From Alphaproteobacteria bacterium (GTDB lineage: Bacteria; Pseudomonadota; Alphaproteobacteria; Micropepsales; Micropepsaceae), in contig WGNU01000006.1 in assembly GCA_016124385.1 (NCBI GenBank), positions 248,001-312,000 of the forward strand: a stretch of 64,000 nt of DNA, in the 5' to 3' direction. This document shows positions 1 through 64,000 of this stretch, in pieces (position 1 is the stretch's first letter; every line of letters begins with the position of its first letter). The notes beneath the pieces are model-generated. The model worked only from the letters and a program-made list of their open reading frames with translations, ran no database searches and had not been told where the DNA came from. Made by a program: the position numbers and the translations under genes.

Positions 1-123
1 CCGGTCCGCCAGATCCGGATCGCCGGCCGGGCCACTCAGGGCGTCACGCTGTTCCGGATGGAGGAGGGCGAGCGGGTCGTCTCGGTCGAGCGAATCGCCG
101 AGGCCGACGAGCCTGACGCCTAA
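1..123 (+). CDS. gyrA: DNA gyrase subunit A, C-terminal fragment (truncated by window start)
   Basis: Frame 1 reads PVRQIRIAGRATQGVTLFRMEEGERVVSVERIAEADEPDA*, which matches the end of the GyrA C-terminal beta-pinwheel. Confidence 0.85.
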   Translation, partial: PVRQIRIAGRATQGVTLFRMEEGERVVSVERIAEADEPDA

Positions 124-226
124 GGCGGCGCCATTCACGACATCCGCGGCGCGGCCTTTAGCCGCCCGGCAAAGCCCTGTAACAATGGACCCCTAACCGC
201 GACCCAAACATGCGGAGTCAAAGGGG

Positions 227-736
227 ATGAAAACGCGCGTCGGCCTCTACCCAGGGACCTTCGATCCGATCACGAACGGCCATCTGGACATCATCCAGCG
301 CGCCGTGAAGCTCGTCGACCATCTCGTGCTTGGGGTCGCGATCAACGCTGCGAAAGGGCCGCTCTTCACGCTGGAGGAGCGTGTGGAGATGGTGAAGCAA
401 GAGACGGCGCCCCTCACCGGCCCGGGCAAGGCGACGATCGAGGTGCGCTCTTTCGACACGCTGCTCATGCATTTCGCCGAGGACGTCGGCGCCAACGTTA
501 TCATTCGCGGCCTCAGGGCCGTGTCCGATTTCGAGTATGAGTTTCAGATGGTCGGAATGAACATGCGCCTTAACCCGAACATCGAGACCGTCTTTCTGAT
601 GGCGGAACCGACGCATCAGGCGATCGCGTCGCGCCTCGTGAAGGAGATCGCAATGCTGGGCGGTGACATCTCGTCCTTTACGTCGCCCTATATTGCCGAC
701 CGCCTGCGCGAGCGCGCGGCCGCCCGGCGCAAATAG
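227..736 (+). CDS. coaD: Pantetheine-phosphate adenylyltransferase
   Basis: MKTRVGLYPGTFDPITNGHLDIIQRA, hallmark CoaD nucleotidyltransferase motif; about 169 aa. Confidence 0.97.
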   Translation: MKTRVGLYPGTFDPITNGHLDIIQRAVKLVDHLVLGVAINAAKGPLFTLEERVEMVKQETAPLTGPGKATIEVRSFDTLLMHFAEDVGANVIIRGLRAVSDFEYEFQMVGMNMRLNPNIETVFLMAEPTHQAIASRLVKEIAMLGGDISSFTSPYIADRLRERAAARRK

Positions 737-742
737 GCGCAC

Positions 743-1825
743 TTGCAGGTCGACCTCTTCGACTTCCATTTGCCGGAGGGCCAGATCGCCCTGCGTCCGG
801 CCGTGCCGCGCGATGCGGCGCGCCTCCTCGTCGTGCCGCCCGAAGGGGCCTTCACCGATACGCGCGTTGCGGCGCTGCCATCCCTGCTGCGGAAGGGCGA
901 TCTCCTCATCGTCAACGACACGCGTGTCTTGCCGGTCCAGTTCACAGGCCACCGCACGCGCGACGAAGCGCTGCTCCATGCCGGCGCGGCGGGGCTCGTT
1001 GGGCCGCGCGTCTCGGTCACGCTCCATCGCCGCGTCGGGCCGAACGCGTGGCTCGCGTTCGTGAAGGGATCGCGCAAGATCGAGGCGGGCGACCGTCTGA
1101 CGCTCTCGGGCGGGATCGCGGTACGCGTCGCCGATAAGCGTGGCGGCGAGGCGCTGCTCGCCTTCGAACTCGACGGCGCGGCGCTCGACGACGCCATACG
1201 CCGCCACGGAACGATGCCCCTGCCGCCCTATATTGCGGGGCGACGCGCGGCCGATGAACGCGATGCGGCGGACTACCAAACACTTTTCGCCGATGAGGAG
1301 GGCTCGGTCGCCGCGCCGACAGCCGGGCTGCACTTCACGCCCGCGCTTGTAGAGGCACTGGGCGAGGCCGGCATTGCGGTTGCCCGCGTGACATTGCATG
1401 TGGGAGCGGGAACTTTTCTCCCCGTCAAAGTCCAGGACACGAACGATCACACTATGCATCCCGAACGGGGTACGATCGATGCCGCGACGGCCGACCGCAT
1501 TCGCGCAACCCAGCGCGCTGGCGGGCGGCTTATCGCGGTCGGCACCACCAGCCTGCGGCTGCTGGAGGCTGCGGCCGCCGAGACAGGCGAGATCGCGCCC
1601 TTCAGCGGCGAGACGTCGATCTTTATCACGCCGGGCTATCGCATTCGGATCGTCGACGCACTCCTCACCAATTTCCACCTGCCGCGCTCGACGCTGTTCA
1701 TGCTGGTTTGCGCCTTTAGCGGCCTTCGGCGCATGAAGGACGCCTACGCGCACGCGATCGCCACCGGCTATCGTTTCTATTCCTACGGCGATGCCTCGCT
1801 GCTCTTCCGCGCGGGGGCCGCATGA
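743..1825 (+). CDS. queA: S-adenosylmethionine:tRNA ribosyltransferase-isomerase
   Basis: [18 protein letters not shown]... and [25 protein letters not shown]; start TTG. Confidence 0.97.
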
Positions 1826-2952
1826 CCGGCTTTGCGCTTCAGATCCATCACACCGACGGGCCGGCCCGCACGGGCGTGATTACGACGGCGCGGGGCGAGA
1901 TCCGCACGCCCGCCTTCATGCCGCTCGGCACGACCGCGACCGTCAAGGCGATGCTGCCGCGCTCCGTGCGCGAGACCGGCGCGGACATCCTGCTCGGCAA
2001 TACCTATCACCTGATGTTGCGGCCGGGCGCAGAGCGGATCGCGCGGCTGGGCGGGCTTCACCGCTTCATGAATTGGCCGCGCCCAATCCTCACCGATTCC
2101 GGCGGCTTTCAGGTGATGTCGCTCGCGGGCCTCCGAAAGCTCACGGAAGAGGGCGTCTCCTTCCAGTCGCATATCGACGGGTCGACGCATCTCTTGAGCC
2201 CCGAACGCGCGATGGCGATCCAGGACCTCTTGGGCTCCGACATTCAGATGGTGCTCGACGAGTGCCCCGCATACCCCGCGAGCGAGTCCGCGATCGAGAC
2301 CTCACTCGCGCTGTCGATGCGTTGGGCGAAGCGTTCGAAGGATGCGTTCGTTAAGGCCGAGGGCCGGGCCTGTTTCGGCATCGTGCAAGGCGGTACCTAT
2401 TCGCATCTCCGCGCGCGCTCTGCGACCGAGCTGCAAGCGATCGGGTTCGATGGCTATGCGGTGGGCGGGCTCGCGGTCGGCGAGGGGCAGGCCGCGATGT
2501 TCGAGACGCTGGAAGCGACCGTTCCGCATCTGCCGGCCGATCGGCCGCGCTATCTGATGGGGGTGGGCAAGCCCGCCGACATCATCGGCGCGGTCGCGCG
2601 CGGCATCGACATGTTCGACTGCGTGCTGCCCACACGATCCGGGCGGAACGGGCAGGCCTTCACGAAGGCGGGCGCCGTCAATCTGCGCAATGCGCGCTTT
2701 GCCGATGACCCTTTGCCGCTCGAGGCGGATTGTCCATGCCCGGCGTGCATAGACTATTCGCGGGCCTATCTGCATCATCTCGTCAAGGCGAAGGAGATCC
2801 TCGCCTCGATGCTCCTCACCTGGCACAACCTGACACATTATCAATGGCTGATGAGCGAGCTGCGGATGGCTATCGCCGAGGGGCGGCTGGCCGCGCGGGC
2901 GGCCGCATTGCTCTCCGGCCTTGCGGAAGAAGGCGAGTCCCCGGCCGCGTGA
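1822..2952 (+). CDS. tgt: tRNA-guanine transglycosylase
   Basis: [36 protein letters not shown] motifs; 4-bp overlap with queA. Confidence 0.97.
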
Positions 2953-3014
2953 GCCGGAATTGACCCTTCCAGGTCCCCTCCCTATTGTGCGGCGCGAAAC
3001 GCGATGACCCCTTC

Positions 3015-3089
3015 GTGCCCGTAGCTCAGCGGTAGAGCATCTGACTTTTAATCAGGTGGTCGAAGGTTCGATCCCTTCCGGGCACACCA
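3015..3089 (+). tRNA. tRNA-Lys(UUU), CCA encoded
   Basis: Cloverleaf drawn by hand: acceptor GTGCCCG/CGGGCAC, anticodon loop CTTTTAA (TTT at 3047-3049), GGTTCGATCC T arm, 3' CCA. Confidence 0.97.
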
Positions 3090-3185
3090 CCATGCCGCCT
3101 TTGTCGCCAGGCGACACGCGCGTCAGCGATCCGCTGTGCGAGTCGGCACAATACCCCGTTTCTGTTCGCGGCGAGGGATACCCCC

Positions 3186-4301
3186 ATGACTGAAACCTTC
3201 TCCGGAATCGCCCAAAAGGCCAGCGCCGCCGGCGCACAAGGCATGGACATCGCGGCGAGCGTGGGGGGATGGCTCCAGAAGCAATGGCCCGACGGCGTGT
3301 TCGGGATCGGGATCGCAGTCGCGGTCTTCCTCGTGCTGCTGCGGCTTCGCGGGTGGCTTGCCGCGCTTCTCAAGCGCCACGAATCGAGTGGATCGCTGCT
3401 GCACATCTTTGCGCGCATGCTCGGCGCGACCTCGACGCTCTTCCTGTTGCTTGTCGCCTTCCGCGCTGGATTGGCCGTTTGGGACGGATCGCCGACCTTG
3501 TCGCTGGTCGTCGGTTCCGCGCTCGTCATCTTCGGTTTCATTCAGGTCGCACTCTGGGCACAAGAGCTCGCTCTCACACTGATCGGCGATGTCGCCGCCC
3601 GGCAGAGCGCGGACGCGCAGGCCATCGCCAATGCGTCGTCCGTGCTCATCGTCTTCGCGCGCTTCGTGATCTGGTCGCTCGCGTTCCTTCTCATTCTCGA
3701 CAATCTCGGGATCGACGTGACGGCGCTGATCGCGGGCCTGGGGATCGGCGGCATCGCGATCGGACTGGCCGCCCAGAGCATCTTCAGCGATCTTTTCGGA
3801 TCGCTCTCGATCATTCTCGACCGTCCTTTCGTCAAGGGCGATTTCATCGTGGTCGACGCGTTCATGGGCACGATCGAGCGGGTGGGGCTCAAGACCACGC
3901 GCATCCGCGCCTTGTCGGGCGAGCAAATCGTGATCGCGAACAGCAAGCTGCTGGACGGTGTTATCCACAATTATCAGCGTCTGCACGAACGCCGGGTCGT
4001 GTTCGGCATCGGCATCACCTACGAGACGCCCGCCGCCCTTGTGAAGGAAGTGCCGCAGCTTCTCAGGACAGCTGTCGAGGACGCCCCCGAGACCCGCTTC
4101 GACCGTGCGCACTTCAAATCTTATGGGGACTTCGCACTGCTTTTTGAAGTCGTCTATTACGTTAAAACACCGGACTACAACCGATACATGGACGTGCAAC
4201 AGATCATCAACGAGACGATCTTCGAGACGTTCGCCGCGAAGGGAATTGCCTTCGCCTATCCGACGCAAACCCTGCATGTCGTGCGGCCCAACGCGGCATG
4301 A
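3186..4301 (+). CDS. Mechanosensitive ion channel family protein (MscS)
   Basis: GLGIGGIAIGLAAQSIFSDLFGSLSIILDRPFVKGDFI is the MscS TM3/beta-domain signature. Confidence 0.93.
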   Translation: MTETFSGIAQKASAAGAQGMDIAASVGGWLQKQWPDGVFGIGIAVAVFLVLLRLRGWLAALLKRHESSGSLLHIFARMLGATSTLFLLLVAFRAGLAVWDGSPTLSLVVGSALVIFGFIQVALWAQELALTLIGDVAARQSADAQAIANASSVLIVFARFVIWSLAFLLILDNLGIDVTALIAGLGIGGIAIGLAAQSIFSDLFGSLSIILDRPFVKGDFIVVDAFMGTIERVGLKTTRIRALSGEQIVIANSKLLDGVIHNYQRLHERRVVFGIGITYETPAALVKEVPQLLRTAVEDAPETRFDRAHFKSYGDFALLFEVVYYVKTPDYNRYMDVQQIINETIFETFAAKGIAFAYPTQTLHVVRPNAA

Positions 4302-4929
4302 TTCGCGAATCTGTAACGCAGCGCTCGTTGAGCCCTGTTTCAGCGGCGTTTTCGCCCGCATTCGAGCGGCACCCAGTGCGCAATCCCCAAGAAATCCGAT
4401 CCTGTCGCTACTTGAGGGCCTTAGCTTGTGGACAGATCTGTGACACAGGCTCGAAGCAGTGTGGATCGATGTCGCACAGCCGTCATCCGGTTTGACATCG
4501 CGCGCGAGGGCGTGACAGAAGCATTACACGTGATGAGCGCCGAGCCGATTTATTTCGAGTCCAACGGCGTGTGTCAGCAGACGCTCGGGCCGTCACCGCG
4601 TTCAGTCGTCAACACCTATCGTTTCGCGTCAGGCGCGCGTTTTTCGTTTCGCGCGAAGGGATAAGTGTCCGCGTTGTCCAGGATCAACCGGGACCGAGAC
4701 CCCAAGTCGGTCGATCGGTTGCTGCGGCAGGGCCACCTGCCTGCAAGACTCGGTCGCGTCATATTACCCCCAACCTGCCCACATACACCCCCGGGCAATG
4801 ACGCGGCCGAGTCGATCCTGTCCCGCCCCTCACCGTTCGATTCCCGGGCGCTGCGCGCATTGACGCTTGATCGGTCCGGCCGCCTCGTGCCAGAAGGCCG
4901 AGACCCCTGAGGGCTATTTAGCAGCGACC

Positions 4930-5901
4930 ATGACCGTACTTGTGACCGGCGCGGCCGGTTTCATCGGCTTTCACGTCGCCCAGCGTTTCCTGGCCGAGGG
5001 GCGAAGCGTCGTCGGCGTCGACAATCTCAACGACTATTACGATGTCGGTCTCAAGGAGGCCCGCGTGGCGGTGCTGACACAGCATCGCCCTTTTCGCTTT
5101 GTCAGGGCTAACATCGCCGACCGAGATGCCATGACCGCCCTGGCGGGTCAGATTCCCGAAACCACCGAGATCGTCCATCTTGCCGCCCAGGCGGGCGTGC
5201 GGCATTCCCTCGCCAACCCTTACGTCTATGTGGAATCGAACGTCATGGGGCAGGTAGTGATGCTCGAGCTCTACCGCCTGCTGCCGAAGGCTCGCCATTT
5301 CGTCTACGCAAGCTCGTCTTCGGTCTACGGAAACAGCGATAAGATCCCGTTCTCCATAGACGATCGCGCGGACACGCCGATCTCGCTCTATGCGGCGACC
5401 AAACGCGCGGACGAGTTGATCGCCCATACTTACGCGCATCTCTATCACATCCCGGCAACGGGCCTGCGGTTCTTCACGGTCTATGGACCCTGGGGGCGCC
5501 CGGACATGGCGGCCTTCATCTTTACGAAGGCCATCCTCACGGGCGAGCCAATCCAGCTCTTCAACGCTGGCGCGATGGAGCGCGATTTTACTTACATCGA
5601 CGACATCGTCACCGGCGTCGTCAACGCAACGCGGCGCGTACCCGATGGCTCACCCCCGCACAGTCTCTACAATCTCGGCAACAACCAGCCCGAGAAACTG
5701 GGCGATTTCGTCGCCGCAATCGAAGTGGCCGCCGGACGCAAGGCAACGGTCATCCCGGCGCCGATGCAACCTGGAGATGTGACGCGGACCTTCGCGGACA
5801 TCGAGGCCAGTCGCCGCGACCTTGGATATTCACCATCGACGCCGATTTCCGAGGGCGTTCCACGCTTTGTTCGCTGGTATCGGCAGCATTATTGCCTGTA
5901 A
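4930..5901 (+). CDS. NAD-dependent epimerase, UDP-glucuronate 4-epimerase-like
   Basis: MTVLVTGAAGFIGFHVAQRFLAEGRSVVGVDNLNDYYDVGLKEAR; YAATKRADE; TVYGPWGRPDMA. The ATG at 4930 is preferred over the longer ORF start. Confidence 0.9.
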   Translation: MTVLVTGAAGFIGFHVAQRFLAEGRSVVGVDNLNDYYDVGLKEARVAVLTQHRPFRFVRANIADRDAMTALAGQIPETTEIVHLAAQAGVRHSLANPYVYVESNVMGQVVMLELYRLLPKARHFVYASSSSVYGNSDKIPFSIDDRADTPISLYAATKRADELIAHTYAHLYHIPATGLRFFTVYGPWGRPDMAAFIFTKAILTGEPIQLFNAGAMERDFTYIDDIVTGVVNATRRVPDGSPPHSLYNLGNNQPEKLGDFVAAIEVAAGRKATVIPAPMQPGDVTRTFADIEASRRDLGYSPSTPISEGVPRFVRWYRQHYCL

Positions 5902-6048
5902 GTGGGCCAGTAGGGCGACGTGTTGCAGTGCGGCACAGTTGTTATTACATGAACTGGATGTGATTAAATCCAATTGACGGAACTAGTCTGGGAATTTAGG
6001 TGAGTGCCAAGCCGGCCTCGTCCCGCGTAGCAGGAGACATTTTCCCCC

Positions 6049-6843
6049 ATGAACCGACTTGATCAGCTCGAAGCGCAGTCGATTTACATCCTGCGCGAAG
6101 CGTTCAACCGCATCGACAAGATCGCGATGCTGTGGTCGCTCGGCAAAGACTCGAACGTCATGGTCTGGCTGACGCGCAAGGCTTTCTTCGGTCACATCCC
6201 CTATCCGCTGATGCATCTCGACACGGGCCTCGAGTTTCCCGAGACCTACGCCTTCCGCGATCGCTATGTGAAGGAATGGGGGGTCAAGCTGATCGGCGAT
6301 CCGTGCCCGCCGCTCGACACGATCGACGACACCTTGCCGCCGGCCTCACGCGTCGCGGCCCGCAAGACTGCCGGCCTCAAGGAAGCGATCGAGAAATATC
6401 AGTTCGACGGCATCTTCGCGGGGATCCGGCGGGATGAGCAGTCGATGCGCGCAAAGGAGCGGGTGTTTAGCCCGCGAAACGCGGAAGGGACGTGGGATTT
6501 CCGCGATCAACCCCCCGAGTTCTGGGACCAGTACAAGACTGATTATCCCGCAGGCACGCATATCCGCATCCACCCGCTCCTCCAATGGACCGAACTTGAT
6601 ATCTGGCGCTACATCCAGCGAGAGGAAATACCGCTCGTACCGCTCTATTTCGCCAAGAACGGCGAGCGGTTCCGCTCGCTCGGCGAGATCGGCATCACGT
6701 TCCCGATCAAGTCGAATGCGGCGACCATCGAGGACATCATCGCCGAATTGGAGGTCACGCGCACCGAAGAGCGCGCCGGCCGCGCGATGGATCATGAAAG
6801 CGAAGATGCGTTCGAGCGCCTGCGCGCCGACGGCTATATGTAA
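6049..6843 (+). CDS. cysD: Sulfate adenylyltransferase subunit 2
   Basis: MLWSLGKDSNVMVWLTRKAF, FPIKSNAATIEDIIAEL; followed directly by cysN/C. Confidence 0.95.
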   Translation: MNRLDQLEAQSIYILREAFNRIDKIAMLWSLGKDSNVMVWLTRKAFFGHIPYPLMHLDTGLEFPETYAFRDRYVKEWGVKLIGDPCPPLDTIDDTLPPASRVAARKTAGLKEAIEKYQFDGIFAGIRRDEQSMRAKERVFSPRNAEGTWDFRDQPPEFWDQYKTDYPAGTHIRIHPLLQWTELDIWRYIQREEIPLVPLYFAKNGERFRSLGEIGITFPIKSNAATIEDIIAELEVTRTEERAGRAMDHESEDAFERLRADGYM

Positions 6844-6855
6844 GGAGTTCCCGCC

Positions 6856-8775
6856 ATGGCCGACAGCGTCGTCAAATTGACCACTCCCCCTCAAGCCACG
6901 CAGCATGTTCCCGGCATGAAAGATTTGCTCCGTATCGTGATCGTCGGCCATGTGGACCATGGCAAGTCGACCTTGGTCGGCCGCCTCGTGTACGAGACGG
7001 ACTCGCTGCCAGAGGGCAAGTTCGAGCAAATCAAGGCGATGTCCGACCGGCGTGGCATGCCGTTCGAATGGGCGTTTCTGATGGACGCGATGCAGGCCGA
7101 GCGCGATCAGGGCATCACGATCGATACCGCGCAGATCTGGCTGAAGACCAAGGGCCGTGACACCGTCATCATCGATGCGCCGGGGCACAAGGAGTTCCTC
7201 AAAAACATGGTGACGGGCGCAAGCCAGGCCGATGCCGCGCTCCTGGTCATCGACGCGGACGAGGGCGTGAAAGAGCAGTCGCGCCGGCACGGCTATCTGC
7301 TTCACCTGCTCGGCGTGCGGCAGGTGGCCGTCGTCGTCAACAAGATGGACCTCGTCAAATACGACGCCGCACGCTTCCAGGAAGTCGAGCGCGAGATCCG
7401 CACCTATCTGGGCTCGATTGGCGTTACGCCCGCGCACGTGATCCCGGTCTCGGCGCGCGACGGCGATTGCATCAAAGAGGGTTCGGCGAAAATGCCCTGG
7501 TACAAGGGCCCGAGCGTCGTTCAGACGCTCTCGCTCTTCAACCCGATCGCCTCGCTCAGCGATCTGCCGCTGCGCTTTCCGGTGCAGGATGTCTACAAAT
7601 TCGATGAGCGGCGCATCATCGCGGGCCGGATCGAGTGTGGCCGGCTGTCGGTCGGCGATACACTCATCTTCTCGCCCTCCAATAAGTCGGCGAAGATCAA
7701 GTCGATCGAGTCCTGGAGTTCGAAGCCCGGCCATCACAACCCGCTGACCGCCGTCGCGGGACAGTCGGTCGGCATCACCCTCGACGAGCAGATCTTTGTC
7801 GAGCGGGGCGACATCGTCTCTCATTTGCAGCACGCGCCCGTCGAGACGGACGTTTTCCGCGCTCGCATCTTCTGGCTGGGCCGCGAGCCCTTGAAGAAGG
7901 GCGGCGCCTACAAGATGAAGCTCGGCACGATGGAAGCGCCCATCCGCATCCAGGAGATCGAGCGGATCATCGACACGGGCGATCTGCGCGCGCTCAGCTC
8001 CGATGAAGTCGAGCGCAATCAGGTCGCGGAGATCGTCATCCGGTCGCGGCGCATGCTTGCGCTCGATGCCTTCAATGACAGTCCGCGTACCGGACGCTTC
8101 GTGATCGTCGACAAGTTCGACATCGCGGGCGGCGGCATCATCTCGATGGAAGGCTATGCGGACCAGCGAGAGCTGATTACGCAGCGCTCGACCAACATCA
8201 CGCGCGTTGAGCATGCCATCCCGCCCGAGGAGCGCTGGCGGCGCAACGGCCACAAGGGCGGCGTCATGTGGATGACGGGGCTTTCGGGCGCCGGCAAATC
8301 GACGATCGCGGTGAAACTGGAACAGCGGCTCTTCGAGAAGGGCTATCACGTCTACATTCTGGACGGCGACAATGTGCGCCACGGCCTCAACGCCAATCTC
8401 GGCTTCTCGCCGGAAGATCGCGCGGAGAACATCCGCCGGGTGGGCGAGGTCGCGGCTCTCTTCGCGCGCTCGGGCATGATCGTGATCACTTCGTTCATCT
8501 CGCCCTATCGCTCGGACCGTGACCGCGCGCGTGCGGCGGCGTCGGACGTCTTCCACGAAGTCTATGTGGCGGCGGAACTTGCGACCTGCGAAAGCCGCGA
8601 CCCGAAGGGCCTCTACAAGAAGGCGCGCGCGGGACAGATCGCCGATTTCACCGGAATCTCGGCACCCTATGAGGCGCCCGAGGAGCCCGAAGTGGTCGTC
8701 GACACAGCCGCCGCCTCGGCGGATGAATGCGTAGATGCGCTCGTAGAATACGTCGAGCGTACGTTCCGCATCTAG
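6856..8775 (+). CDS. cysNC: Bifunctional sulfate adenylyltransferase subunit 1 / adenylylsulfate kinase
   Basis: GTPase motifs GHVDHGKSTL, DAPGHKEF, NKMD; C-terminal APS kinase WMTGLSGAGKSTIA, LDGDNVRHGLN. Confidence 0.96.
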   Translation: MADSVVKLTTPPQATQHVPGMKDLLRIVIVGHVDHGKSTLVGRLVYETDSLPEGKFEQIKAMSDRRGMPFEWAFLMDAMQAERDQGITIDTAQIWLKTKGRDTVIIDAPGHKEFLKNMVTGASQADAALLVIDADEGVKEQSRRHGYLLHLLGVRQVAVVVNKMDLVKYDAARFQEVEREIRTYLGSIGVTPAHVIPVSARDGDCIKEGSAKMPWYKGPSVVQTLSLFNPIASLSDLPLRFPVQDVYKFDERRIIAGRIECGRLSVGDTLIFSPSNKSAKIKSIESWSSKPGHHNPLTAVAGQSVGITLDEQIFVERGDIVSHLQHAPVETDVFRARIFWLGREPLKKGGAYKMKLGTMEAPIRIQEIERIIDTGDLRALSSDEVERNQVAEIVIRSRRMLALDAFNDSPRTGRFVIVDKFDIAGGGIISMEGYADQRELITQRSTNITRVEHAIPPEERWRRNGHKGGVMWMTGLSGAGKSTIAVKLEQRLFEKGYHVYILDGDNVRHGLNANLGFSPEDRAENIRRVGEVAALFARSGMIVITSFISPYRSDRDRARAAASDVFHEVYVAAELATCESRDPKGLYKKARAGQIADFTGISAPYEAPEEPEVVVDTAAASADECVDALVEYVERTFRI

Positions 8776-8958
8776 CGGTTCGCCCTCCTGATCTCGGCGA
8801 AGTGCTCAGAATTCGAGCACCTCGCTGAAATCAGCGGCTTTGCACGGCGCAGAGCCGTGACGTCTCGGCCACGCTCGGTAAATTCCGTACCCGGAGGGGC
8901 TTTTCAGCGCGCCCGTCCGCCAAGCACACTCGCGTGTTAGCGGCTGTGTTGGGGACAG

Positions 8959-9633
8959 ATGCTGGAATTGGTCGTGCGATACCTCTTGGGCACCAAACCC
9001 AAGCGCCGACACGCGGCCCGGCCGGTTCCCGTGCACGCGGTCGCCGTTGCCGTGAGTGACGATTTGCCGGAGGCCGAAGAGGACGTGCGGATCTTCTCGC
9101 GGCCCGACGAGCCGACGGACGCCCTTCTGCGCCTCAACGGCGATGCAGGGGACGCCTTCCTCGAAGAGGAGGACCCGCCGCCTGAACCGGGCCCGCCGCC
9201 ATGGGATCCCGATCATCTCGCCGCGCTCAAGCAGGGGCGGGAGGCCTGGAACGCCTTTGTCGCAGAGGCCCGCATGGCGGATCCGCAGTTCATGGCCAAT
9301 CTTCAGGGCGTGCGCTTCGACGCGGCGACGTTTGAGGGGACGACCATCTGGGGGCAGACGACAGCGCACGGGCCCGCGCACGTCATCCTCGATCTCTTCG
9401 ATCTCGCGGGCGCCAATCTGAAGGGTGCCCATTTCGGGCCGGCCTCTCTCGCGCGCGCCAATCTTTCGAAGGCGACGCTCGGGAAGGCGGACCTGCGCGG
9501 CGCCAATCTCGCGCGCGCCAATCTGAAAGGCGCGTTCCTGCAAGGGGCGGATCTGAGGGGCGCGATGCTGAAGGGCGCCAATTTGGCGGACGCAACGACC
9601 GAGCGGGCCCGCTTCACGGGCGCGCGCGTCTAA
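8959..9633 (+). CDS. Pentapeptide repeat-containing protein
   Basis: C-terminal tandem A(D/N)LxxA pentapeptides: GANLKGAHFGPASLARANLSKATLGKADLRGANLARANLKGAFLQGADLRGAMLKGANL. Confidence 0.9.
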   Translation: MLELVVRYLLGTKPKRRHAARPVPVHAVAVAVSDDLPEAEEDVRIFSRPDEPTDALLRLNGDAGDAFLEEEDPPPEPGPPPWDPDHLAALKQGREAWNAFVAEARMADPQFMANLQGVRFDAATFEGTTIWGQTTAHGPAHVILDLFDLAGANLKGAHFGPASLARANLSKATLGKADLRGANLARANLKGAFLQGADLRGAMLKGANLADATTERARFTGARV

Positions 9634-9647
9634 CCGCCGATCAGCGA

Positions 9648-10613
9648 CTAGCGATCGACGACGACGCCTTCCTTCAGGAGCGCGTCGAAATAGGCGATGG
9701 TCTTGGCGAGCCCATCGCGGAGCTTCACCTTCGGCTCCCAGCCGAGATCGGCCTTGGCGCGGGTGATGTTGGGCTGGCGCTGCTTGGGATCATCAGCCGG
9801 CAGCGGCATGAAGGTGAGCTTCGAGCGCGAGCCGGTGAGCTCCAGCACTTCGTTCGCAAGCTCGCGCATCGTGAATTCGCCGGGGTTGCCCAGATTGATC
9901 GGGCCGACGATGTCATCGCCTGAGTCCATCAGGCGGATGAGGCCGTCGACGAGGTCCTCGACGTAACAGAAGGCGCGGGTCTGGTTGCCCTCGCCGTAGA
10001 TCGTGATCGGCTCGCCGCGGAGCGCCTGGACGATGAAGTTGGACACCACGCGCCCATCGTTGGGGTGCATGCGGGGGCCATAGGTATTGAAGATGCGCGC
10101 AACTTTGATGCGCAGTCCGTGCTGGCGGTAATAGTCAAAGAACAGGGTCTCAGCGCAGCGCTTGCCCTCATCGTAGCAGGCGCGGGTGCCGATCGGGTTG
10201 ACGTTGCCCCAGTAATCCTCCGTCTGCGGATGGATCGTGGGATCGCCGTAAACCTCACTCGTCGAGGCCTGGAGGATCTTCGCGCGCAGCCGCTTGGCGA
10301 GACCTAGCATGTTGATCGCGCCGTGGACGCTCGTCTTTGTGGTCTGCACGGGATCGCGCTGATAATGGATCGGCGAGGCCGGGCAGGCCATGTTGTAAAT
10401 CTCGTCGCACTCCACATAGAGCGGGAAGGTCACATCGTGACGCATCAGCTCAAAATGCTTGGTGCCGATTAGATGGGCGATGTTGCGTTTAGCGCCGGTG
10501 AAAAAATTGTCGATGCACAGCACGTCATGTCCGCGCGCGAGCAGCTTCTCGCACAGATAAGAGCCGATGAAGCCGGCGCCGCCGGTAATGAGAGTGCGTT
10601 GCTCGAGATGCAT
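9648..10613 (-). CDS. uxs: UDP-glucuronate decarboxylase family SDR (UDP-xylose synthase-like)
   Basis: [75 protein letters not shown]. Confidence 0.92.
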
Positions 10614-11938
10614 TAAGCAGGTTCCGGCGTTACGGTCGGGCGCCCGACACTGATGTAAGTGAAGCCTGAGGCCGCCATATCGGCCGGCCGATAGATATTG
10701 CGCAGATCAACCATCAACGCCGTCTTAAGAAGGCCCTTCACGCGCTCCAGATCGAGGGCACGGAACTCGTTCCATTCGGTGAGGATGACGACACCGTCGG
10801 CGCCCTTCATCGCGTCATATTCATCGGCCGCGAAATGCGTGTCCTTGAGGAGGTTCTTGGCTTCCCCCATGCCTTCGGGATCGAAGGCGCGAACCGTCGC
10901 CCCCGCCTCGCGCAGGAGGGGCACGATATCGAGGCTCGGCGCGTCGCGCATGTCATCCGTATTGGGCTTGAAGGTGAGGCCGAGGACCGCGAGCGTCTTG
11001 CCCGCGACGCCGCCCGGGAAGGCCTCGATAATCTTGGCCGCCATGCGCCGCTTGCGCGCATCATTCACTTCGACCACGGCCTCGACGATTTTCGTCGGCG
11101 CCTCGAATTGCTGGGCCGTCCGCACGAGGGCGATCGTGTCCTTTGGGAAGCAGGAGCCGCCGTAGCCCGGACCCGCGTTCAAGAATTTGCGGCCGATCCG
11201 GCCATCCAGACCGATGCCACGCGCGACGTCCTGCACGTCCGCGCCCACCTTTTCGCAGAGATCGGCCATCTCGTTGATGAAGGTGATTTTGGTCGCAAGG
11301 AAAGCGTTCGCCGCGTATTTGATGATTTCGGCCGTCTCGCGGGCCGTGAAAATCATCGGCGTCTCGATGAGATAGAGCGGGCGATAGAGCTCACGCATCA
11401 CGCCGCGCGCGCGCTCACTCTCGGCACCAACCACCACGCGGTCCGGGCGCTTGAAATCTTCAATCGCGGAGCCCTCGCGGAGGAACTCCGGGTTCGAGGC
11501 GACATCGAATGCGGCGTCCGGGCGGACTTTGCGAACGATCTCCTCAACCTTGCGGCCCGTGCCGACCGGCACCGTCGATTTCGTCACGATGACGACGTAG
11601 TCCTTGATCTCGCGGGCGATCTCCTCGGCGGCCGCGTAGACGTAGGTCAGGTCCGCGAAACCGTCGCCGCGGCGGCTCGGCGTTCCCACCGCAATGAAGA
11701 CCGCATCGGCATCGGTCATCGCGTCCTTCAGGTCGGTCGTGAAGGAGAGGCGGCCGCCCTCGACATTGTCGCGGACGATGGCATCGAGCCCGGGCTCGTA
11801 AATGGGAATCCGGCCCGCTCGGAGTGCGTCAATTTTGGACACATCCTTATCGACGCAGACCACCTGGTGTCCAAATTCGGAAAAGCAGGCGCCCGAAACC
11901 AGGCCCACATAGCCCGTTCCAATCATCGCGACGCGCAT
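10613..11938 (-). CDS. ugd: UDP-glucose 6-dehydrogenase
   Basis: [59 protein letters not shown]. Confidence 0.97.
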
Positions 11939-12022
11939 GTCTCGATTACTCCCCTAAGGCCGGGCACGCCCTGCGCGTCCAGCACCGCAAACTCCATGCC
12001 GTGATCTGCCTCGCTTGGCCGA

Positions 12023-12892
12023 TCAGAGCTTGATTGCCTTCAGAATCTCGCGGACCTTCGGTCCCAGATCCGGGCGCGCCAAAGCGATCTCGATCGTCGC
12101 CTGAAGAAATCCGGCTTTGTCCCCGCAATCATAGGACATTCCCTTGAACCGCAACCCGTGAAAGGGAACCTTCCCGATAAGGCGTGCCATGGCGTCGGTC
12201 AGCTGAATCTCGCCGCCCGCGCCCCGTTCGTGGCGCTCCAGCTCGGAGAAGATCTGCGGCATCAGAATGTAGCGGCCCAGAATGGAGAGCGTCGAGGGCG
12301 CCTCTTCCGGGCGCGGCTTCTCGACAAGGCCGGTTACTTCGACGAGGGATCCATTGTCCTTTCCGATCGAGAGAATGCCGTAGCGCGAGGTATGCTCGCG
12401 CGGCACTTCACGTACCGCGACAATATTACCGCCTGTCTCTTTGTATGCATTGACCATTTGGGAGAGGCAGCCTGGCTCGGCCGCGACCAAGTCGTCCGGC
12501 AGCATGACGGCAAACGGCTCATCGCCGACGAAATGGCGTGCGCACCAGACCGCATGGCCCAGGCCCAGCGGCTTTTGCTGGCGGGTAAAGCTGACGGAGC
12601 CGGTCACGGGCAGCGTTTCGGAGAGGCTGTCGAGCTCCTTCACCTTGTCGCGCTGGGTGAGCAGCGATTCGAGTTCATAAGCGTGGTCGAAATGATCCTC
12701 GATGACGTGCTTGCCGCGGCCGGTCACGAAAATGAATTGCTCGATGCCGGCCTCGCGTGCCTCATCGACGGCGTATTGGATCAAGGGCTTGTCGACGACC
12801 GGGAGCATTTCCTTCGGGACAGCCTTGGTCGCGGGCAGGAACCGCGTTCCCATCCCGGCAACAGGGAAAACGACCTTCCGAATAGGGCGCAT
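12023..12892 (-). CDS. galU: UTP-glucose-1-phosphate uridylyltransferase
   Basis: MRPIRKVVFPVAGMGTRFLPATKAVPKEMLPVVDKPLIQYAVDEA; internal ATG at 12892 preferred over the ORF start at 13060. Confidence 0.96.
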   Translation of the reverse strand: MRPIRKVVFPVAGMGTRFLPATKAVPKEMLPVVDKPLIQYAVDEAREAGIEQFIFVTGRGKHVIEDHFDHAYELESLLTQRDKVKELDSLSETLPVTGSVSFTRQQKPLGLGHAVWCARHFVGDEPFAVMLPDDLVAAEPGCLSQMVNAYKETGGNIVAVREVPREHTSRYGILSIGKDNGSLVEVTGLVEKPRPEEAPSTLSILGRYILMPQIFSELERHERGAGGEIQLTDAMARLIGKVPFHGLRFKGMSYDCGDKAGFLQATIEIALARPDLGPKVREILKAIKL

Positions 12893-13068
12893 TGGGCTGG
12901 GAGTACTCCTTAACCTGAGGAACCGATCGCCGCTCCCCCTGCGAGGCGCAAGTCTTGTGCCACAGGCAGTCAAACCGCCGCAACGCCGTTCTGCTGCATT
13001 GCGAACGAAGTCAGGTCCCCCTATAAGGCTCGGCTCGTCATTGAACCGTCTCCGGCCCAAAACGCCCC

Positions 13069-14118
13069 ATGGCTCGTACCGCGCTTATCACCGGGATTAC
13101 CGGGCAGGACGGGTTTTCGCTCGCGCGGCATCTGCTTTCCCTCGGATATCAGGTCCATGGCGTAAAGCGCCGGACCTCCTCGCTGGACGCCGACAGGCTC
13201 CGTCGTCTTGAGGCCGAAGCGGGGCGGAGCGGCTCGAATCAATTGGCGCTGCATCACGGCGACATGACGGACGCCCCGAGCCTCATTCGCATCCTTCAAG
13301 ACGTGCGCCCGGCAGAGGTCTACAATCTCGCCGCGCAGAGCCACGTTCAGGTGAGCTTCGAGAAGCCGGTCTATACGGCACAGGTAAACGCACTGGGCAC
13401 GCTCAATCTGCTGGAAGCGCTGCGGCTCACCGGCATGATCGGCGACGTGCGGTTCTATCAGGCCTCGACCTCGGAAATGTTCGGAATCGCCGAGACCTCG
13501 CCGCAGAGCGAGACGACGCCCTTTCGCCCGCGCAGTCCTTACGCGGCTTCCAAGGTCTTCGCCCATCACGCGACGGTCAATTATCGCGAGGCATTCGGCC
13601 TGCACGGTTCGAGTGGCATCTGCTTCAACCACGAGGGCCCGGAGCGGGGCGAGCACTTCGTCAGCCGCAAGATCACACGCGCGGTCGCCGCGATCATCGA
13701 CGGGCGCCAGACAAGCGTCGCGCTCGGCAATCTCGATGCGCGGCGCGATTGGGGACACGTCCAAGACTATATCGAGGGCATGCACGCGATGCTGCGCCAG
13801 GAAGACGCGGACGACTATGTGCTCGCGACCGGCAAGAGCTATTCCGTCCGCGATTTCGCAACGCTTGCCTTCGCGTTCGCGGATATCGAACTCGCGTTCG
13901 AGGGGGAGGGGCTGTCCGAGGTGGCACGCGACGTCCGCACGGGCGAGGTGCGAATCAGCGTCGATCCCGCGTTCTTCCGTCCCTCGGAGGTCGATGCGCT
14001 GATCGGGGATGCCACGAAGGCACATGAGCGGCTAGGCTGGAGCGCGCGGATCGGATTCGAGGCGCTTGTCGAGGAAATGGTCCGCAGCGATATTGCCCGG
14101 CTTGCCAAGGGGAGTTAG
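13069..14118 (+). CDS. gmd: GDP-mannose 4,6-dehydratase
   Basis: ALITGITGQDGFSLARHLLSLGYQVHGVKRRTSS; AAQSHVQVSFEKPVYTAQVNALGTLNLLEA; SPYAASKVFAHHATVNYREAFG. Confidence 0.92.
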   Translation: MARTALITGITGQDGFSLARHLLSLGYQVHGVKRRTSSLDADRLRRLEAEAGRSGSNQLALHHGDMTDAPSLIRILQDVRPAEVYNLAAQSHVQVSFEKPVYTAQVNALGTLNLLEALRLTGMIGDVRFYQASTSEMFGIAETSPQSETTPFRPRSPYAASKVFAHHATVNYREAFGLHGSSGICFNHEGPERGEHFVSRKITRAVAAIIDGRQTSVALGNLDARRDWGHVQDYIEGMHAMLRQEDADDYVLATGKSYSVRDFATLAFAFADIELAFEGEGLSEVARDVRTGEVRISVDPAFFRPSEVDALIGDATKAHERLGWSARIGFEALVEEMVRSDIARLAKGS

Positions 14119-14171
14119 TGCGCGTATCGGCGCTCTCCATGCGGGCCGTCCGGCCCCTCCGTTTGCAAGGG

Positions 14172-15437
14172 ATGAACATGCGAACGTTGATTTGCGCCGT
14201 CGCGGTTCTCTTTGCCGTCGCGGCGCCGGCTCAAGCCGGCGCGGTCGCCCATATCCAGGCCGCGCAGGACGCGATGCGCGTCGGCAACTACGAAGCCGCG
14301 ATCAAGCAATTCACGGCGGCGCTCACCGCCGATGACGTTCCCCCCGATGCGGTGCCAGAGCTCTACTACCGCCGCGGCGTTGCCTACAAAGGCGTCGGGA
14401 GCCTCAAGCTCGCCATCGGCGATTTCACGAAGGCGATCTGGACGGGCAGCTTTTCAAGCGCGCTGATGCCGCGCGCGCATCTCTCGCGCGGACGCACCTA
14501 CGAGCTCATGGGCGAGCGCGACCTCGCGCTCAACGATTTCACGCAAGCCGTTCAGATCCGGCCCGATTTTGCCGAAGCACGCTACTTCCGCGCGCTCATG
14601 CTACGCGACATGGGACGCGCGGACGAGGCGATCGAGGATCTGCGCCTCGCCTCGGAGGGCGCGCATCCCGAGCCGCATCTGCCGCTCTATGAACTCGCGA
14701 TGCTGCTCGCCGCCAAGGGCGAGAAGGCGGAGGCGCGGAGCCTCTTTGCCCGCGTTCTGAAGATCCAGCCCGATTTCCGGCCTGCCGAAATCGAGCTCGC
14801 GCAATTGGGCGGGGGGCCCACCACGCCCGAGACGTCGGTGCCGGTCTCCGCGCAAGTGGCGGCCGCAGCGGCGCCGGTTGCCGCGGCAGAGCCCGCGACA
14901 CCGCCCAGCGCTACCCTTTCACCGTCCGTGCCCGATGCGACCGGCGCACCGACGCCGATCCTACCGGCGGGGGCTGCGTCGTCCGCGCCGCCGCCGGCCG
15001 TGAGCGCCGAGGCTGCGCCGATCGAGGTGCCTGCGCCGCCAACCGTCGAGGCGCCGGCGGCACCGACAGCGGGTGCAGAAGAGGCGACCCTTCCGGCCCC
15101 GGCCGCTCCCCCGCCCGCCGCCACCGCTGTCGGGCCTGCAGCCCGGCAGCCCGAGCCTTCGCCCATGCCTGCCAGCGCGGCCCCGCCTGCACCCGGCACT
15201 TCACTCGTGCAGGTCGGCGCGTTCGCGGACGCGGCGCTCGCCGAGGCGAGTTGGTCGCGCCTCATCGTTCGTCACCCCGAGTTGCTGGGTGGGCAGAACC
15301 ATCTCGTCCAGGAAGCGCTTTCGAACGGGCGGCGCGTGTTTCGCCTGAAGGTCGGCCCGCTTTCGAAGCCGGGAGCGCGCGCGCTGTGCGGCGATCTGAA
15401 GGCCCAGGGTACCGATTGCCTGGTCGGCCCGTCCTAG
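14172..15437 (+). CDS. Secreted TPR protein with Pro/Ala-rich linker and C-terminal SPOR-like domain
   Basis: Signal peptide MRTLICAVAVLFAVAAPAQAG; TPR-like helices; P/A-rich linker; C-terminal TSLVQVGAFADAALAEASWSRL...RVFRLKVGPLSKPGARALCGDLKAQGTDCLV. Confidence 0.8.
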   Translation: MNMRTLICAVAVLFAVAAPAQAGAVAHIQAAQDAMRVGNYEAAIKQFTAALTADDVPPDAVPELYYRRGVAYKGVGSLKLAIGDFTKAIWTGSFSSALMPRAHLSRGRTYELMGERDLALNDFTQAVQIRPDFAEARYFRALMLRDMGRADEAIEDLRLASEGAHPEPHLPLYELAMLLAAKGEKAEARSLFARVLKIQPDFRPAEIELAQLGGGPTTPETSVPVSAQVAAAAAPVAAAEPATPPSATLSPSVPDATGAPTPILPAGAASSAPPPAVSAEAAPIEVPAPPTVEAPAAPTAGAEEATLPAPAAPPPAATAVGPAARQPEPSPMPASAAPPAPGTSLVQVGAFADAALAEASWSRLIVRHPELLGGQNHLVQEALSNGRRVFRLKVGPLSKPGARALCGDLKAQGTDCLVGPS

Positions 15438-15575
15438 CCGCAAACGCCCGAAATCAGCCGGTTTCTTGACGCAACGTGAGCCTTGCGCGTGCGTTGTCGC
15501 CTCCCGTCAAATCTGCTTAGGTCCGACGACTTTTCGCCAAAGCAGAACGAAAAAGACGACGACGGGAGCGCGCTC

Positions 15576-17045
15576 ATGATCGGCATCCAATCCTACGGTG
15601 GCTACATTCCGCGGCTCCGCCTGCAACGAAAGGCGATCGCGGCGGCGAACGCCTGGTTCGCACCCGGCCAAGCGGCGCAGGCGAAGGGGGAGCGCGCCAT
15701 CGCCAATTGGGATGAGGACGCCGTCACGATGGCGGTCGAAGCCGGCCGCGACGCGCTGCCTGGCACGGATCCCATGAAGGACCGTGCCCACATCGATGCC
15801 ATCTATTTCGCCTCGACGACGATGCCGTTCGCCGACCGGCAGAACGCGGGGATCGTCGCGAGCGCGCTCTCGCTGTCGGAGGAAATTCCCTCGATCGACA
15901 TCACTTCCTCGCAACGCGCGGGAACCTCGTCGCTCATCGCGGCGCTCAATGCGGTGGGCGCGGGCACGCAGAACCACGCACTCATCCTCGCGAGCGACAA
16001 GCGCCGCACGCGCGCGGCCTCGACGCAGGAGATGCAGTTCGGCGATGGCGCGGCCGCGCTCGTTGTCGGCAAGGACAAGCTCATCGCCAAGCTCCTGGGT
16101 TCGCACTCGCTCACGGTCGATTTCGTCGATCATTTCCGGGGCGAAGCCGAAGAATACGACTACCAATGGGAAGAGCGCTGGATCCGCGACGAGGGCATCT
16201 CGAAGATCGCGCCGCGCGCCATCAAGGGAGCGCTGGAAAAAGCTGGGGTCGCGGCAAGCGCGATCGACCACTTCGTCATGCCGTGCGTGTTCGCCAAGCT
16301 CGACGGGCAGGTCGCCAAATCCTGCGGCGTCGATCCGGCGAAGGTCCGCCCCAATCTCGGCGATTTGTGCGGCGAGACGGGCGCGGCGCACGCGCTCGTC
16401 ATGCTCGTCCACGCCCTCGAGGAAGCCAAGCCAGGTGAGAAGATCCTCGTCGTCTCATTCGGCCAGGGGTGCGACGCGATCGTTTTTGAGACCACGTCCG
16501 CGCTCCACGAACTCCAGGGCCGGCGCCGCGGCATCACGGGCTCGCTTAAGGCGCGCAAGGAAGAGACGAACTACATGAAGTGGCTCGCCTTCAACGGCCA
16601 GATCGACCTTGAGAAGGGCATGCGCGCCGAGCAAGACAAGAAGAACGCGATGACGACGACCTATCGCAAGCGCGACATGCTGTTCGGGCTGGTCGGCGGG
16701 CGCTGCACGAAGTGCGGCACCGCGCAGTTCCCGCGCACGCGGATCTGCGTCAATCCGAACTGCAAGGCGGTCGACAGCCAAGAGCCGTTCTCCTACGCGG
16801 AACTGCCGGGCAAGATCCTTTCCTGGTCGGCGGACTTCCTCACCTATTCGATGGACCCGCCGCAGCATTACGGCATGGTGACGTTCGACGAAGGCGGGCG
16901 GTTCCTCGCCGATTTCACTGACGTCGATCGCGGCACGTTCGATTCGGGAACGCCGGTGCGGATGGTCTTCCGCATCAAGGATTTCGACGACCGGCGCGGC
17001 TTCCGTCGCTATTTCTGGAAGGCCATTCCGGTGGCCGCAGGTTAG
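15576..17045 (+). CDS. HMG-CoA-synthase-like (thiolase-fold) domain fused to a zinc-ribbon/OB-fold (DUF35) domain
   Basis: MIGIQSYGGYIPRLRLQR... N-terminal HMGS/KAS III-like domain; C-terminal GGRCTKCGTAQFPRTRICVNPNC zinc ribbon then OB fold GKILSWSADFLTYSMDPPQHYGMVTFDEGGRF. Confidence 0.88.
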   Translation: MIGIQSYGGYIPRLRLQRKAIAAANAWFAPGQAAQAKGERAIANWDEDAVTMAVEAGRDALPGTDPMKDRAHIDAIYFASTTMPFADRQNAGIVASALSLSEEIPSIDITSSQRAGTSSLIAALNAVGAGTQNHALILASDKRRTRAASTQEMQFGDGAAALVVGKDKLIAKLLGSHSLTVDFVDHFRGEAEEYDYQWEERWIRDEGISKIAPRAIKGALEKAGVAASAIDHFVMPCVFAKLDGQVAKSCGVDPAKVRPNLGDLCGETGAAHALVMLVHALEEAKPGEKILVVSFGQGCDAIVFETTSALHELQGRRRGITGSLKARKEETNYMKWLAFNGQIDLEKGMRAEQDKKNAMTTTYRKRDMLFGLVGGRCTKCGTAQFPRTRICVNPNCKAVDSQEPFSYAELPGKILSWSADFLTYSMDPPQHYGMVTFDEGGRFLADFTDVDRGTFDSGTPVRMVFRIKDFDDRRGFRRYFWKAIPVAAG

Positions 17046-17124
17046 GCGCTGACGCCCCGCATCATTGCCAAAAGCGGGCGATGTCGGGCAGGGTAACCGC
17101 AACCGACATTGCAGAGCCTTACCG

Positions 17125-17901
17125 ATGGATTTCATCTACGACGTCAACGGCGCCGTTGCGACGCCGACCGCCCATGCGTCCGGACCGTGGGACCCCACGA
17201 TGCAGCACGGCTCGCCGCCTTCCGCGCTGATCGTGCGAGCGGCCGAGGCGCTTCCCGCCAAGGCGCCGATGCGCATCGCGCGGGTGACGGTCGATCTCCT
17301 GCGGCCTGTGCCGCTCTCGCCGCTGACGATCGTTCCCGAGATCGTCCGCGAGGGCCGCAAGATCCAAGTGATCGCTGTTTCGCTGCGGGCCGGCGAGACC
17401 GAAGTGGTGCGGGGGAGCGTGCTACGCGTGCGGCGCGAGGCGGTCGCTCTCCCTGCCGAGGCGACGGCGCCCGCTATGACGTTGCCCCTGCCCGAGGACG
17501 GCCTCGACCGGCACATCGGCGGGAGACGGCGCGGCGGATTCGCGAGCGGGCTTGAGATGCGCGTCGTGCGCGGGGCGTTCGACGAGCCGGGGCCGGCGGC
17601 CGTCTGGTATCACTTCAAGCGCCCGTTCGTGCGCGGCGAGATCGCGAGCCCGGCCATGCTCGCAATGGCGACGGGGGATTTCTGCAACGGTTCATCGAGC
17701 GCGGTGCCTTTCGAGGAGTACACCTTCATCAATGCGGATCTGAGCGTCAGCCTCACGCGCGAGCCAGTCGGCGATTGGATCCTGCTCGATTCGGAAAGCT
17801 GGTACGGCGATGAGGGCCGCGCGATCGCCTTCGCGGGTCTTGCCGACGCCCGAGGCTATTTCGGCCGCGCGATCCAGAGCATCATTCTCGAGAAGCGCTA
17901 G
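17125..17901 (+). CDS. Acyl-CoA thioesterase-like protein (TesB/thioesterase family)
   Basis: MQHGSPPSALIVRAAEALPAKAPMRIARVTVDLLRPVPLSPLTIVPEIVREGRKIQVIAVSL, double-hotdog thioesterase signature. Confidence 0.85.
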   Translation: MDFIYDVNGAVATPTAHASGPWDPTMQHGSPPSALIVRAAEALPAKAPMRIARVTVDLLRPVPLSPLTIVPEIVREGRKIQVIAVSLRAGETEVVRGSVLRVRREAVALPAEATAPAMTLPLPEDGLDRHIGGRRRGGFASGLEMRVVRGAFDEPGPAAVWYHFKRPFVRGEIASPAMLAMATGDFCNGSSSAVPFEEYTFINADLSVSLTREPVGDWILLDSESWYGDEGRAIAFAGLADARGYFGRAIQSIILEKR

Positions 17902-18314
17902 GGCGCGCGGCGGGCACGGAACGGGTTCGTCACCAAGACGCCGAAGGGGAGGAACTCCTTCGTGCTGCGGGTCGCGACCGTCAGGCCGTGCTGAAGTGCC
18001 GTCGCGGCGATGAGCGCGTTGTTCGCCTCATGCGGCTGGCGCGCGTGCATGAGGCGCGCCCAGAGGCGATAGATCTCCGGCGTCGCGGGCAGCACGGGAT
18101 AGTCGCCGCGCATGTCGTCGAGCCAGTCGTTGAGCTCGGCGGCCTTTTGCGGATCGCTCTCGCGGGTGCGCTCGATGCCGATTGCGATCTCACCGATCGC
18201 GATCGCGGGAAGGGCGATCTCCTGCGGGTCGAGGTCGCTCAGCCAGGCGATGACGCTGGCGCTCGGGCGGCGCTTGCGAAGTTCGGCGATCACGTCCGTG
18301 TCGAGCAAATACAT
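17898..18314 (-). CDS. PIN-domain toxin (VapC/FitB-like)
   Basis: MYLLDTDVIAELRKRRPS..., acidic PIN residues; NNALIAATALQHGLTVATRSTKEF; directly follows the Phd-like antitoxin. Confidence 0.9.
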   Translation of the reverse strand: MYLLDTDVIAELRKRRPSASVIAWLSDLDPQEIALPAIAIGEIAIGIERTRESDPQKAAELNDWLDDMRGDYPVLPATPEIYRLWARLMHARQPHEANNALIAATALQHGLTVATRSTKEFLPFGVLVTNPFRARRAP

Positions 18315-18319
18315 CGGCG

Positions 18320-18601
18320 CTAGAACCGCGGAATGCGGCGGGGACGAAACGCGCCCCGATCCGCGACCGGGAGATCATCGATCCGCGCCTCGGGCGCGAG
18401 CAGCCATTCCTTGACCGTGCGGTATTTGGGCGCCTCGGCGCGCAGCCATTGATCGGCCGACACCACGACGACGGCCGGCTCGCCGCGCCGCGTCACCAAT
18501 TGGGGACCGTGGCGTTCCGCTTCTGTTACGAGCTCGCTAAAGCGCGCCTTGGCGTCCTGGACCGGCCATTCGCGCAAGGAAATTATTGGCTTTTTCGGCA
18601 T
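18320..18601 (-). CDS. Phd/YefM-family antitoxin
   Basis: WPVQDAKARFSELVTEAERHGPQLVTRRGEPAVVVVSADQW is the Phd/YefM signature. Confidence 0.92.
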   Translation of the reverse strand: MPKKPIISLREWPVQDAKARFSELVTEAERHGPQLVTRRGEPAVVVVSADQWLRAEAPKYRTVKEWLLAPEARIDDLPVADRGAFRPRRIPRF

Positions 18602-18727
18602 CCACCCGGCTCCATCTGACTAGTCATGAGACTAGTCAGAACAAAAAATGGGCGCAAGCAGGGCTTTACGCGCGCCGGGACGAGGCGCATCGTTGACCCA
18701 GAATTCACCGACACGGGAGGTCACATC

Positions 18728-19930
18728 ATGCCCAAGGGCATTCGGGACAAAGTTGCCATTCTCGGCATGGGCTGCTCGAAATTCGGCGAGCGCTGGGACG
18801 CCGGCGGCGAAGAACTGATGGTCGAGGCCTATCTCGAAGCCATGCAGGACGCGGGCATCGAGGAAACGCAGCTCGACGCGGCCTGGTTCTCCCACCACAT
18901 CGATGAGATCGGCGTCGGCAAGGGCGGCACGCCGCTCGCGGTTGCGCTGCGCCTCCCGAACATCTCGGTCACGCGCGTTGAGAATTTCTGCGCGAGCGGA
19001 TCGGAAGCCTTCCGCGGCGCCGTCTACGCCGTCGCGGCGGGCGCGGCGGATATCGCGCTCGCGGTCGGCTGCGAGAAGCTGAAAGACACGGGCTATGGCG
19101 GCCTTCCGACCGGCCAGGCCGGCACGCTGACGCCGCAATGGGGCGCGAACATGTCGGCGCCGGGCAGCTTTGCCCAGCTCGCGTCCGCCTATCGCACGAA
19201 GCACGGCGTCTCGAAGGAGGACCTCAAGCGCGCGATCGCGCATGTCTCGGTCAAAAGCCACCAGAACGGCACGAAGAACCCCAAGGCGCATCTCCAGAAA
19301 GCGATCACCGAGGAAATGTGCCTCAACGCGCCGATGATCGCCGAGCCGCTCGGGCTCTTCGATTGCTGCGGCGTCTCGGACGGCGCGGCGGCGGCGATCG
19401 TGACGACCCCCGAAATCGCCAAGGCGCTCGGCAAGAAGGACCTCGTCACGGTCAAGGCCATGCAGCTCTCCGTCTCGAACGGGCTTGAGAGCGCGCATAA
19501 TTCCTGGGACGGGTCTTACTTCCACACCGCGCGCATCGCCTCGAAGAAGGCGTATGAGGAAGCGGGCATCCGCGATCCGCGCAATCAGATCTCGATGATG
19601 GAGGTGCATGATTGCTTCTCGATCACCGAGCTGGTGACGATGGAAGACCTCCACATCTCGCGCGAGGGCGAGGGCTGGAAGGACGTCCTCAACGGCTTTT
19701 ACGACGCGGACGGCCAGGTGCCGTGCCAGATCGACGGCGGCTTGAAGTGCTTCGGCCATCCGATCGGCGCGTCGGGCCTGCGGATGCTCTATGAGATGTA
19801 TCTCCAACTCCAGGGCCGGGCCGGCGCGCGCCAGCTGAAGAACCCGACCTTCGGCATGACGCATAATCTGGGCGGCGCGCCGTCCATGAATGTGTGCTCG
19901 GTTGCGATCATCGGCGCGGAAGGCGCCTAA
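18728..19930 (+). CDS. Thiolase family protein (SCPx/acetyl-CoA acetyltransferase-like)
   Basis: VENFCASGSEAFRGAVYAVAAG, MEVHDCFSITE, GGLKCFGHPIGASGLRMLYE; start ATG 18728. Confidence 0.92.
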   Translation: MPKGIRDKVAILGMGCSKFGERWDAGGEELMVEAYLEAMQDAGIEETQLDAAWFSHHIDEIGVGKGGTPLAVALRLPNISVTRVENFCASGSEAFRGAVYAVAAGAADIALAVGCEKLKDTGYGGLPTGQAGTLTPQWGANMSAPGSFAQLASAYRTKHGVSKEDLKRAIAHVSVKSHQNGTKNPKAHLQKAITEEMCLNAPMIAEPLGLFDCCGVSDGAAAAIVTTPEIAKALGKKDLVTVKAMQLSVSNGLESAHNSWDGSYFHTARIASKKAYEEAGIRDPRNQISMMEVHDCFSITELVTMEDLHISREGEGWKDVLNGFYDADGQVPCQIDGGLKCFGHPIGASGLRMLYEMYLQLQGRAGARQLKNPTFGMTHNLGGAPSMNVCSVAIIGAEGA

Positions 19931-19957
19931 GACGCCTCCTCGCCAGCGCTAAAGAGA

Positions 19958-19983
19958 GGGAGGTCCCGCGGCCTCCCTTTTTT
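19958..19983 (+). terminator. Rho-independent terminator of the thiolase gene
   Basis: GGGAGGTC-CCGC-GGCCTCCC stem-loop followed by TTTTTT. Confidence 0.85.
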
Positions 19984-20088
19984 CATGACGGAAGAAGCCT
20001 GCGCCGCCCTGTGGTCGCGCCGCCATAGACCGGATCGATGCGTCCGGCCATACTCCGCGCCGTTCGCGGGACGCAGGGGGAGAGGGTG

Positions 20089-21009
20089 ATGATCGACGTC
20101 GAGGCGCTCGTCTTCGACTATCCAACGAAGCGCGCACTCCACGGCGTCTCGCTCCACGTGGCGCCCGCGACGATCACGGCGCTTGTCGGTCCGAACGGGG
20201 CCGGCAAGACGACGCTGCTGCGCTGCCTCGCGGCGCTCGATTCCCCCTATAGCGGCGAGGTGCGCATCGATGGGCTCGACACGCGCGAGGATCCGCGCGG
20301 CGTTCATGCGCGGATCGGCTATCTGCCCGATTTCTACGGCCTCTATGACGAACTGACCGTGCGGCAATGCCTTTCCTATGCCGCGCTCTCGCATGGGCTC
20401 GGCAACGGGCAGATCGAGGCGGCGGTGAAGCGCGCGGCCGAACGCGTGGCGCTTTCCGATCGGCTCGAGACCCGCGCCGGCGAACTGTCGCGCGGCTTGC
20501 GGCAGCGCCTCGCCATCGGGCAAGCGATCGTCCATGAGCCGCGGGTGCTGCTGCTCGATGAGCCGGCGGCGGGGCTCGATCCCGAGGCGCGGCGGGACCT
20601 CTCGCAATTGCTGCTGTCGCTGAAGGCGCAAGGGATCACGCTGATCGTCTCCTCGCACATTCTCGCCGAGCTGCAGGATTATTCCGATGCGATGATCATC
20701 ATCGATGACGGCCGCATCGCGGGCGGCGCCGCGCATCAGGTCGCGAGCGTCGAGGCCCAGACGATCACGCTCTCGCTCGTGCGCGAGGCCGGCGCGATCG
20801 GCGCGTTTCTCTCCCGCCAGCCGGGAGTAAGCGCGGTCGAGGCCGGACCCAACGGCGCGCGCTTCCGCTTCGAGGGGAACGCGGTCGGCCGCGCCCAGCT
20901 TCTTCGGGCGCTCATCACCGAGGGCTTCGCGGTCGCCGATTTCGCGCCGGCGAAGCGGACGATGGAAGATGCCTATTTCGATGAAGTGAAGAAGGCGCGC
21001 GGCCGATGA
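20089..21009 (+). CDS. ABC transporter ATP-binding protein
   Basis: Walker A GPNGAGKTTLLR, signature LSRGLRQRLAIGQAI, Walker B VLLLDEPAAGLDP. Confidence 0.95.
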   Translation: MIDVEALVFDYPTKRALHGVSLHVAPATITALVGPNGAGKTTLLRCLAALDSPYSGEVRIDGLDTREDPRGVHARIGYLPDFYGLYDELTVRQCLSYAALSHGLGNGQIEAAVKRAAERVALSDRLETRAGELSRGLRQRLAIGQAIVHEPRVLLLDEPAAGLDPEARRDLSQLLLSLKAQGITLIVSSHILAELQDYSDAMIIIDDGRIAGGAAHQVASVEAQTITLSLVREAGAIGAFLSRQPGVSAVEAGPNGARFRFEGNAVGRAQLLRALITEGFAVADFAPAKRTMEDAYFDEVKKARGR

Positions 21010-22379
21010 GTCCGGAGCTCTTGCGAAACGCGTGGGTGGAACTGACGCCGCGCCGCCTGTTCATGATGGCCGGGTTCCTCGCGCTCTGGTTCGCGGCTGC
21101 CTCGCTCGGCGACGAGATGGGAATCGACGGCGTCGCGGCGAGCGCCGAATGGCTCTTCTACGTCATCGTCGTCATCTGGGGGACGCGGAGCGCGGCGCGC
21201 TCGGTCGTCCAGGAAATTCAGGACCGCACCTGGGACCAGCAGCGCCTCTCCGCGCTCACGGCGGGCGAGATGGTGCTCGGCAAGCTGTTCGGTGCGACGC
21301 TCTTTCAATGGTTCGGGGGCGCGATCTGCCTCGCCGCCATTCTGGTGACGACGCTCAACCATCGCGGCGCAGCGGCGGCCGGCTTCGACATCCTCTATTT
21401 CGTCTCGATGGCGCTGATGGCGCAGGGCGTGGCACTCCTCGCCTCGCTTCTCGGCGTTCGACGGCGCACGACCCACACGCGCCTCGACGTCTTCGGCTAT
21501 CAGGCGGCGGGTCTCTTCGCGGCGCTCTGGGTCTATTGGATCTGGCAGACGGCGGCGCCGGGCGGGGCGACGCTCTGGGGCTCGGTGCTCGAGATCGATA
21601 CCGTCACCTGGTGGGGCATGACGTTCAACGCGACGAGCTTCTATCTCGCGACGCTCGTCATCTTCCTCACCTGGGTGCTGGTCGGCTGCGTGCAGGTGAT
21701 GCGCCTCGAACTGCAGATGGAAAACGGGCCCTTCGCGTGGCTCGGGTTCCTCGCCTTCATGGCGATCTACATGGCCGGGCTTGCCGACATCAACGACTGG
21801 TCGCGCGATTTCGGGACGGTGGTCAATGCGCGGCTCGCCGCCGCCACGATGACGCTCGGCGTCCTCACCTACGTGATGGTCCTCATCGAGCCGAAGGACC
21901 GCGTGCATTTCCGCTGGCTGGCGGGCGCGTTCGCGGCGGGGCAGTTCGGCGCGCTCGCGATGCGCCTACCGGGCTGGATCTATGCCTATCTCGGAGCGCT
22001 GATCCTCGGGCTCTTGCTCCTTGTGCGGATTGAAATCCCAACGATCGAGGGTTTTGCAGGCACGGGCGATGCACACATGATGATCCTCGCCTCGCTGGGC
22101 TTTCTCACGCGCGACTGCCTCATCTTCCTCGCCTATCACATGCGCGCGCATCAGCGCCGGGGCGATTTCGCGGCGATCGTGACGCTGATCGCGATCTATC
22201 TGATCGCGCCCTGGTTCTTTGCGGGCGCGGGGCTCGAGGGGCTCCTCTATCTCTTCCTGCCGATGCCAGCCGAACCCGCGATCGCGGGGCCGATCGCCGC
22301 CTGGGCCGAGGCGGGCCTCGTCGCGATGATCGCGCTTGGGCGGCTGCGCTCCGGGTTCGAGACGGCGAAGCCCGCTTAA
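21006..22379 (+). CDS. ABC transporter permease-type membrane protein
   Basis: Multiple hydrophobic segments; 4-bp overlap with the upstream ATPase gene; QEIQDRTWDQQRLSALTAGEMVLGKLFGATLFQW. Confidence 0.8.
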   Translation: MSPELLRNAWVELTPRRLFMMAGFLALWFAAASLGDEMGIDGVAASAEWLFYVIVVIWGTRSAARSVVQEIQDRTWDQQRLSALTAGEMVLGKLFGATLFQWFGGAICLAAILVTTLNHRGAAAAGFDILYFVSMALMAQGVALLASLLGVRRRTTHTRLDVFGYQAAGLFAALWVYWIWQTAAPGGATLWGSVLEIDTVTWWGMTFNATSFYLATLVIFLTWVLVGCVQVMRLELQMENGPFAWLGFLAFMAIYMAGLADINDWSRDFGTVVNARLAAATMTLGVLTYVMVLIEPKDRVHFRWLAGAFAAGQFGALAMRLPGWIYAYLGALILGLLLLVRIEIPTIEGFAGTGDAHMMILASLGFLTRDCLIFLAYHMRAHQRRGDFAAIVTLIAIYLIAPWFFAGAGLEGLLYLFLPMPAEPAIAGPIAAWAEAGLVAMIALGRLRSGFETAKPA

Positions 22380-22384
22380 GGGGT

Positions 22385-22756
22385 TCAGTCCTTCAGCGCG
22401 GCGCGCAGGCCCGAATAGCTCGGCTGATCGATCGCAACCTTCGCGAGCGTCGTTGCGCGGAGGTGTTCGGCAAGGCCAGGCGTTTCCAACGTCAGCGCAC
22501 CGGCACCGATCCGCTCACAGAGGAGGCGGTTCAGTTCCTCGAGCGTTCCGTCGACACCCAGAAGAGCCCGCAGCCGGGCGCGCTCGTCCTCGGTCGCGCG
22601 GGGGCCGTGTTCGAGTTCGCGAGCGACGATGCCGAGCGCGTTCGCGGCGACGCGCGCGTGAAACGCATCATGGCCTTCCAGTTTCGGCATCACGCGTTTC
22701 TCTATGAATTCGCGCACCGCCGAAACGATCTCAAGGGCCGAGGGTTGATCCATCAT
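22385..22756 (-). CDS. DUF6285-like small protein (LvaB-like candidate)
   Basis: MMDQPSALEIVSAVREFIEKRVMPKLEGHDAFHARVAANALGIVARELEHG; lies 5 bp downstream of the phosphotransferase gene; start at 22756 rather than the longer shadow ORF start. Confidence 0.82.
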   Translation of the reverse strand: MMDQPSALEIVSAVREFIEKRVMPKLEGHDAFHARVAANALGIVARELEHGPRATEDERARLRALLGVDGTLEELNRLLCERIGAGALTLETPGLAEHLRATTLAKVAIDQPSYSGLRAALKD

Positions 22757-22761
22757 CGCGG

Positions 22762-23787
22762 CTATTCCTTGCCCAGGATGAGATTGAGAAGGTCGATCTC
22801 GGTTTCCGACGACCGCCGGCCGATCGCGGCGCGCTCCACGCTGCGGTCGAACCCGGTCGCGAAGGCCTGGTACATCCCCATGCACATGATGCCCCATTTC
22901 AGCGAGCCGAGGACGATCCAGGGTCTGACGTCTTCCTCCGTGTACGCAGCACCGCCTGCATCGCGGTAGCCCGCGAGAAGATCCTTCAAATCGCCGAAGC
23001 CGCCGACGATCTTCTCCGAGACGCCGAAGCGCCAGGAATTGATGCACGGCCAGCTCAGATCCTCTAGCGGATCGCCGACATGGACGATCTCCCAGTCGAG
23101 CACCGCGCGCACGCCGTCGGGCCCGAACATCAGATTGCCGTTGCGGAAATCGCCGTGCACGAGAACGGGGTCGGAGATGTCCTTGATGCGCGGCTTCAGC
23201 CAGGTGAACGCCAGATCGAAAACGGGATGGGGATAGTCGTAGCCGCGATAGACGGCCTCATAGTGCTCGAGCTGGCCGCGCGTGACCACCGGAAGGCGCT
23301 CGCGCAGGGGGCCGAGATCGCAGCGGTGGATGCGGGCAAGGATCTCGCCGCATTGGCGCGCGAGATGGGGGCGGATGGCGTCGAATTCGGGATCGCGCAG
23401 GATCTTGCGGGCAATCGTCTCACCCTCGATCCGCGTCATGAGATAGGCCGAGCCGACGCCATCTTCCGGCGCGAAGACATAAGGGACGTCCGGCACCGGA
23501 ACGCCCGCCTGCTTGACCGCGCGGATGATCTCGGCCTCAAGGGCCAAGCCCGGCGCGTTCGAGACCGTACCGTCGCGCGGTGCGCCGCCGGGTGCCCTCC
23601 GCATGATGAGTGGCAGGCGGCCCGACGCCGTCTCAAGGTCGAAGGACCAGGTCTCCTGGCTCGCCCCACCCGACAGGCGCCTCAGGTCGAGGGGGCCGTT
23701 GGCGGCGGTCCAGTGGCGCGCAAGCGCGGCCTTCATGCTTAGTAGAAAATCCGGCTCGTCCGCCGCCATCGCGTCCATCCCTTCCAT
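22762..23787 (-). CDS. Phosphotransferase family protein (APH/ACAD10-type kinase)
   Basis: LSGGASQETWSFDLE..., VLVHGDFRNGNLMFGPDGVRAVLDWEIVHVGDPLEDLSW (APH catalytic HGDxxxxN and DWE). Confidence 0.93.
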   Translation of the reverse strand: MEGMDAMAADEPDFLLSMKAALARHWTAANGPLDLRRLSGGASQETWSFDLETASGRLPLIMRRAPGGAPRDGTVSNAPGLALEAEIIRAVKQAGVPVPDVPYVFAPEDGVGSAYLMTRIEGETIARKILRDPEFDAIRPHLARQCGEILARIHRCDLGPLRERLPVVTRGQLEHYEAVYRGYDYPHPVFDLAFTWLKPRIKDISDPVLVHGDFRNGNLMFGPDGVRAVLDWEIVHVGDPLEDLSWPCINSWRFGVSEKIVGGFGDLKDLLAGYRDAGGAAYTEEDVRPWIVLGSLKWGIMCMGMYQAFATGFDRSVERAAIGRRSSETEIDLLNLILGKE

Positions 23788-23835
23788 TCTTGTTGCGCCG
23801 AAGCTAGCGGCTTGGGGAGCGGGGTCAAATCGCCC

Positions 23836-25920
23836 TCAGCCCGAGCGCAGCGTGCGGACGGCCTCGTCGCGGTCGAAGAGATAGAGCAGGGTGCGGAGCG
23901 CGGTTCCGCGATCGGAGGTGAGCTCGGGATCGCGCTCGAGGATGAGGCGCATGTCGTCCCGCGCGATCTGAAGCAGCTCGCCATGGCGGGCGAGGTCGGC
24001 GAAGCGGAATTCGGGCAAGCCGCTCTGGCGCGTGCCGAGTACGTCGCCGGCGCCCCGCAGGCGCAGATCCTCTTCGGCGATGACAAAGCCGTCGTCGGTG
24101 TGCCGCAGTATGTCGAGGCGCGCCTTGGCGGTCTCGCTCAAGGGACGCGAATAGAGCAGCAGGCAGGCGCCGCCACGATCGCCGCGCCCGACGCGACCGC
24201 GCAATTGGTGCAATTGCGCAAGGCCGAAGCGCTCCGCGTGATCGATGACCATGACAGTCGCCTCGGGCACATCGACGCCGACCTCGATCACGGTGGTCGA
24301 GACGAGGATCTGCCGCTCGCCGCGCTTGAACTGCGCCATCACCGCGTCCTTCTCGGCGGGCTTCAAGCGGCCGTGGACGAGACCGACGGCCTCTCCGAAC
24401 ACTTGCTGAAGCTCCGTGAAACGCTCCTCGGCCGCCGCCCAATCGACGTCCTCCGAGGCCTCGACGAGCGGGCAGACCCAGAACGCGCGTGCGCCCGTCT
24501 TCAGTTCACGGCGGAGGCCGTCGATCACCTCATCGAGCCGGTCGAGCGGGATCGCGCGGGTCGTCACGGCCTTGCGCCCGGCCGGCTTTTCGGTCAGGCG
24601 TGAGACGTCCATGTCGCCATAGGCCGTGAGCGCCAGCGAGCGCGGGATGGGCGTCGCCGTCATCGCGAGGAGGTGGACGGGCTTTTCCGCCTTCGCGGCG
24701 AGTGCCAGGCGTTGACCGACGCCGAAGCGGTGCTGCTCGTCGATCACGGTGAGGCCGAGATCGCGAAAGGCGACATCCTCGGAAAAGACCGCGTGCGTGC
24801 CGATGAGCACGTCGAGGTCGCCGGCGGCAAGGGCCTCCAGGACGCCTGCGCGGGTGCGTCCCTTCTCGCGGCCCGTGAGGATCGCGTGGCGCACGCGCGC
24901 CGCCTCGAAGAGTGGCGCGCAGGACGCCGCGTGCTGGCGCGCGAGAATCTCCGTCGGCGCCATCAGCGCGCCTTGCGTTCCCGCCTCGACCGCGCGGATA
25001 AGGGCGAGCGCGGCGACGACCGTCTTACCCGAGCCGACATCGCCCTGCAGGAGGCGCACCATGCGGCGGGGCGCCGCCAAATCCGCCTCGATCTCGCCGA
25101 GGGCGGTCTTCTGACCCGCCGTCAGCGTGAAGGGAAAGGCCTTCAACGCCGCCGCGATCCGCTTGCCATTGCCGGTGAGCGCGCGGCCTTTGAGGCTGCG
25201 CTGTCGCTTGCGAACCAGCGCCAGCGCCAATTGATTGGCGAGCAACTCGTCATAGGCGAGACGTTCGCGCGCGGGCGTCTCGGTTCCGATCTCGCCGGGC
25301 GATTGGGGGTGGTGGAGCGTGCGGATCGCCTCCGCCCAGCGCGGCCAGCGCCGCCTCGCGATGAAGGCCGCGTCCTGCCATTCGGGCAGATCGGGCAGCC
25401 GCGCGAGCGCGCCCTCCATCGCCTTCAGCATCACCTTGGGCGATAATCCCTCCGTCGACGGATAAACGGGTTCGAGCGCGGGGATCTTCGCCTCGTCCTG
25501 CGGCGATGCGACGTAATCAGGATGCGTCATCTGCAGTCGGTCGTTGAAGAGTTCGAGACGCCCGGAAACCAGCCGCGTCTCGCCGATCGGGAACTGCGCT
25601 TTCAGATATTTCTCCTCGCCGTGAAAGAAGACGAGGGACAGCGCTCCGGTCTTGTCGGTCGCGTGGATGCGATAAGGCTGGCGGGGGCCGCGGCCTGGAT
25701 AGTGGATCTCGATCGTCACGGCGATGGTGGCGACCGTGCCGGGCACGGCTTCGGCGATCGTTGGCCGGTGCCGCCGGTCGATGAGACCGGCCGGGGCGTG
25801 CCAAAGCAGATCGACCACGCGCGGGCCCGCAACCCGTGCCAGCAATTGCTCAAGGCGCGGCCCAATGCCCTGGAGGTCGCGCGTCGAGGCGAACAGCGGA
25901 AAGAGAATCTGGGGCCGCAT
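23836..25920 (-). CDS. recG: ATP-dependent DNA helicase RecG
   Basis: LLQGDVGSGKTVVAALALIRAVEAGTQGALMAPTEILARQH; VIDEQHRFGVGQR; DVDVPEATVMVI; RGRVGRG. Confidence 0.97.
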   Translation of the reverse strand: MRPQILFPLFASTRDLQGIGPRLEQLLARVAGPRVVDLLWHAPAGLIDRRHRPTIAEAVPGTVATIAVTIEIHYPGRGPRQPYRIHATDKTGALSLVFFHGEEKYLKAQFPIGETRLVSGRLELFNDRLQMTHPDYVASPQDEAKIPALEPVYPSTEGLSPKVMLKAMEGALARLPDLPEWQDAAFIARRRWPRWAEAIRTLHHPQSPGEIGTETPARERLAYDELLANQLALALVRKRQRSLKGRALTGNGKRIAAALKAFPFTLTAGQKTALGEIEADLAAPRRMVRLLQGDVGSGKTVVAALALIRAVEAGTQGALMAPTEILARQHAASCAPLFEAARVRHAILTGREKGRTRAGVLEALAAGDLDVLIGTHAVFSEDVAFRDLGLTVIDEQHRFGVGQRLALAAKAEKPVHLLAMTATPIPRSLALTAYGDMDVSRLTEKPAGRKAVTTRAIPLDRLDEVIDGLRRELKTGARAFWVCPLVEASEDVDWAAAEERFTELQQVFGEAVGLVHGRLKPAEKDAVMAQFKRGERQILVSTTVIEVGVDVPEATVMVIDHAERFGLAQLHQLRGRVGRGDRGGACLLLYSRPLSETAKARLDILRHTDDGFVIAEEDLRLRGAGDVLGTRQSGLPEFRFADLARHGELLQIARDDMRLILERDPELTSDRGTALRTLLYLFDRDEAVRTLRSG

Positions 25921-26021
25921 GGCGCCAGTAGAATGTCACGGACCGCCCAGCCGGACCATGACATTGCGGGCGGGGCGCGCTATAGGCATCGCGCTCCCCA
26001 GCGGAACCCGAACGATAACCC

Positions 26022-26297
26022 ATGGCCGATGACGACGAGCTCCGCCGCAAACGCGCGCGCTATCGCGCGCAGCATCGCGGCATGAAGGAAATGGACCTGA
26101 TCCTGGGCCAGTTCTGCGAGCGCGCGCTGGCCGACCTGTCGCCGGCCGAACTTGAGGAATTCGAGCGGCTGCTCGATGTGCCGGATCAGGCGCTCTACGA
26201 CTGGCTGGCGGGAAAGAGCGCGGCGCCGATCGCACTCGAGACGGGCCTTAAGGACCGGCTGGAGCGGTTCCAGTTCACCGCGCCGACGCGTCCGTGA
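26022..26297 (+). CDS. sdhE: Succinate dehydrogenase assembly factor 2 / FAD assembly factor
   Basis: RARYRAQHRGMKEMDLILGQFCERALADLSPAELEEFERLLDVPDQALYDWL contains the RGMKE-type motif. Confidence 0.93.
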   Translation: MADDDELRRKRARYRAQHRGMKEMDLILGQFCERALADLSPAELEEFERLLDVPDQALYDWLAGKSAAPIALETGLKDRLERFQFTAPTRP

Positions 26298-29200
26298 ATC
26301 CGGCCTTACGCCTTTACGAGGACGACGGCGCGCTCACGCTGTGCGGGGCGCCCGAGGGGTTCGACGCGCGTCTACTGGCCGACATTGCGACGACGCGTGG
26401 CGGACTCATCATCCATGTTGCGCGCGATGAACCCCGCGCGACGGCGATGGCCGAGGCGCTTCAATTCTTCGCGCCGCAGATCCCGCGCCTTCTATTCCCT
26501 GCCTGGGATTGTCTTCCTTATGACCGCGTGTCGCCGCGCGCCGAAGTGCTGGCGACGCGGATGGCGACGCTGGGGCTTCTCTCGCGGCGCGAGGGAACCG
26601 GGCGCGCGCCGCTCATCGTCCTCACCACGGTCAACGCGGCGCTGCAGCGCGTGCCGCCCCGTGCCTTCCTGCAAGGGGCCGGGTTCGCGGCCAAGGCCGG
26701 CAGCACGGTCTCGACGGACGCGCTTCTGCAGTTTCTCGCCCGCAACGGGTTTCAACGCGTCGGGACGGTGATGGAGCCGGGCGACTACGCCGTGCGGGGC
26801 GGCCTGATCGATCTCTTCCCGCCGGGCTTCGCCGAACCGGTGCGGCTCGATTTCTTCGGCGCGACGCTTGAGAGCGTGCGCTCGTTCAATCCCGAAGATC
26901 AGCGCACGACCGGACGGCTGCCGGCGCTCGATCTCATCGCAGTCAACGAAGTGCCGCTCGATGAGGCCTCGGTCGCGCGGTTCCGCGCGGGCTACGTCGC
27001 CGCCTTCGGCGCGGTGACGGACGAGGACCCGCTCTATGAATCCGTCTCCGAAGGGCGCCCGCATCCGGGCATGGAGCATTTCCTGCCGCTTTTCCATGAG
27101 CAGCTCGAGACGCTCTTCGACTATGCGCCCGACGCGCTCATCGGCTTCGATGGCCTCTCGGGCGACGCGACGAGCGAGCGCCTCGCGCAGATCGCCGACT
27201 ATTACGACGCGCGCGCCAGCGCGTTCGCCGATGCGCGTGCGGGGCGCACGGGGTTCGCCGGCGCGACGGCCCTCAAGCCGCTCCCGCCCGAGCGACTTTA
27301 CCTCACCGACGGCGCCTTCGAGAGGGCGATCGGCGACCGGCCGCGCCGGATTTTCACCGGCTTCTCGCTCCCGCCCGCACCGAACGTCATCGAGATGGGT
27401 GCCAAGCGCGGCCGCTCCTTCGCGCCGGAGCGCCAGGCCGAGGCCAACGTCTTCGAGGCGACGCGCGCCCACGCGTCCGCCGAGCAGAGGCGCGGGCGCA
27501 AGATCGTCATCGCCTGCTGGACGGCCGGTTCCGCCGACCGCATGGCGGGGGTCCTCGCCGATCACGGCGTCGCGCCGATCGTGATGCTGGAGGACGTATC
27601 GGCGCTGGCCGCGATGGCGCCGGAGGCCGTCGGCATCGCGGTTTTCGGCCTTGAGACCGGGTTCGAGGCGGACGATCTCACGCTCATCAGCGAGCAGGAC
27701 ATTCTGGGCGACCGCATGGTGCGGGCGCGCAAACCCCGGCGCGCAGCCAATTTCATCGCGGAGGCCTCCGCGCTCGCGCCCGGCGATCTCGTCGTCCATG
27801 TCGATCACGGCGTCGGGCGGTATCTGGGCCTCAAGGCGATCGACGTGTCGGGCGCGGCGCATGATTGCCTGGAGCTGCAATATGATGGCGGCAAGCTGTT
27901 CCTGCCGGTCGAGAATATCGAGCTGCTGTCGCGGTTCGGCACGGATTCCGAGAACGTCGCGCTCGACCGGCTGGGTGGATCGGGCTGGCAGTCGCGCAAG
28001 GCGCGCCTGAAGCAGCGCATCCGCGAGATGGCCGAGGAGCTCATCAAGGTCGCGGCCGCGCGGCTGATGAAGAGAGCGCCCGAGCTCGTGCCGCCGACCG
28101 GGGCCTATGACGAATTCGCCGCAAGCTTTCCCTACGAGGAAACGGAAGACCAGGAGCGCGCGATCGAGGAGACGCTGGGTGATCTTGCAGCGGGCCTGCC
28201 GATGGACCGGCTGGTCTGCGGCGATGTGGGGTTCGGCAAGACCGAGGTCGCGCTCCGTGCCGCCTTCGCGACCGCGATGGCGGGGCAGCAGGTCGCGGTT
28301 GTCGTGCCGACGACGCTGCTCGCGCGGCAGCATTTCCGGACCTTCTCGGAGCGCATGAAGGGCTGGCCGCTCAAGGTACGGCAGCTCTCGCGGCTCGTTT
28401 CGGCGAAGGATGCGGCGGAGACGCGCGCAGGGTTGCTTTCCGGCGAGGTCGATATTGTCGTCGGCACGCATGCGCTGCTGGCCAAATCCATCGCGTTCAA
28501 ATCGCTCGGCCTTCTCATCATCGATGAGGAGCAGCATTTCGGCGTCGCGCACAAGGAGCGGCTGAAGCAGCTGAAAGCGAATGTCCACGTGCTGACGCTG
28601 ACGGCAACGCCCATCCCGCGCACCCTGCAATTGGCGCTGCATGGCGTCAAAGACATGTCGCTGATCGCGACGCCGCCGATCGACCGGCTCGCGGTGCGCA
28701 CGTTCGTTGCGCCATTCGATCCCTTGACGATCCGCGAGGCGCTGCTGCGCGAGCATTATCGCGGCGGGCAGAGCTTCTATGTCGTCCCGCGCATCGCCGA
28801 TCTCGCCGATCAGATGGAATTCCTGACGCGCGACGTGCCGGAAGTGAAGGCCGTGACCGCCCACGGACAAATGCCGCCCGGCCAGCTCGACGATGTGATG
28901 AACGCCTTCTACGAGCGCAAATACGACGTGCTGCTTTCGACGACGATCGTCGAGAGCGGCCTCGATATTCCGACCGCCAACACGATGATCGTGTGGCGCG
29001 CGGACATGTTCGGCCTCGCCCAGCTCTATCAGCTGCGCGGGCGGATCGGTCGCTCGAAGCAGCGTGCCTATGCGTACCTCACGACGCCGCCCAACCGCAT
29101 CCTCACGGCGGGCGCGGAGCAGCGCCTCCACGTGCTGCAGACGCTCGACACGCTCGGCGCCGGCTTCACGCTCGCGAGCCACGATCTCGATCTGCGCGGG

Positions 29201-29779
29201 TCGGGCAATCTTCTAGGCGATGAGCAATCCGGCCATATCCGCGAGGTCGGCATCGAGCTCTATCAGGACATGCTGGAGGAGGCGGTCGCCTCGCTGAAGA
29301 GCGGGGATGAGGAAATCGCGGACGGAGAATGGTCGCCGCAGATCAATCTGGGCAGTTCGGTACTCATTCCCGAACATTATGTCGCTGATCTCAACGTGCG
29401 GATGTCGCTCTATCGCCGCCTCGGGAGCCTTGAGACGCGCGCGGAGATCGACGCGTTCGGGGCCGAGCTGATCGACCGGTTCGGGCCGTTGCCGGACGAC
29501 GCGCAGCACCTCCTCAAGATCGTCGAGATCAAGGCGCTCTGCCGCGCCGCGGGCATCGCGAAAATCGACGCGGGGCCGAAGGGCGCGACCATCGCCTTCC
29601 GCAACAATTTCTTCGCGAACCCCGAAGGGCTCATCGCCCATATCGCGCTTCAATCCGGCACGATGAAGGTGCGGCCCGATCAAACGCTCGTCGTCATGCG
29701 GTCGTGGGGCGGCGTCGAGGAACGGCTGGAAGGCGCGCGCAAGCTCGTCGGCAAGCTCGCCGAGATCGCGGCGGGTTAG
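26294..29779 (+). CDS. mfd: Transcription-repair coupling factor
   Basis: LVHVDHGVGRYLGLKAI (RID), LVCGDVGFGKTEVALRAAF, IDEEQHFGVAHKE, RGRIGRSKQRAYAYL; 1161 aa. Confidence 0.98.
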   Translation: MNPALRLYEDDGALTLCGAPEGFDARLLADIATTRGGLIIHVARDEPRATAMAEALQFFAPQIPRLLFPAWDCLPYDRVSPRAEVLATRMATLGLLSRREGTGRAPLIVLTTVNAALQRVPPRAFLQGAGFAAKAGSTVSTDALLQFLARNGFQRVGTVMEPGDYAVRGGLIDLFPPGFAEPVRLDFFGATLESVRSFNPEDQRTTGRLPALDLIAVNEVPLDEASVARFRAGYVAAFGAVTDEDPLYESVSEGRPHPGMEHFLPLFHEQLETLFDYAPDALIGFDGLSGDATSERLAQIADYYDARASAFADARAGRTGFAGATALKPLPPERLYLTDGAFERAIGDRPRRIFTGFSLPPAPNVIEMGAKRGRSFAPERQAEANVFEATRAHASAEQRRGRKIVIACWTAGSADRMAGVLADHGVAPIVMLEDVSALAAMAPEAVGIAVFGLETGFEADDLTLISEQDILGDRMVRARKPRRAANFIAEASALAPGDLVVHVDHGVGRYLGLKAIDVSGAAHDCLELQYDGGKLFLPVENIELLSRFGTDSENVALDRLGGSGWQSRKARLKQRIREMAEELIKVAAARLMKRAPELVPPTGAYDEFAASFPYEETEDQERAIEETLGDLAAGLPMDRLVCGDVGFGKTEVALRAAFATAMAGQQVAVVVPTTLLARQHFRTFSERMKGWPLKVRQLSRLVSAKDAAETRAGLLSGEVDIVVGTHALLAKSIAFKSLGLLIIDEEQHFGVAHKERLKQLKANVHVLTLTATPIPRTLQLALHGVKDMSLIATPPIDRLAVRTFVAPFDPLTIREALLREHYRGGQSFYVVPRIADLADQMEFLTRDVPEVKAVTAHGQMPPGQLDDVMNAFYERKYDVLLSTTIVESGLDIPTANTMIVWRADMFGLAQLYQLRGRIGRSKQRAYAYLTTPPNRILTAGAEQRLHVLQTLDTLGAGFTLASHDLDLRGSGNLLGDEQSGHIREVGIELYQDMLEEAVASLKSGDEEIADGEWSPQINLGSSVLIPEHYVADLNVRMSLYRRLGSLETRAEIDAFGAELIDRFGPLPDDAQHLLKIVEIKALCRAAGIAKIDAGPKGATIAFRNNFFANPEGLIAHIALQSGTMKVRPDQTLVVMRSWGGVEERLEGARKLVGKLAEIAAG

Positions 29780-30423
29780 ACTCGAGCGTCCGCCGCCGCT
29801 TCGCTCACCGCCTTGTCGATCGCGCTTAAGAGCATGTCGGGCTCCTGCGCGCCGATCATCAGATATTTGTCGTCGATCACGTAGGCCGGCACGCCCTGAA
29901 CGCCCATGCGGCGGGCCAGCATGTCCTCGCGGTGGACGAGCTGGCGGTCAGCATCGCCCGCGAGAAGCTCGGCGACGAGCACCTGGTCCATCCCGGCTTC
30001 GCCCGCCGCCATCACGAGAATTGTGGGATCCCCGATATCCTCGCCGTCAATGAAATAGCGGCGAAAGAGGATCTCGGCCATCGTATGCTGAACGCCTGCC
30101 GAGCCCGCCCAGCGCAGGAGGCGATGACTGTCCAGCGTGTTCGGCGTCAGGGCGATCTTGTCGAACGCGAAGTTGATGCCGACCGCCGCGCCGAATTCAT
30201 GCAAGGCGTTCGAGACCTGACGGGGCCGTTCGCCCTCGCCGAATTTTTCCTTGAGGTAGGTCTTGCGATCGACCCCTTCGAGGGGAACCGTCGGGTCCAG
30301 CCGGAAGGGCCGCCAGCGCACGTCGAATTCCATGTGGGGGCGCTGCGCGAGCGCCATTTCCAGCCGGCGCTTGCCGATATAGCACCAGGGGCAGATCGTG
30401 TCGGAGATGATGTCGATTTTCAT
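29776..30423 (-). CDS. DsbA family oxidoreductase (FrnE-like)
   Basis: MKIDIISDTICPWCYIGKRRLEMAL (CPWC), GVQGVPAYVIDDKYLMIGAQ. Confidence 0.93.
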   Translation of the reverse strand: MKIDIISDTICPWCYIGKRRLEMALAQRPHMEFDVRWRPFRLDPTVPLEGVDRKTYLKEKFGEGERPRQVSNALHEFGAAVGINFAFDKIALTPNTLDSHRLLRWAGSAGVQHTMAEILFRRYFIDGEDIGDPTILVMAAGEAGMDQVLVAELLAGDADRQLVHREDMLARRMGVQGVPAYVIDDKYLMIGAQEPDMLLSAIDKAVSEAAADARV

Positions 30424-30560
30424 GGGCCAAGGTTAGGCCATATGCCGCCCCAGGGGAAATCGCCGGGCGCAGCCGCCGCTTGACGCGGCGCGCCCGAGCT
30501 TCCTATGTACCGCCACTCCCACCCCGCCCGACACGTCACCGCCGAGAGGGCCGCAGCGCC

Positions 30561-31328
30561 ATGAGCATTGATGCCTCCCTATTCGACCTGACGGGTCAGG
30601 TCGCGCTCGTCACGGGCGCCTCGAGCGGGCTCGGCCAGCGTTTCGCGGAAGTCTTGAGCGGGGCTGGCGCCAAAGTGGCGCTCGCGGCGCGGCGGCTGGA
30701 CCGGCTGGAAGGTCTTCAGGCGCGGTTGCGCGAGGCCGGCGGCATCGCCGAGACCGTCGCGCTCGATGTGACAGCGGGCGCGACGTTCGAAGCGCATCTC
30801 GACGCGATCGAGGAAGTGCTCGGGCCCGTCGATATCCTCATCAACAATGCCGGCATGAACATCCAGTCGCGCGCGATCGACATCCGCGAGGCGGCCTATG
30901 ACCAGTTGATGGCGACCAACGTGAAGGGGCCGTTCTTGCTCGCGACCGCCGTCGCGCGGCGCATGATCGCGCGCAAGCGCGGCGGGCGGATCATCAACAT
31001 CGCCTCGATCGGGGCGCACCGGGTGCTGCCGGGCCTTGCGATCTACTGCATGTCGAAGGCGGCAATCGCGATGATGACGCAAAGCCTCGCGCGGGAATGG
31101 GCGCGCGCGGACATCAACGTGACTGCGATCTGCCCGGGCTATATCGAAACAGAACTCAATTCCGAATGGTTTTCCTCCGAGGGCGGACAAAAGCAGATCG
31201 CGGGCTTTCCGCGCAAACGATTGGGCGAGGAAAGCGATCTCGACGGTACACTGTTGCTGCTTGCCTCCGCGGCCGGGCGGATCATGACTGGCTCGATCGT
31301 CACCGTGGACGACGGACAGTCGCTTTAG
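30561..31328 (+). CDS. SDR family oxidoreductase
   Basis: VALVTGASSGLGQRFAE, NNAGMN, YCMSKAAIAMMTQ. Confidence 0.93.
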   Translation: MSIDASLFDLTGQVALVTGASSGLGQRFAEVLSGAGAKVALAARRLDRLEGLQARLREAGGIAETVALDVTAGATFEAHLDAIEEVLGPVDILINNAGMNIQSRAIDIREAAYDQLMATNVKGPFLLATAVARRMIARKRGGRIINIASIGAHRVLPGLAIYCMSKAAIAMMTQSLAREWARADINVTAICPGYIETELNSEWFSSEGGQKQIAGFPRKRLGEESDLDGTLLLLASAAGRIMTGSIVTVDDGQSL

Positions 31329-31332
31329 CCCC

Positions 31333-32055
31333 TTGCGCCGCGACCATCGCCCCTATTGGCTGAAAAAGCTCGATGAGCGGCTAAGGGATGCCTATGCGCG
31401 GCATTTCGTGCTGCCGCAATTCGACACGGTCGGCGAGGGCGCGCGGCTGCTCAATCCGCGCCACATCGCCGTGATCGGCGGCGGCATCCATCTCGGCCGC
31501 TATGTCCATCTGAACGCGGAGAAGGGCGCGCCGATCAAGCTCTGCGTCTGGGACAGCAAGAAGCGCGGCGGGTTTCTGCGCATCGGCGACTATGTGCTGA
31601 TCAGTCCCGGCGTGCGGATCATCGCGGCCGAGGGCATCACGATCGGGACGGGCACGATGATCGCCTCCGGCGTCTATATCAGCGACAGCGACTGGCACGG
31701 GCTCTATGACCGCACGGACGACGAGGGCCACGTGGCGCCGATCACGATCGGCGAGAATGTGTGGATCGGCGTCGGCGCGATCATCGCCAAGGGCGTGACG
31801 ATCGGGCGGAACAGCGTGATCGGGGCAGGGAGCGTCGTCGTCCACGATATCCCTGAAAACGTCGTCGCGGCCGGCAACCCCGCCGCGCCGCGCAAGGCGC
31901 TGGAGCCCGGGCGCGCGATCCGGGACCGGCGCGATCTCTTTCGCGCGCCGGAAGCGTTCGCGCGGCAGATGGATGCGATCGACCGCGCCTTCATGCGCGG
32001 CAATCGCACGCTCTCGTGGCTGCGAGCGATCCTCTTCCCGACCAAGGACGACTGA
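31333..32055 (+). CDS. Left-handed beta-helix (hexapeptide) acyltransferase
   Basis: GENVWIGVGAIIAKGVTIGRNSVIGAGSVVVHDIPENVVAAGNPAA. Confidence 0.9.
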   Translation: MRRDHRPYWLKKLDERLRDAYARHFVLPQFDTVGEGARLLNPRHIAVIGGGIHLGRYVHLNAEKGAPIKLCVWDSKKRGGFLRIGDYVLISPGVRIIAAEGITIGTGTMIASGVYISDSDWHGLYDRTDDEGHVAPITIGENVWIGVGAIIAKGVTIGRNSVIGAGSVVVHDIPENVVAAGNPAAPRKALEPGRAIRDRRDLFRAPEAFARQMDAIDRAFMRGNRTLSWLRAILFPTKDD

Positions 32056-32057
32056 GC

Positions 32058-32477
32058 TCAGCGATAGAGCTCGACCGTCTTCTCATCGGTGCTGGAGAGC
32101 ACGCGGATGCGCCGCACGCCCTCGGGCAGAGGATCGATCGTCAGCTCGATCGTCTCCCAGGCGAAGGCCTGGCTCACCACCGCCTTGGGCGCGGGGGGCT
32201 GGCCGTACATCGTAAAGCTCATGACGTCGCCCTCGGGCGCGAAGGTCTGGAGCGGGCGCAATTCGACATTCGTCCAGCCGCCCGAATTGACGACGCCGCG
32301 CACCTTCAGAACGACGCTCGGCGGCATCTTGCGCGTCATGACCGCAGAGACCGCATCGATCGAATAGATCGGCCGCGGCGGCGGCGGCAGATTGGGGTCC
32401 GGCTTGGGGCTGCCCGTGCAGCCTATCAGCGTCATCAGCGCGGCCAGCGCCGCCACCATTTGCAGCTTGATCGTCAT
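32058..32477 (-). CDS. Hypothetical lipoprotein
   Basis: Lipobox MVAALAALMTLIGCTGS at the N terminus; plausible secreted domain. Confidence 0.65.
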   Translation of the reverse strand: MTIKLQMVAALAALMTLIGCTGSPKPDPNLPPPPRPIYSIDAVSAVMTRKMPPSVVLKVRGVVNSGGWTNVELRPLQTFAPEGDVMSFTMYGQPPAPKAVVSQAFAWETIELTIDPLPEGVRRIRVLSSTDEKTVELYR

Positions 32478-32568
32478 GGGCTCCCTCCCGCCACTTGCCG
32501 TTTACGGCCGATGATCGTGCGTCTATGACATCGATACGGCAATCATAAGGCGAAGGGAGAGAAGCGAC

Positions 32569-33693
32569 ATGGGTCCTTTACGCGGCGTCAAGATCATCGA
32601 GTTCGCGGGCATTGGCCCGGGACCGTTCTGCTGCATGCTGCTGTCGGACATGGGCGCGGAAATCATCCGCATCGACCGCAAGGGCGGGCGCGGCGGCTCG
32701 AAATTCGAGATCGGCAGCCGGGGGCGCCGCTCCGTCGCTCTGGACCTGAAGAAGCCGGAAGCCATCGAGGCGGCGCTCAAGCTCATGGAATCCGCCGACG
32801 CAATCATCGAAGGCTTCCGTCCCGGCGTGATGGAGCGGCTGGGGCTTGGTCCCGAGGTCGCGCTCAAGCGCAATCCCAAGCTCGTCTATGGCCGCATGAC
32901 GGGGTGGGGGCAGACCGGGCCGCTCGCCAACGCGGCCGGTCACGATATCAACTACATCGCGCTCACCGGCGCGCTCCACGCCATCGGGCGCAAGGGCGAG
33001 CCGCCGGTGCCGCCGCTTAACCTCGTGGGCGATTTCGGGGGCGGCGCCCTCTATCTCGCGATGGGCGTCTGTGCGGCGCTCTTCGAGGCCAACCGCTCGG
33101 GCCAGGGCCAGGTCATCGACTGCGCGATGACGGACGGCGCGGCCTCGCTGATGGCGATGTTCTACGGCTTCACGGCCAGCGGCATGTGGACCGGCGAGCG
33201 CTCGTCCAATATGCTCGACGGCGGCGCGCATTTCTATGACACCTACGAGACGAAGGACGGGAAATACATCTCGCTCGGCTCGATCGAGCCGCAGTTCTAC
33301 GCGCTGCTGCGCGAGAAGGCGGGGCTCGATGATCCCGCGTTCGAGGCGCAGATGGACCGCGCGCACTGGCCGGCCCTGAAGGCCAAAGTCGCTTCCGTCA
33401 TCAAGACGAAGACTCGCGACGAGTGGGACGCGATCATGCTGGGGAGCGATGTGTGCTACGCGCCCGTGCTCTCGATCACGGAAGCCGGCCAGCATCCGCA
33501 CAACGCCGCGCGCCAGACGATCGTCACCATCGACGGCGTCGCGCAGCCGGCGCCCGCGCCGCGCTTCAGCCGCACCGTTTCGACGATCCAAGGGCCGGTA
33601 CCCAGCGTCGGTCAGCATACGGAGGAAGGCCTCAAAGATTGGGGCTTCTCGGCCGATGCGATCGCCAAACTGAAGGACGTGGGCGCGATCTGA
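32569..33693 (+). CDS. CaiB/BaiF family CoA-transferase (alpha-methylacyl-CoA racemase-like)
   Basis: [69 protein letters not shown]. Confidence 0.95.
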
Positions 33694-33726
33694 AGCGGCT
33701 CGGCGGCACCCACGCGGAGAGACTGC

Positions 33727-34581
33727 ATGCACGTGACCGTCAACGGCGTCCGGCTCTTCTTCGACGTGGCGGGGCCAAAGCTCGTCCCGCATGGCCCTGC
33801 GATGCGCGAGCGGCCGACGCTGATCGTGCTCCATGGCGGGCCGGGCTTCGATCATTCCGGGCTCAAGCCCGAATTCGACGTCTTCGCCGATATCGCGCAG
33901 GTGATCTATCTCGATCACCGCGCGAACGGGCGGAGCGACGCGGGCCCGCAGAACGCCTGGACGCTTCAACAATGGGGTGAGGACGTCAAAGGCTTCTGCG
34001 ACGCGCTCGGCATCGAGCGGCCGATCGTCTACGGCGTCTCGTTCGGCGGCTATGTCGCGCAGGCCTACGCGACGCAGTTTCCCGATCATCCGGCCAAGCT
34101 TATCCTTTCGGCAACGGCGGCGCGCATCGACCCCGCGCTCAGTGCCACCAAGTTCCGCGAGCTTGGCGGCGATGCGGCGGGCGAGGCGGCTCATCGCTTC
34201 TTTACCGAACCCGGCCTTGAGACGGCGATCGCGTTCCTCGAACATTGCCGGCCGCTCTATTCGGTGACGCGCCAGCTCGACCCCGATCGCGGGGCGCGGG
34301 CGATCGAGAATTACGAAGTGATGTTCGATTTCTTCCAGCCGGGCGGCGAGGAGGCGCGGATGGACTATCGCGCCGCGCTCGCGCGCATCCAGTGTCCGAC
34401 GCTCGTCGTGAGCGCGGAGCATGATCCGATCCTGCCGGCGCCGTTGCAGGACGAGTTGCTGGCCGCGCTGCCGGACGGCATCGGCCGCCTCGTGCGACTG
34501 TCAAACTGCGGTCATTTCCTGACCGATAATTGGCCCGATTTCGAGCGCGCGATGCGCGCCTTCATTCTCGAGGAACTCTGA
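33727..34581 (+). CDS. Alpha/beta fold hydrolase (proline iminopeptidase-like)
   Basis: LIVLHGGPGFDHSGLKPEF, VIYLDHRANGRSD, VYGVSFGGYVAQAYA. Confidence 0.92.
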   Translation: MHVTVNGVRLFFDVAGPKLVPHGPAMRERPTLIVLHGGPGFDHSGLKPEFDVFADIAQVIYLDHRANGRSDAGPQNAWTLQQWGEDVKGFCDALGIERPIVYGVSFGGYVAQAYATQFPDHPAKLILSATAARIDPALSATKFRELGGDAAGEAAHRFFTEPGLETAIAFLEHCRPLYSVTRQLDPDRGARAIENYEVMFDFFQPGGEEARMDYRAALARIQCPTLVVSAEHDPILPAPLQDELLAALPDGIGRLVRLSNCGHFLTDNWPDFERAMRAFILEEL

Positions 34582-35318
34582 TGAGCGCCTTGCCCGGAAC
34601 GACGGGACGGCGGCGGATCTATTTGATGCGCCACGGTCACGTGGATTATTTCAGCCCGGATGTCCTGCGCACGGGCAAGACCGAGGACGTGCCGCTGACG
34701 CCATTGGGGCGCGAACAGGCGGCCGCGAGCGGCGCCGCGCTCGCCCATGTGCGGTTCGATGTGGCGCTCTCTTCCGGTTATCCGCGCACGCGCCAGACGG
34801 CGGAGATCGTGCTCGCGGCGAACCGGGAGAGCGATCATCTGAGACTCGGCGCGGAGCCGGGGCTCGTCGAGATCAAAGGCGGCGGCTCCGCCGGCATCCG
34901 TCGGCGGGAAGAGCTCGCCGCGCTCCTCACCTTCCAGTTCGAGGCGGCGGCAGAGCCCGGCGCCACCATGTTCGGGGGCGAGGCCTTCCAGGGCGCGCTC
35001 GATCGCGGCCGCGCGGCGATCACGCGCCTCCTCGCGCAGCCCGACTGGCACACCGCGCTCGTCGTCGCGCATGAGGGGATGAACCGGCTCATCCTCGGCT
35101 GGTGCACGGGCAATGACCTGCGCGCCGTCCAGGCGTTCGAGCAAGATCTCGCCTGCATCAACATCCTCGATTTCGACATGGTGCCGCGGGCGGACGGGAG
35201 CGTCGGCACCGAGATCCAGCGCGCCATCATCAAGGCGGTCAACATCACGCCCTATGACTGGATGAAGCACGGCATGGCGATGACGAGCTTCGAGGCGATC
35301 TTCGCGAAGATGGACTAG
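34581..35318 (+). CDS. Histidine phosphatase family protein
   Basis: RRIYLMRHGHVDYF; LSSGYPRTRQTAEIV; VVAHEGMNR; ATGA overlap with the upstream gene. Confidence 0.92.
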   Translation: MSALPGTTGRRRIYLMRHGHVDYFSPDVLRTGKTEDVPLTPLGREQAAASGAALAHVRFDVALSSGYPRTRQTAEIVLAANRESDHLRLGAEPGLVEIKGGGSAGIRRREELAALLTFQFEAAAEPGATMFGGEAFQGALDRGRAAITRLLAQPDWHTALVVAHEGMNRLILGWCTGNDLRAVQAFEQDLACINILDFDMVPRADGSVGTEIQRAIIKAVNITPYDWMKHGMAMTSFEAIFAKMD

Positions 35319-35324
35319 GCCGCG

Positions 35325-35816
35325 CTAGAGCAACCGATAGAGCGAGACGGCGGGAATGGCGGCGCCGAAGCCCGCCTTCTCGTAAGCGCGGCGCGCGGCG
35401 GCGTGGCGCTCATCGCCGCCCGTGCTGACGGTCGCCGAGACCATACCGGCCTCCTTCATGCGGGCGATCGCGGCCCCGAAGAGGGCGGTGCCCACGCCCT
35501 TGCCGGCGTGATCGGGATGAACGGCGGCAAAGGCGATCTCGCCGAAACGCTCGGCCGGATGCAGCGTGACCGCCACGAAGCCGATCGGCGCGCCATCTTG
35601 GACGGCTACCAGGAAATCACCCGGCACGCTGTCGCGATAGAGCGCGGCGACGAAATCCGCCTGCTCGCGCTCCGCATTGGCAAAGGCGCTCGCGTAGATT
35701 GGCACGCCGACCGTTGCGCGAAAGCCCGCAAAGACCGGCGCGAAGGCCGCCACGCGGATTGCCTCAAGCGCTGGAACATCCTCCAGCCCAAGGGGTCGGA
35801 TCTCATACCCGCGCAT
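35325..35816 (-). CDS. GNAT family N-acetyltransferase
   Basis: IAFAAVHPDHAGKGVGTALFGAAIARMKEAG, acetyl-CoA binding motif. Confidence 0.88.
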   Translation of the reverse strand: MRGYEIRPLGLEDVPALEAIRVAAFAPVFAGFRATVGVPIYASAFANAEREQADFVAALYRDSVPGDFLVAVQDGAPIGFVAVTLHPAERFGEIAFAAVHPDHAGKGVGTALFGAAIARMKEAGMVSATVSTGGDERHAAARRAYEKAGFGAAIPAVSLYRLL

Positions 35817-35826
35817 CCGCGCTCCC

Positions 35827-36861
35827 TCAGTTCGTGAAGGCGCGGCCGGGAACGAGCACGCCTTCCGGGCCTAAGCGGCCGGGATAGCAGCGGAATAGGG
35901 CGCCGCAGCTCACATAGTAGAGCGCGACCTGATCGCCCTTGCGGTGCATTTCAAAGCAGACCGGGGCACCGTATCCTACATTCTCGATCGCCTGACACAG
36001 GAGATCGCCCTCGATGCGCCAATTGCCGCGCTCGGCATATTGGCGAAGCGACACATCGCCGTGGGGGACCGCGGCAGCAGGCTTGGCAAAGCGCGCTTCG
36101 GCCTCTCCGGTGGGAGCGTAGTAGACCGACCAGGAATGCTCGATGCGGGTGGCGGCGTTGTTGCTGGTCGAGCCGTCCCACGAGCCTTCTTTGCCGACAA
36201 TCGTGAAGCCGGAGAGCGTGTCGCGGATCTGAGATCCGGTCAGGTGGTCGCCCCGGCCGCTGCGGTCGGAATGGCCGATGCCTCTGCCGTACTGGTCGCG
36301 GCCGCGATCCGAGCCGGCCTCTGTCTGCTGCATGCCGCTGCCGCCCTCGGAGAGATTCCCATGGAAATCGGGCGCGCGGACATCCGTCTCATCGGCGGTG
36401 CGATTGGCGGGCGCAGGCGTCAGCTCGCCCGTCTCGAAAACGCGCGGGCGCGTACGCACGGCCTCTGGCGCCTTCAGGGCGGTCAGCATCTCTAGATCGG
36501 ACGGCTTCATCGGCATGCCCGGCGGGCGAGGCACCAGATCAGCCTCGGAGACGAGTTCCACCTGCACATTGATGGTGGCGACGCCTTGGCGGGGCGCGGA
36601 GAGCGGGCTCTCGTTTTCGCCGTCAACGCCCTCGTAGCCCGAACTTGATTCCCGCGAGGCCCGGATCTCGATCTCATCGGCCCAGCCGGTGCCGCCCGTG
36701 CCACCTTCGTTGAGGGCGGTTGGCCAGATCAGAATGGCCACAATCAAGCCATGCAGCATCACCGAGCCGATGCGGCCCAGCCACACACGAATGCGGTCAC
36801 GCGAGCCGGGCGGCAAGCGCAATGCCTGATCGGCCCCGCCAATGTCGGCCAATTCAGCCAC
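35827..36861 (-). CDS. Membrane-anchored hypothetical protein, TonB/TolA-like topology
   Basis: Single N-terminal TM (GSVMLHGLIVAILIWPTAL), long polar linker, C-terminal Cys-containing domain. Confidence 0.65.
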   Translation of the reverse strand: MAELADIGGADQALRLPPGSRDRIRVWLGRIGSVMLHGLIVAILIWPTALNEGGTGGTGWADEIEIRASRESSSGYEGVDGENESPLSAPRQGVATINVQVELVSEADLVPRPPGMPMKPSDLEMLTALKAPEAVRTRPRVFETGELTPAPANRTADETDVRAPDFHGNLSEGGSGMQQTEAGSDRGRDQYGRGIGHSDRSGRGDHLTGSQIRDTLSGFTIVGKEGSWDGSTSNNAATRIEHSWSVYYAPTGEAEARFAKPAAAVPHGDVSLRQYAERGNWRIEGDLLCQAIENVGYGAPVCFEMHRKGDQVALYYVSCGALFRCYPGRLGPEGVLVPGRAFTN

Positions 36862-37014
36862 TCTGTCCTCCCTCGGACGGGTGTCCTCGGCGCCTGGAAT
36901 TCTTCTTGGTCTATTCGCTCAAGCCTAGCGAACGATCTGGAAATTTCTACCCCGCGCCCTTAACATCCCAAAAAAAGAGCGAAATATCATTGCGTTCCGG
37001 GAGGGAGCTTCGAC

Positions 37015-37650
37015 ATGACCGACACTGCGCCGCGCATTCAGGGCGTTCACCATAGCGCCTTTCGCTGCCGCGACGCGGCCGAGACCCGGGCCTTCTACGA
37101 GGGCATTCTGGGGCTGACCCTGAAGGCCGCGCTCGCGTTCGAGAAGGACCCCAGCGGCGCGGACCGGCCGTACATGCATCTCTTCTTTGAGATGGCGGAC
37201 AAGAATTTCATCGCCTTCTTCGATCTTCCGCACACGGTCGATGAGGCGCGCTATGCGCTGCGCGACGGGATGGAGGATTGCCATATCGCGATGGAGCTTT
37301 CGTCCTGGGACGCAATGACGGCGATGAAGGCGCGGCTGGAGAGGCACGGAATCCCCGTGTTCGGCCCAATCGACCATCATTTTTGTCACTCGATCTATTT
37401 CTGGGATCCCAACGGGATCAACCTTGAGTTCACGATCCGCGACGCGAAGCACGATGCGATCCTCGCCGAAGAGGCCGCCAGCGCTGATGCGGTCATGGCC
37501 AAATGGGCGACGGAAACCGCGGCGGTGCGTACCGAGCGCCTCAAGGGGACGGAGGCCGCACGGGCCGCGACCGAGGGGATGAAGGCCGCTATCGCCAAGA
37601 TGGCGAACGATGCGATCGCCAAAGCCGGACGCGCGTCTGCGGCCGAATAG
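37015..37650 (+). CDS. VOC family (glyoxalase-fold) protein
   Basis: IQGVHHSAFRCRDAAETRAFYEGILGL; IYFWDPNGINLEFT. Confidence 0.9.
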   Translation: MTDTAPRIQGVHHSAFRCRDAAETRAFYEGILGLTLKAALAFEKDPSGADRPYMHLFFEMADKNFIAFFDLPHTVDEARYALRDGMEDCHIAMELSSWDAMTAMKARLERHGIPVFGPIDHHFCHSIYFWDPNGINLEFTIRDAKHDAILAEEAASADAVMAKWATETAAVRTERLKGTEAARAATEGMKAAIAKMANDAIAKAGRASAAE

Positions 37651-37678
37651 GAACACGCCGACTCGAACGGGGTTATCG

Positions 37679-38983
37679 ATGCAGCTGATCTCCAAGACCT
37701 ATTGGGGCGGCGCGCCCAATACCATGCGCAGGCGCCCGGACAATGCGACCGTCGACAGCCTTCTGCTCAAGTCGGCCGACCGGCGCGAGCATTACGGCCT
37801 CTATTGGACGTCGCGCGCCAACCCGAACCCCAAGACGGCGATCGTCGTGATGCATCCGCGCGGCGATTTCTCACATCACTACGTCATCCCGCGCCTCGTC
37901 GAGGCGGGCATCGGCTGCATGGGCGCGAGCACGCGCAATCCCAATAACGACACGACGACGGTGCACGAGGAGATCATTCTCGACGTCAATTCCTGCATCG
38001 ATTTCCTGAAGAACCAGCGCGGCGTGAAGAACGTGGTGCTGGTCGGCAATTCGGGCGGCGGGCCGCTCAACGGCTTCTTTCAGTCGCAGGCCAAGACGCC
38101 CAAAGGCCAGCGCATCGCGACGACGCCCGGCGGGCGGCGCACGCATCTCAATGCCGTGGAGATGATTCCGGCCGACGGCATGGTCTACGTCTCCTCGCAC
38201 AAGGGCGAGGGGATGATCATGAACGAGATCATCGACCCTTCCGTCGTCGATGAGACGCGGCCGCACCTGACCGATCCCGATCTCGACATGTACGATCCGC
38301 GCAATGGGTTCATCACGCCCACTGCGCTCGACGGGACGGACGCGGAATGGTCGCGGTATTCGCCGGCGTTCGTCACGCGGTTCCGCGAGGCCCAGATCGC
38401 GCGCATCAAGCGGATCGATGCGATCGCGCGCGCGATGATCGCGGAAAATCAGCGGGCGGAGGAATTGCACGCCGATCCCGATTTCGCCAAGCTGCCGCTC
38501 GATCGCCAGCGCGAGGTGCTGCGCCGCGAGGCGTTCGAGCCGGTGATGACGATCTACCGTACGATGGCGAACCTTCACTATGTGGACAATCACCTCGATC
38601 CGAACGCGCGCGACTACGGCTCGATCTTCTCGCCGCGGCCCGATCTCATGAACTGGAAATTCTTCGGCTTCGGGCGCTACGCGACGCCGCATGCGTGGCT
38701 TTCGACGTGGTCAGGCGTTTCAAGCCAGGCGAACCAATTGATCGATCTGCCCAAGATCACAGAGCCCTCGCTCTTCATCAACGCGGGCAAGGATCAGGAG
38801 ATCTTCCCAAAGACCGACGCCGAGCCGATGTTCGCGGCGATCGCGTCGAGCGATAAGACCTATCACTCGTTCGACAACGCCAGGCACTATTTCGAGCCCG
38901 AGTTCGGCGCGCGCGAAGCACCCGATGTCGAAAAATTGATGGACGTGATCACCCCCTGGATCCTGGAGCGGTTCGGGGCTTAG
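37679..38983 (+). CDS. Alpha/beta hydrolase family protein
   Basis: VVLVGNSGGGPLNGFFQSQA nucleophile elbow; AIVVMHPRGDFSHHYVIPRLVEAG. Confidence 0.82.
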   Translation: MQLISKTYWGGAPNTMRRRPDNATVDSLLLKSADRREHYGLYWTSRANPNPKTAIVVMHPRGDFSHHYVIPRLVEAGIGCMGASTRNPNNDTTTVHEEIILDVNSCIDFLKNQRGVKNVVLVGNSGGGPLNGFFQSQAKTPKGQRIATTPGGRRTHLNAVEMIPADGMVYVSSHKGEGMIMNEIIDPSVVDETRPHLTDPDLDMYDPRNGFITPTALDGTDAEWSRYSPAFVTRFREAQIARIKRIDAIARAMIAENQRAEELHADPDFAKLPLDRQREVLRREAFEPVMTIYRTMANLHYVDNHLDPNARDYGSIFSPRPDLMNWKFFGFGRYATPHAWLSTWSGVSSQANQLIDLPKITEPSLFINAGKDQEIFPKTDAEPMFAAIASSDKTYHSFDNARHYFEPEFGAREAPDVEKLMDVITPWILERFGA

Positions 38984-39100
38984 TCGCTGATCGGCAACAG
39001 ATTTTCTTTCCGGCGTGCGTGTTGCAGCCAGTTCATGCAAGGTTCACGGGCGGATGCGAATTCTTCCGACGCGTTTCCTTGGCATGGATTGGACACAACC

Positions 39101-39919
39101 ATGAGCGACATCACTGGCAAGACCATTGCGGGGATCTCCGGGATCCTCGTGGCGCTGGCTGCCGACGCCGTCCAAAAGGGCGATGCCTCGGCCCTCATCG
39201 TGGCCTCGCGCTTCACCAACAACATGATCCAGACGCCGATCCCGCCGATCGCATGGGTGGCGGCGATCGTGCTCGCGGGGCTCGCGCTCGTCTTCATCTT
39301 CGAGCCGCAGACCCGCCGATCCGCGTTCTATACAGGCACCGGCATTCTCGCGGTGCTGATGACGTTCACGCCGGTGACGACGCCCGAGACGCTGCCGACG
39401 CTGAGCGCGCTGCCGTCTCCGGTCTCGCCGGCCTATGCGCCGGAGCAGGCCGGCGACCCGCGGCTTCAGCCGATCGCGCTGCAGTCCATCGCATTGCGCT
39501 TCGATCAGCCGTTCGGACGGACCAACGACGGTGCGCTGCAGCGCGTGCAGCAACAGGTCAAGATCCCGATCGAGATCGAGATCACGCTGCCGGCGAGCGG
39601 CGGTGCGACGGCGCCGAAGGTTACGGTGCGCCTGCACGACTATGTCTCCAACCGCACCTTCGCGCTTGGGCCGGGCGGGTCGATCCAGCAGACCTCGCAA
39701 GGCTTCGTCTTCAAGCAGGCGACGATGATGCCGCAAACGATGCGGGGTAGCGGCGCTGCCGCCGACATCGAGATGATCGTCGAAGCTGAGGGCTACACGA
39801 TTACATCGGTACGCCAGAAGGCTGAAACACCGTTCGAGCCGGTGCGTCTCACGGCAACGCTTGCGCCGAACGGCACGCCGCTCTGGGCGCAGCGCCTGGT
39901 ACAGGGCCAGCGCTTCTAA
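39101..39919 (+). CDS. Hypothetical protein with two N-terminal TM segments
   Basis: ATG 39101; hydrophobic AWVAAIVLAGLALVFIF and AFYTGTGILAVLMTFTPV; no family recognised. Confidence 0.6.
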   Translation: MSDITGKTIAGISGILVALAADAVQKGDASALIVASRFTNNMIQTPIPPIAWVAAIVLAGLALVFIFEPQTRRSAFYTGTGILAVLMTFTPVTTPETLPTLSALPSPVSPAYAPEQAGDPRLQPIALQSIALRFDQPFGRTNDGALQRVQQQVKIPIEIEITLPASGGATAPKVTVRLHDYVSNRTFALGPGGSIQQTSQGFVFKQATMMPQTMRGSGAAADIEMIVEAEGYTITSVRQKAETPFEPVRLTATLAPNGTPLWAQRLVQGQRF

Positions 39920-40048
39920 CCTCGAAGGCGCAGCGGGGGCGCAATCGCCGACTTCTCCGCAGGCGGAATTGTCGGCATGATGGAGGGGCGCGCCGGGTAG
40001 CCGGCCGCGCCCTTCGCCGTTTTCAGCTCCTCCAATCCAGGCCGTCCC

Positions 40049-41353
40049 ATGTCCGACCTCGACACCGTGCAGCGGCTGGCCCTTGCGCTCGCCATCGGCT
40101 TCCTGATCGGCCTCGAGCGCGGCTGGAAGGCGCGCGATCAGGGCTCGGGCGCCCGCCAGGCCGGCATCCGGACGTTCACGCTCTACGGATTTCTGGGCGG
40201 GCTTTCGGGCCTTTTGGGGTTCGTTGCGGGCGATGCGGTGGTCGTCGTCCTCGGACTGAGCATCGGGGCGCTGATCGTGGGCGGCTATATCGCAGCGCTG
40301 AAGCAAGCGAGCGATGCCGGCACCACGACGGAAGTCGCGGCCTTCGCCACCTTCGTCCTCGGCGCGCTCGCGGTGCGGGGCGACATGCTGCTTGCGGCGG
40401 CCAGTGCGGTCGTCATCGTCGTCGTGCTCGATCAGAAGAAGGCGCTTCACCATTTCCTCCACCTCATCGACGGCGTGGAGATGACGGCCTTCATCAAGCT
40501 GCTCGTCATTTCGGTCGTGCTGCTGCCGGTGCTGCCGAATGAGGGCTATGGACCGGGCGGCGTGCTCAACCCCTACGTCCTGTGGTGGGCGGTCGTGCTC
40601 GTCAGCGCGACGTCCTTTCTCGGCTACATGGCGATCCGCTTCGCGGGCGCCCATCGCGGTCCGCTGTTGATGGGGGTGTTCGGCGGTCTCGCGTCCTCGA
40701 CCGCGCTCACCTTCAGCGCCGCGCGCATGGCGGCCGGGGCGCCCGCTGCCGTGAGCGGCGTGTTTGCGGAGAGCATCGCGGCGGCGAACGCGATGATGTA
40801 TCTGCGGGCGGGCGTCATCGTCTATCTGTTCTCGCCGCAGCTCGGTCTTGAACTGGCCGGGCCGCTCGCGGCGGGCGCGGTGGTGGCCGCACTCTTCGCC
40901 GCGTCCGGCATCGTGCAGGCGTTCTCGGGCGGCGGCGAAGAGAAGAAGGATGGCGCCGCTGCGCAGGCGCAGGACGCGGCCCTGTCGCTGGGCTCGCCCA
41001 GCGATCTCGGCCTCGCGCTCAAATTTGCGGTCGCGCTCGCGGGCTTCGGGCTCCTCGCCGCGATCGTGCGCGAGCGCTTCGGCGAAATCGGCATGGTGCC
41101 GCTCGCCGCCGTCGCGGGGCTCGTCGATGTGGATGCGACGAGCATCACGGTCTCGCGTCTCGTGGCGGAGGATGGGCAGGCCCTCCTGTGGCCGGCGATC
41201 GCGGTTCTGACGGCCGTGGCCGCGAACATGGTCTTCAAGCTCGGCGCGGCGTTTACGATCGGCGGGCAAGCCTTGGGATTCAAGGTCGCGCTCATGACTG
41301 CAGCGAGCCTTATCGCTGTCGGGATCGTCGCGGCCGCGTTGATGCTTGCCTAG
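40049..41353 (+). CDS. MgtC/SapB-DUF4010 family membrane protein
   Basis: LALAIGFLIGLERGWKARD, GIRTFTLYGFLGGLSGLLG, multiple TM. Confidence 0.9.
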   Translation: MSDLDTVQRLALALAIGFLIGLERGWKARDQGSGARQAGIRTFTLYGFLGGLSGLLGFVAGDAVVVVLGLSIGALIVGGYIAALKQASDAGTTTEVAAFATFVLGALAVRGDMLLAAASAVVIVVVLDQKKALHHFLHLIDGVEMTAFIKLLVISVVLLPVLPNEGYGPGGVLNPYVLWWAVVLVSATSFLGYMAIRFAGAHRGPLLMGVFGGLASSTALTFSAARMAAGAPAAVSGVFAESIAAANAMMYLRAGVIVYLFSPQLGLELAGPLAAGAVVAALFAASGIVQAFSGGGEEKKDGAAAQAQDAALSLGSPSDLGLALKFAVALAGFGLLAAIVRERFGEIGMVPLAAVAGLVDVDATSITVSRLVAEDGQALLWPAIAVLTAVAANMVFKLGAAFTIGGQALGFKVALMTAASLIAVGIVAAALMLA

Positions 41354-42147
41354 GGCGCCAGGCGGCCGTCCTCGATCGCGCCATCGTAGTAGGGAAAGAC
41401 GATCTTGCGGTCCGGCCGGGCGAGCCTTGCGGCGCGGCCGGGAAAGCGCACCGCGCTCAAGATGTCGCGGATGACATTGAGACGAGCGGTTTTCTTGTCG
41501 TCGGCCTGGACGATCCGCCAGGGCGCGAGGGCGTGGTGGGAGCGACGGAACATCGCGTCGCGCGCCTGCGAATAGGCCGGCCATTTCTTGATCGCGACCG
41601 CATCAATGGGCGACAATTTCCACTGCTTCAAGGGATCGCGCCGCCGTTCCGCCAGCCGCTTCTTCTGCTCTTCCTTGTCGATGTCGAGATAGTATTTGAG
41701 GAGCCGGATGCCGGAGCGCACGAGCATCGCCTCAAACGCGATGACCGAGCGGAAGAAATCTTCGACCTCGCCGGGCGAGCAAAAGCCCATGACAGGTTCA
41801 ACGCCCGCGCGGTTGTACCAGGAGCGATTGAAGATCACGACCTCGCTGGCGGCCGGCAGATGCGCGATAAAGCGCTGGAAATACCATTGCGACTGTTCGC
41901 GGTCAGAGGGTTTTGCCAGCGCAACCACTCGCGTCTCGCGCGGCGAGAGATGCTCGATGATCCGCTTGATCGTGCCGTCCTTACCCGCGCCGTCCCGGCC
42001 CTCCACGACGATCAAGACGCGTTCGCCGCTCTCGATCACGTGGCGCTGCAGGCGCACTAACTCGACATGCAACTCGTAGAGCTGCTCGTCGTAGTCGTCG
42101 TTGTCCTTCGAATCGCCTTTTTTCTTCGCCATCGTCTCCTCACTCAT
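41350..42147 (-). CDS. ppk2: Polyphosphate kinase 2
   Basis: VLIVVEGRDGAGKDGTIKRIIEHLSPRETRVVALAKPSDREQSQWYFQRF; FNRSWYNRAGVEPVMGF. Confidence 0.96.
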   Translation of the reverse strand: MSEETMAKKKGDSKDNDDYDEQLYELHVELVRLQRHVIESGERVLIVVEGRDGAGKDGTIKRIIEHLSPRETRVVALAKPSDREQSQWYFQRFIAHLPAASEVVIFNRSWYNRAGVEPVMGFCSPGEVEDFFRSVIAFEAMLVRSGIRLLKYYLDIDKEEQKKRLAERRRDPLKQWKLSPIDAVAIKKWPAYSQARDAMFRRSHHALAPWRIVQADDKKTARLNVIRDILSAVRFPGRAARLARPDRKIVFPYYDGAIEDGRLAP

Positions 42148-42188
42148 CCGAATCGCGGCGTCTCCCGGCGCGTCTATCGATTATAGTC

Positions 42189-43559
42189 TTGGGGGCCAGC
42201 GCCCCCGTCCCCCTGACCCGGAAGGTAGCCGCCTTGGACGTTCATCATACCGATCTCGTTGGCATCGCCCTTGTCGTCGCCGTTGCCGTCGGGCTTGGCG
42301 CGACACTGACCAGCCTTCGGATGCCCGCGATCGTGGGCTACATCCTGGCCGGCGTCCTGTTGGGGCCGACCGGCTTCGGGCTCGTCACGCAATCGGGCTC
42401 GATCGCCGTGCTGGCGGAGCTGGGCGTCTTGATGCTGCTTTTCTTCATCGGCATGGAGCTCAGCCTTAAAGCCTTCGTGCGGGTGCTCTGGCCCTCGACC
42501 ATCGTCGTGGCCGGCCAGATCGCAGCGGCCGTCGCGATTAGCATGCTTTTCGCCTCGCTGCTCGACTGGAGCCTGCATCAAGCGCTCCTCATCGCCTTTA
42601 TCGTGGCGCTCTCGAGCACGGCGGCGGCGATCAAGATCCTTGAAGACATGGGCGAGCTGCGCTCGGCGACGGGGCAGATCATCATCGGTGTTCTGATCGC
42701 GCAGGACCTCGCGATCGTGCCGATGCTGATCATCACCGAATCCCTCGGCGGTGAGGGCGAGATCGGCTTCGGCCTCATCGTGCGCATCGTGATCGCGCTC
42801 GCGATCCTTTTCGGGATGATCGCGTTCTTGAGCCGGCGCGGCAAGATCCGCATTCCCGGGAGCGAAACGCTGTCAGGGCGCGTCGATCTCATCTCGCTCG
42901 CCGCGCTCGCGGCGTGCTTCTCGGCGGCGGCGCTCACGGGCGTGTTCGGCCTCTCGCCCGCCTATGGCGCCTTTCTCGCCGGCCTCATCATCGCGAACTC
43001 AACGCTGCGGGCCGAGGCGATCCAGGTGACGGAGCCGATCCAGAGCGTCCTCATCGTCATCTTCTTCCTCTCGATCGGGCTCCTCATTGATCTCACCTAC
43101 ATCCTTGAAAACTGGCTGGTGGTGCTCAGCTTCGTCGCGCTCGTCATCGTGGTGAAAACGGTGCTCAACGTGCTGCTGCTGCGCGCGGTGGGTGAGCCGT
43201 GGGACCGCGCCTTTCCGGGTGGCCTCGTGATGGCGCAGATCGGTGAGTTCTCCTTTGTGCTGGCGGGTGTCGGCATCGCCAATGCCGCGCTCGACCTCGA
43301 AGGCTACAAGCTCGCGATCGCCGTCATCGCGATCTCGCTCCTCATCTCGCCGTTCTGGATCGTCTCGGTCCGGCGCTTTCAAAGCATCGCGGCGCGCGGC
43401 GTGACCGATTTCCGCGCCGTGCTCCGCGAGGTCTATTCCGACGAACTCCATGAGCTGGAGGCGGGCTCGGCGATCGTGCGGCGCGTCGGGCGCTCGATCG
43501 TCCAGCGCGTCAAGGCCTATCGCGGCCGGCGGACTGGCGGCTCGGACCCCGCCGCGTAG
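42189..43559 (+). CDS. Cation:proton antiporter (KefB-type, CPA2)
   Basis: LRMPAIVGYILAGVLLGPTGFGLV; FFIGMELSLKAF; start uncertain, TTG near 42234 possible. Confidence 0.9.
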   Translation: MGASAPVPLTRKVAALDVHHTDLVGIALVVAVAVGLGATLTSLRMPAIVGYILAGVLLGPTGFGLVTQSGSIAVLAELGVLMLLFFIGMELSLKAFVRVLWPSTIVVAGQIAAAVAISMLFASLLDWSLHQALLIAFIVALSSTAAAIKILEDMGELRSATGQIIIGVLIAQDLAIVPMLIITESLGGEGEIGFGLIVRIVIALAILFGMIAFLSRRGKIRIPGSETLSGRVDLISLAALAACFSAAALTGVFGLSPAYGAFLAGLIIANSTLRAEAIQVTEPIQSVLIVIFFLSIGLLIDLTYILENWLVVLSFVALVIVVKTVLNVLLLRAVGEPWDRAFPGGLVMAQIGEFSFVLAGVGIANAALDLEGYKLAIAVIAISLLISPFWIVSVRRFQSIAARGVTDFRAVLREVYSDELHELEAGSAIVRRVGRSIVQRVKAYRGRRTGGSDPAA

Positions 43560-43630
43560 TCGCGGCGCCCGCGCTTGCGCGCATCCCGCGAGCCCGCTAG
43601 GAGGGCGCGACCCGTCCCGCGAGGTGGCCC

Positions 43631-44542
43631 TTGACCGATTGTTCCTATCTCGACCCCGTCGCGATCCAGATCGGCCCTCTGGCCATCAAATGGTACGCGC
43701 TCGCCTATATCAGCGGGCTGGTGCTGGGCTGGCTCTATCTGCGCTGGCTGATCGCGCGGCCCGCGCTCTGGTTTTCCAAGCCGGCCGGACGCCTACCGAT
43801 CGCCGAGCCGGGACAGGTGGACGATCTCCTCGTCTGGGCGACGCTCGGCGTGATTGGCGGCGGGCGGCTCGGCCACGTGCTCTTTTACGGGCTCTATCAG
43901 AACGCAGACTATTATCTCGACAATCCCTTGCGCGTCTTCTTCGTGTGGGAAGGCGGCATGTCGTTCCATGGCGGGCTTCTGGGCGTCATCATCGCCGTCA
44001 TCTGGTTCTGCCGGCGGGCGAACCTCGATCTCCTTCGGATCGGTGACGGCGTCGCGCTGGCGGCGCCCATCGGACTGTGCTTCGGGCGGCTCGCCAATTT
44101 CGTGAACGGCGAGATCTGGGGACGGGTAACGGATTCCTCCTGGGGTGTCGTCTTTCCCTGCGCGGTGCCGCAAGGCGTGCCGCGGCACCCCAGCCAGCTC
44201 TACGAGGCCGCGCTCGAGGGCGCCGCGCTGTTCGCGCTGCTGTTCGTCCTCGCGCGATTCTTCCGCATGCTGCATCGGCCGGGGCTGGGGATCGGTATCT
44301 TCCTGCTGGGCTATTCGGCGGCCCGGCTGTTCGTCGAGATCGTCTATCGCGACTCCAACAACAAGATCGAAGGTTCAGTGCTGACGATCGGCGAGCTTTT
44401 GACGGTGCCGATGGTCGTGGTCGGGCTCATGTTCCTCTGGTTCGCCTATCGCGACCGGCTGAGCTTCCTGCCCGGGGGCGCGTGGCTCTTGAAGAATTTT
44501 CCGGTGAAGGACGAGGCCGCGCCGACGCGCGCGCCGGCCTAA
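43631..44542 (+). CDS. lgt: Prolipoprotein diacylglyceryl transferase
   Basis: GGRLGHVLFYGLYQNADYYLDNPLRVFFVWEGGMSFHGGLLGVIIA; GRLANFVNGEIWGRVT; RHPSQLYEA. Confidence 0.97.
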   Translation: MTDCSYLDPVAIQIGPLAIKWYALAYISGLVLGWLYLRWLIARPALWFSKPAGRLPIAEPGQVDDLLVWATLGVIGGGRLGHVLFYGLYQNADYYLDNPLRVFFVWEGGMSFHGGLLGVIIAVIWFCRRANLDLLRIGDGVALAAPIGLCFGRLANFVNGEIWGRVTDSSWGVVFPCAVPQGVPRHPSQLYEAALEGAALFALLFVLARFFRMLHRPGLGIGIFLLGYSAARLFVEIVYRDSNNKIEGSVLTIGELLTVPMVVVGLMFLWFAYRDRLSFLPGGAWLLKNFPVKDEAAPTRAPA

Positions 44543-44550
44543 ACGCATGA

Positions 44551-44579
44551 AGAAGAACCCCTCCCGGGGCTGGGAGGGG
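44551..44579 (-). terminator. Intrinsic terminator-like hairpin between lgt and the OmpW-like gene
   Basis: CCCCTCCC-GGGGCT-GGGAGGGG; on the minus strand it is followed by TTCTTCTT. Confidence 0.6.
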
Positions 44580-44616
44580 CTCCAATCGCGGCAGGTACGG
44601 TCGCTTTCCGCGACTC

Positions 44617-45237
44617 TTAGAATTTATAGGCGAGCCCGACGCCGATGATCCAGGGATCGATGTCGACATCGGCCGTCGTGTTGACGGCGCCCGTGAGTGT
44701 CGCGTCCGTGTTGAGCCAGAGCTTCTTCACATCGACGTTGATCGCCCAATTGTCGTTGATCGGAAAATCGATGCCAGCCTGCAGCGCGAAGCCGAAGGCA
44801 TTGTCATAGTCGACGTCGAGACCGGGCGCCTCGCCGTTGACGTTGTAAAAGATCGTGTAGTTGACGCCCGCACCGATATAGGGCCGCCACACCGGATCCT
44901 TCGGCTGGAAGTGGTATTGCAACGTGAGCGTCGGCGGCAGCAGCCAGGCCTCGCCCAGATCGAGGTTGGTCGGCGTGTGGTTCACCTGGTGCGGCGCGGT
45001 CGCGAGGATCAATTCGGCCGCCACGTTCTCGGTGAAGAAATACGTGATGTCGAGCTCGGGGACGACCGCGTCGTCGATCTTCACGTTGCCGCCGATCGCC
45101 GCGACGCTGGCATCCTCGTCTGGGATCACGCCGATGATCCGCCCGCGGATCAGCCAGGGCGACCAATCCTCAGCCGCCGCCGGCAGGCTGCTGGCGCCGA
45201 GAGCGGCAAGGGTGAGACAGAGAAGCGCGCGTTTCAT
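44617..45237 (-). CDS. ompW: OmpW-family outer membrane protein
   Basis: Signal peptide; PTLTLQYHFQPKDPVWRPYIGAGVNYTIFYN; terminal ...DIDPWIIGVGLAYKF with C-terminal Phe. Confidence 0.92.
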   Translation of the reverse strand: MKRALLCLTLAALGASSLPAAAEDWSPWLIRGRIIGVIPDEDASVAAIGGNVKIDDAVVPELDITYFFTENVAAELILATAPHQVNHTPTNLDLGEAWLLPPTLTLQYHFQPKDPVWRPYIGAGVNYTIFYNVNGEAPGLDVDYDNAFGFALQAGIDFPINDNWAINVDVKKLWLNTDATLTGAVNTTADVDIDPWIIGVGLAYKF

Positions 45238-45331
45238 GGATCGTCCCCGCTGAAGAAGGGCCGAGGACGGCCGACCGGCGCCTCGCCCCGAAAGATGGGG
45301 GATGGATAGCGCCGGGCTTCTTCCCGCGAGT

Positions 45332-45345
45332 TGATCTTGCTCAAG
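45332..45345. promoter_or_regulatory. FNR/FixK-like site upstream of the OmpW-like gene
   Basis: TTGAT-CTTG-CTCAA, one mismatch to TTGAT-N4-ATCAA; about 95 bp upstream of the start codon. Confidence 0.5.
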
Positions 45346-45386
45346 CCCTCGCGGTGAGGCGGCCGCGTGCGCTGCGACAGAGCGCC

Positions 45387-47174
45387 TCAGTGCGAGGGAA
45401 GGGGCGCCATGCCGCCTTCCGCCAGGCCATGCGGGCGCCGGGTGCCAGGGATGCGGATGTCCTCGACCAGGTCCTGGACCTCCTGGGGCGGCGCCTTGGT
45501 GACGAGCGCGACCGCGATGCCGATCGCGAGGGAGAGCCCCATGAAGACAAAGCCGATCCCCTCCGGCGAGACACCCCAGAGCCATTGATCGGGCGTGCCG
45601 CCCGCGAACTTGAAGTAATAGATGTAACCGAAGGTCGTCACGAGGCCCGTCAGCATCGCGGCGATCGCGCCTTCCTTGTTCATCCGTTTCCAGAAGATGC
45701 CGAGGAAGATCACCGGGAAGAGCGAGGCGGCGGCAAGCCCGAAGGCGAAGGCGACGACCTGCGCGACGAAGCCCAATTGCGCCGAATAAATGCCAAGGAG
45801 GCCAGCCGCCAGGACCGCGCCGGCCGCCGCGAACCGCGCGATCAGCAGCTCGGTCGTATCGGTCATGTCGGTGAAGAAGGTGCGGCGCCCCAGATCGTGG
45901 CTGACGGCGGAGGAGATCACCATCAGAAGACCGGCCGCCGTCGAGAGCGCTGCGGCGAGGCCGCCCGCGACGACAAGGCCGATGACCCAGCCGGGGAGCT
46001 GCGCGATCTCAGGGTTCGCGAGCACGAAGATGTCGCGGTTGAGGGGCACGACCTCGTCCTTCAAACCATCGGGCGCCTCGGGCCCGCGAATCTGGATGCG
46101 CCCGTCGCCGTTCTGATCCTCAAAGCCAAGGAGCCCCGTCGCCTCCCAGGATTTGAACCATTGGGGGATCGGCCGGCCGCCCGCCGCCTCGATCGCCGCG
46201 GCCTCAGCCGCGTAGTCCGCGCCCGCGACATAGGTCGCGCCGTCGACCTCGGCGATGAAATTGAGCCGCGCGAAGGCGCCGACGGCCGGCGCGGTCGTAT
46301 AGAGGATCGCGATGAAGACGAGCGCCCAGCCGGCCGAGAGGCGCGCGGCCTTCGCACTCGGCACGGTGAAGAAGCGGATGATGACATGCGGCAGGCCTGC
46401 GGTGCCGAACATCAAGGCGCCTGTGATGGCGAAGATGTCGATCATCGACATTCTGGACGAGGTGTATTCGAGGAAGCCCAGATCGGTCAGCACCTGATTG
46501 AGCTTATCCAGCATTGACACATCCTCGCCCGCGACGTTCGCGATGAAGCCGAGCTGCGGGATCGGATTGCCGGTGATGATGAGCGAGATGAAGACCGCGG
46601 GGACCGTGTAGGCGAAGATCAGCACGCAATATTGGGCGACCTGCGTATAGGTGATGCCCTTCATGCCGCCGAGCACGGCATAGAAGAGCACGATCACCAT
46701 GCCGATCACGATGCCCCATTCGAACGGGATGCCGAGAAAGCCGGAGAAGGCGACGCCCACGCCCTTCATCTGGCCGGCGATATAGGTGAAGGAGACGAAG
46801 AGCGCGGCGATCACGGCGACGACGCGCGCGACATCGGAATAGTACCGGTCGCCCACGAAATCCGGCACGGTGAACTTGCCGAACTCGCGCAGGAACGGGG
46901 CGAGCAGGAGCGCGAGCAGCACGTAGCCGCCCGTCCAGCCCATCAGATAGACCGAGCCGCCGTAACCCAGAAACGCGATGAGCCCCGCCATCGAGAGGAA
47001 CGAGGCGGCCGACATCCAGTCCGCCGCCGTCGCCATGCCGTTGATCGTCGGGTGCACGTGGTGGCCGGCGACGTAGAAATCATCCGTCGAGGCCGCGCGC
47101 GACCAGATCGCGATGCCGATATAGAGCGCGAAGGTCGAGAACACCCACGCATAAGTCCAGGCTTGCGCGTCCAT
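45387..47174 (-). CDS. Sodium:solute symporter (VC_2705/ActP-like subfamily)
   Basis: YVAGHHVHPTINGMATAADWMSAASFLSMAGLIAFLGYGGSVYLMGWTGGYVLLALLLAPFLREFGKFTVPDFVGDRY. Confidence 0.93.
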   Translation of the reverse strand: MDAQAWTYAWVFSTFALYIGIAIWSRAASTDDFYVAGHHVHPTINGMATAADWMSAASFLSMAGLIAFLGYGGSVYLMGWTGGYVLLALLLAPFLREFGKFTVPDFVGDRYYSDVARVVAVIAALFVSFTYIAGQMKGVGVAFSGFLGIPFEWGIVIGMVIVLFYAVLGGMKGITYTQVAQYCVLIFAYTVPAVFISLIITGNPIPQLGFIANVAGEDVSMLDKLNQVLTDLGFLEYTSSRMSMIDIFAITGALMFGTAGLPHVIIRFFTVPSAKAARLSAGWALVFIAILYTTAPAVGAFARLNFIAEVDGATYVAGADYAAEAAAIEAAGGRPIPQWFKSWEATGLLGFEDQNGDGRIQIRGPEAPDGLKDEVVPLNRDIFVLANPEIAQLPGWVIGLVVAGGLAAALSTAAGLLMVISSAVSHDLGRRTFFTDMTDTTELLIARFAAAGAVLAAGLLGIYSAQLGFVAQVVAFAFGLAAASLFPVIFLGIFWKRMNKEGAIAAMLTGLVTTFGYIYYFKFAGGTPDQWLWGVSPEGIGFVFMGLSLAIGIAVALVTKAPPQEVQDLVEDIRIPGTRRPHGLAEGGMAPLPSH

Positions 47175-47177
47175 GGA

Positions 47178-47438
47178 TCAGGCCTCGATGCCGTATTTGC
47201 GCTCGATGCGCGCCATCGCCCAGCAATAGATGAAGATCAGCGCGACGAAGACGTAGATCGCGCCCTGCTGGGCAAACCAGAAGCCCAAGGGCGCGCCGCC
47301 GATCGCGAACTGATCAAGCCAGTCGCGAAAGAGGATCCCGGCGCCATAGGAGGCGAGGAACCACACGAGGAGGAGCCCTACGGTCAGGCGCAGGGTCGCG
47401 GCCCAATAGCCACGCGGATCGGGAGTCGGTTTCGGCAC
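47178..47438 (-). CDS. DUF4212-family small subunit of the sodium:solute symporter
   Basis: YWAATLRLTVGLLLVWFLASYGAGILFRDWLDQFAIGGAPLGFWFAQQGAIYVFVALIFIYCWAM; 3 bp upstream of the symporter gene. Confidence 0.92.
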   Translation of the reverse strand: MPKPTPDPRGYWAATLRLTVGLLLVWFLASYGAGILFRDWLDQFAIGGAPLGFWFAQQGAIYVFVALIFIYCWAMARIERKYGIEA

Positions 47439-47540
47439 GGACGATTTCTCCCCTCAGGGCGGCGGCGCTTGGCGCCGCTCGTTTGCTTGAGGGCAGTGTT
47501 GTTGATCACCGTACGTTTGGGAAGGGGTGCGGCACGCGGC

Positions 47541-47574
47541 AATACGAAAGGGCGCCCCCTTACCGGGGGCGCCC
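47541..47574 (-). terminator. Intrinsic terminator of the FMO gene
   Basis: Perfect 10-bp stem GGGCGCCCCC-TTACC-GGGGGCGCCC; minus strand continues TTTCGTATT. Confidence 0.7.
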
Positions 47575-47602
47575 CATGGTTCGCCGTCCGCCAGCGCGGC
47601 TC

Positions 47603-49105
47603 CTATTTGTAGTCGAACTCCGTGCCGTCCAGATCGATGACGGGGAGTTCCTTCTTCTCGTTCCAATAATCCTGCGTGTGCGCCCATTCAGGCTTCTCGC
47701 CGCGCTTCGGCAAGAGGTGCATGCCGCGCATGATGTAGCCCGGGTTGAAATTCTCCGTGTCGATCCAGGGAAGGATTTTCATGTCCTTGTCTTCGGGGCG
47801 CAGCTTTACCTCGACCTGCTTGGCGCCCTTCTTCTTCATCTGGTTGAGCAGCCGGCAGACGAAGTCGGCGACGAGGTCGGCGCGGAGCGTCCAGCTCGCG
47901 CGGAAATAGCCGAAGATCCACACCATGTTCGGCACGCCTGTGAACATCATGCCGCGATAGGTGATCGTGTCGGAGAAGACGAGCGGCTTGTCATCGATCG
48001 TGAAGGCGATGTCGCCGAGCACGTTCAGATTGAAGCCGGTCGCGGTCACGATGATGTCGGCCTCAAGCTCCTTGCCGGAGGCGAGGAGGATGCCCTTCTC
48101 GGTAAAGCGCTCGATCTCATCGGTCACGACGCTCGCCTTGCCCGAACTGATCCCCTGGAAGAGATCGCCTTCCGGCACGAACGCGATGCGCTGGCGCCAG
48201 GGGCGGTATTTCGGCGTGAAGTGCGTGGCGACGTCGTAGCCTTCGGGCAGCAGCGCTTTCACGCCCTTGATGAGCTCGTCGGCCGCGAAATCGGGCTGCT
48301 CGAAGCAGAGCCGGGTGATCTCTTCCTGGTCGAAGAGGATCTTGCGGCGCACGATCTCGTGGATCCATTCCTCGTTGACTTCGAGCTTGCGCAGCTCATC
48401 GGCCAGCACATTCTCATTGCGCGCGGGAATGAAATAGGTCGGCGAGCGCTGCAGCAGCGTCGTATGCGCCGTCTCACCGGCGATCGCGGGAACGAGCGTC
48501 GCCGCCGTCGCGCCCGAGCCGATCACGACCACCTTCTTGTTCTTGTAGTCGAGATCTTCCGGCCAGGTCTGCGGGTGGACGATCTTACCCTTGAAGTCCT
48601 CCATCCCCTTCCAATGGGGCGTGTAGCCTTCGGAGTGGCGGTAGTAGCCCTGGCACATCCAGAGAAAATTCGCCGTAATGCGGAAGGGCTCGTTCGTCTC
48701 GCCCTTCGTGCCCTCGATCGTCCAGCGCTTGTCTTTGGAGGACCAGGTCGCGTTCGTAATCTTGTGGCGATAGCGGATATGACGCGCGAGGTCGTTCGCC
48801 TCGATCACCTCGCCCATATATTTGAGGATCTCTTCCGCGGTCGCGATCGGCTTGCCGACCCATGGCTTGAAGCGATAGCCGAAGGTGTAGAGGTCGCTGT
48901 CGGAGCGGATGCCAGGATATTTGTGGGTGAGCCAGGTCCCGCCGAAGCTCTCCTGCGTTTCCAGCACCACGTAGGAGCGGTCGGGGCATTGCTGCTGCAG
49001 GTGATAGGCGCCGCCGACGCCCGAAATGCCGGCGCCAACGATCAGCACGTCGAAATGCTCGGTCTTCGCTTCGGGCTTGCGCTCCAGAGTTGCCGCTTCG
49101 GCCAT
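47603..49105 (-). CDS. Flavin-containing / Baeyer-Villiger-type monooxygenase
   Basis: FDVLIVGAGISGVGGAYHLQQQCPDRSYVVLETQESFGGTW; VVVIGSGATAATLVPAIA; ATG 49105. Confidence 0.93.
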   Translation of the reverse strand: MAEAATLERKPEAKTEHFDVLIVGAGISGVGGAYHLQQQCPDRSYVVLETQESFGGTWLTHKYPGIRSDSDLYTFGYRFKPWVGKPIATAEEILKYMGEVIEANDLARHIRYRHKITNATWSSKDKRWTIEGTKGETNEPFRITANFLWMCQGYYRHSEGYTPHWKGMEDFKGKIVHPQTWPEDLDYKNKKVVVIGSGATAATLVPAIAGETAHTTLLQRSPTYFIPARNENVLADELRKLEVNEEWIHEIVRRKILFDQEEITRLCFEQPDFAADELIKGVKALLPEGYDVATHFTPKYRPWRQRIAFVPEGDLFQGISSGKASVVTDEIERFTEKGILLASGKELEADIIVTATGFNLNVLGDIAFTIDDKPLVFSDTITYRGMMFTGVPNMVWIFGYFRASWTLRADLVADFVCRLLNQMKKKGAKQVEVKLRPEDKDMKILPWIDTENFNPGYIMRGMHLLPKRGEKPEWAHTQDYWNEKKELPVIDLDGTEFDYK

Positions 49106-49220
49106 GGTTTCCTTCCTCCGCGGCGATGCCGCACGTGACCCATAGGGACGGGCGGCTTTCGATGACGCCCCCGTCAAGTTCTCTAGAAGTGTACTGTCTG
49201 TGCGACGAGATGCGAAGGCC

Positions 49221-49234
49221 TTGATCGGGATCAA
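49221..49234. promoter_or_regulatory. Perfect FNR/FixK-type palindrome in the divergent promoter
   Basis: TTGAT-CGGG-ATCAA, exact match to TTGAT-N4-ATCAA, between the FMO (-) and AidB-like (+) genes. Confidence 0.7.
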
Positions 49235-49332
49235 CCGGATCTTGGTTCACTAGACGCCGGGCCGGGCGCCTTGCGCCGATTCCTGACATCTGGTCGAGTC
49301 CATGTATCCGCCCGCATCCGGAGGCATCTGCG

Positions 49333-50979
49333 ATGGCCCCCCGCAATCCCCGCACGCATCTCGCGACGCACGAGGTCACGAACCAGCCGCGCCCGCTCGA
49401 GGACGTGAACCTCTACGATGCCGATCCGCTGCTGACGGCGGCCTGCGCGTGGTCGGGCGCCAGCGTTCACGCCGCGCGGCTGTCCGATTTCGGGGCCAAG
49501 GTCGGCGCCGCCGAGACGCAGGCGCTCACCCAGCAGGCGAACCGCGTGACGCCGCTCTTTCAGCCCTATGACCGCTATGGCCAGCGGATCGACGAGGTGG
49601 AGTTCCACCCGGCCTATCACGCGCTGATGGCGCTCGGCCTCGGCGCTGGCGTCTCGGGCGCGGCCTGGAACGTTTCAGAGGCGGGCCACGCGCTCCACGC
49701 GGCGCTCATGTTCCTGATGGGCGAGGCGGATTACGGCGTGTGCTGTCCGATGTCGATGACCTATGCGGTCGTGCCGGCGCTCCGCGTCGAGCCCACTATC
49801 GCCGAAGAATGGGTGCCGCGCGTGACGGCGGAGGCCTATGACGCGCGCTTTCTTCCGCCGACGGAGAAACGCGGCGCCACGATGGGCATGGCGATGACGG
49901 AGAAGCAGGGCGGATCGGATGTCCGCGCCAATACCAGCCAGGCCAGCCGCAATGCCGATGGCTCCTACACGCTCTCGGGCCATAAATGGTTCTGCTCGGC
50001 GCCGATGTCGGACGCGTTCCTGACGCTCGCCTATGCGCCGGACGGACTCACGTGTTTCCTCGTGCCGCGCTGGCGGCCGGACGGTGAGCGCAACGCGATG
50101 GAAATCCAGCGCTTGAAAGACAAGCTGGGCGACAAGTCGAACGCCTCCTCCGAGATCGAATATCGCGGCGCCTGGGCGACGCTCGTCGGCGATGAAGGCC
50201 GCGGCGTGCGCACGATCATCGAGATGGTGCAGCTCACGCGGTTCGACTGCGTGATCGGCGCGACGACGCAGATGCGCCAGGCCGCCGCGCTCGCCGCGTG
50301 GCACGTGCAGGGGCGGACCGCCTTCCAGCGCAAGCTGATCGATCAGCCGCTGATGCGCGCCGCGCTGGCCGACCTGGCGCTCGATGTGGAAGCGGCCGTC
50401 GCGCTGACGTTCCGCCTGGGCCAGGCACTGGACAAATGCGCCCGCGATCCGCACGAGGCCGCGCTCGCGCGCATCGGGCTTCCGATCGCCAAATATCTCG
50501 TTACCAAGCGCGCGCCGACCGTCGTCGCCGAAGCGATGGAGTGTCACGGGGGCGCGGGTTATGTCGAGGAGAGCCCGATCCCGCGCATCTTCCGGCAGAG
50601 CCCCTTGAACGCGATCTGGGAGGGGAGCGGCAACGTCATCGCGCTCGATCTCCTGCGCGCGCTCGGCCGCGAGCCGGAGGCACGCGCCGCGCTTGTCGCG
50701 GAACTGCGCGATGCGGCATCGGGCGATGCGGGCCTTCACTCCGTTGCCGACGAGGGCGAGGCGATCCTCTCCGGCGCGATCCCCGAGGCCCATGCGCGGC
50801 ACGCGGTGGAGCGGCTGGCGCTCGGTCTTGCCGCCGCGACGCTTGGGAAAACCGCGCCGTCGTCAGTAACGGGCGCCTTCCTCGCGCGCCGGATCGCGGG
50901 TTCAAGCCTCACGTTCGGCGCCAGTACCGCGGCGATCGATGAGAAGACGCTGATCGACCGGCTGGCGCTGCGGGCCTGA
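49333..50979 (+). CDS. Acyl-CoA dehydrogenase family protein, AidB-like
   Basis: NQPRPLEDVNLYDADPLLTAAC; MTEKQGGSDVRANTSQA; AMECHGGAGYVEESPIPRIFRQSPLNAIWEGSGNVIALDLLRAL. Confidence 0.95.
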   Translation: MAPRNPRTHLATHEVTNQPRPLEDVNLYDADPLLTAACAWSGASVHAARLSDFGAKVGAAETQALTQQANRVTPLFQPYDRYGQRIDEVEFHPAYHALMALGLGAGVSGAAWNVSEAGHALHAALMFLMGEADYGVCCPMSMTYAVVPALRVEPTIAEEWVPRVTAEAYDARFLPPTEKRGATMGMAMTEKQGGSDVRANTSQASRNADGSYTLSGHKWFCSAPMSDAFLTLAYAPDGLTCFLVPRWRPDGERNAMEIQRLKDKLGDKSNASSEIEYRGAWATLVGDEGRGVRTIIEMVQLTRFDCVIGATTQMRQAAALAAWHVQGRTAFQRKLIDQPLMRAALADLALDVEAAVALTFRLGQALDKCARDPHEAALARIGLPIAKYLVTKRAPTVVAEAMECHGGAGYVEESPIPRIFRQSPLNAIWEGSGNVIALDLLRALGREPEARAALVAELRDAASGDAGLHSVADEGEAILSGAIPEAHARHAVERLALGLAAATLGKTAPSSVTGAFLARRIAGSSLTFGASTAAIDEKTLIDRLALRA

Positions 50980-50987
50980 CGCCTTCC

Positions 50988-51023
50988 AAAAGAGAAAACG
51001 CCCCGCGGGAGACCCACGAGGCG
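50988..51023 (-). terminator. Intrinsic terminator of the small minus-strand ORF at 51073-51243
   Basis: CGCCCCGCGGG-AGA-CCCACGAGGCG hairpin (two mismatches) followed on the minus strand by GTTTTCTCTTTT. Confidence 0.6.
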
Positions 51024-51072
51024 CTTGTCTCGCACTCTCTCACGGCGACCTCGCGGCCGCCGCCCCGGTGCG

Positions 51073-51243
51073 TTAGCCGTTCATCGAACTGGCGGTGAGC
51101 GCCAGAGCCACGAGCACGCTCAGCATGCCGACCGCGGCGATCGCGCGGATCCACACCGGCTCGCCCATGCGCTCGCTGCGCCGGGGCGCTTCCGCCGGAA
51201 AGGGCGTGTACTGACCATCAACGGTACCTTCGCTACGATTCAT
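51073..51243 (-). CDS. Small single-TM hypothetical protein (56 aa)
   Basis: MNRSEGTVDGQYTPFPAEAPRRSERMGEPVWIRAIAAVGMLSVLVALALTASSMNG; SD-like GGGAGAAG upstream; own terminator downstream. Confidence 0.6.
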   Translation of the reverse strand: MNRSEGTVDGQYTPFPAEAPRRSERMGEPVWIRAIAAVGMLSVLVALALTASSMNG

Positions 51244-51626
51244 TTGACTTCTCCCTTTGTTGTAGAGGTCGCGATCGAACCCTGCGGCCCGCGCTTCGGC
51301 GGCCCATGCACGGTCAAGCGCTCCTCGCCTTTCGCCAGTGCCGGCTTCGCCGATCGCCTGGCCTCTCAATGTCTTCCCTGCTGCCGGCGGCGCCGATACC
51401 CAGATCCGCGATCTCGTTCGCGCCTTGTCGTTGGGCAGCTTTGACGCATTCTTCACGCCGCCCCGCGAGTCGGGACGTACGCTCCTTAACACGCGATTCA
51501 AGACGCTCTTGCGTCGAAAAGCCGATGCAGCGCCGCAATTCGTCGCTGCGACGCGACCGGGCGGCGCAACATGATGTGCCTAGCAAATCGACAGCAGATT
51601 CATCTGCACACGATGCGTGCCGACCA

Positions 51627-52019
51627 TCACGCGTCGCGCGGCAAACGCCATGGCGGATCGAGCCGATTTTTTCCGGCGTGGAAGAGGCGGATGTCGTGAC
51701 CGTCGGGATCTTTCAGCCGCGCCTCGCGCCAGAGGTAGTCCATGTCGGTCGGCTTCTGCGCGAAAACGTACCCCTTCGCCTCCAGCGCGGCGCAGGTGGC
51801 GTCCAGATCGTCGCATTCGAAATAGAGATGCGCCTGTTCCGGGCCCATTGGCTTGGCCTCAGGCGTCACCTCGATAGAGAACGTCGCCTCGTTTCCCGGC
51901 ACCATGAAACGTGCATAACGCGGAGGCGCGTCGACGATCTGCACAAAACCTAGGCCGCTATAGAACGCTTTCGCGCGTTCGAAGTCGGTCACGATGATCG
52001 TCACGTGGTTGAGACGCAT
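51627..52019 (-). CDS. VOC family (glyoxalase-fold) protein
   Basis: MRLNHVTIIVTDFERAKAFYSGLGFVQ; REARLKDPDGHDIRLFH. Confidence 0.92.
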   Translation of the reverse strand: MRLNHVTIIVTDFERAKAFYSGLGFVQIVDAPPRYARFMVPGNEATFSIEVTPEAKPMGPEQAHLYFECDDLDATCAALEAKGYVFAQKPTDMDYLWREARLKDPDGHDIRLFHAGKNRLDPPWRLPRDA

Positions 52020-52046
52020 GGCCGTTTTTTTCGCTCCTCGGACGCG

Positions 52047-55000
52047 TCAGGGCGTTGAGTCGGCAGCCCGGCGCGCGACGGGAGCATCCGCGTTTCGCAT
52101 CACGACGTAGATAGCGGGGATCACAAGAACCGTCAGTAATGTGGAGGAGGCGAGGCCGAAGAGCAGCGAAATCGCCAATCCCTGGAAGATCGGATCGAGG
52201 AGGATGGTCGCCGCGCCGATCATCGCGGCGAGGGCGGTCAAGAGGATCGGCTTGAAGCGGATCGCGCCGGCCTCCAGCAGCACGTCGCGGAGCGTTGGCG
52301 CGTCGTGCGTGCCGTGCCGGACGAAATCGACGAGCAGGATCGAGTTGCGCACGATGATGCCCGCGAGCGCGATGAAGCCGATCATCGAGGTCGCGGTGAA
52401 GGCCGCGCCCAAAAGCCAGTGGCCGAGCATGATGCCGATGAGCGTCAAGGGGATCGGCGTCAGGATCACGAGCGGCAAGACGAACGAGCCGAACTGGAAG
52501 ACGACGAGCACGTAGATGCCAAGGATCGCCACCGCGAAGGCCGCGCCCATGTCGCGGAAGGTGACGTAGGTGATCTCCCATTCGCCGTCCCAGAGAAAGA
52601 CCGGGCGGTCAGGCTCGTCCGGCTGGCCGGCGAAGCGGATCTCGGGCTTTCCGAGCGCGCCCCACTCATGCGCCTCGATGCGCGCGCCCACTTCCAGCAT
52701 GCCGTAGATCGGGGCTTCAAAGTCGCCCGCGAGTTCGGCCAGCACCATCTCGGCGTCATGGCCGTTGTGGCGGAAGATGGGAAGGCTTCCTTCCTCCTCC
52801 TTGACGCTGACGACATCGCCGAGCTCGACCACGCCGCGCCCGCCCGGCAGCGCGTTGGCGGGAACGGGCGTCGCGGCCAGGCGCTCGGTCCAGGCGCGAT
52901 CGTCCTTGGGCAGACGAACGGCGATCTCGATCGGGTTGCGCCCCTCGCCGCGATGGGAATAGCCGACGGTCGTTCCGTTCAAGAGCATCTGCAGGCTGTC
53001 ATAGACGTCGCGCTGCTCGACGTTGAAGAACTCAAGCTGGTCCTGATCGATGACGATACGCAGGCGCGGGCGCGGGCGGCCCATGGAATCATCGACATCG
53101 ACGATGAAGGGCACGCTCTCGAAGATCGCGCGCAATTCGCGGGCGGCCGCGCGGCGCGTCTCGGCATCGGGGCCGTAGACCTCGGCCAGGAGCGTCGCCA
53201 GCACCGGCGGGCCGGGCGGGACCTCCACGACACGGACGACCGTGCCCTCCGGCATTTCCAGGCCCGAAAGCGCCTCGCGCGCCGCGAGTGCGATCGCGTG
53301 GCTCTCGCGGGCACGCTCTTCCTTGCCGACGAGATTGACCTGGAGGTCGCCCTGTTCCGGCGATTGGCGAAGATAGTAATGCCGCACGAGGCCGTTGAAA
53401 TTGAACGGCGCAGCCGTGCCGGCATAGGCCTGGATGGAGGTCACTTCCGGCACTTGCTCCAGGCGCTTGGCGGCCGCGAGCAGTACGCGCTCGGTATCCT
53501 CCAGGACCGCGCCGCGCGGCAGATCGACGACGATTTGAAACTCCGACTTGTTGTCGAAGGGGAGAAGCTTCACCGTCACGGCCTGAAGCCAGAAGAGGGC
53601 GAGGGAGAGGAGCGTCGCGAGACCGACAAGGAGCAGAAAGCCGAGCGCGCGGTCGCGCGATTTGAGGATCGGCGCCGCGATCAGCCGATAGGCCGCGCCC
53701 AGCCGGCCGCCGTCATGACCGCCATGGCCGCCACGTGTTCCAGTTGCGGGCGCCAAACGCATCATCAGCCAGGGCGCGATGGCGACCGCGACAAAGAAGG
53801 AAAAGAGCATCGCGGCCGAGGCATTGGCCGGGATGGGCGCCATATAGGGGCCCATGAGCCCTGAGACGAACAGCATCGGCAGAAGCGCGGCGACGACGGT
53901 CAACGTCGCGATGATCGTCGGGTTGCCGACCTCTGCGACCGCCTCGATCGCGGCGCGCAGGCGCGTGCGGCCATCGTTCATCGCCCAGTGGCGCGCGATG
54001 TTCTCGATCACGACGATCGCGTCGTCGACAAGGATCCCTATCGAGAAAATGAGCGCGAAGAGGCTGACGCGGTTGATCGTGTAGCCCATGAGGTTGGCGG
54101 CAAAGAGCGTCAGGAGGATCGTCGTCGGGATGACGACGGCCGTCACTACCGCCTCGCGCCAGCCGATCATCACGGCGATGAGGATGACGATCGAGATGGT
54201 CGCGAGGCTGAGATGAAAGAGCAGCTCGTTCGCCTTCTCGTTCGCCGTCTCGCCGTAGTCGCGCGTGACCGTCGCGGTCACGCCCTCGGGGATGAGCGTT
54301 CCCTTGAGGCTCTCGAGGGCGCGGTTGAGCGCCTCGCCGACGACGACGGCGTTCGCGCCCGCGCGCTTGGCGACCGCAAGGCTGACAGCGGGGGTGCGCG
54401 TCCAGCCGTCGGGCCCGCCGGGCGCCAGCGTCCAGACGCGGCTCTCGGCCGGGCGCTGACCGACGATCACGGAAGCCACGTCCTCGACATAGACGGGGCG
54501 GTTGTCGCGCGTCGTGAGGAGCAGGAGGCCGATATCGGGCACGCCGTGCATCGTCTCGCCGGCAACGACATCGCGCACGCCGCCGCCCACGCGCACGGTC
54601 CCCAGATCGAACGAGCGGTTGGCGTCGGCGATCTTGGTGACGAGCTGCTGCAGCGTCACGCCGTAGAGCGCGAGGCGCTCAGGATCCGGCTCGATGCGGA
54701 TCTCATCGGCCGGCCCGCCCACGATATAAGTGAGGCCGACATCGGGGGTCTTCGTCAGCTCCGTCCACAGATCATCGGCGAGGCGATAGAGCGCATCGGG
54801 CGGCCAGCGCTCCGCGATCGCGGGATCGGCGCTCAGCGTGACGACAAAGATCGCGACATCGTTGATGCCGCGCCCGACGATCAGCGGCTCGGGCACGCCC
54901 ACGGGAATGCGCTCGTAGTTTGCGCGGATTTTCTCGTGGACGCGCAGGATCGCGTTGTCGGGATCGGTGCCGACGATGAAGCGCGCGGTGACGATCACCT

Positions 55001-55277
55001 GATCGTCCAGCGTTTGGCTGTAGATGTGCTCGACGCCGTCGATCGCGCCGATGATGGCCTCGAGCGGCTTGGTGACGAGCTCGGCGGCATCGGGCGCGCG
55101 CAGGCCATCGGCGCGGACATGGACATCAACGAGCGGCACCGAGATCTGGGGCTCCTCCTCGCGCGGAATGACGAGGAGCGCGATCAGCCCGAGCGCCAGC
55201 GCCGCCATCAGCGCGAGCGGCGTCAGCTTCGATGCAATGAAGGCCTCGGCCAGCCGGCCCGACAATCCCAAAGTCAC
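52047..55277 (-). CDS. RND efflux transporter permease subunit (AcrB-type)
   Basis: About 1076 aa; ALALGLIALLVIPREEEPQISVPLVDVHVRADG; RVSLFALIFSIGILVDDAIVVIENI; GFIALAGIIVRNSILLVDF. Confidence 0.96.
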   Translation of the reverse strand: MTLGLSGRLAEAFIASKLTPLALMAALALGLIALLVIPREEEPQISVPLVDVHVRADGLRAPDAAELVTKPLEAIIGAIDGVEHIYSQTLDDQVIVTARFIVGTDPDNAILRVHEKIRANYERIPVGVPEPLIVGRGINDVAIFVVTLSADPAIAERWPPDALYRLADDLWTELTKTPDVGLTYIVGGPADEIRIEPDPERLALYGVTLQQLVTKIADANRSFDLGTVRVGGGVRDVVAGETMHGVPDIGLLLLTTRDNRPVYVEDVASVIVGQRPAESRVWTLAPGGPDGWTRTPAVSLAVAKRAGANAVVVGEALNRALESLKGTLIPEGVTATVTRDYGETANEKANELLFHLSLATISIVILIAVMIGWREAVVTAVVIPTTILLTLFAANLMGYTINRVSLFALIFSIGILVDDAIVVIENIARHWAMNDGRTRLRAAIEAVAEVGNPTIIATLTVVAALLPMLFVSGLMGPYMAPIPANASAAMLFSFFVAVAIAPWLMMRLAPATGTRGGHGGHDGGRLGAAYRLIAAPILKSRDRALGFLLLVGLATLLSLALFWLQAVTVKLLPFDNKSEFQIVVDLPRGAVLEDTERVLLAAAKRLEQVPEVTSIQAYAGTAAPFNFNGLVRHYYLRQSPEQGDLQVNLVGKEERARESHAIALAAREALSGLEMPEGTVVRVVEVPPGPPVLATLLAEVYGPDAETRRAAARELRAIFESVPFIVDVDDSMGRPRPRLRIVIDQDQLEFFNVEQRDVYDSLQMLLNGTTVGYSHRGEGRNPIEIAVRLPKDDRAWTERLAATPVPANALPGGRGVVELGDVVSVKEEEGSLPIFRHNGHDAEMVLAELAGDFEAPIYGMLEVGARIEAHEWGALGKPEIRFAGQPDEPDRPVFLWDGEWEITYVTFRDMGAAFAVAILGIYVLVVFQFGSFVLPLVILTPIPLTLIGIMLGHWLLGAAFTATSMIGFIALAGIIVRNSILLVDFVRHGTHDAPTLRDVLLEAGAIRFKPILLTALAAMIGAATILLDPIFQGLAISLLFGLASSTLLTVLVIPAIYVVMRNADAPVARRAADSTP

Positions 55278-56230
55278 GGGCGCACCAGCACGTCGCCGGC
55301 GCGCACGCCCGAGAGGAGCTCAAGCTCGGAGGCATCGCCCGCGGGCGCGACGATGCCGCGCTGCACGGGCACCTCCAGCGTCTCGCCGCCCGGGCGCTCG
55401 AGCGTCACGTAATCTGTGCCGAAGCGGGTCGCGACGAACGCCAGCGGCACGATGAAGGCGGTGCGCGGGCTCGACTCGACGAGCACCCGCACGCGCTCGC
55501 CGACGAAATAATCGCCGAGCCCCTCGACATCCGCGTCCGCGACGACGCGGCCCTCCTCAATCTCGGGATAGACGAGGCGGATGGTGCCGGCGGTCTCGGC
55601 CGCGCCCTCGCGGCTGAGGCGGATCGTGTCGCCCGCCTTCAGATAGCGCGCGTGGCGCTCCGGCAGGCGCAGGCGCAGGAGGTAATCCTCCGAGGCGAGG
55701 ACAGCGATCGGATCGCCCGGCAGGACGACGCTGCCGGCCGTGACGGGCACGCGCAGCACGCGGCCGGCGGCGGGCGCGAGCACGCGGCCCTCGGTCAGGC
55801 GCTGGCGCTGCGCATCGAGCTGGCTTTCGGCGACATCGGCGGCGGCGCGCGCGCCATCGAGCTGGGCGCGGGGGAGGACTCCGCGCGCGGCGAGATCCTC
55901 AGCGCGCCGCAGATCCGCGCGGGCTTTGGCGGCCTGTGCCTCCAGCGCCTGCAATTGCGCGCTCAGCTTCTCATCGGCGACGATCGCGAGCACCTGATCG
56001 GCCGCGACGATATCGCCCTCGCGCACCGTCAGCGATCCGACCGTGCCGCCAATCCGCGCGCGGGCGGGAACGGTCTTCACGCTCTCCACTGTCGCGAAGA
56101 CGGCTTTTTGATCCGCGATCTCGCGCGGCGCGACGGTGAAGGTCTCCGCCGCCTCGGCCGCGTGCGCCGCACCCACGAGGAGAATGGCCAGGGCGAGGCG
56201 TTTCAGGGCCGGATTGTCGATCGGCATCAT
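55274..56230 (-). CDS. RND efflux periplasmic adaptor subunit
   Basis: ARIGGTVGSLTVREGDIVAADQVLAIVADEKLSAQLQALEAQAAKARADLRRAEDLAARGVLPRAQLD; start 56230 (ATGATG). Confidence 0.93.
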   Translation of the reverse strand: MMPIDNPALKRLALAILLVGAAHAAEAAETFTVAPREIADQKAVFATVESVKTVPARARIGGTVGSLTVREGDIVAADQVLAIVADEKLSAQLQALEAQAAKARADLRRAEDLAARGVLPRAQLDGARAAADVAESQLDAQRQRLTEGRVLAPAAGRVLRVPVTAGSVVLPGDPIAVLASEDYLLRLRLPERHARYLKAGDTIRLSREGAAETAGTIRLVYPEIEEGRVVADADVEGLGDYFVGERVRVLVESSPRTAFIVPLAFVATRFGTDYVTLERPGGETLEVPVQRGIVAPAGDASELELLSGVRAGDVLVRP

Positions 56231-56489
56231 CTGCACTCCCCGGCGGATTGGATCGGATCCGGTATCCGCGCTCTGCTTGTCGTCTCGTCCCATCGCGGCC
56301 GGCTCCGGAAGGCGGCCCGCTTCCGCCAATAATACACTCTCACGAGTGCGAAATAGACATAGATCAACCGGGCCTCACCGCAAAAGCAGGGGCCGCGCAC
56401 CTTGTCTTCCTGGGCGCCGCTGTCGCACCATGCCGGCAATCGACGCGAAGTGCCCAAAGCGGCCTTCGGCATCTAAGGGAGGCGCGGGC

Positions 56490-57719
56490 ATGACCTATGA
56501 TCTCATCATCATCGGCGGCGGCATCGGCGGGTCGGCCCTGGCGGCGGCCATGGCGCGAGCGGGGCGATCGGTGCTGCTGCTCGAGAAATCCACCGTCTTC
56601 GAAGACCGGGTGCGGGGTGAGTGGATCTCACCCTGGGGGGTCGCGGAGACCCAGCGGGTCGGCCTCTATGACGTGCTGCGCGCGGCGGGCGGACATCATC
56701 TCGACCAGCACATCTCCTATGACGAGAACCGTGAGGCGGCGGTCTCGGAAGAGGGTGCGCTGCCGCTCGACGGATTCGTGCCGGGGGTTCCCGGGCCGCT
56801 CTGTCTCGGCCATCCGCATCATTGCCAGACACTCCTCGAGGAGGCGGGGCGCGCGGGCGCGCGAGCCCTTCGGCCGGTCACGGTCGAGAGCGTGAGCCTG
56901 GGCGCGCGGCCGTCGGTCGTTTTCACGCATGAGGGCGGGCGCGAGACCGCCGAGGCGCCGCTCATCGTCGGCGCGGAGGGGCGGCAATCATCCTTGCGCG
57001 AGGCGGCGGGCATCGCGCTTCATCAGAACAAGCCGCATCACTGGTTCGCGGGGCTTCTGGTCGACGACGTCAAAGGCGTGCGTGACACACGCCAGACGAT
57101 CGGCACGGAAGGCGATTTCGGCTTCCTCACCTTCCCGCAAGGCGGCGAGCGCGTGCGCGTCTATGGCGGCTATGCGCTCAGCGAGAAGGGGCGGTTCCAC
57201 GGCGAAGACGGACCGCGCCGGTTCCTGCAGGCGTTCCGCATGCGCTGCGCGCCCGAAAACGAGGCGATCGCTGAAGGGACGCCCGCCGGGCCGCTCTATT
57301 CCTATTTCAACAATGACAGCTGGACCGATGAACCCTTCGCGCCCGGTCTCGTGCTGATCGGCGATGCCGCCGGCTGGAACGATCCGATCATCGGGCTCGG
57401 GCTCTCGATCACCTATCGCGACGTGCGGATCGTCTCAGAGATCCTGAAGGAAACACCGCCCGGCGCGACGCCCGATTTCCGTCCGTATGCGGAGGAACGT
57501 GCGGAGCGCATGCGCCGGCTGCGCTTCGCGGGGCAGATGGTCGCAGCGCTCGACATGGAGTTCGGCGAGGACGCCAAAGCACGCCGCAAGCGGTTCTACG
57601 AGCGCAGCAAGGAGGACCCAACGCTCGGCATCCATCTTGCTGCCGTGATGTCAGGCCCCGAAGCCGTGCCGGCGGAATTCTTCACGGAGGCGCACCGCGA
57701 GCGGGTGCTGAACGGGTGA
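56490..57719 (+). CDS. FAD-dependent monooxygenase/oxidoreductase
   Basis: MTYDLIIIGGGIGGSALAAAMARAGRSVLLLEKS; LVLIGDAAGWNDPIIGLGLSIT. Confidence 0.92.
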   Translation: MTYDLIIIGGGIGGSALAAAMARAGRSVLLLEKSTVFEDRVRGEWISPWGVAETQRVGLYDVLRAAGGHHLDQHISYDENREAAVSEEGALPLDGFVPGVPGPLCLGHPHHCQTLLEEAGRAGARALRPVTVESVSLGARPSVVFTHEGGRETAEAPLIVGAEGRQSSLREAAGIALHQNKPHHWFAGLLVDDVKGVRDTRQTIGTEGDFGFLTFPQGGERVRVYGGYALSEKGRFHGEDGPRRFLQAFRMRCAPENEAIAEGTPAGPLYSYFNNDSWTDEPFAPGLVLIGDAAGWNDPIIGLGLSITYRDVRIVSEILKETPPGATPDFRPYAEERAERMRRLRFAGQMVAALDMEFGEDAKARRKRFYERSKEDPTLGIHLAAVMSGPEAVPAEFFTEAHRERVLNG

Positions 57720-57738
57720 TCCGCGCGCGCCGCGCCCG

Positions 57739-58476
57739 TCAATTCGTACCGTAGAGGCAAGAATAGGATTGCGGACTGCGCGCACAGATTTCAGCGCGCG
57801 TCGGGCGCTGCGAACTCTGGGGAACGGTCGGCAGGCGCATGGCGGGCGGGGCCTGAAGCTCCTCCGGCGGCAGGAGCGTTCCGACCTTTTGATAGCGATA
57901 GGACGTCCCCTTCGGCCCGACATAGTGGCCGAGCGCCTGGACGAGCACGCCGTTCTGCTGAACGGTCGGCGGCTTGGTCCGGTCGAGCGTATAGGGGATG
58001 CCGCCTTCCTCGATCCGGTCGGGGAATTGCCAGCGCCGGCCCTTTGGATCGGTAAAGACGCTTTGGCCCCCCTTGCTCGGGTTCCAATGGGGTTTCGTGC
58101 CGGATTGCGTTTGCGGGTTCTGTGCCTCCACGTGTTCCTCAATGGCATAGACCTGCCGCACGCCGTCACACACGCCGAGCCCTGAGAGGAGCTTACGCCA
58201 GCGGGCCGGCACGTCGCCCGCGTGGGCGGCATTGAATTCCTGAACCTCGCGGACCTTCTCTTTCGCTTCCTCGACCGAGAGCGCGTGCAATTCGCACTGG
58301 CTGCCCGCCGTGTGGCAGCCGGCCGCCGCCCAGGCCTCAAGGGTCGCGCGATCCTGCGCACTCAGCCGGAAGCAGCCGGAGAGATCGGCCGCCTGCGCGG
58401 GCAGGGCTGCGGCGAGAAGCACGGCGCCGAGAAGGACCGGGCGGCCGCGGCGCGGCATCCAACGAGAACGAAGCAT
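57739..58476 (-). CDS. Hypothetical secreted protein
   Basis: Signal peptide VLLGAVLLAAALPAQAADL; Cys-containing mature domain, no family recognised. Confidence 0.65.
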   Translation of the reverse strand: MLRSRWMPRRGRPVLLGAVLLAAALPAQAADLSGCFRLSAQDRATLEAWAAAGCHTAGSQCELHALSVEEAKEKVREVQEFNAAHAGDVPARWRKLLSGLGVCDGVRQVYAIEEHVEAQNPQTQSGTKPHWNPSKGGQSVFTDPKGRRWQFPDRIEEGGIPYTLDRTKPPTVQQNGVLVQALGHYVGPKGTSYRYQKVGTLLPPEELQAPPAMRLPTVPQSSQRPTRAEICARSPQSYSCLYGTN

Positions 58477-58666
58477 CGGCTATTCCCCCGTTAGCGGTGC
58501 GGGACGCCCCGCGCCATTCCGCCTTCAGGAAATCCTCAATGAGGGCGAGGAAAAGGCAAGAGGGAGGAAATCCTGCGGCCGATGGGCGTGGCCGTTTCTT
58601 TATTCGGGGGTGGAGTTGGGCGGCCCTTCCGCGCGACACTGCGGCAAACACGCACGAGGAGCCGCC

Positions 58667-59428
58667 ATGACGACCGATCCCTATGCCGCCGCCAGCCTGT
58701 TCGACCTTTCGGGCAAGATCGCCCTCATCACCGGGGGCTCGCGGGGGCTCGGCCTTCAGATGGCGCGGGCCTTCGCGCGCGCGGGCGCCGACATCATCAT
58801 CGCCAGCCGCAAGCTCGAGGCCTGCGAGACAGCGGCCGAGGAGGTGCGCGCGATGGGGCGGCGCGCGCTCGCGATCGGCGTCAACGCCAGCCGCTGGAGT
58901 GCCATGGACGAGCTGCTGGAGGCCGCCTGGAGCGCCTTCGGGCGGCTCGATATCGTCGTCAACAATGCCGGCATGTCGCCCGCCATTCCCAGCCACGAGG
59001 TGAGCGAGGAATGGTTCGACAAGATCGTCTCGCTCAATTTCAAAGGGCCGTTCCGGCTCGCTTCGCAGGCGGCCAAGCGCATGAGCGACGGCGCGGGCGG
59101 CGTCATCATCAACGTCTCCTCGAGCGGCGCGCTGGTGCCGCTGCCGCGCGTCGTTCCATATTCGGGCGCCAAGGCCGCGCTCAACGCGATGACGGTCTCG
59201 CTCGCGCGCGAATACGGCCCCAAGGTGCGCGTCAACACGATGTCGGCGGGGCCGTTCCTCACGGACATCGCGAAGGCCTGGAGCGAGGAGGCGCGCGAGA
59301 CCGCCGACAATTCGCTGCGCCGGCCGGGGCGGCCGGAGGAGATCGTCACGACCGCGCTCTATCTCGCGAGCCCGGCCTCTAGCTTCACGACGGGCGCGAT
59401 CGTGCGCTGCGACGGCGGGATGGGGTAG
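58667..59428 (+). CDS. SDR family oxidoreductase
   Basis: IALITGGSRGLGLQMARAFARAGADIIIASRK; NNAGMSPA; YSGAKAALNAMT. Confidence 0.94.
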   Translation: MTTDPYAAASLFDLSGKIALITGGSRGLGLQMARAFARAGADIIIASRKLEACETAAEEVRAMGRRALAIGVNASRWSAMDELLEAAWSAFGRLDIVVNNAGMSPAIPSHEVSEEWFDKIVSLNFKGPFRLASQAAKRMSDGAGGVIINVSSSGALVPLPRVVPYSGAKAALNAMTVSLAREYGPKVRVNTMSAGPFLTDIAKAWSEEARETADNSLRRPGRPEEIVTTALYLASPASSFTTGAIVRCDGGMG

Positions 59429-59523
59429 GGCAACGCAAAGGGCCTTCACGCGCCGGGGCTTGCGAGCCCGCGCATTCCCCCTAGGCTGGGTCGGACAGTT
59501 TTTCTAATTGGGAATGATCGACC

Positions 59524-60201
59524 GTGGACTATGACAACGTCGTCTTGGGGCGCCGCAGCATCCGAGGCTTTGTGAAAAAACCCGTGCCGAAGGCGCTGAT
59601 CCGCGAGGTGCTGAGCCTTGCCATGCGCGCGCCGTCCTCGCTCAACACGCAGCCGTGGAATTTCTATGTCGTCAGCGGCGCGCCGCTCGACCGCATCCGG
59701 GCCGGTAACACGGAGCGCAATCTCGCGGGCGTTCCCGACACGCGCGAGTTCCGCCGGGGCCCGGGCTATGAGGGCGTTCACCGCGAGCGGCAGATCGAGA
59801 TCGCCAAGCAACTGTTCGCGGCGATGGACATCGCGCGCGACGACAAGGCGAAGCGGCAGGATTGGGTGCTGCGCGGCTTCCGCCAGTTCGATGCGCCGGT
59901 CTCCATCGTCATCACCTATGACCGCGCGATCCATGGCAGCGACGTCGCGCCGTTCGATTGCGGTGCGATCGCGAACGCGCTCGTCAATGCCGCGTGGTCG
60001 CGCGGGCTCGGCTGCGTCATCAACAGCCAGGGGATCATGCAATCGCCCGTCGTGCGCGAGCACGCGGGCATTCCCGACGATCAAGTCATCATGATCTGCG
60101 TCGCGATGGGCTGGCCGGACGACAGCTTTCCCGCCAACGCCGTCGTCTCGCGGCGCAAATCCGTGGACGAGGCGGCGGTGTTCGTCGGCTTCGAGGACTA
60201 G
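59524..60201 (+). CDS. Nitroreductase family protein
   Basis: RRSIRGFVKKPVPKALIREVLSLAMRAPSSLNTQPWNFYVVSG; GTG start. Confidence 0.92.
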   Translation: MDYDNVVLGRRSIRGFVKKPVPKALIREVLSLAMRAPSSLNTQPWNFYVVSGAPLDRIRAGNTERNLAGVPDTREFRRGPGYEGVHRERQIEIAKQLFAAMDIARDDKAKRQDWVLRGFRQFDAPVSIVITYDRAIHGSDVAPFDCGAIANALVNAAWSRGLGCVINSQGIMQSPVVREHAGIPDDQVIMICVAMGWPDDSFPANAVVSRRKSVDEAAVFVGFED

Positions 60202-60216
60202 GCTGGCGGATGGGGT
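60008..60216 (+). repeat. Direct repeat, left copy (209 bp)
   Basis: TCGGCTGCGTCATCAACAGCC...GGCTGGCGGATGGGGT; matches 61524-61732 ungapped at offset 1516 with 6 mismatches counted by eye. Confidence 0.95.
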
Positions 60217-61523
60217 ATTGATGACCAACGCATGGTCGCCCGTTTTGATTTCCGCGCTGCTCGTCGCAACGATTGTGCTGAGTTTTCCGCGCATTGATGT
60301 GTCGCCCTCTGTGACGCCGATACGCGAAGTGATGATTTGTGGGTATCCGTCCGGTGGGCCCGTTGATGAGCGAGAGTCTGAGAGTGCAGCCGATCGCGGC
60401 ACGCGGCACTACAACAACTAGGTTTTTTTGAAGCTTCTCGCGATCCAACAAACGTTTGTGTCAGGTGCCTATGCGGCGCTGGGCGACCGGATCGTCAAAG
60501 CCGCAATGCTCGTAACCTGCCTCCTTCTCCGCTCAGATCTGAGGCTCTCAAACCACGTGCGTCTCGAGGCGGTCGGTGCATGGTTGAAGGCCGCAGCGAC
60601 CTCGAAGATGCGCCCAGGGGCCCATCGTGTGAGCACGATGTCGCCCATAGATGGGGTCTTGTCGCGCTCGTCCCGCAACGAGTTCGTCGGCGCGACGGAG
60701 GCCAGCTTCAAGGGCGCGCGCTCGGGCTCTCTTTGTGCGGCAACGCCGGTGGATCGAAACATCCCCAGCACACCTGGCCTCTTGTTCCTGCATACGCCTC
60801 CTGCTACGTCGCTCTAACGCAAAGCTTGGAACTCCACTGTTCATGCCGCCATCTCCAATACTGGTCGTCGGCTGCGGTCACAGTGGCACCAGTATCATGC
60901 TGGCCATGCTCGCCGAACATAGCTGCATCTATGGCGTGCAAGGTGAGACGAACTTCTTACGAAGGCGTCGACCGCGGTTGCGCATGGCTAGCTTTTACTT
61001 CCATGCGTTTATCGCTGGGAAACGCCATTGGGCAGAGAAGACACCGAAGCATGTCCACCACATCGCGGACATGCTCGCGTTCGCACCGTCGACCAAGTTT
61101 GTATGCATGGTGCGTGATGGCCGCGATGTTGCGCTGAGTATCAAACGGCGCACGGGCAGCTTTGAGGAAGGTTGCCGACGATGGGTCTCCGACAATGACG
61201 CATGGGCGCCTTATGCCCGGCATCCCAATTTTCGTGTGGTGCAATACGAGCGTTTGGTGACGGACCCGCGCCGAGAGATGGAAGGGTTGTGCGCGTTTCT
61301 AGACCTTCCGTTCGAGACCGGCGTTCTGCATCCAGAGAACACAAAGAAGAACTGGTACACACGCACGGCGGCAGCGCAGAGCAGGGAACATGAACTGCGC
61401 CGCAATCAACAGATCAACAAACCTCTATTTGACGACTCTGGGCGTTGGCGAAAAGAAATCAGTGACGATGAACTGAATCAATTCGACACCCTGGCGTCGC
61501 AGACTATGGAACGACTCGGATAT
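60217..61523. other. Lower-GC inserted segment (islet) bounded by the 209-bp repeats
   Basis: Composition visibly less GC-rich than the surroundings; carries a sulfotransferase; no integrase or transposase recognised. Confidence 0.7.
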
Positions 61524-61553
61524 TCGGCTGCGTCATCAACAGCCAGGGGATGA
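60843..61553 (+). CDS. Sulfotransferase family protein, C terminus reading into the right repeat
   Basis: MPPSPILVVGCGHSGTSIMLAMLAEH (5'-PSB loop), KHWAEKTPKHVHHIADMLAFAPSTKFVCMVRDGRDVALSIK. Confidence 0.85.
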   Translation: MPPSPILVVGCGHSGTSIMLAMLAEHSCIYGVQGETNFLRRRRPRLRMASFYFHAFIAGKRHWAEKTPKHVHHIADMLAFAPSTKFVCMVRDGRDVALSIKRRTGSFEEGCRRWVSDNDAWAPYARHPNFRVVQYERLVTDPRREMEGLCAFLDLPFETGVLHPENTKKNWYTRTAAAQSREHELRRNQQINKPLFDDSGRWRKEISDDELNQFDTLASQTMERLGYSAASSTARG

Positions 61554-61717
61554 CGCAATCGCCCGTCGTGCGCGAGCACGCGGGCATTCCCGAGGATCAG
61601 GTCATCATGATCTGCGTCGCGATGGGCTAGCCGGACGACAGCTTCCCCGCCAACGCCGTCGTCTCGCGGCGCAAATCCGTGGACGAGGCGGCGGTGTTCG
61701 TCGGCTTCGAGGACTAG
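61524..61717 (+). pseudogene. Nitroreductase 3' remnant with an in-frame stop
   Basis: Translates GMTQSPVVREHAGIPEDQVIMICVAMG*PDDSFPANAVVSRRKSVDEAAVFVGFED*; TGG to TAG relative to the intact copy. Confidence 0.9.
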
Positions 61718-61732
61718 GCTGGCGGATGGGGT
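61524..61732 (+). repeat. Direct repeat, right copy (209 bp), last 13 nt inside tRNA-Ser
   Basis: Ungapped match to 60008-60216 with 6 mismatches. Confidence 0.95.
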
Positions 61733-61809
61733 GGGATTCGAACCCACGAGACGCTTGCACGCCTGCCGGTTTTCAAGACCGGTGCCTTCAACCGCTCGGC
61801 CACCCATCC
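61720..61809 (-). tRNA. tRNA-Ser(UGA), CCA encoded
   Basis: Minus strand GGATGGGTGGCCGAGCGGTTGAAGGCACCGGTCTTGAAAACCGGCAGGCGTGCAAGCGTCTCGTGGGTTCGAATCCCACCCCATCCGCCA; long variable arm; anticodon TGA. Confidence 0.97.
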
Positions 61810-61917
61810 CGCGCGCGGCCGACATAGCAGAGCGAAGATGACTGCGCCATTCATGCGCGGGACAGGTCGGGCGCCCTAGCCTTGGGCTCCACCTTCCTCT
61901 TGCTCAAGGCGCCCCCC

Positions 61918-63843
61918 ATGTCCCGCCTCGTGTCCAAGACGGCTCTCGCGCTGGGTGCGCTGCTCCTCTTCAACGAGCAGGGCGCTCCCGATCCGTCGGG
62001 CTCGCTCGTTCCGTCCGCCGAGGCCTCCCCCTCGTTCGGCCTGCGGATCGATTTCGGCACCTTCCATAGCGGCCTTAGCGGTTACGGCAGCTGGCGCAGC
62101 TATGGGCGCTATGGGCTCGTGTGGTTTCCCCATGTGCGGCGGGGCGGCTGGCGGCCCTATACGCTGGGCCAATGGGCGCATTCGCACGACCATGGCTGGC
62201 TGTGGGTGAGCGATGAGCCGTTCGGCTGGGCGACCTATCACTACGGCAGCTGGGGCTATGATTCCTATCTCGGCTGGTACTGGGTGCCGGGCTATGTGTG
62301 GGGCCCGTCGTGGGTGACGTGGCGCTACGGCCCCGACTATGTCGGCTGGGCGCCGCTGCCGCCCGAGGCGCTGTGGGGGCCGCGCTTCAACTGGTTCTTC
62401 TCGTTCAGCTTCGGCAACGATTACGACCCCTATCACCGGCACTACGACCGCCATTGGTACGACAGGCACTATCCGGTGCGGTATCGCGATGATTCCTGGT
62501 GCTTCGTGCCGCGCGACCGGTTCGGGCATCGCGGGATCTCGTACGACATCGCGCCCCATGGCCGGAACGCGACCTACATCAACACCACGACGATCATCAA
62601 TCACTACGAAGTGAACAACACGCGCATCGTCAATCGCGGCATCGACATCGACCGGCTGGAGCGGGGACGGGGCGCGCGGATCGAGCGGGCGTCGATCGAT
62701 TTCGTCGACGGCGCACCCGATGGGCGCGAGCGCGGACGGTTCGACGGCGATGATCGCGGCGGGCGCGAGGGGCGCGTGCGGATGTATCGCCCGGTCGATG
62801 CGCCGGTCGAGCGGGGCGAGCGGGGGCGGCCACGGCTCGCGCCCTCAACGCTCGGCGCGGTCGAGACCGCCAATCTCGACGCGGCCGAGCGGCCCGAGCG
62901 CTGGGGCGCGACACGCGCCCGGCCCGCGCCCGATGCGCCCGCGAGCGTGACGGCCCCCGATGCGCCCGCGCTGCCGCCCATCGATTCCGCGCCCAGCCGG
63001 CGGCGCGGCGCGCGCGAGGGCGATGAGCGTTTCACCGAGCCGAGCGCGGCGCCGCCCAGCGGCTGGGACCGGCGGGCGAACGCGCCGCAATCCAGCACGC
63101 AAGGCGGGCGGCGGAGCGAGCGCGAACAAGGCTTTGATCCCGCGAACCGCACGCCCGCGCCCGAGATCGAGCTGCAGCCCAAGCCCGAAGCAGAGCCGGC
63201 GCTGCCGCGCGCGACGCGCGATCCCTATGGCCGCGACGGGCCGATGCCGGCGCCCTCGCGCCGGGGCATCCCCGAGCGCGCGCCGGATTATTCGCCCGAG
63301 ATTGCACCTGGTCCGCGTTCGTTGGCGCCCGAATGGGGCACACGCCCCGAACGCGACACGCGGCCCGAGCGCAGCGAGCGCGTCGGGCGCACGGATTGGG
63401 GCGGCGAGCCCGGCCGCGACGCGCGGCCGGAGCGGGATTCCCGGCCGGAGCGCGAGACACGGCCCGAGCGGAGCGAGCGCATCGGGCGCACCGATTGGGG
63501 CGGCGAGCCCCCCCGCGGCGCCCGTCCGGAATGGGGCGGCGAACCGCGCCGCGACTCGCGGCCCGAACGGGAGGCCCGACCTGAACGGGAGTCCAGACCG
63601 GAGCGGTCCATGGGGCCCGAGCGCGAGGCGAGGCCAGAACGCGAGGCAAGGCCGCAGCGCGCGCCGCAGTCCGAGCGGATGGCGAGCCCGCCGCACGCTT
63701 CACCGCCGCCCGAAGCCTCCGCGGCCCCGCAAGGCGAGCGCGGCGCGTGGGACGGCGGCGGGCGCCGTGGCGGCGGAGACGACCGGCGCGGCGATGGCGA
63801 TGGCGATGGCCGGCGCTCCGGCGAGGGGCGGCGCGGCGGGTAG
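61918..63843 (+). CDS. DUF6600-like secreted protein with long Arg/Pro/Glu-rich repetitive tail
   Basis: GGWRPYTLGQWAHSHDHGWLWVSDEPFGWATYHYGSWGYDSYLGWYWVPGYVWGPSWVTWRYGPDYVGWAPLPPEA; tail RPERDSRPERETRPERSERIGRTDWGGEP. Confidence 0.78.
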   Translation: MSRLVSKTALALGALLLFNEQGAPDPSGSLVPSAEASPSFGLRIDFGTFHSGLSGYGSWRSYGRYGLVWFPHVRRGGWRPYTLGQWAHSHDHGWLWVSDEPFGWATYHYGSWGYDSYLGWYWVPGYVWGPSWVTWRYGPDYVGWAPLPPEALWGPRFNWFFSFSFGNDYDPYHRHYDRHWYDRHYPVRYRDDSWCFVPRDRFGHRGISYDIAPHGRNATYINTTTIINHYEVNNTRIVNRGIDIDRLERGRGARIERASIDFVDGAPDGRERGRFDGDDRGGREGRVRMYRPVDAPVERGERGRPRLAPSTLGAVETANLDAAERPERWGATRARPAPDAPASVTAPDAPALPPIDSAPSRRRGAREGDERFTEPSAAPPSGWDRRANAPQSSTQGGRRSEREQGFDPANRTPAPEIELQPKPEAEPALPRATRDPYGRDGPMPAPSRRGIPERAPDYSPEIAPGPRSLAPEWGTRPERDTRPERSERVGRTDWGGEPGRDARPERDSRPERETRPERSERIGRTDWGGEPPRGARPEWGGEPRRDSRPEREARPERESRPERSMGPEREARPEREARPQRAPQSERMASPPHASPPPEASAAPQGERGAWDGGGRRGGGDDRRGDGDGDGRRSGEGRRGG

Positions 63844-63853
63844 CGGCGCCCGC

Positions 63854-64000
63854 CTAGAGCGGCAGGCGCGGCAGCAGGCGCGCGGTCGGCAAATGGAGGA
63901 TCTGCGCGATCAGCCCGTCGGCATCTGCGACGCCGCCTTTTTTGAAGAGGCCGCGCGCCTTTGTAATGATTTCCTCGCGCGATAGCGGAGCTTCCGGGTC
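63854..64000 (-). CDS. C-terminal fragment of a protein truncated by the window end (possibly MmgE/PrpD family)
   Basis: Minus-strand reading DPEAPLSREEIITKARGLFKKGGVADADGLIAQILHLPTARLLPRLPL*. Confidence 0.45.
   Translation of the reverse strand, partial: DPEAPLSREEIITKARGLFKKGGVADADGLIAQILHLPTARLLPRLPL

Follow-up and report, generated by a model that had tools for sequence, protein, structure and literature searches.

What is the role of a protein which has the fold of HMG-CoA synthase (HMGS) and in which the residues used for catalysis have been replaced? The question is raised by a gene on an alphaproteobacterial contig, in a stretch of 64,000 nucleotides which was analysed as a whole (the window; Table 1). 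The initial annotation placed glutamine at the position of the catalytic cysteine; it suggested that the protein may not be a true HMGS and could decarboxylate, serve as a scaffold, or run a non-covalent aldol/retro-aldol step. Two features absent from that annotation, a DUF35 part fused to the HMGS-like domain and a partner thiolase, explain the protein best. It is likely that the pseudo-HMGS/DUF35 protein is a non-catalytic scaffold of a degradative beta-ketothiolase complex which it forms with the downstream thiolase.

Table 1. Features of the pseudo-HMGS locus; positions are those of the window.
Feature	Position	Strand	Evidence
Pseudo-HMG-CoA-synthase + DUF35 fusion, 489 aa	15576..17045	+	Pfam, NCBIfam, AF2 model, Foldseek
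HMGS-like (thiolase-fold) domain, residues 1-345 approx.	15576..16610	+	NF003274, phmmer to 9skh_A, 5m3k_A, 6esq_I
Thr81 at HMGS catalytic Glu position	15816..15818	+	MAFFT, family counts
Gln113 (CAA) at HMGS nucleophile Cys position	15912..15914	+	phmmer, MAFFT, family counts
Pro236 at HMGS catalytic His position	16281..16283	+	MAFFT, family counts
Zinc ribbon zf-ChsH2, residues 372-397, four Cys present	16689..16766	+	Pfam PF12172; sequence
OB-fold OB_ChsH2_C / DUF35, residues 412-466	16809..16973	+	Pfam PF01796
Acyl-CoA thioesterase (4HBT_3), between fused-protein and thiolase genes	17125..17901	+	Pfam PF13622/PF20789
PIN-domain toxin + Phd/YefM antitoxin, between thioesterase and thiolase	17898-18601	-	
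Partner thiolase, PRK06157 type, SCP2-thiolase-like, 400 aa	18728..19930	+	NF004810 707 bits (cut-off 403); PDB 7yvy, 6esq_A
Thiolase catalytic Cys88 (ENFCASG)	18989..18991	+	Conserved 157/157
HDC of thiolase HDCF motif, His294-Asp295-Cys296	19607..19615	+	HDCF His 150/151
Thiolase His344, GHP motif	19757..19759	+	Conserved 150/150
DUF6285 small protein adjoining kinase, start approximate	22385..22756	-	PF19802, 121.6 bits
APH-family kinase resembling ACAD11 kinase domain	22762..23787	-	PF01636; PDB 8v3v E=2.7e-9

The reading frame from the ATG at 15576 contains IPSIDITSSQRAGTSSL, in which CAA encodes Gln113. When the protein is compared by phmmer with the archaeal HMGS in PDB entry 6esq_I, SSQRAGTSS falls on FACKAGTAG free of gaps, with Q opposite C; in the comparison with PhlA (5m3k_A), Gln113 lies opposite Gly. 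When the family is aligned by MAFFT with 6esq_I and PhlA, the result agrees, and the placing of Gln at the nucleophile position is thus confirmed. In this alignment the catalytic Glu, Cys and His of HMGS correspond to T81, Q113 and P236 of the window protein, and E267 is found at the Asn which adjoins the HMGS catalytic residues. Q113 stands directly ahead of a helix (115-129) in the AlphaFold2 model. C265 (NLGDLCGETG) was considered as an alternative nucleophile and rejected: the site is occupied by C, V, M or A, and the HMGS-like domain has no invariant Cys.

Among 173 distinct copies, position 113 is Gln in 132, Leu in 19, Arg in 6, Met in 5, Pro in 4, Ala, Gly and Thr in two each, and His in one. 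Since Cys is found in none of them, the Gln is not a chance occurrence. In copies of at least 50% identity, the Glu position is Thr and the His position is Pro, each in 139 of 140. A FastTree tree was made from 153 copies of at least 40% identity, with column 113 excluded; it holds at least 15 changes between Gln and other residues (Leu or Met), in both directions. Because Gln has been exchanged with Leu or Met so many times, position 113 reads as a lost active site and not as a catalytic Gln. Gln is nevertheless kept by preference, in about 76% of copies and across phyla, and so may matter in some way.

The fold itself is present. The AlphaFold2 model, for which 20 family members were used (mean pLDDT 85.6, pTM 0.88), matches 6et9_I with a Foldseek TMt of 0.87; Foldseek lists the HMGS-like subunits 9skh, 6esq, 5mg5 and 9vbt first and bacterial HMGSs next. 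By both phmmer and Foldseek, the nearest sequences and folds are subunits of DUF35/thiolase complexes. Pfam assigns residues 372-466 to the two components of DUF35, zf-ChsH2 and OB_ChsH2_C. Within the HMGS-like domain, the family alignment has invariant polar residues at N44-W45-D46-E47-D48, D182, D185, H186, R188, E199-E200-R201, R204 and E206; the sole invariant Cys of the whole fused protein is Cys377, in the zinc ribbon. In five loci from several families (L021, L032, L037, L038 and L044), the ribbon is reduced to Cys377 and the other three Cys are gone (alignment A1, columns 377-398).

The HMGS-like domain, DUF35 and an SCP2-type thiolase are encoded together, and the paired thiolases keep their catalytic residues (Table 1). 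Relatives of the window thiolase include 7yvy and, with E=1.8e-55, the archaeal complex thiolase 6esq_A. A homologue of the window protein (E<=1e-20) is found in 67 of 386 alphaproteobacterial genomes. The fused protein and a thiolase above the cut-off are found in the identical set of 64 of the 386, a raw count over many families in which kinship is ignored; the remaining three have a distant version of the HMGS-like protein with a different thiolase. By raw counts from these genomes, again over many families, the thiolase lies downstream on the same strand, 8-3420 bp away, in 68 of 70 fused copies; one exception is a fragment at a contig end, and in the other the thiolase is on a separate contig. 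A single-sequence scan of the genome collection, in which distant named relatives are under-sampled, gave 141 loci; among the best 80, the pair is also found in Beta- and Gammaproteobacteria, Acidobacteriota and Desulfobacteria. It is present in Rhodococcus, Streptomyces and Mycobacterium, and in haloarchaea, where the thiolase is upstream. Two haloarchaeal plasmids (L098, L103) encode a similar fused HMGS-like/zinc-ribbon protein adjoining a thiolase; its Cys position is occupied by Thr.

The gene neighbourhoods are indicative of catabolism. In all seven Desulfobacteria loci (L205, L207, L210, L211, L214, L219, L220), a single chain of approximately 910 aa has the order pseudoHMGS-DUF35-SDR-SCP2, and the thiolase follows downstream. 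The SDR of this sulfate reducer fusion is 3-hydroxyacyl-CoA-dehydrogenase-like, and homologous SDR genes flank some 35 other loci. An MFE-2-type gene (hydratase2-SDR, with SCP2 where complete) lies upstream in each of the six Desulfobacteria loci which have upstream sequence. Many copies are plasmid-borne amid genes for acyl-CoA dehydrogenases, hydratases, SDRs and CoA transferases; in some, ring-hydroxylating dioxygenases are also present. The SDR-SCP2 fusion, the MFE-2 neighbour and the catabolic clusters therefore favour thiolysis of a 3-ketoacyl-CoA as the probable reaction. The Desulfobacteria loci lend independent support to a role in beta-oxidation.

Other activities have to be weighed against this one. 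A true HMGS with an unusual nucleophile would account for the match in fold and sequence family; however, Cys, Glu and His are all absent, and the scores fall below the NCBIfam equivalog cut-offs (201.6 against 244 bits for NF003274, 145.2 against 353 for TIGR00748). In addition, HMG-CoA reductase (PF00368) was not found in the genome, which is 74% complete. We give this explanation practically no weight, and the earlier doubt about HMGS activity was justified. Decarboxylation, as in KSQ domains, would have the Gln113 domain act on malonyl-type thioesters to feed the thiolase. In its favour, Gln takes the very place of the Cys and is more frequent there than any other residue. KSQ domains keep the active-site His, however, and here, in close copies, that position is almost always Pro; the repeated changes to Leu or Met on the tree, and R, P, A, G, T or H in farther relatives, also argue against a catalytic Gln. 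No carrier protein or malonyl-specific gene was seen in the annotated neighbourhoods. A decarboxylase is thus very improbable. Of the functions first proposed, the scaffold fits best and decarboxylation is not supported; the proposal as a whole is partly supported.

The former HMGS pocket may instead now serve as a new active site, such as one for a non-covalent aldol/retro-aldol step. The many invariant polar residues left in the domain could be read in this way, and thiolase-like aldolases with DUF35 partners are known (Sal/Shy, PMC12329534); but these use the thiolase-like and not the HMGS-like subunit, and the invariant residues could equally serve an interface or the fold. There is also no invariant Cys in the domain, and the window thiolase keeps its nucleophile, which suits thiolysis. 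We consider a new active site unlikely. We think it similarly unlikely that the pair is a biosynthetic condensing enzyme or C-acyltransferase of the PhlACB kind. The closest structures are indeed acyltransferases and an archaeal complex which forms acetoacetyl-CoA, but the genes annotated around the pair are those of catabolism (acyl-CoA dehydrogenases, hydratases, SDRs, CoA transferases, ring-hydroxylating dioxygenases and an estrogen-type cluster), and fusion to a 3-hydroxyacyl-CoA-dehydrogenase-like SDR also speaks against it. It should be noted that the thiolase could still run in the condensing direction.

If the protein is a scaffold of a degradative thiolase complex, the chemistry would be carried out by Cys88, His294 and His344 of the thiolase. 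The reaction would most likely be thiolytic cleavage of a 3-ketoacyl-CoA produced by R-specific beta-oxidation (MaoC and an HSD17B4-type SDR). The DUF35 part would clamp the pseudo-HMGS to the thiolase and help to hold CoA. The pseudo-HMGS would be an assembly scaffold and probably also part of the acyl-chain cavity, with Gln113 (or Leu/Met) presenting an uncharged side chain in the former nucleophile position. A more speculative extension, which we regard as possible though doubtful, is that the Gln/Leu/Met pocket is a dedicated binding or gating chamber; it would present bulky or cyclic 3-ketoacyl-CoA to the thiolase and set the substrate range of the complex, as part of a modular thiolase system for catabolism that several bacterial phyla share with haloarchaea.

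The remaining genes of the window are less clearly connected to the pair. The 4HBT_3 thioesterase is a possible helper; it is not conserved in the pair, and a homologue in the same position is found only in a locus of the same genus (L002). The thioesterase and toxin-antitoxin genes are regarded as local insertions because the thiolase is directly next in most genomes. A PIN toxin is found in the matching interval of L084 (8064-8474) and L142 (7262-7696). In about 15 alphaproteobacterial genomes the kinase gene lies close to the HMGS-like/thiolase pair; several of these conserve the entire region, recG/mfd included, and the presence of the kinase and DUF6285 genes may thus reflect passive gene order. 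In Pseudomonas putida, the kinase/small-protein pair LvaA/LvaB acts on 4-hydroxyvaleryl-CoA. An upstream pathway step for the kinase, including a route of entry for 4-hydroxy acids, is possible as a lead, and the link of the DUF6285 protein to the pair is uncertain. No MaoC or SDR gene adjoins the pair in the window; homologues are present elsewhere in the genome, where an SDR is 53% and a hydratase domain 44% identical to the parts of MFE-2. Further away, positions 6856-8775 (+) appear to encode a GTPase/kinase fusion which resembles CysN-CysC (sulfate activation), upstream of nucleotide-sugar genes (9648-14118).

Automated annotation calls such proteins HMG-CoA synthase, 3-oxoacyl-ACP synthase or OB-fold protein. 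About one in six of the alphaproteobacterial genomes sampled encode a member of the family, and members also occur in clusters for the degradation of aromatic and other compounds. If its members are dead subunits of a thiolase complex, these annotations should be corrected, and experimenters should co-express the protein with its thiolase. Since some members are naturally fused to a hydroxyacyl-CoA-dehydrogenase-like domain, the pathway step can be tested directly. In the literature, which was searched with the reach of few subscription journals, no description of the fused family as a dead subunit was found. VceA/VceB (lignin) was considered as a characterised homologue and set aside, as the literature search gave no usable link.

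The scaffold reading bears on the degradation of estrogens. In the edc cluster of Novosphingobium tardaugens, the 'HMG-CoA synthase' EGO55_13555 is flanked by a thiolase and a 3-hydroxyacyl-CoA dehydrogenase; its role was left open, and the authors suggested that it has no condensing activity (Ibero et al. 2020, PMC7793797). The operon logic is the same: thiolase, HMGS-like protein, 3-hydroxyacyl-CoA dehydrogenase and acyl-CoA dehydrogenase. EdcT was considered as a thiolase and rejected, as it is a TonB receptor. A plasmid cluster in Novosphingobium ES2-1, with a gene order matching edc, encodes a distant fused homologue (L067) which differs from the window protein in being only about 30% identical to it; in it Leu replaces the Cys, Thr replaces the Glu, and the catalytic His is also gone. 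A dead subunit is thus suggested as the answer for EGO55_13555, by way of the ES2-1 homologue rather than the N. tardaugens sequence itself.

Among other known systems, MFE-2/SCPx beta-oxidation of the peroxisomal type is resembled by the sulfate reducer operon, which has MFE-2 as well as SDR-SCP2 fused to the pseudo-HMGS. MFE-2 systems are not known to have an HMGS-like or DUF35 domain. The catabolic systems BbsAB, Ltp2-ChsH2 and Sal-Shy each pair DUF35 with a thiolase of SCP2-type fold (PMC12329534), but they are without the HMGS-like domain. All three building blocks, including a homologous thiolase, are found in the archaeal acetoacetyl-CoA thiolase/HMGS/DUF35 complex (6ESQ/6ET9); there, however, the HMGS is catalytic (Glu, Cys and His present), DUF35 is separate and the product is HMG-CoA. 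In that complex, thiolase and HMGS are described as sharing a CoA site, with DUF35 holding both together (PMC12329534).

The closest parallel to a dead HMGS-like subunit is PhlA of PhlACB, the Friedel-Crafts acyltransferase PpATase/CsATase (5M3K/5MG5/9SKH), which is without the catalytic Cys and Glu and stands beside DUF35 and a thiolase (PMC6392133, PMC12955522). PhlA has Gly115 for Cys and Cys83 for Glu; catalysis is by PhlC only, yet all three subunits must be co-expressed (PMC6392133). The DUF35 protein, PhlB, joins the PhlA and PhlC dimers; the three subunits line a cavity in which the bound product is touched by PhlC residues only (PMC6392133). In CsATase, C88S in the thiolase subunit PhlC abolished activity (PMC12955522). 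On a Priestia megaterium plasmid (L101, 3992-6770), unfused PhlA-like, thiolase and zinc-ribbon genes adjoin a non-ribosomal peptide synthetase, and Gly takes the place of the Cys; this suggests an acyltransferase for a peptide-derived product. PhlACB differs from the window pair in its separate DUF35 subunit, in having Gly rather than Gln, in its role in antibiotic synthesis and in its identity of about 26-28%. With the HMGS-like and DUF35 parts fused, the window protein and its downstream thiolase would form a two-gene version of the three-part thiolase/DUF35/HMGS complexes, such as PhlACB and the archaeal complex which forms HMG-CoA.
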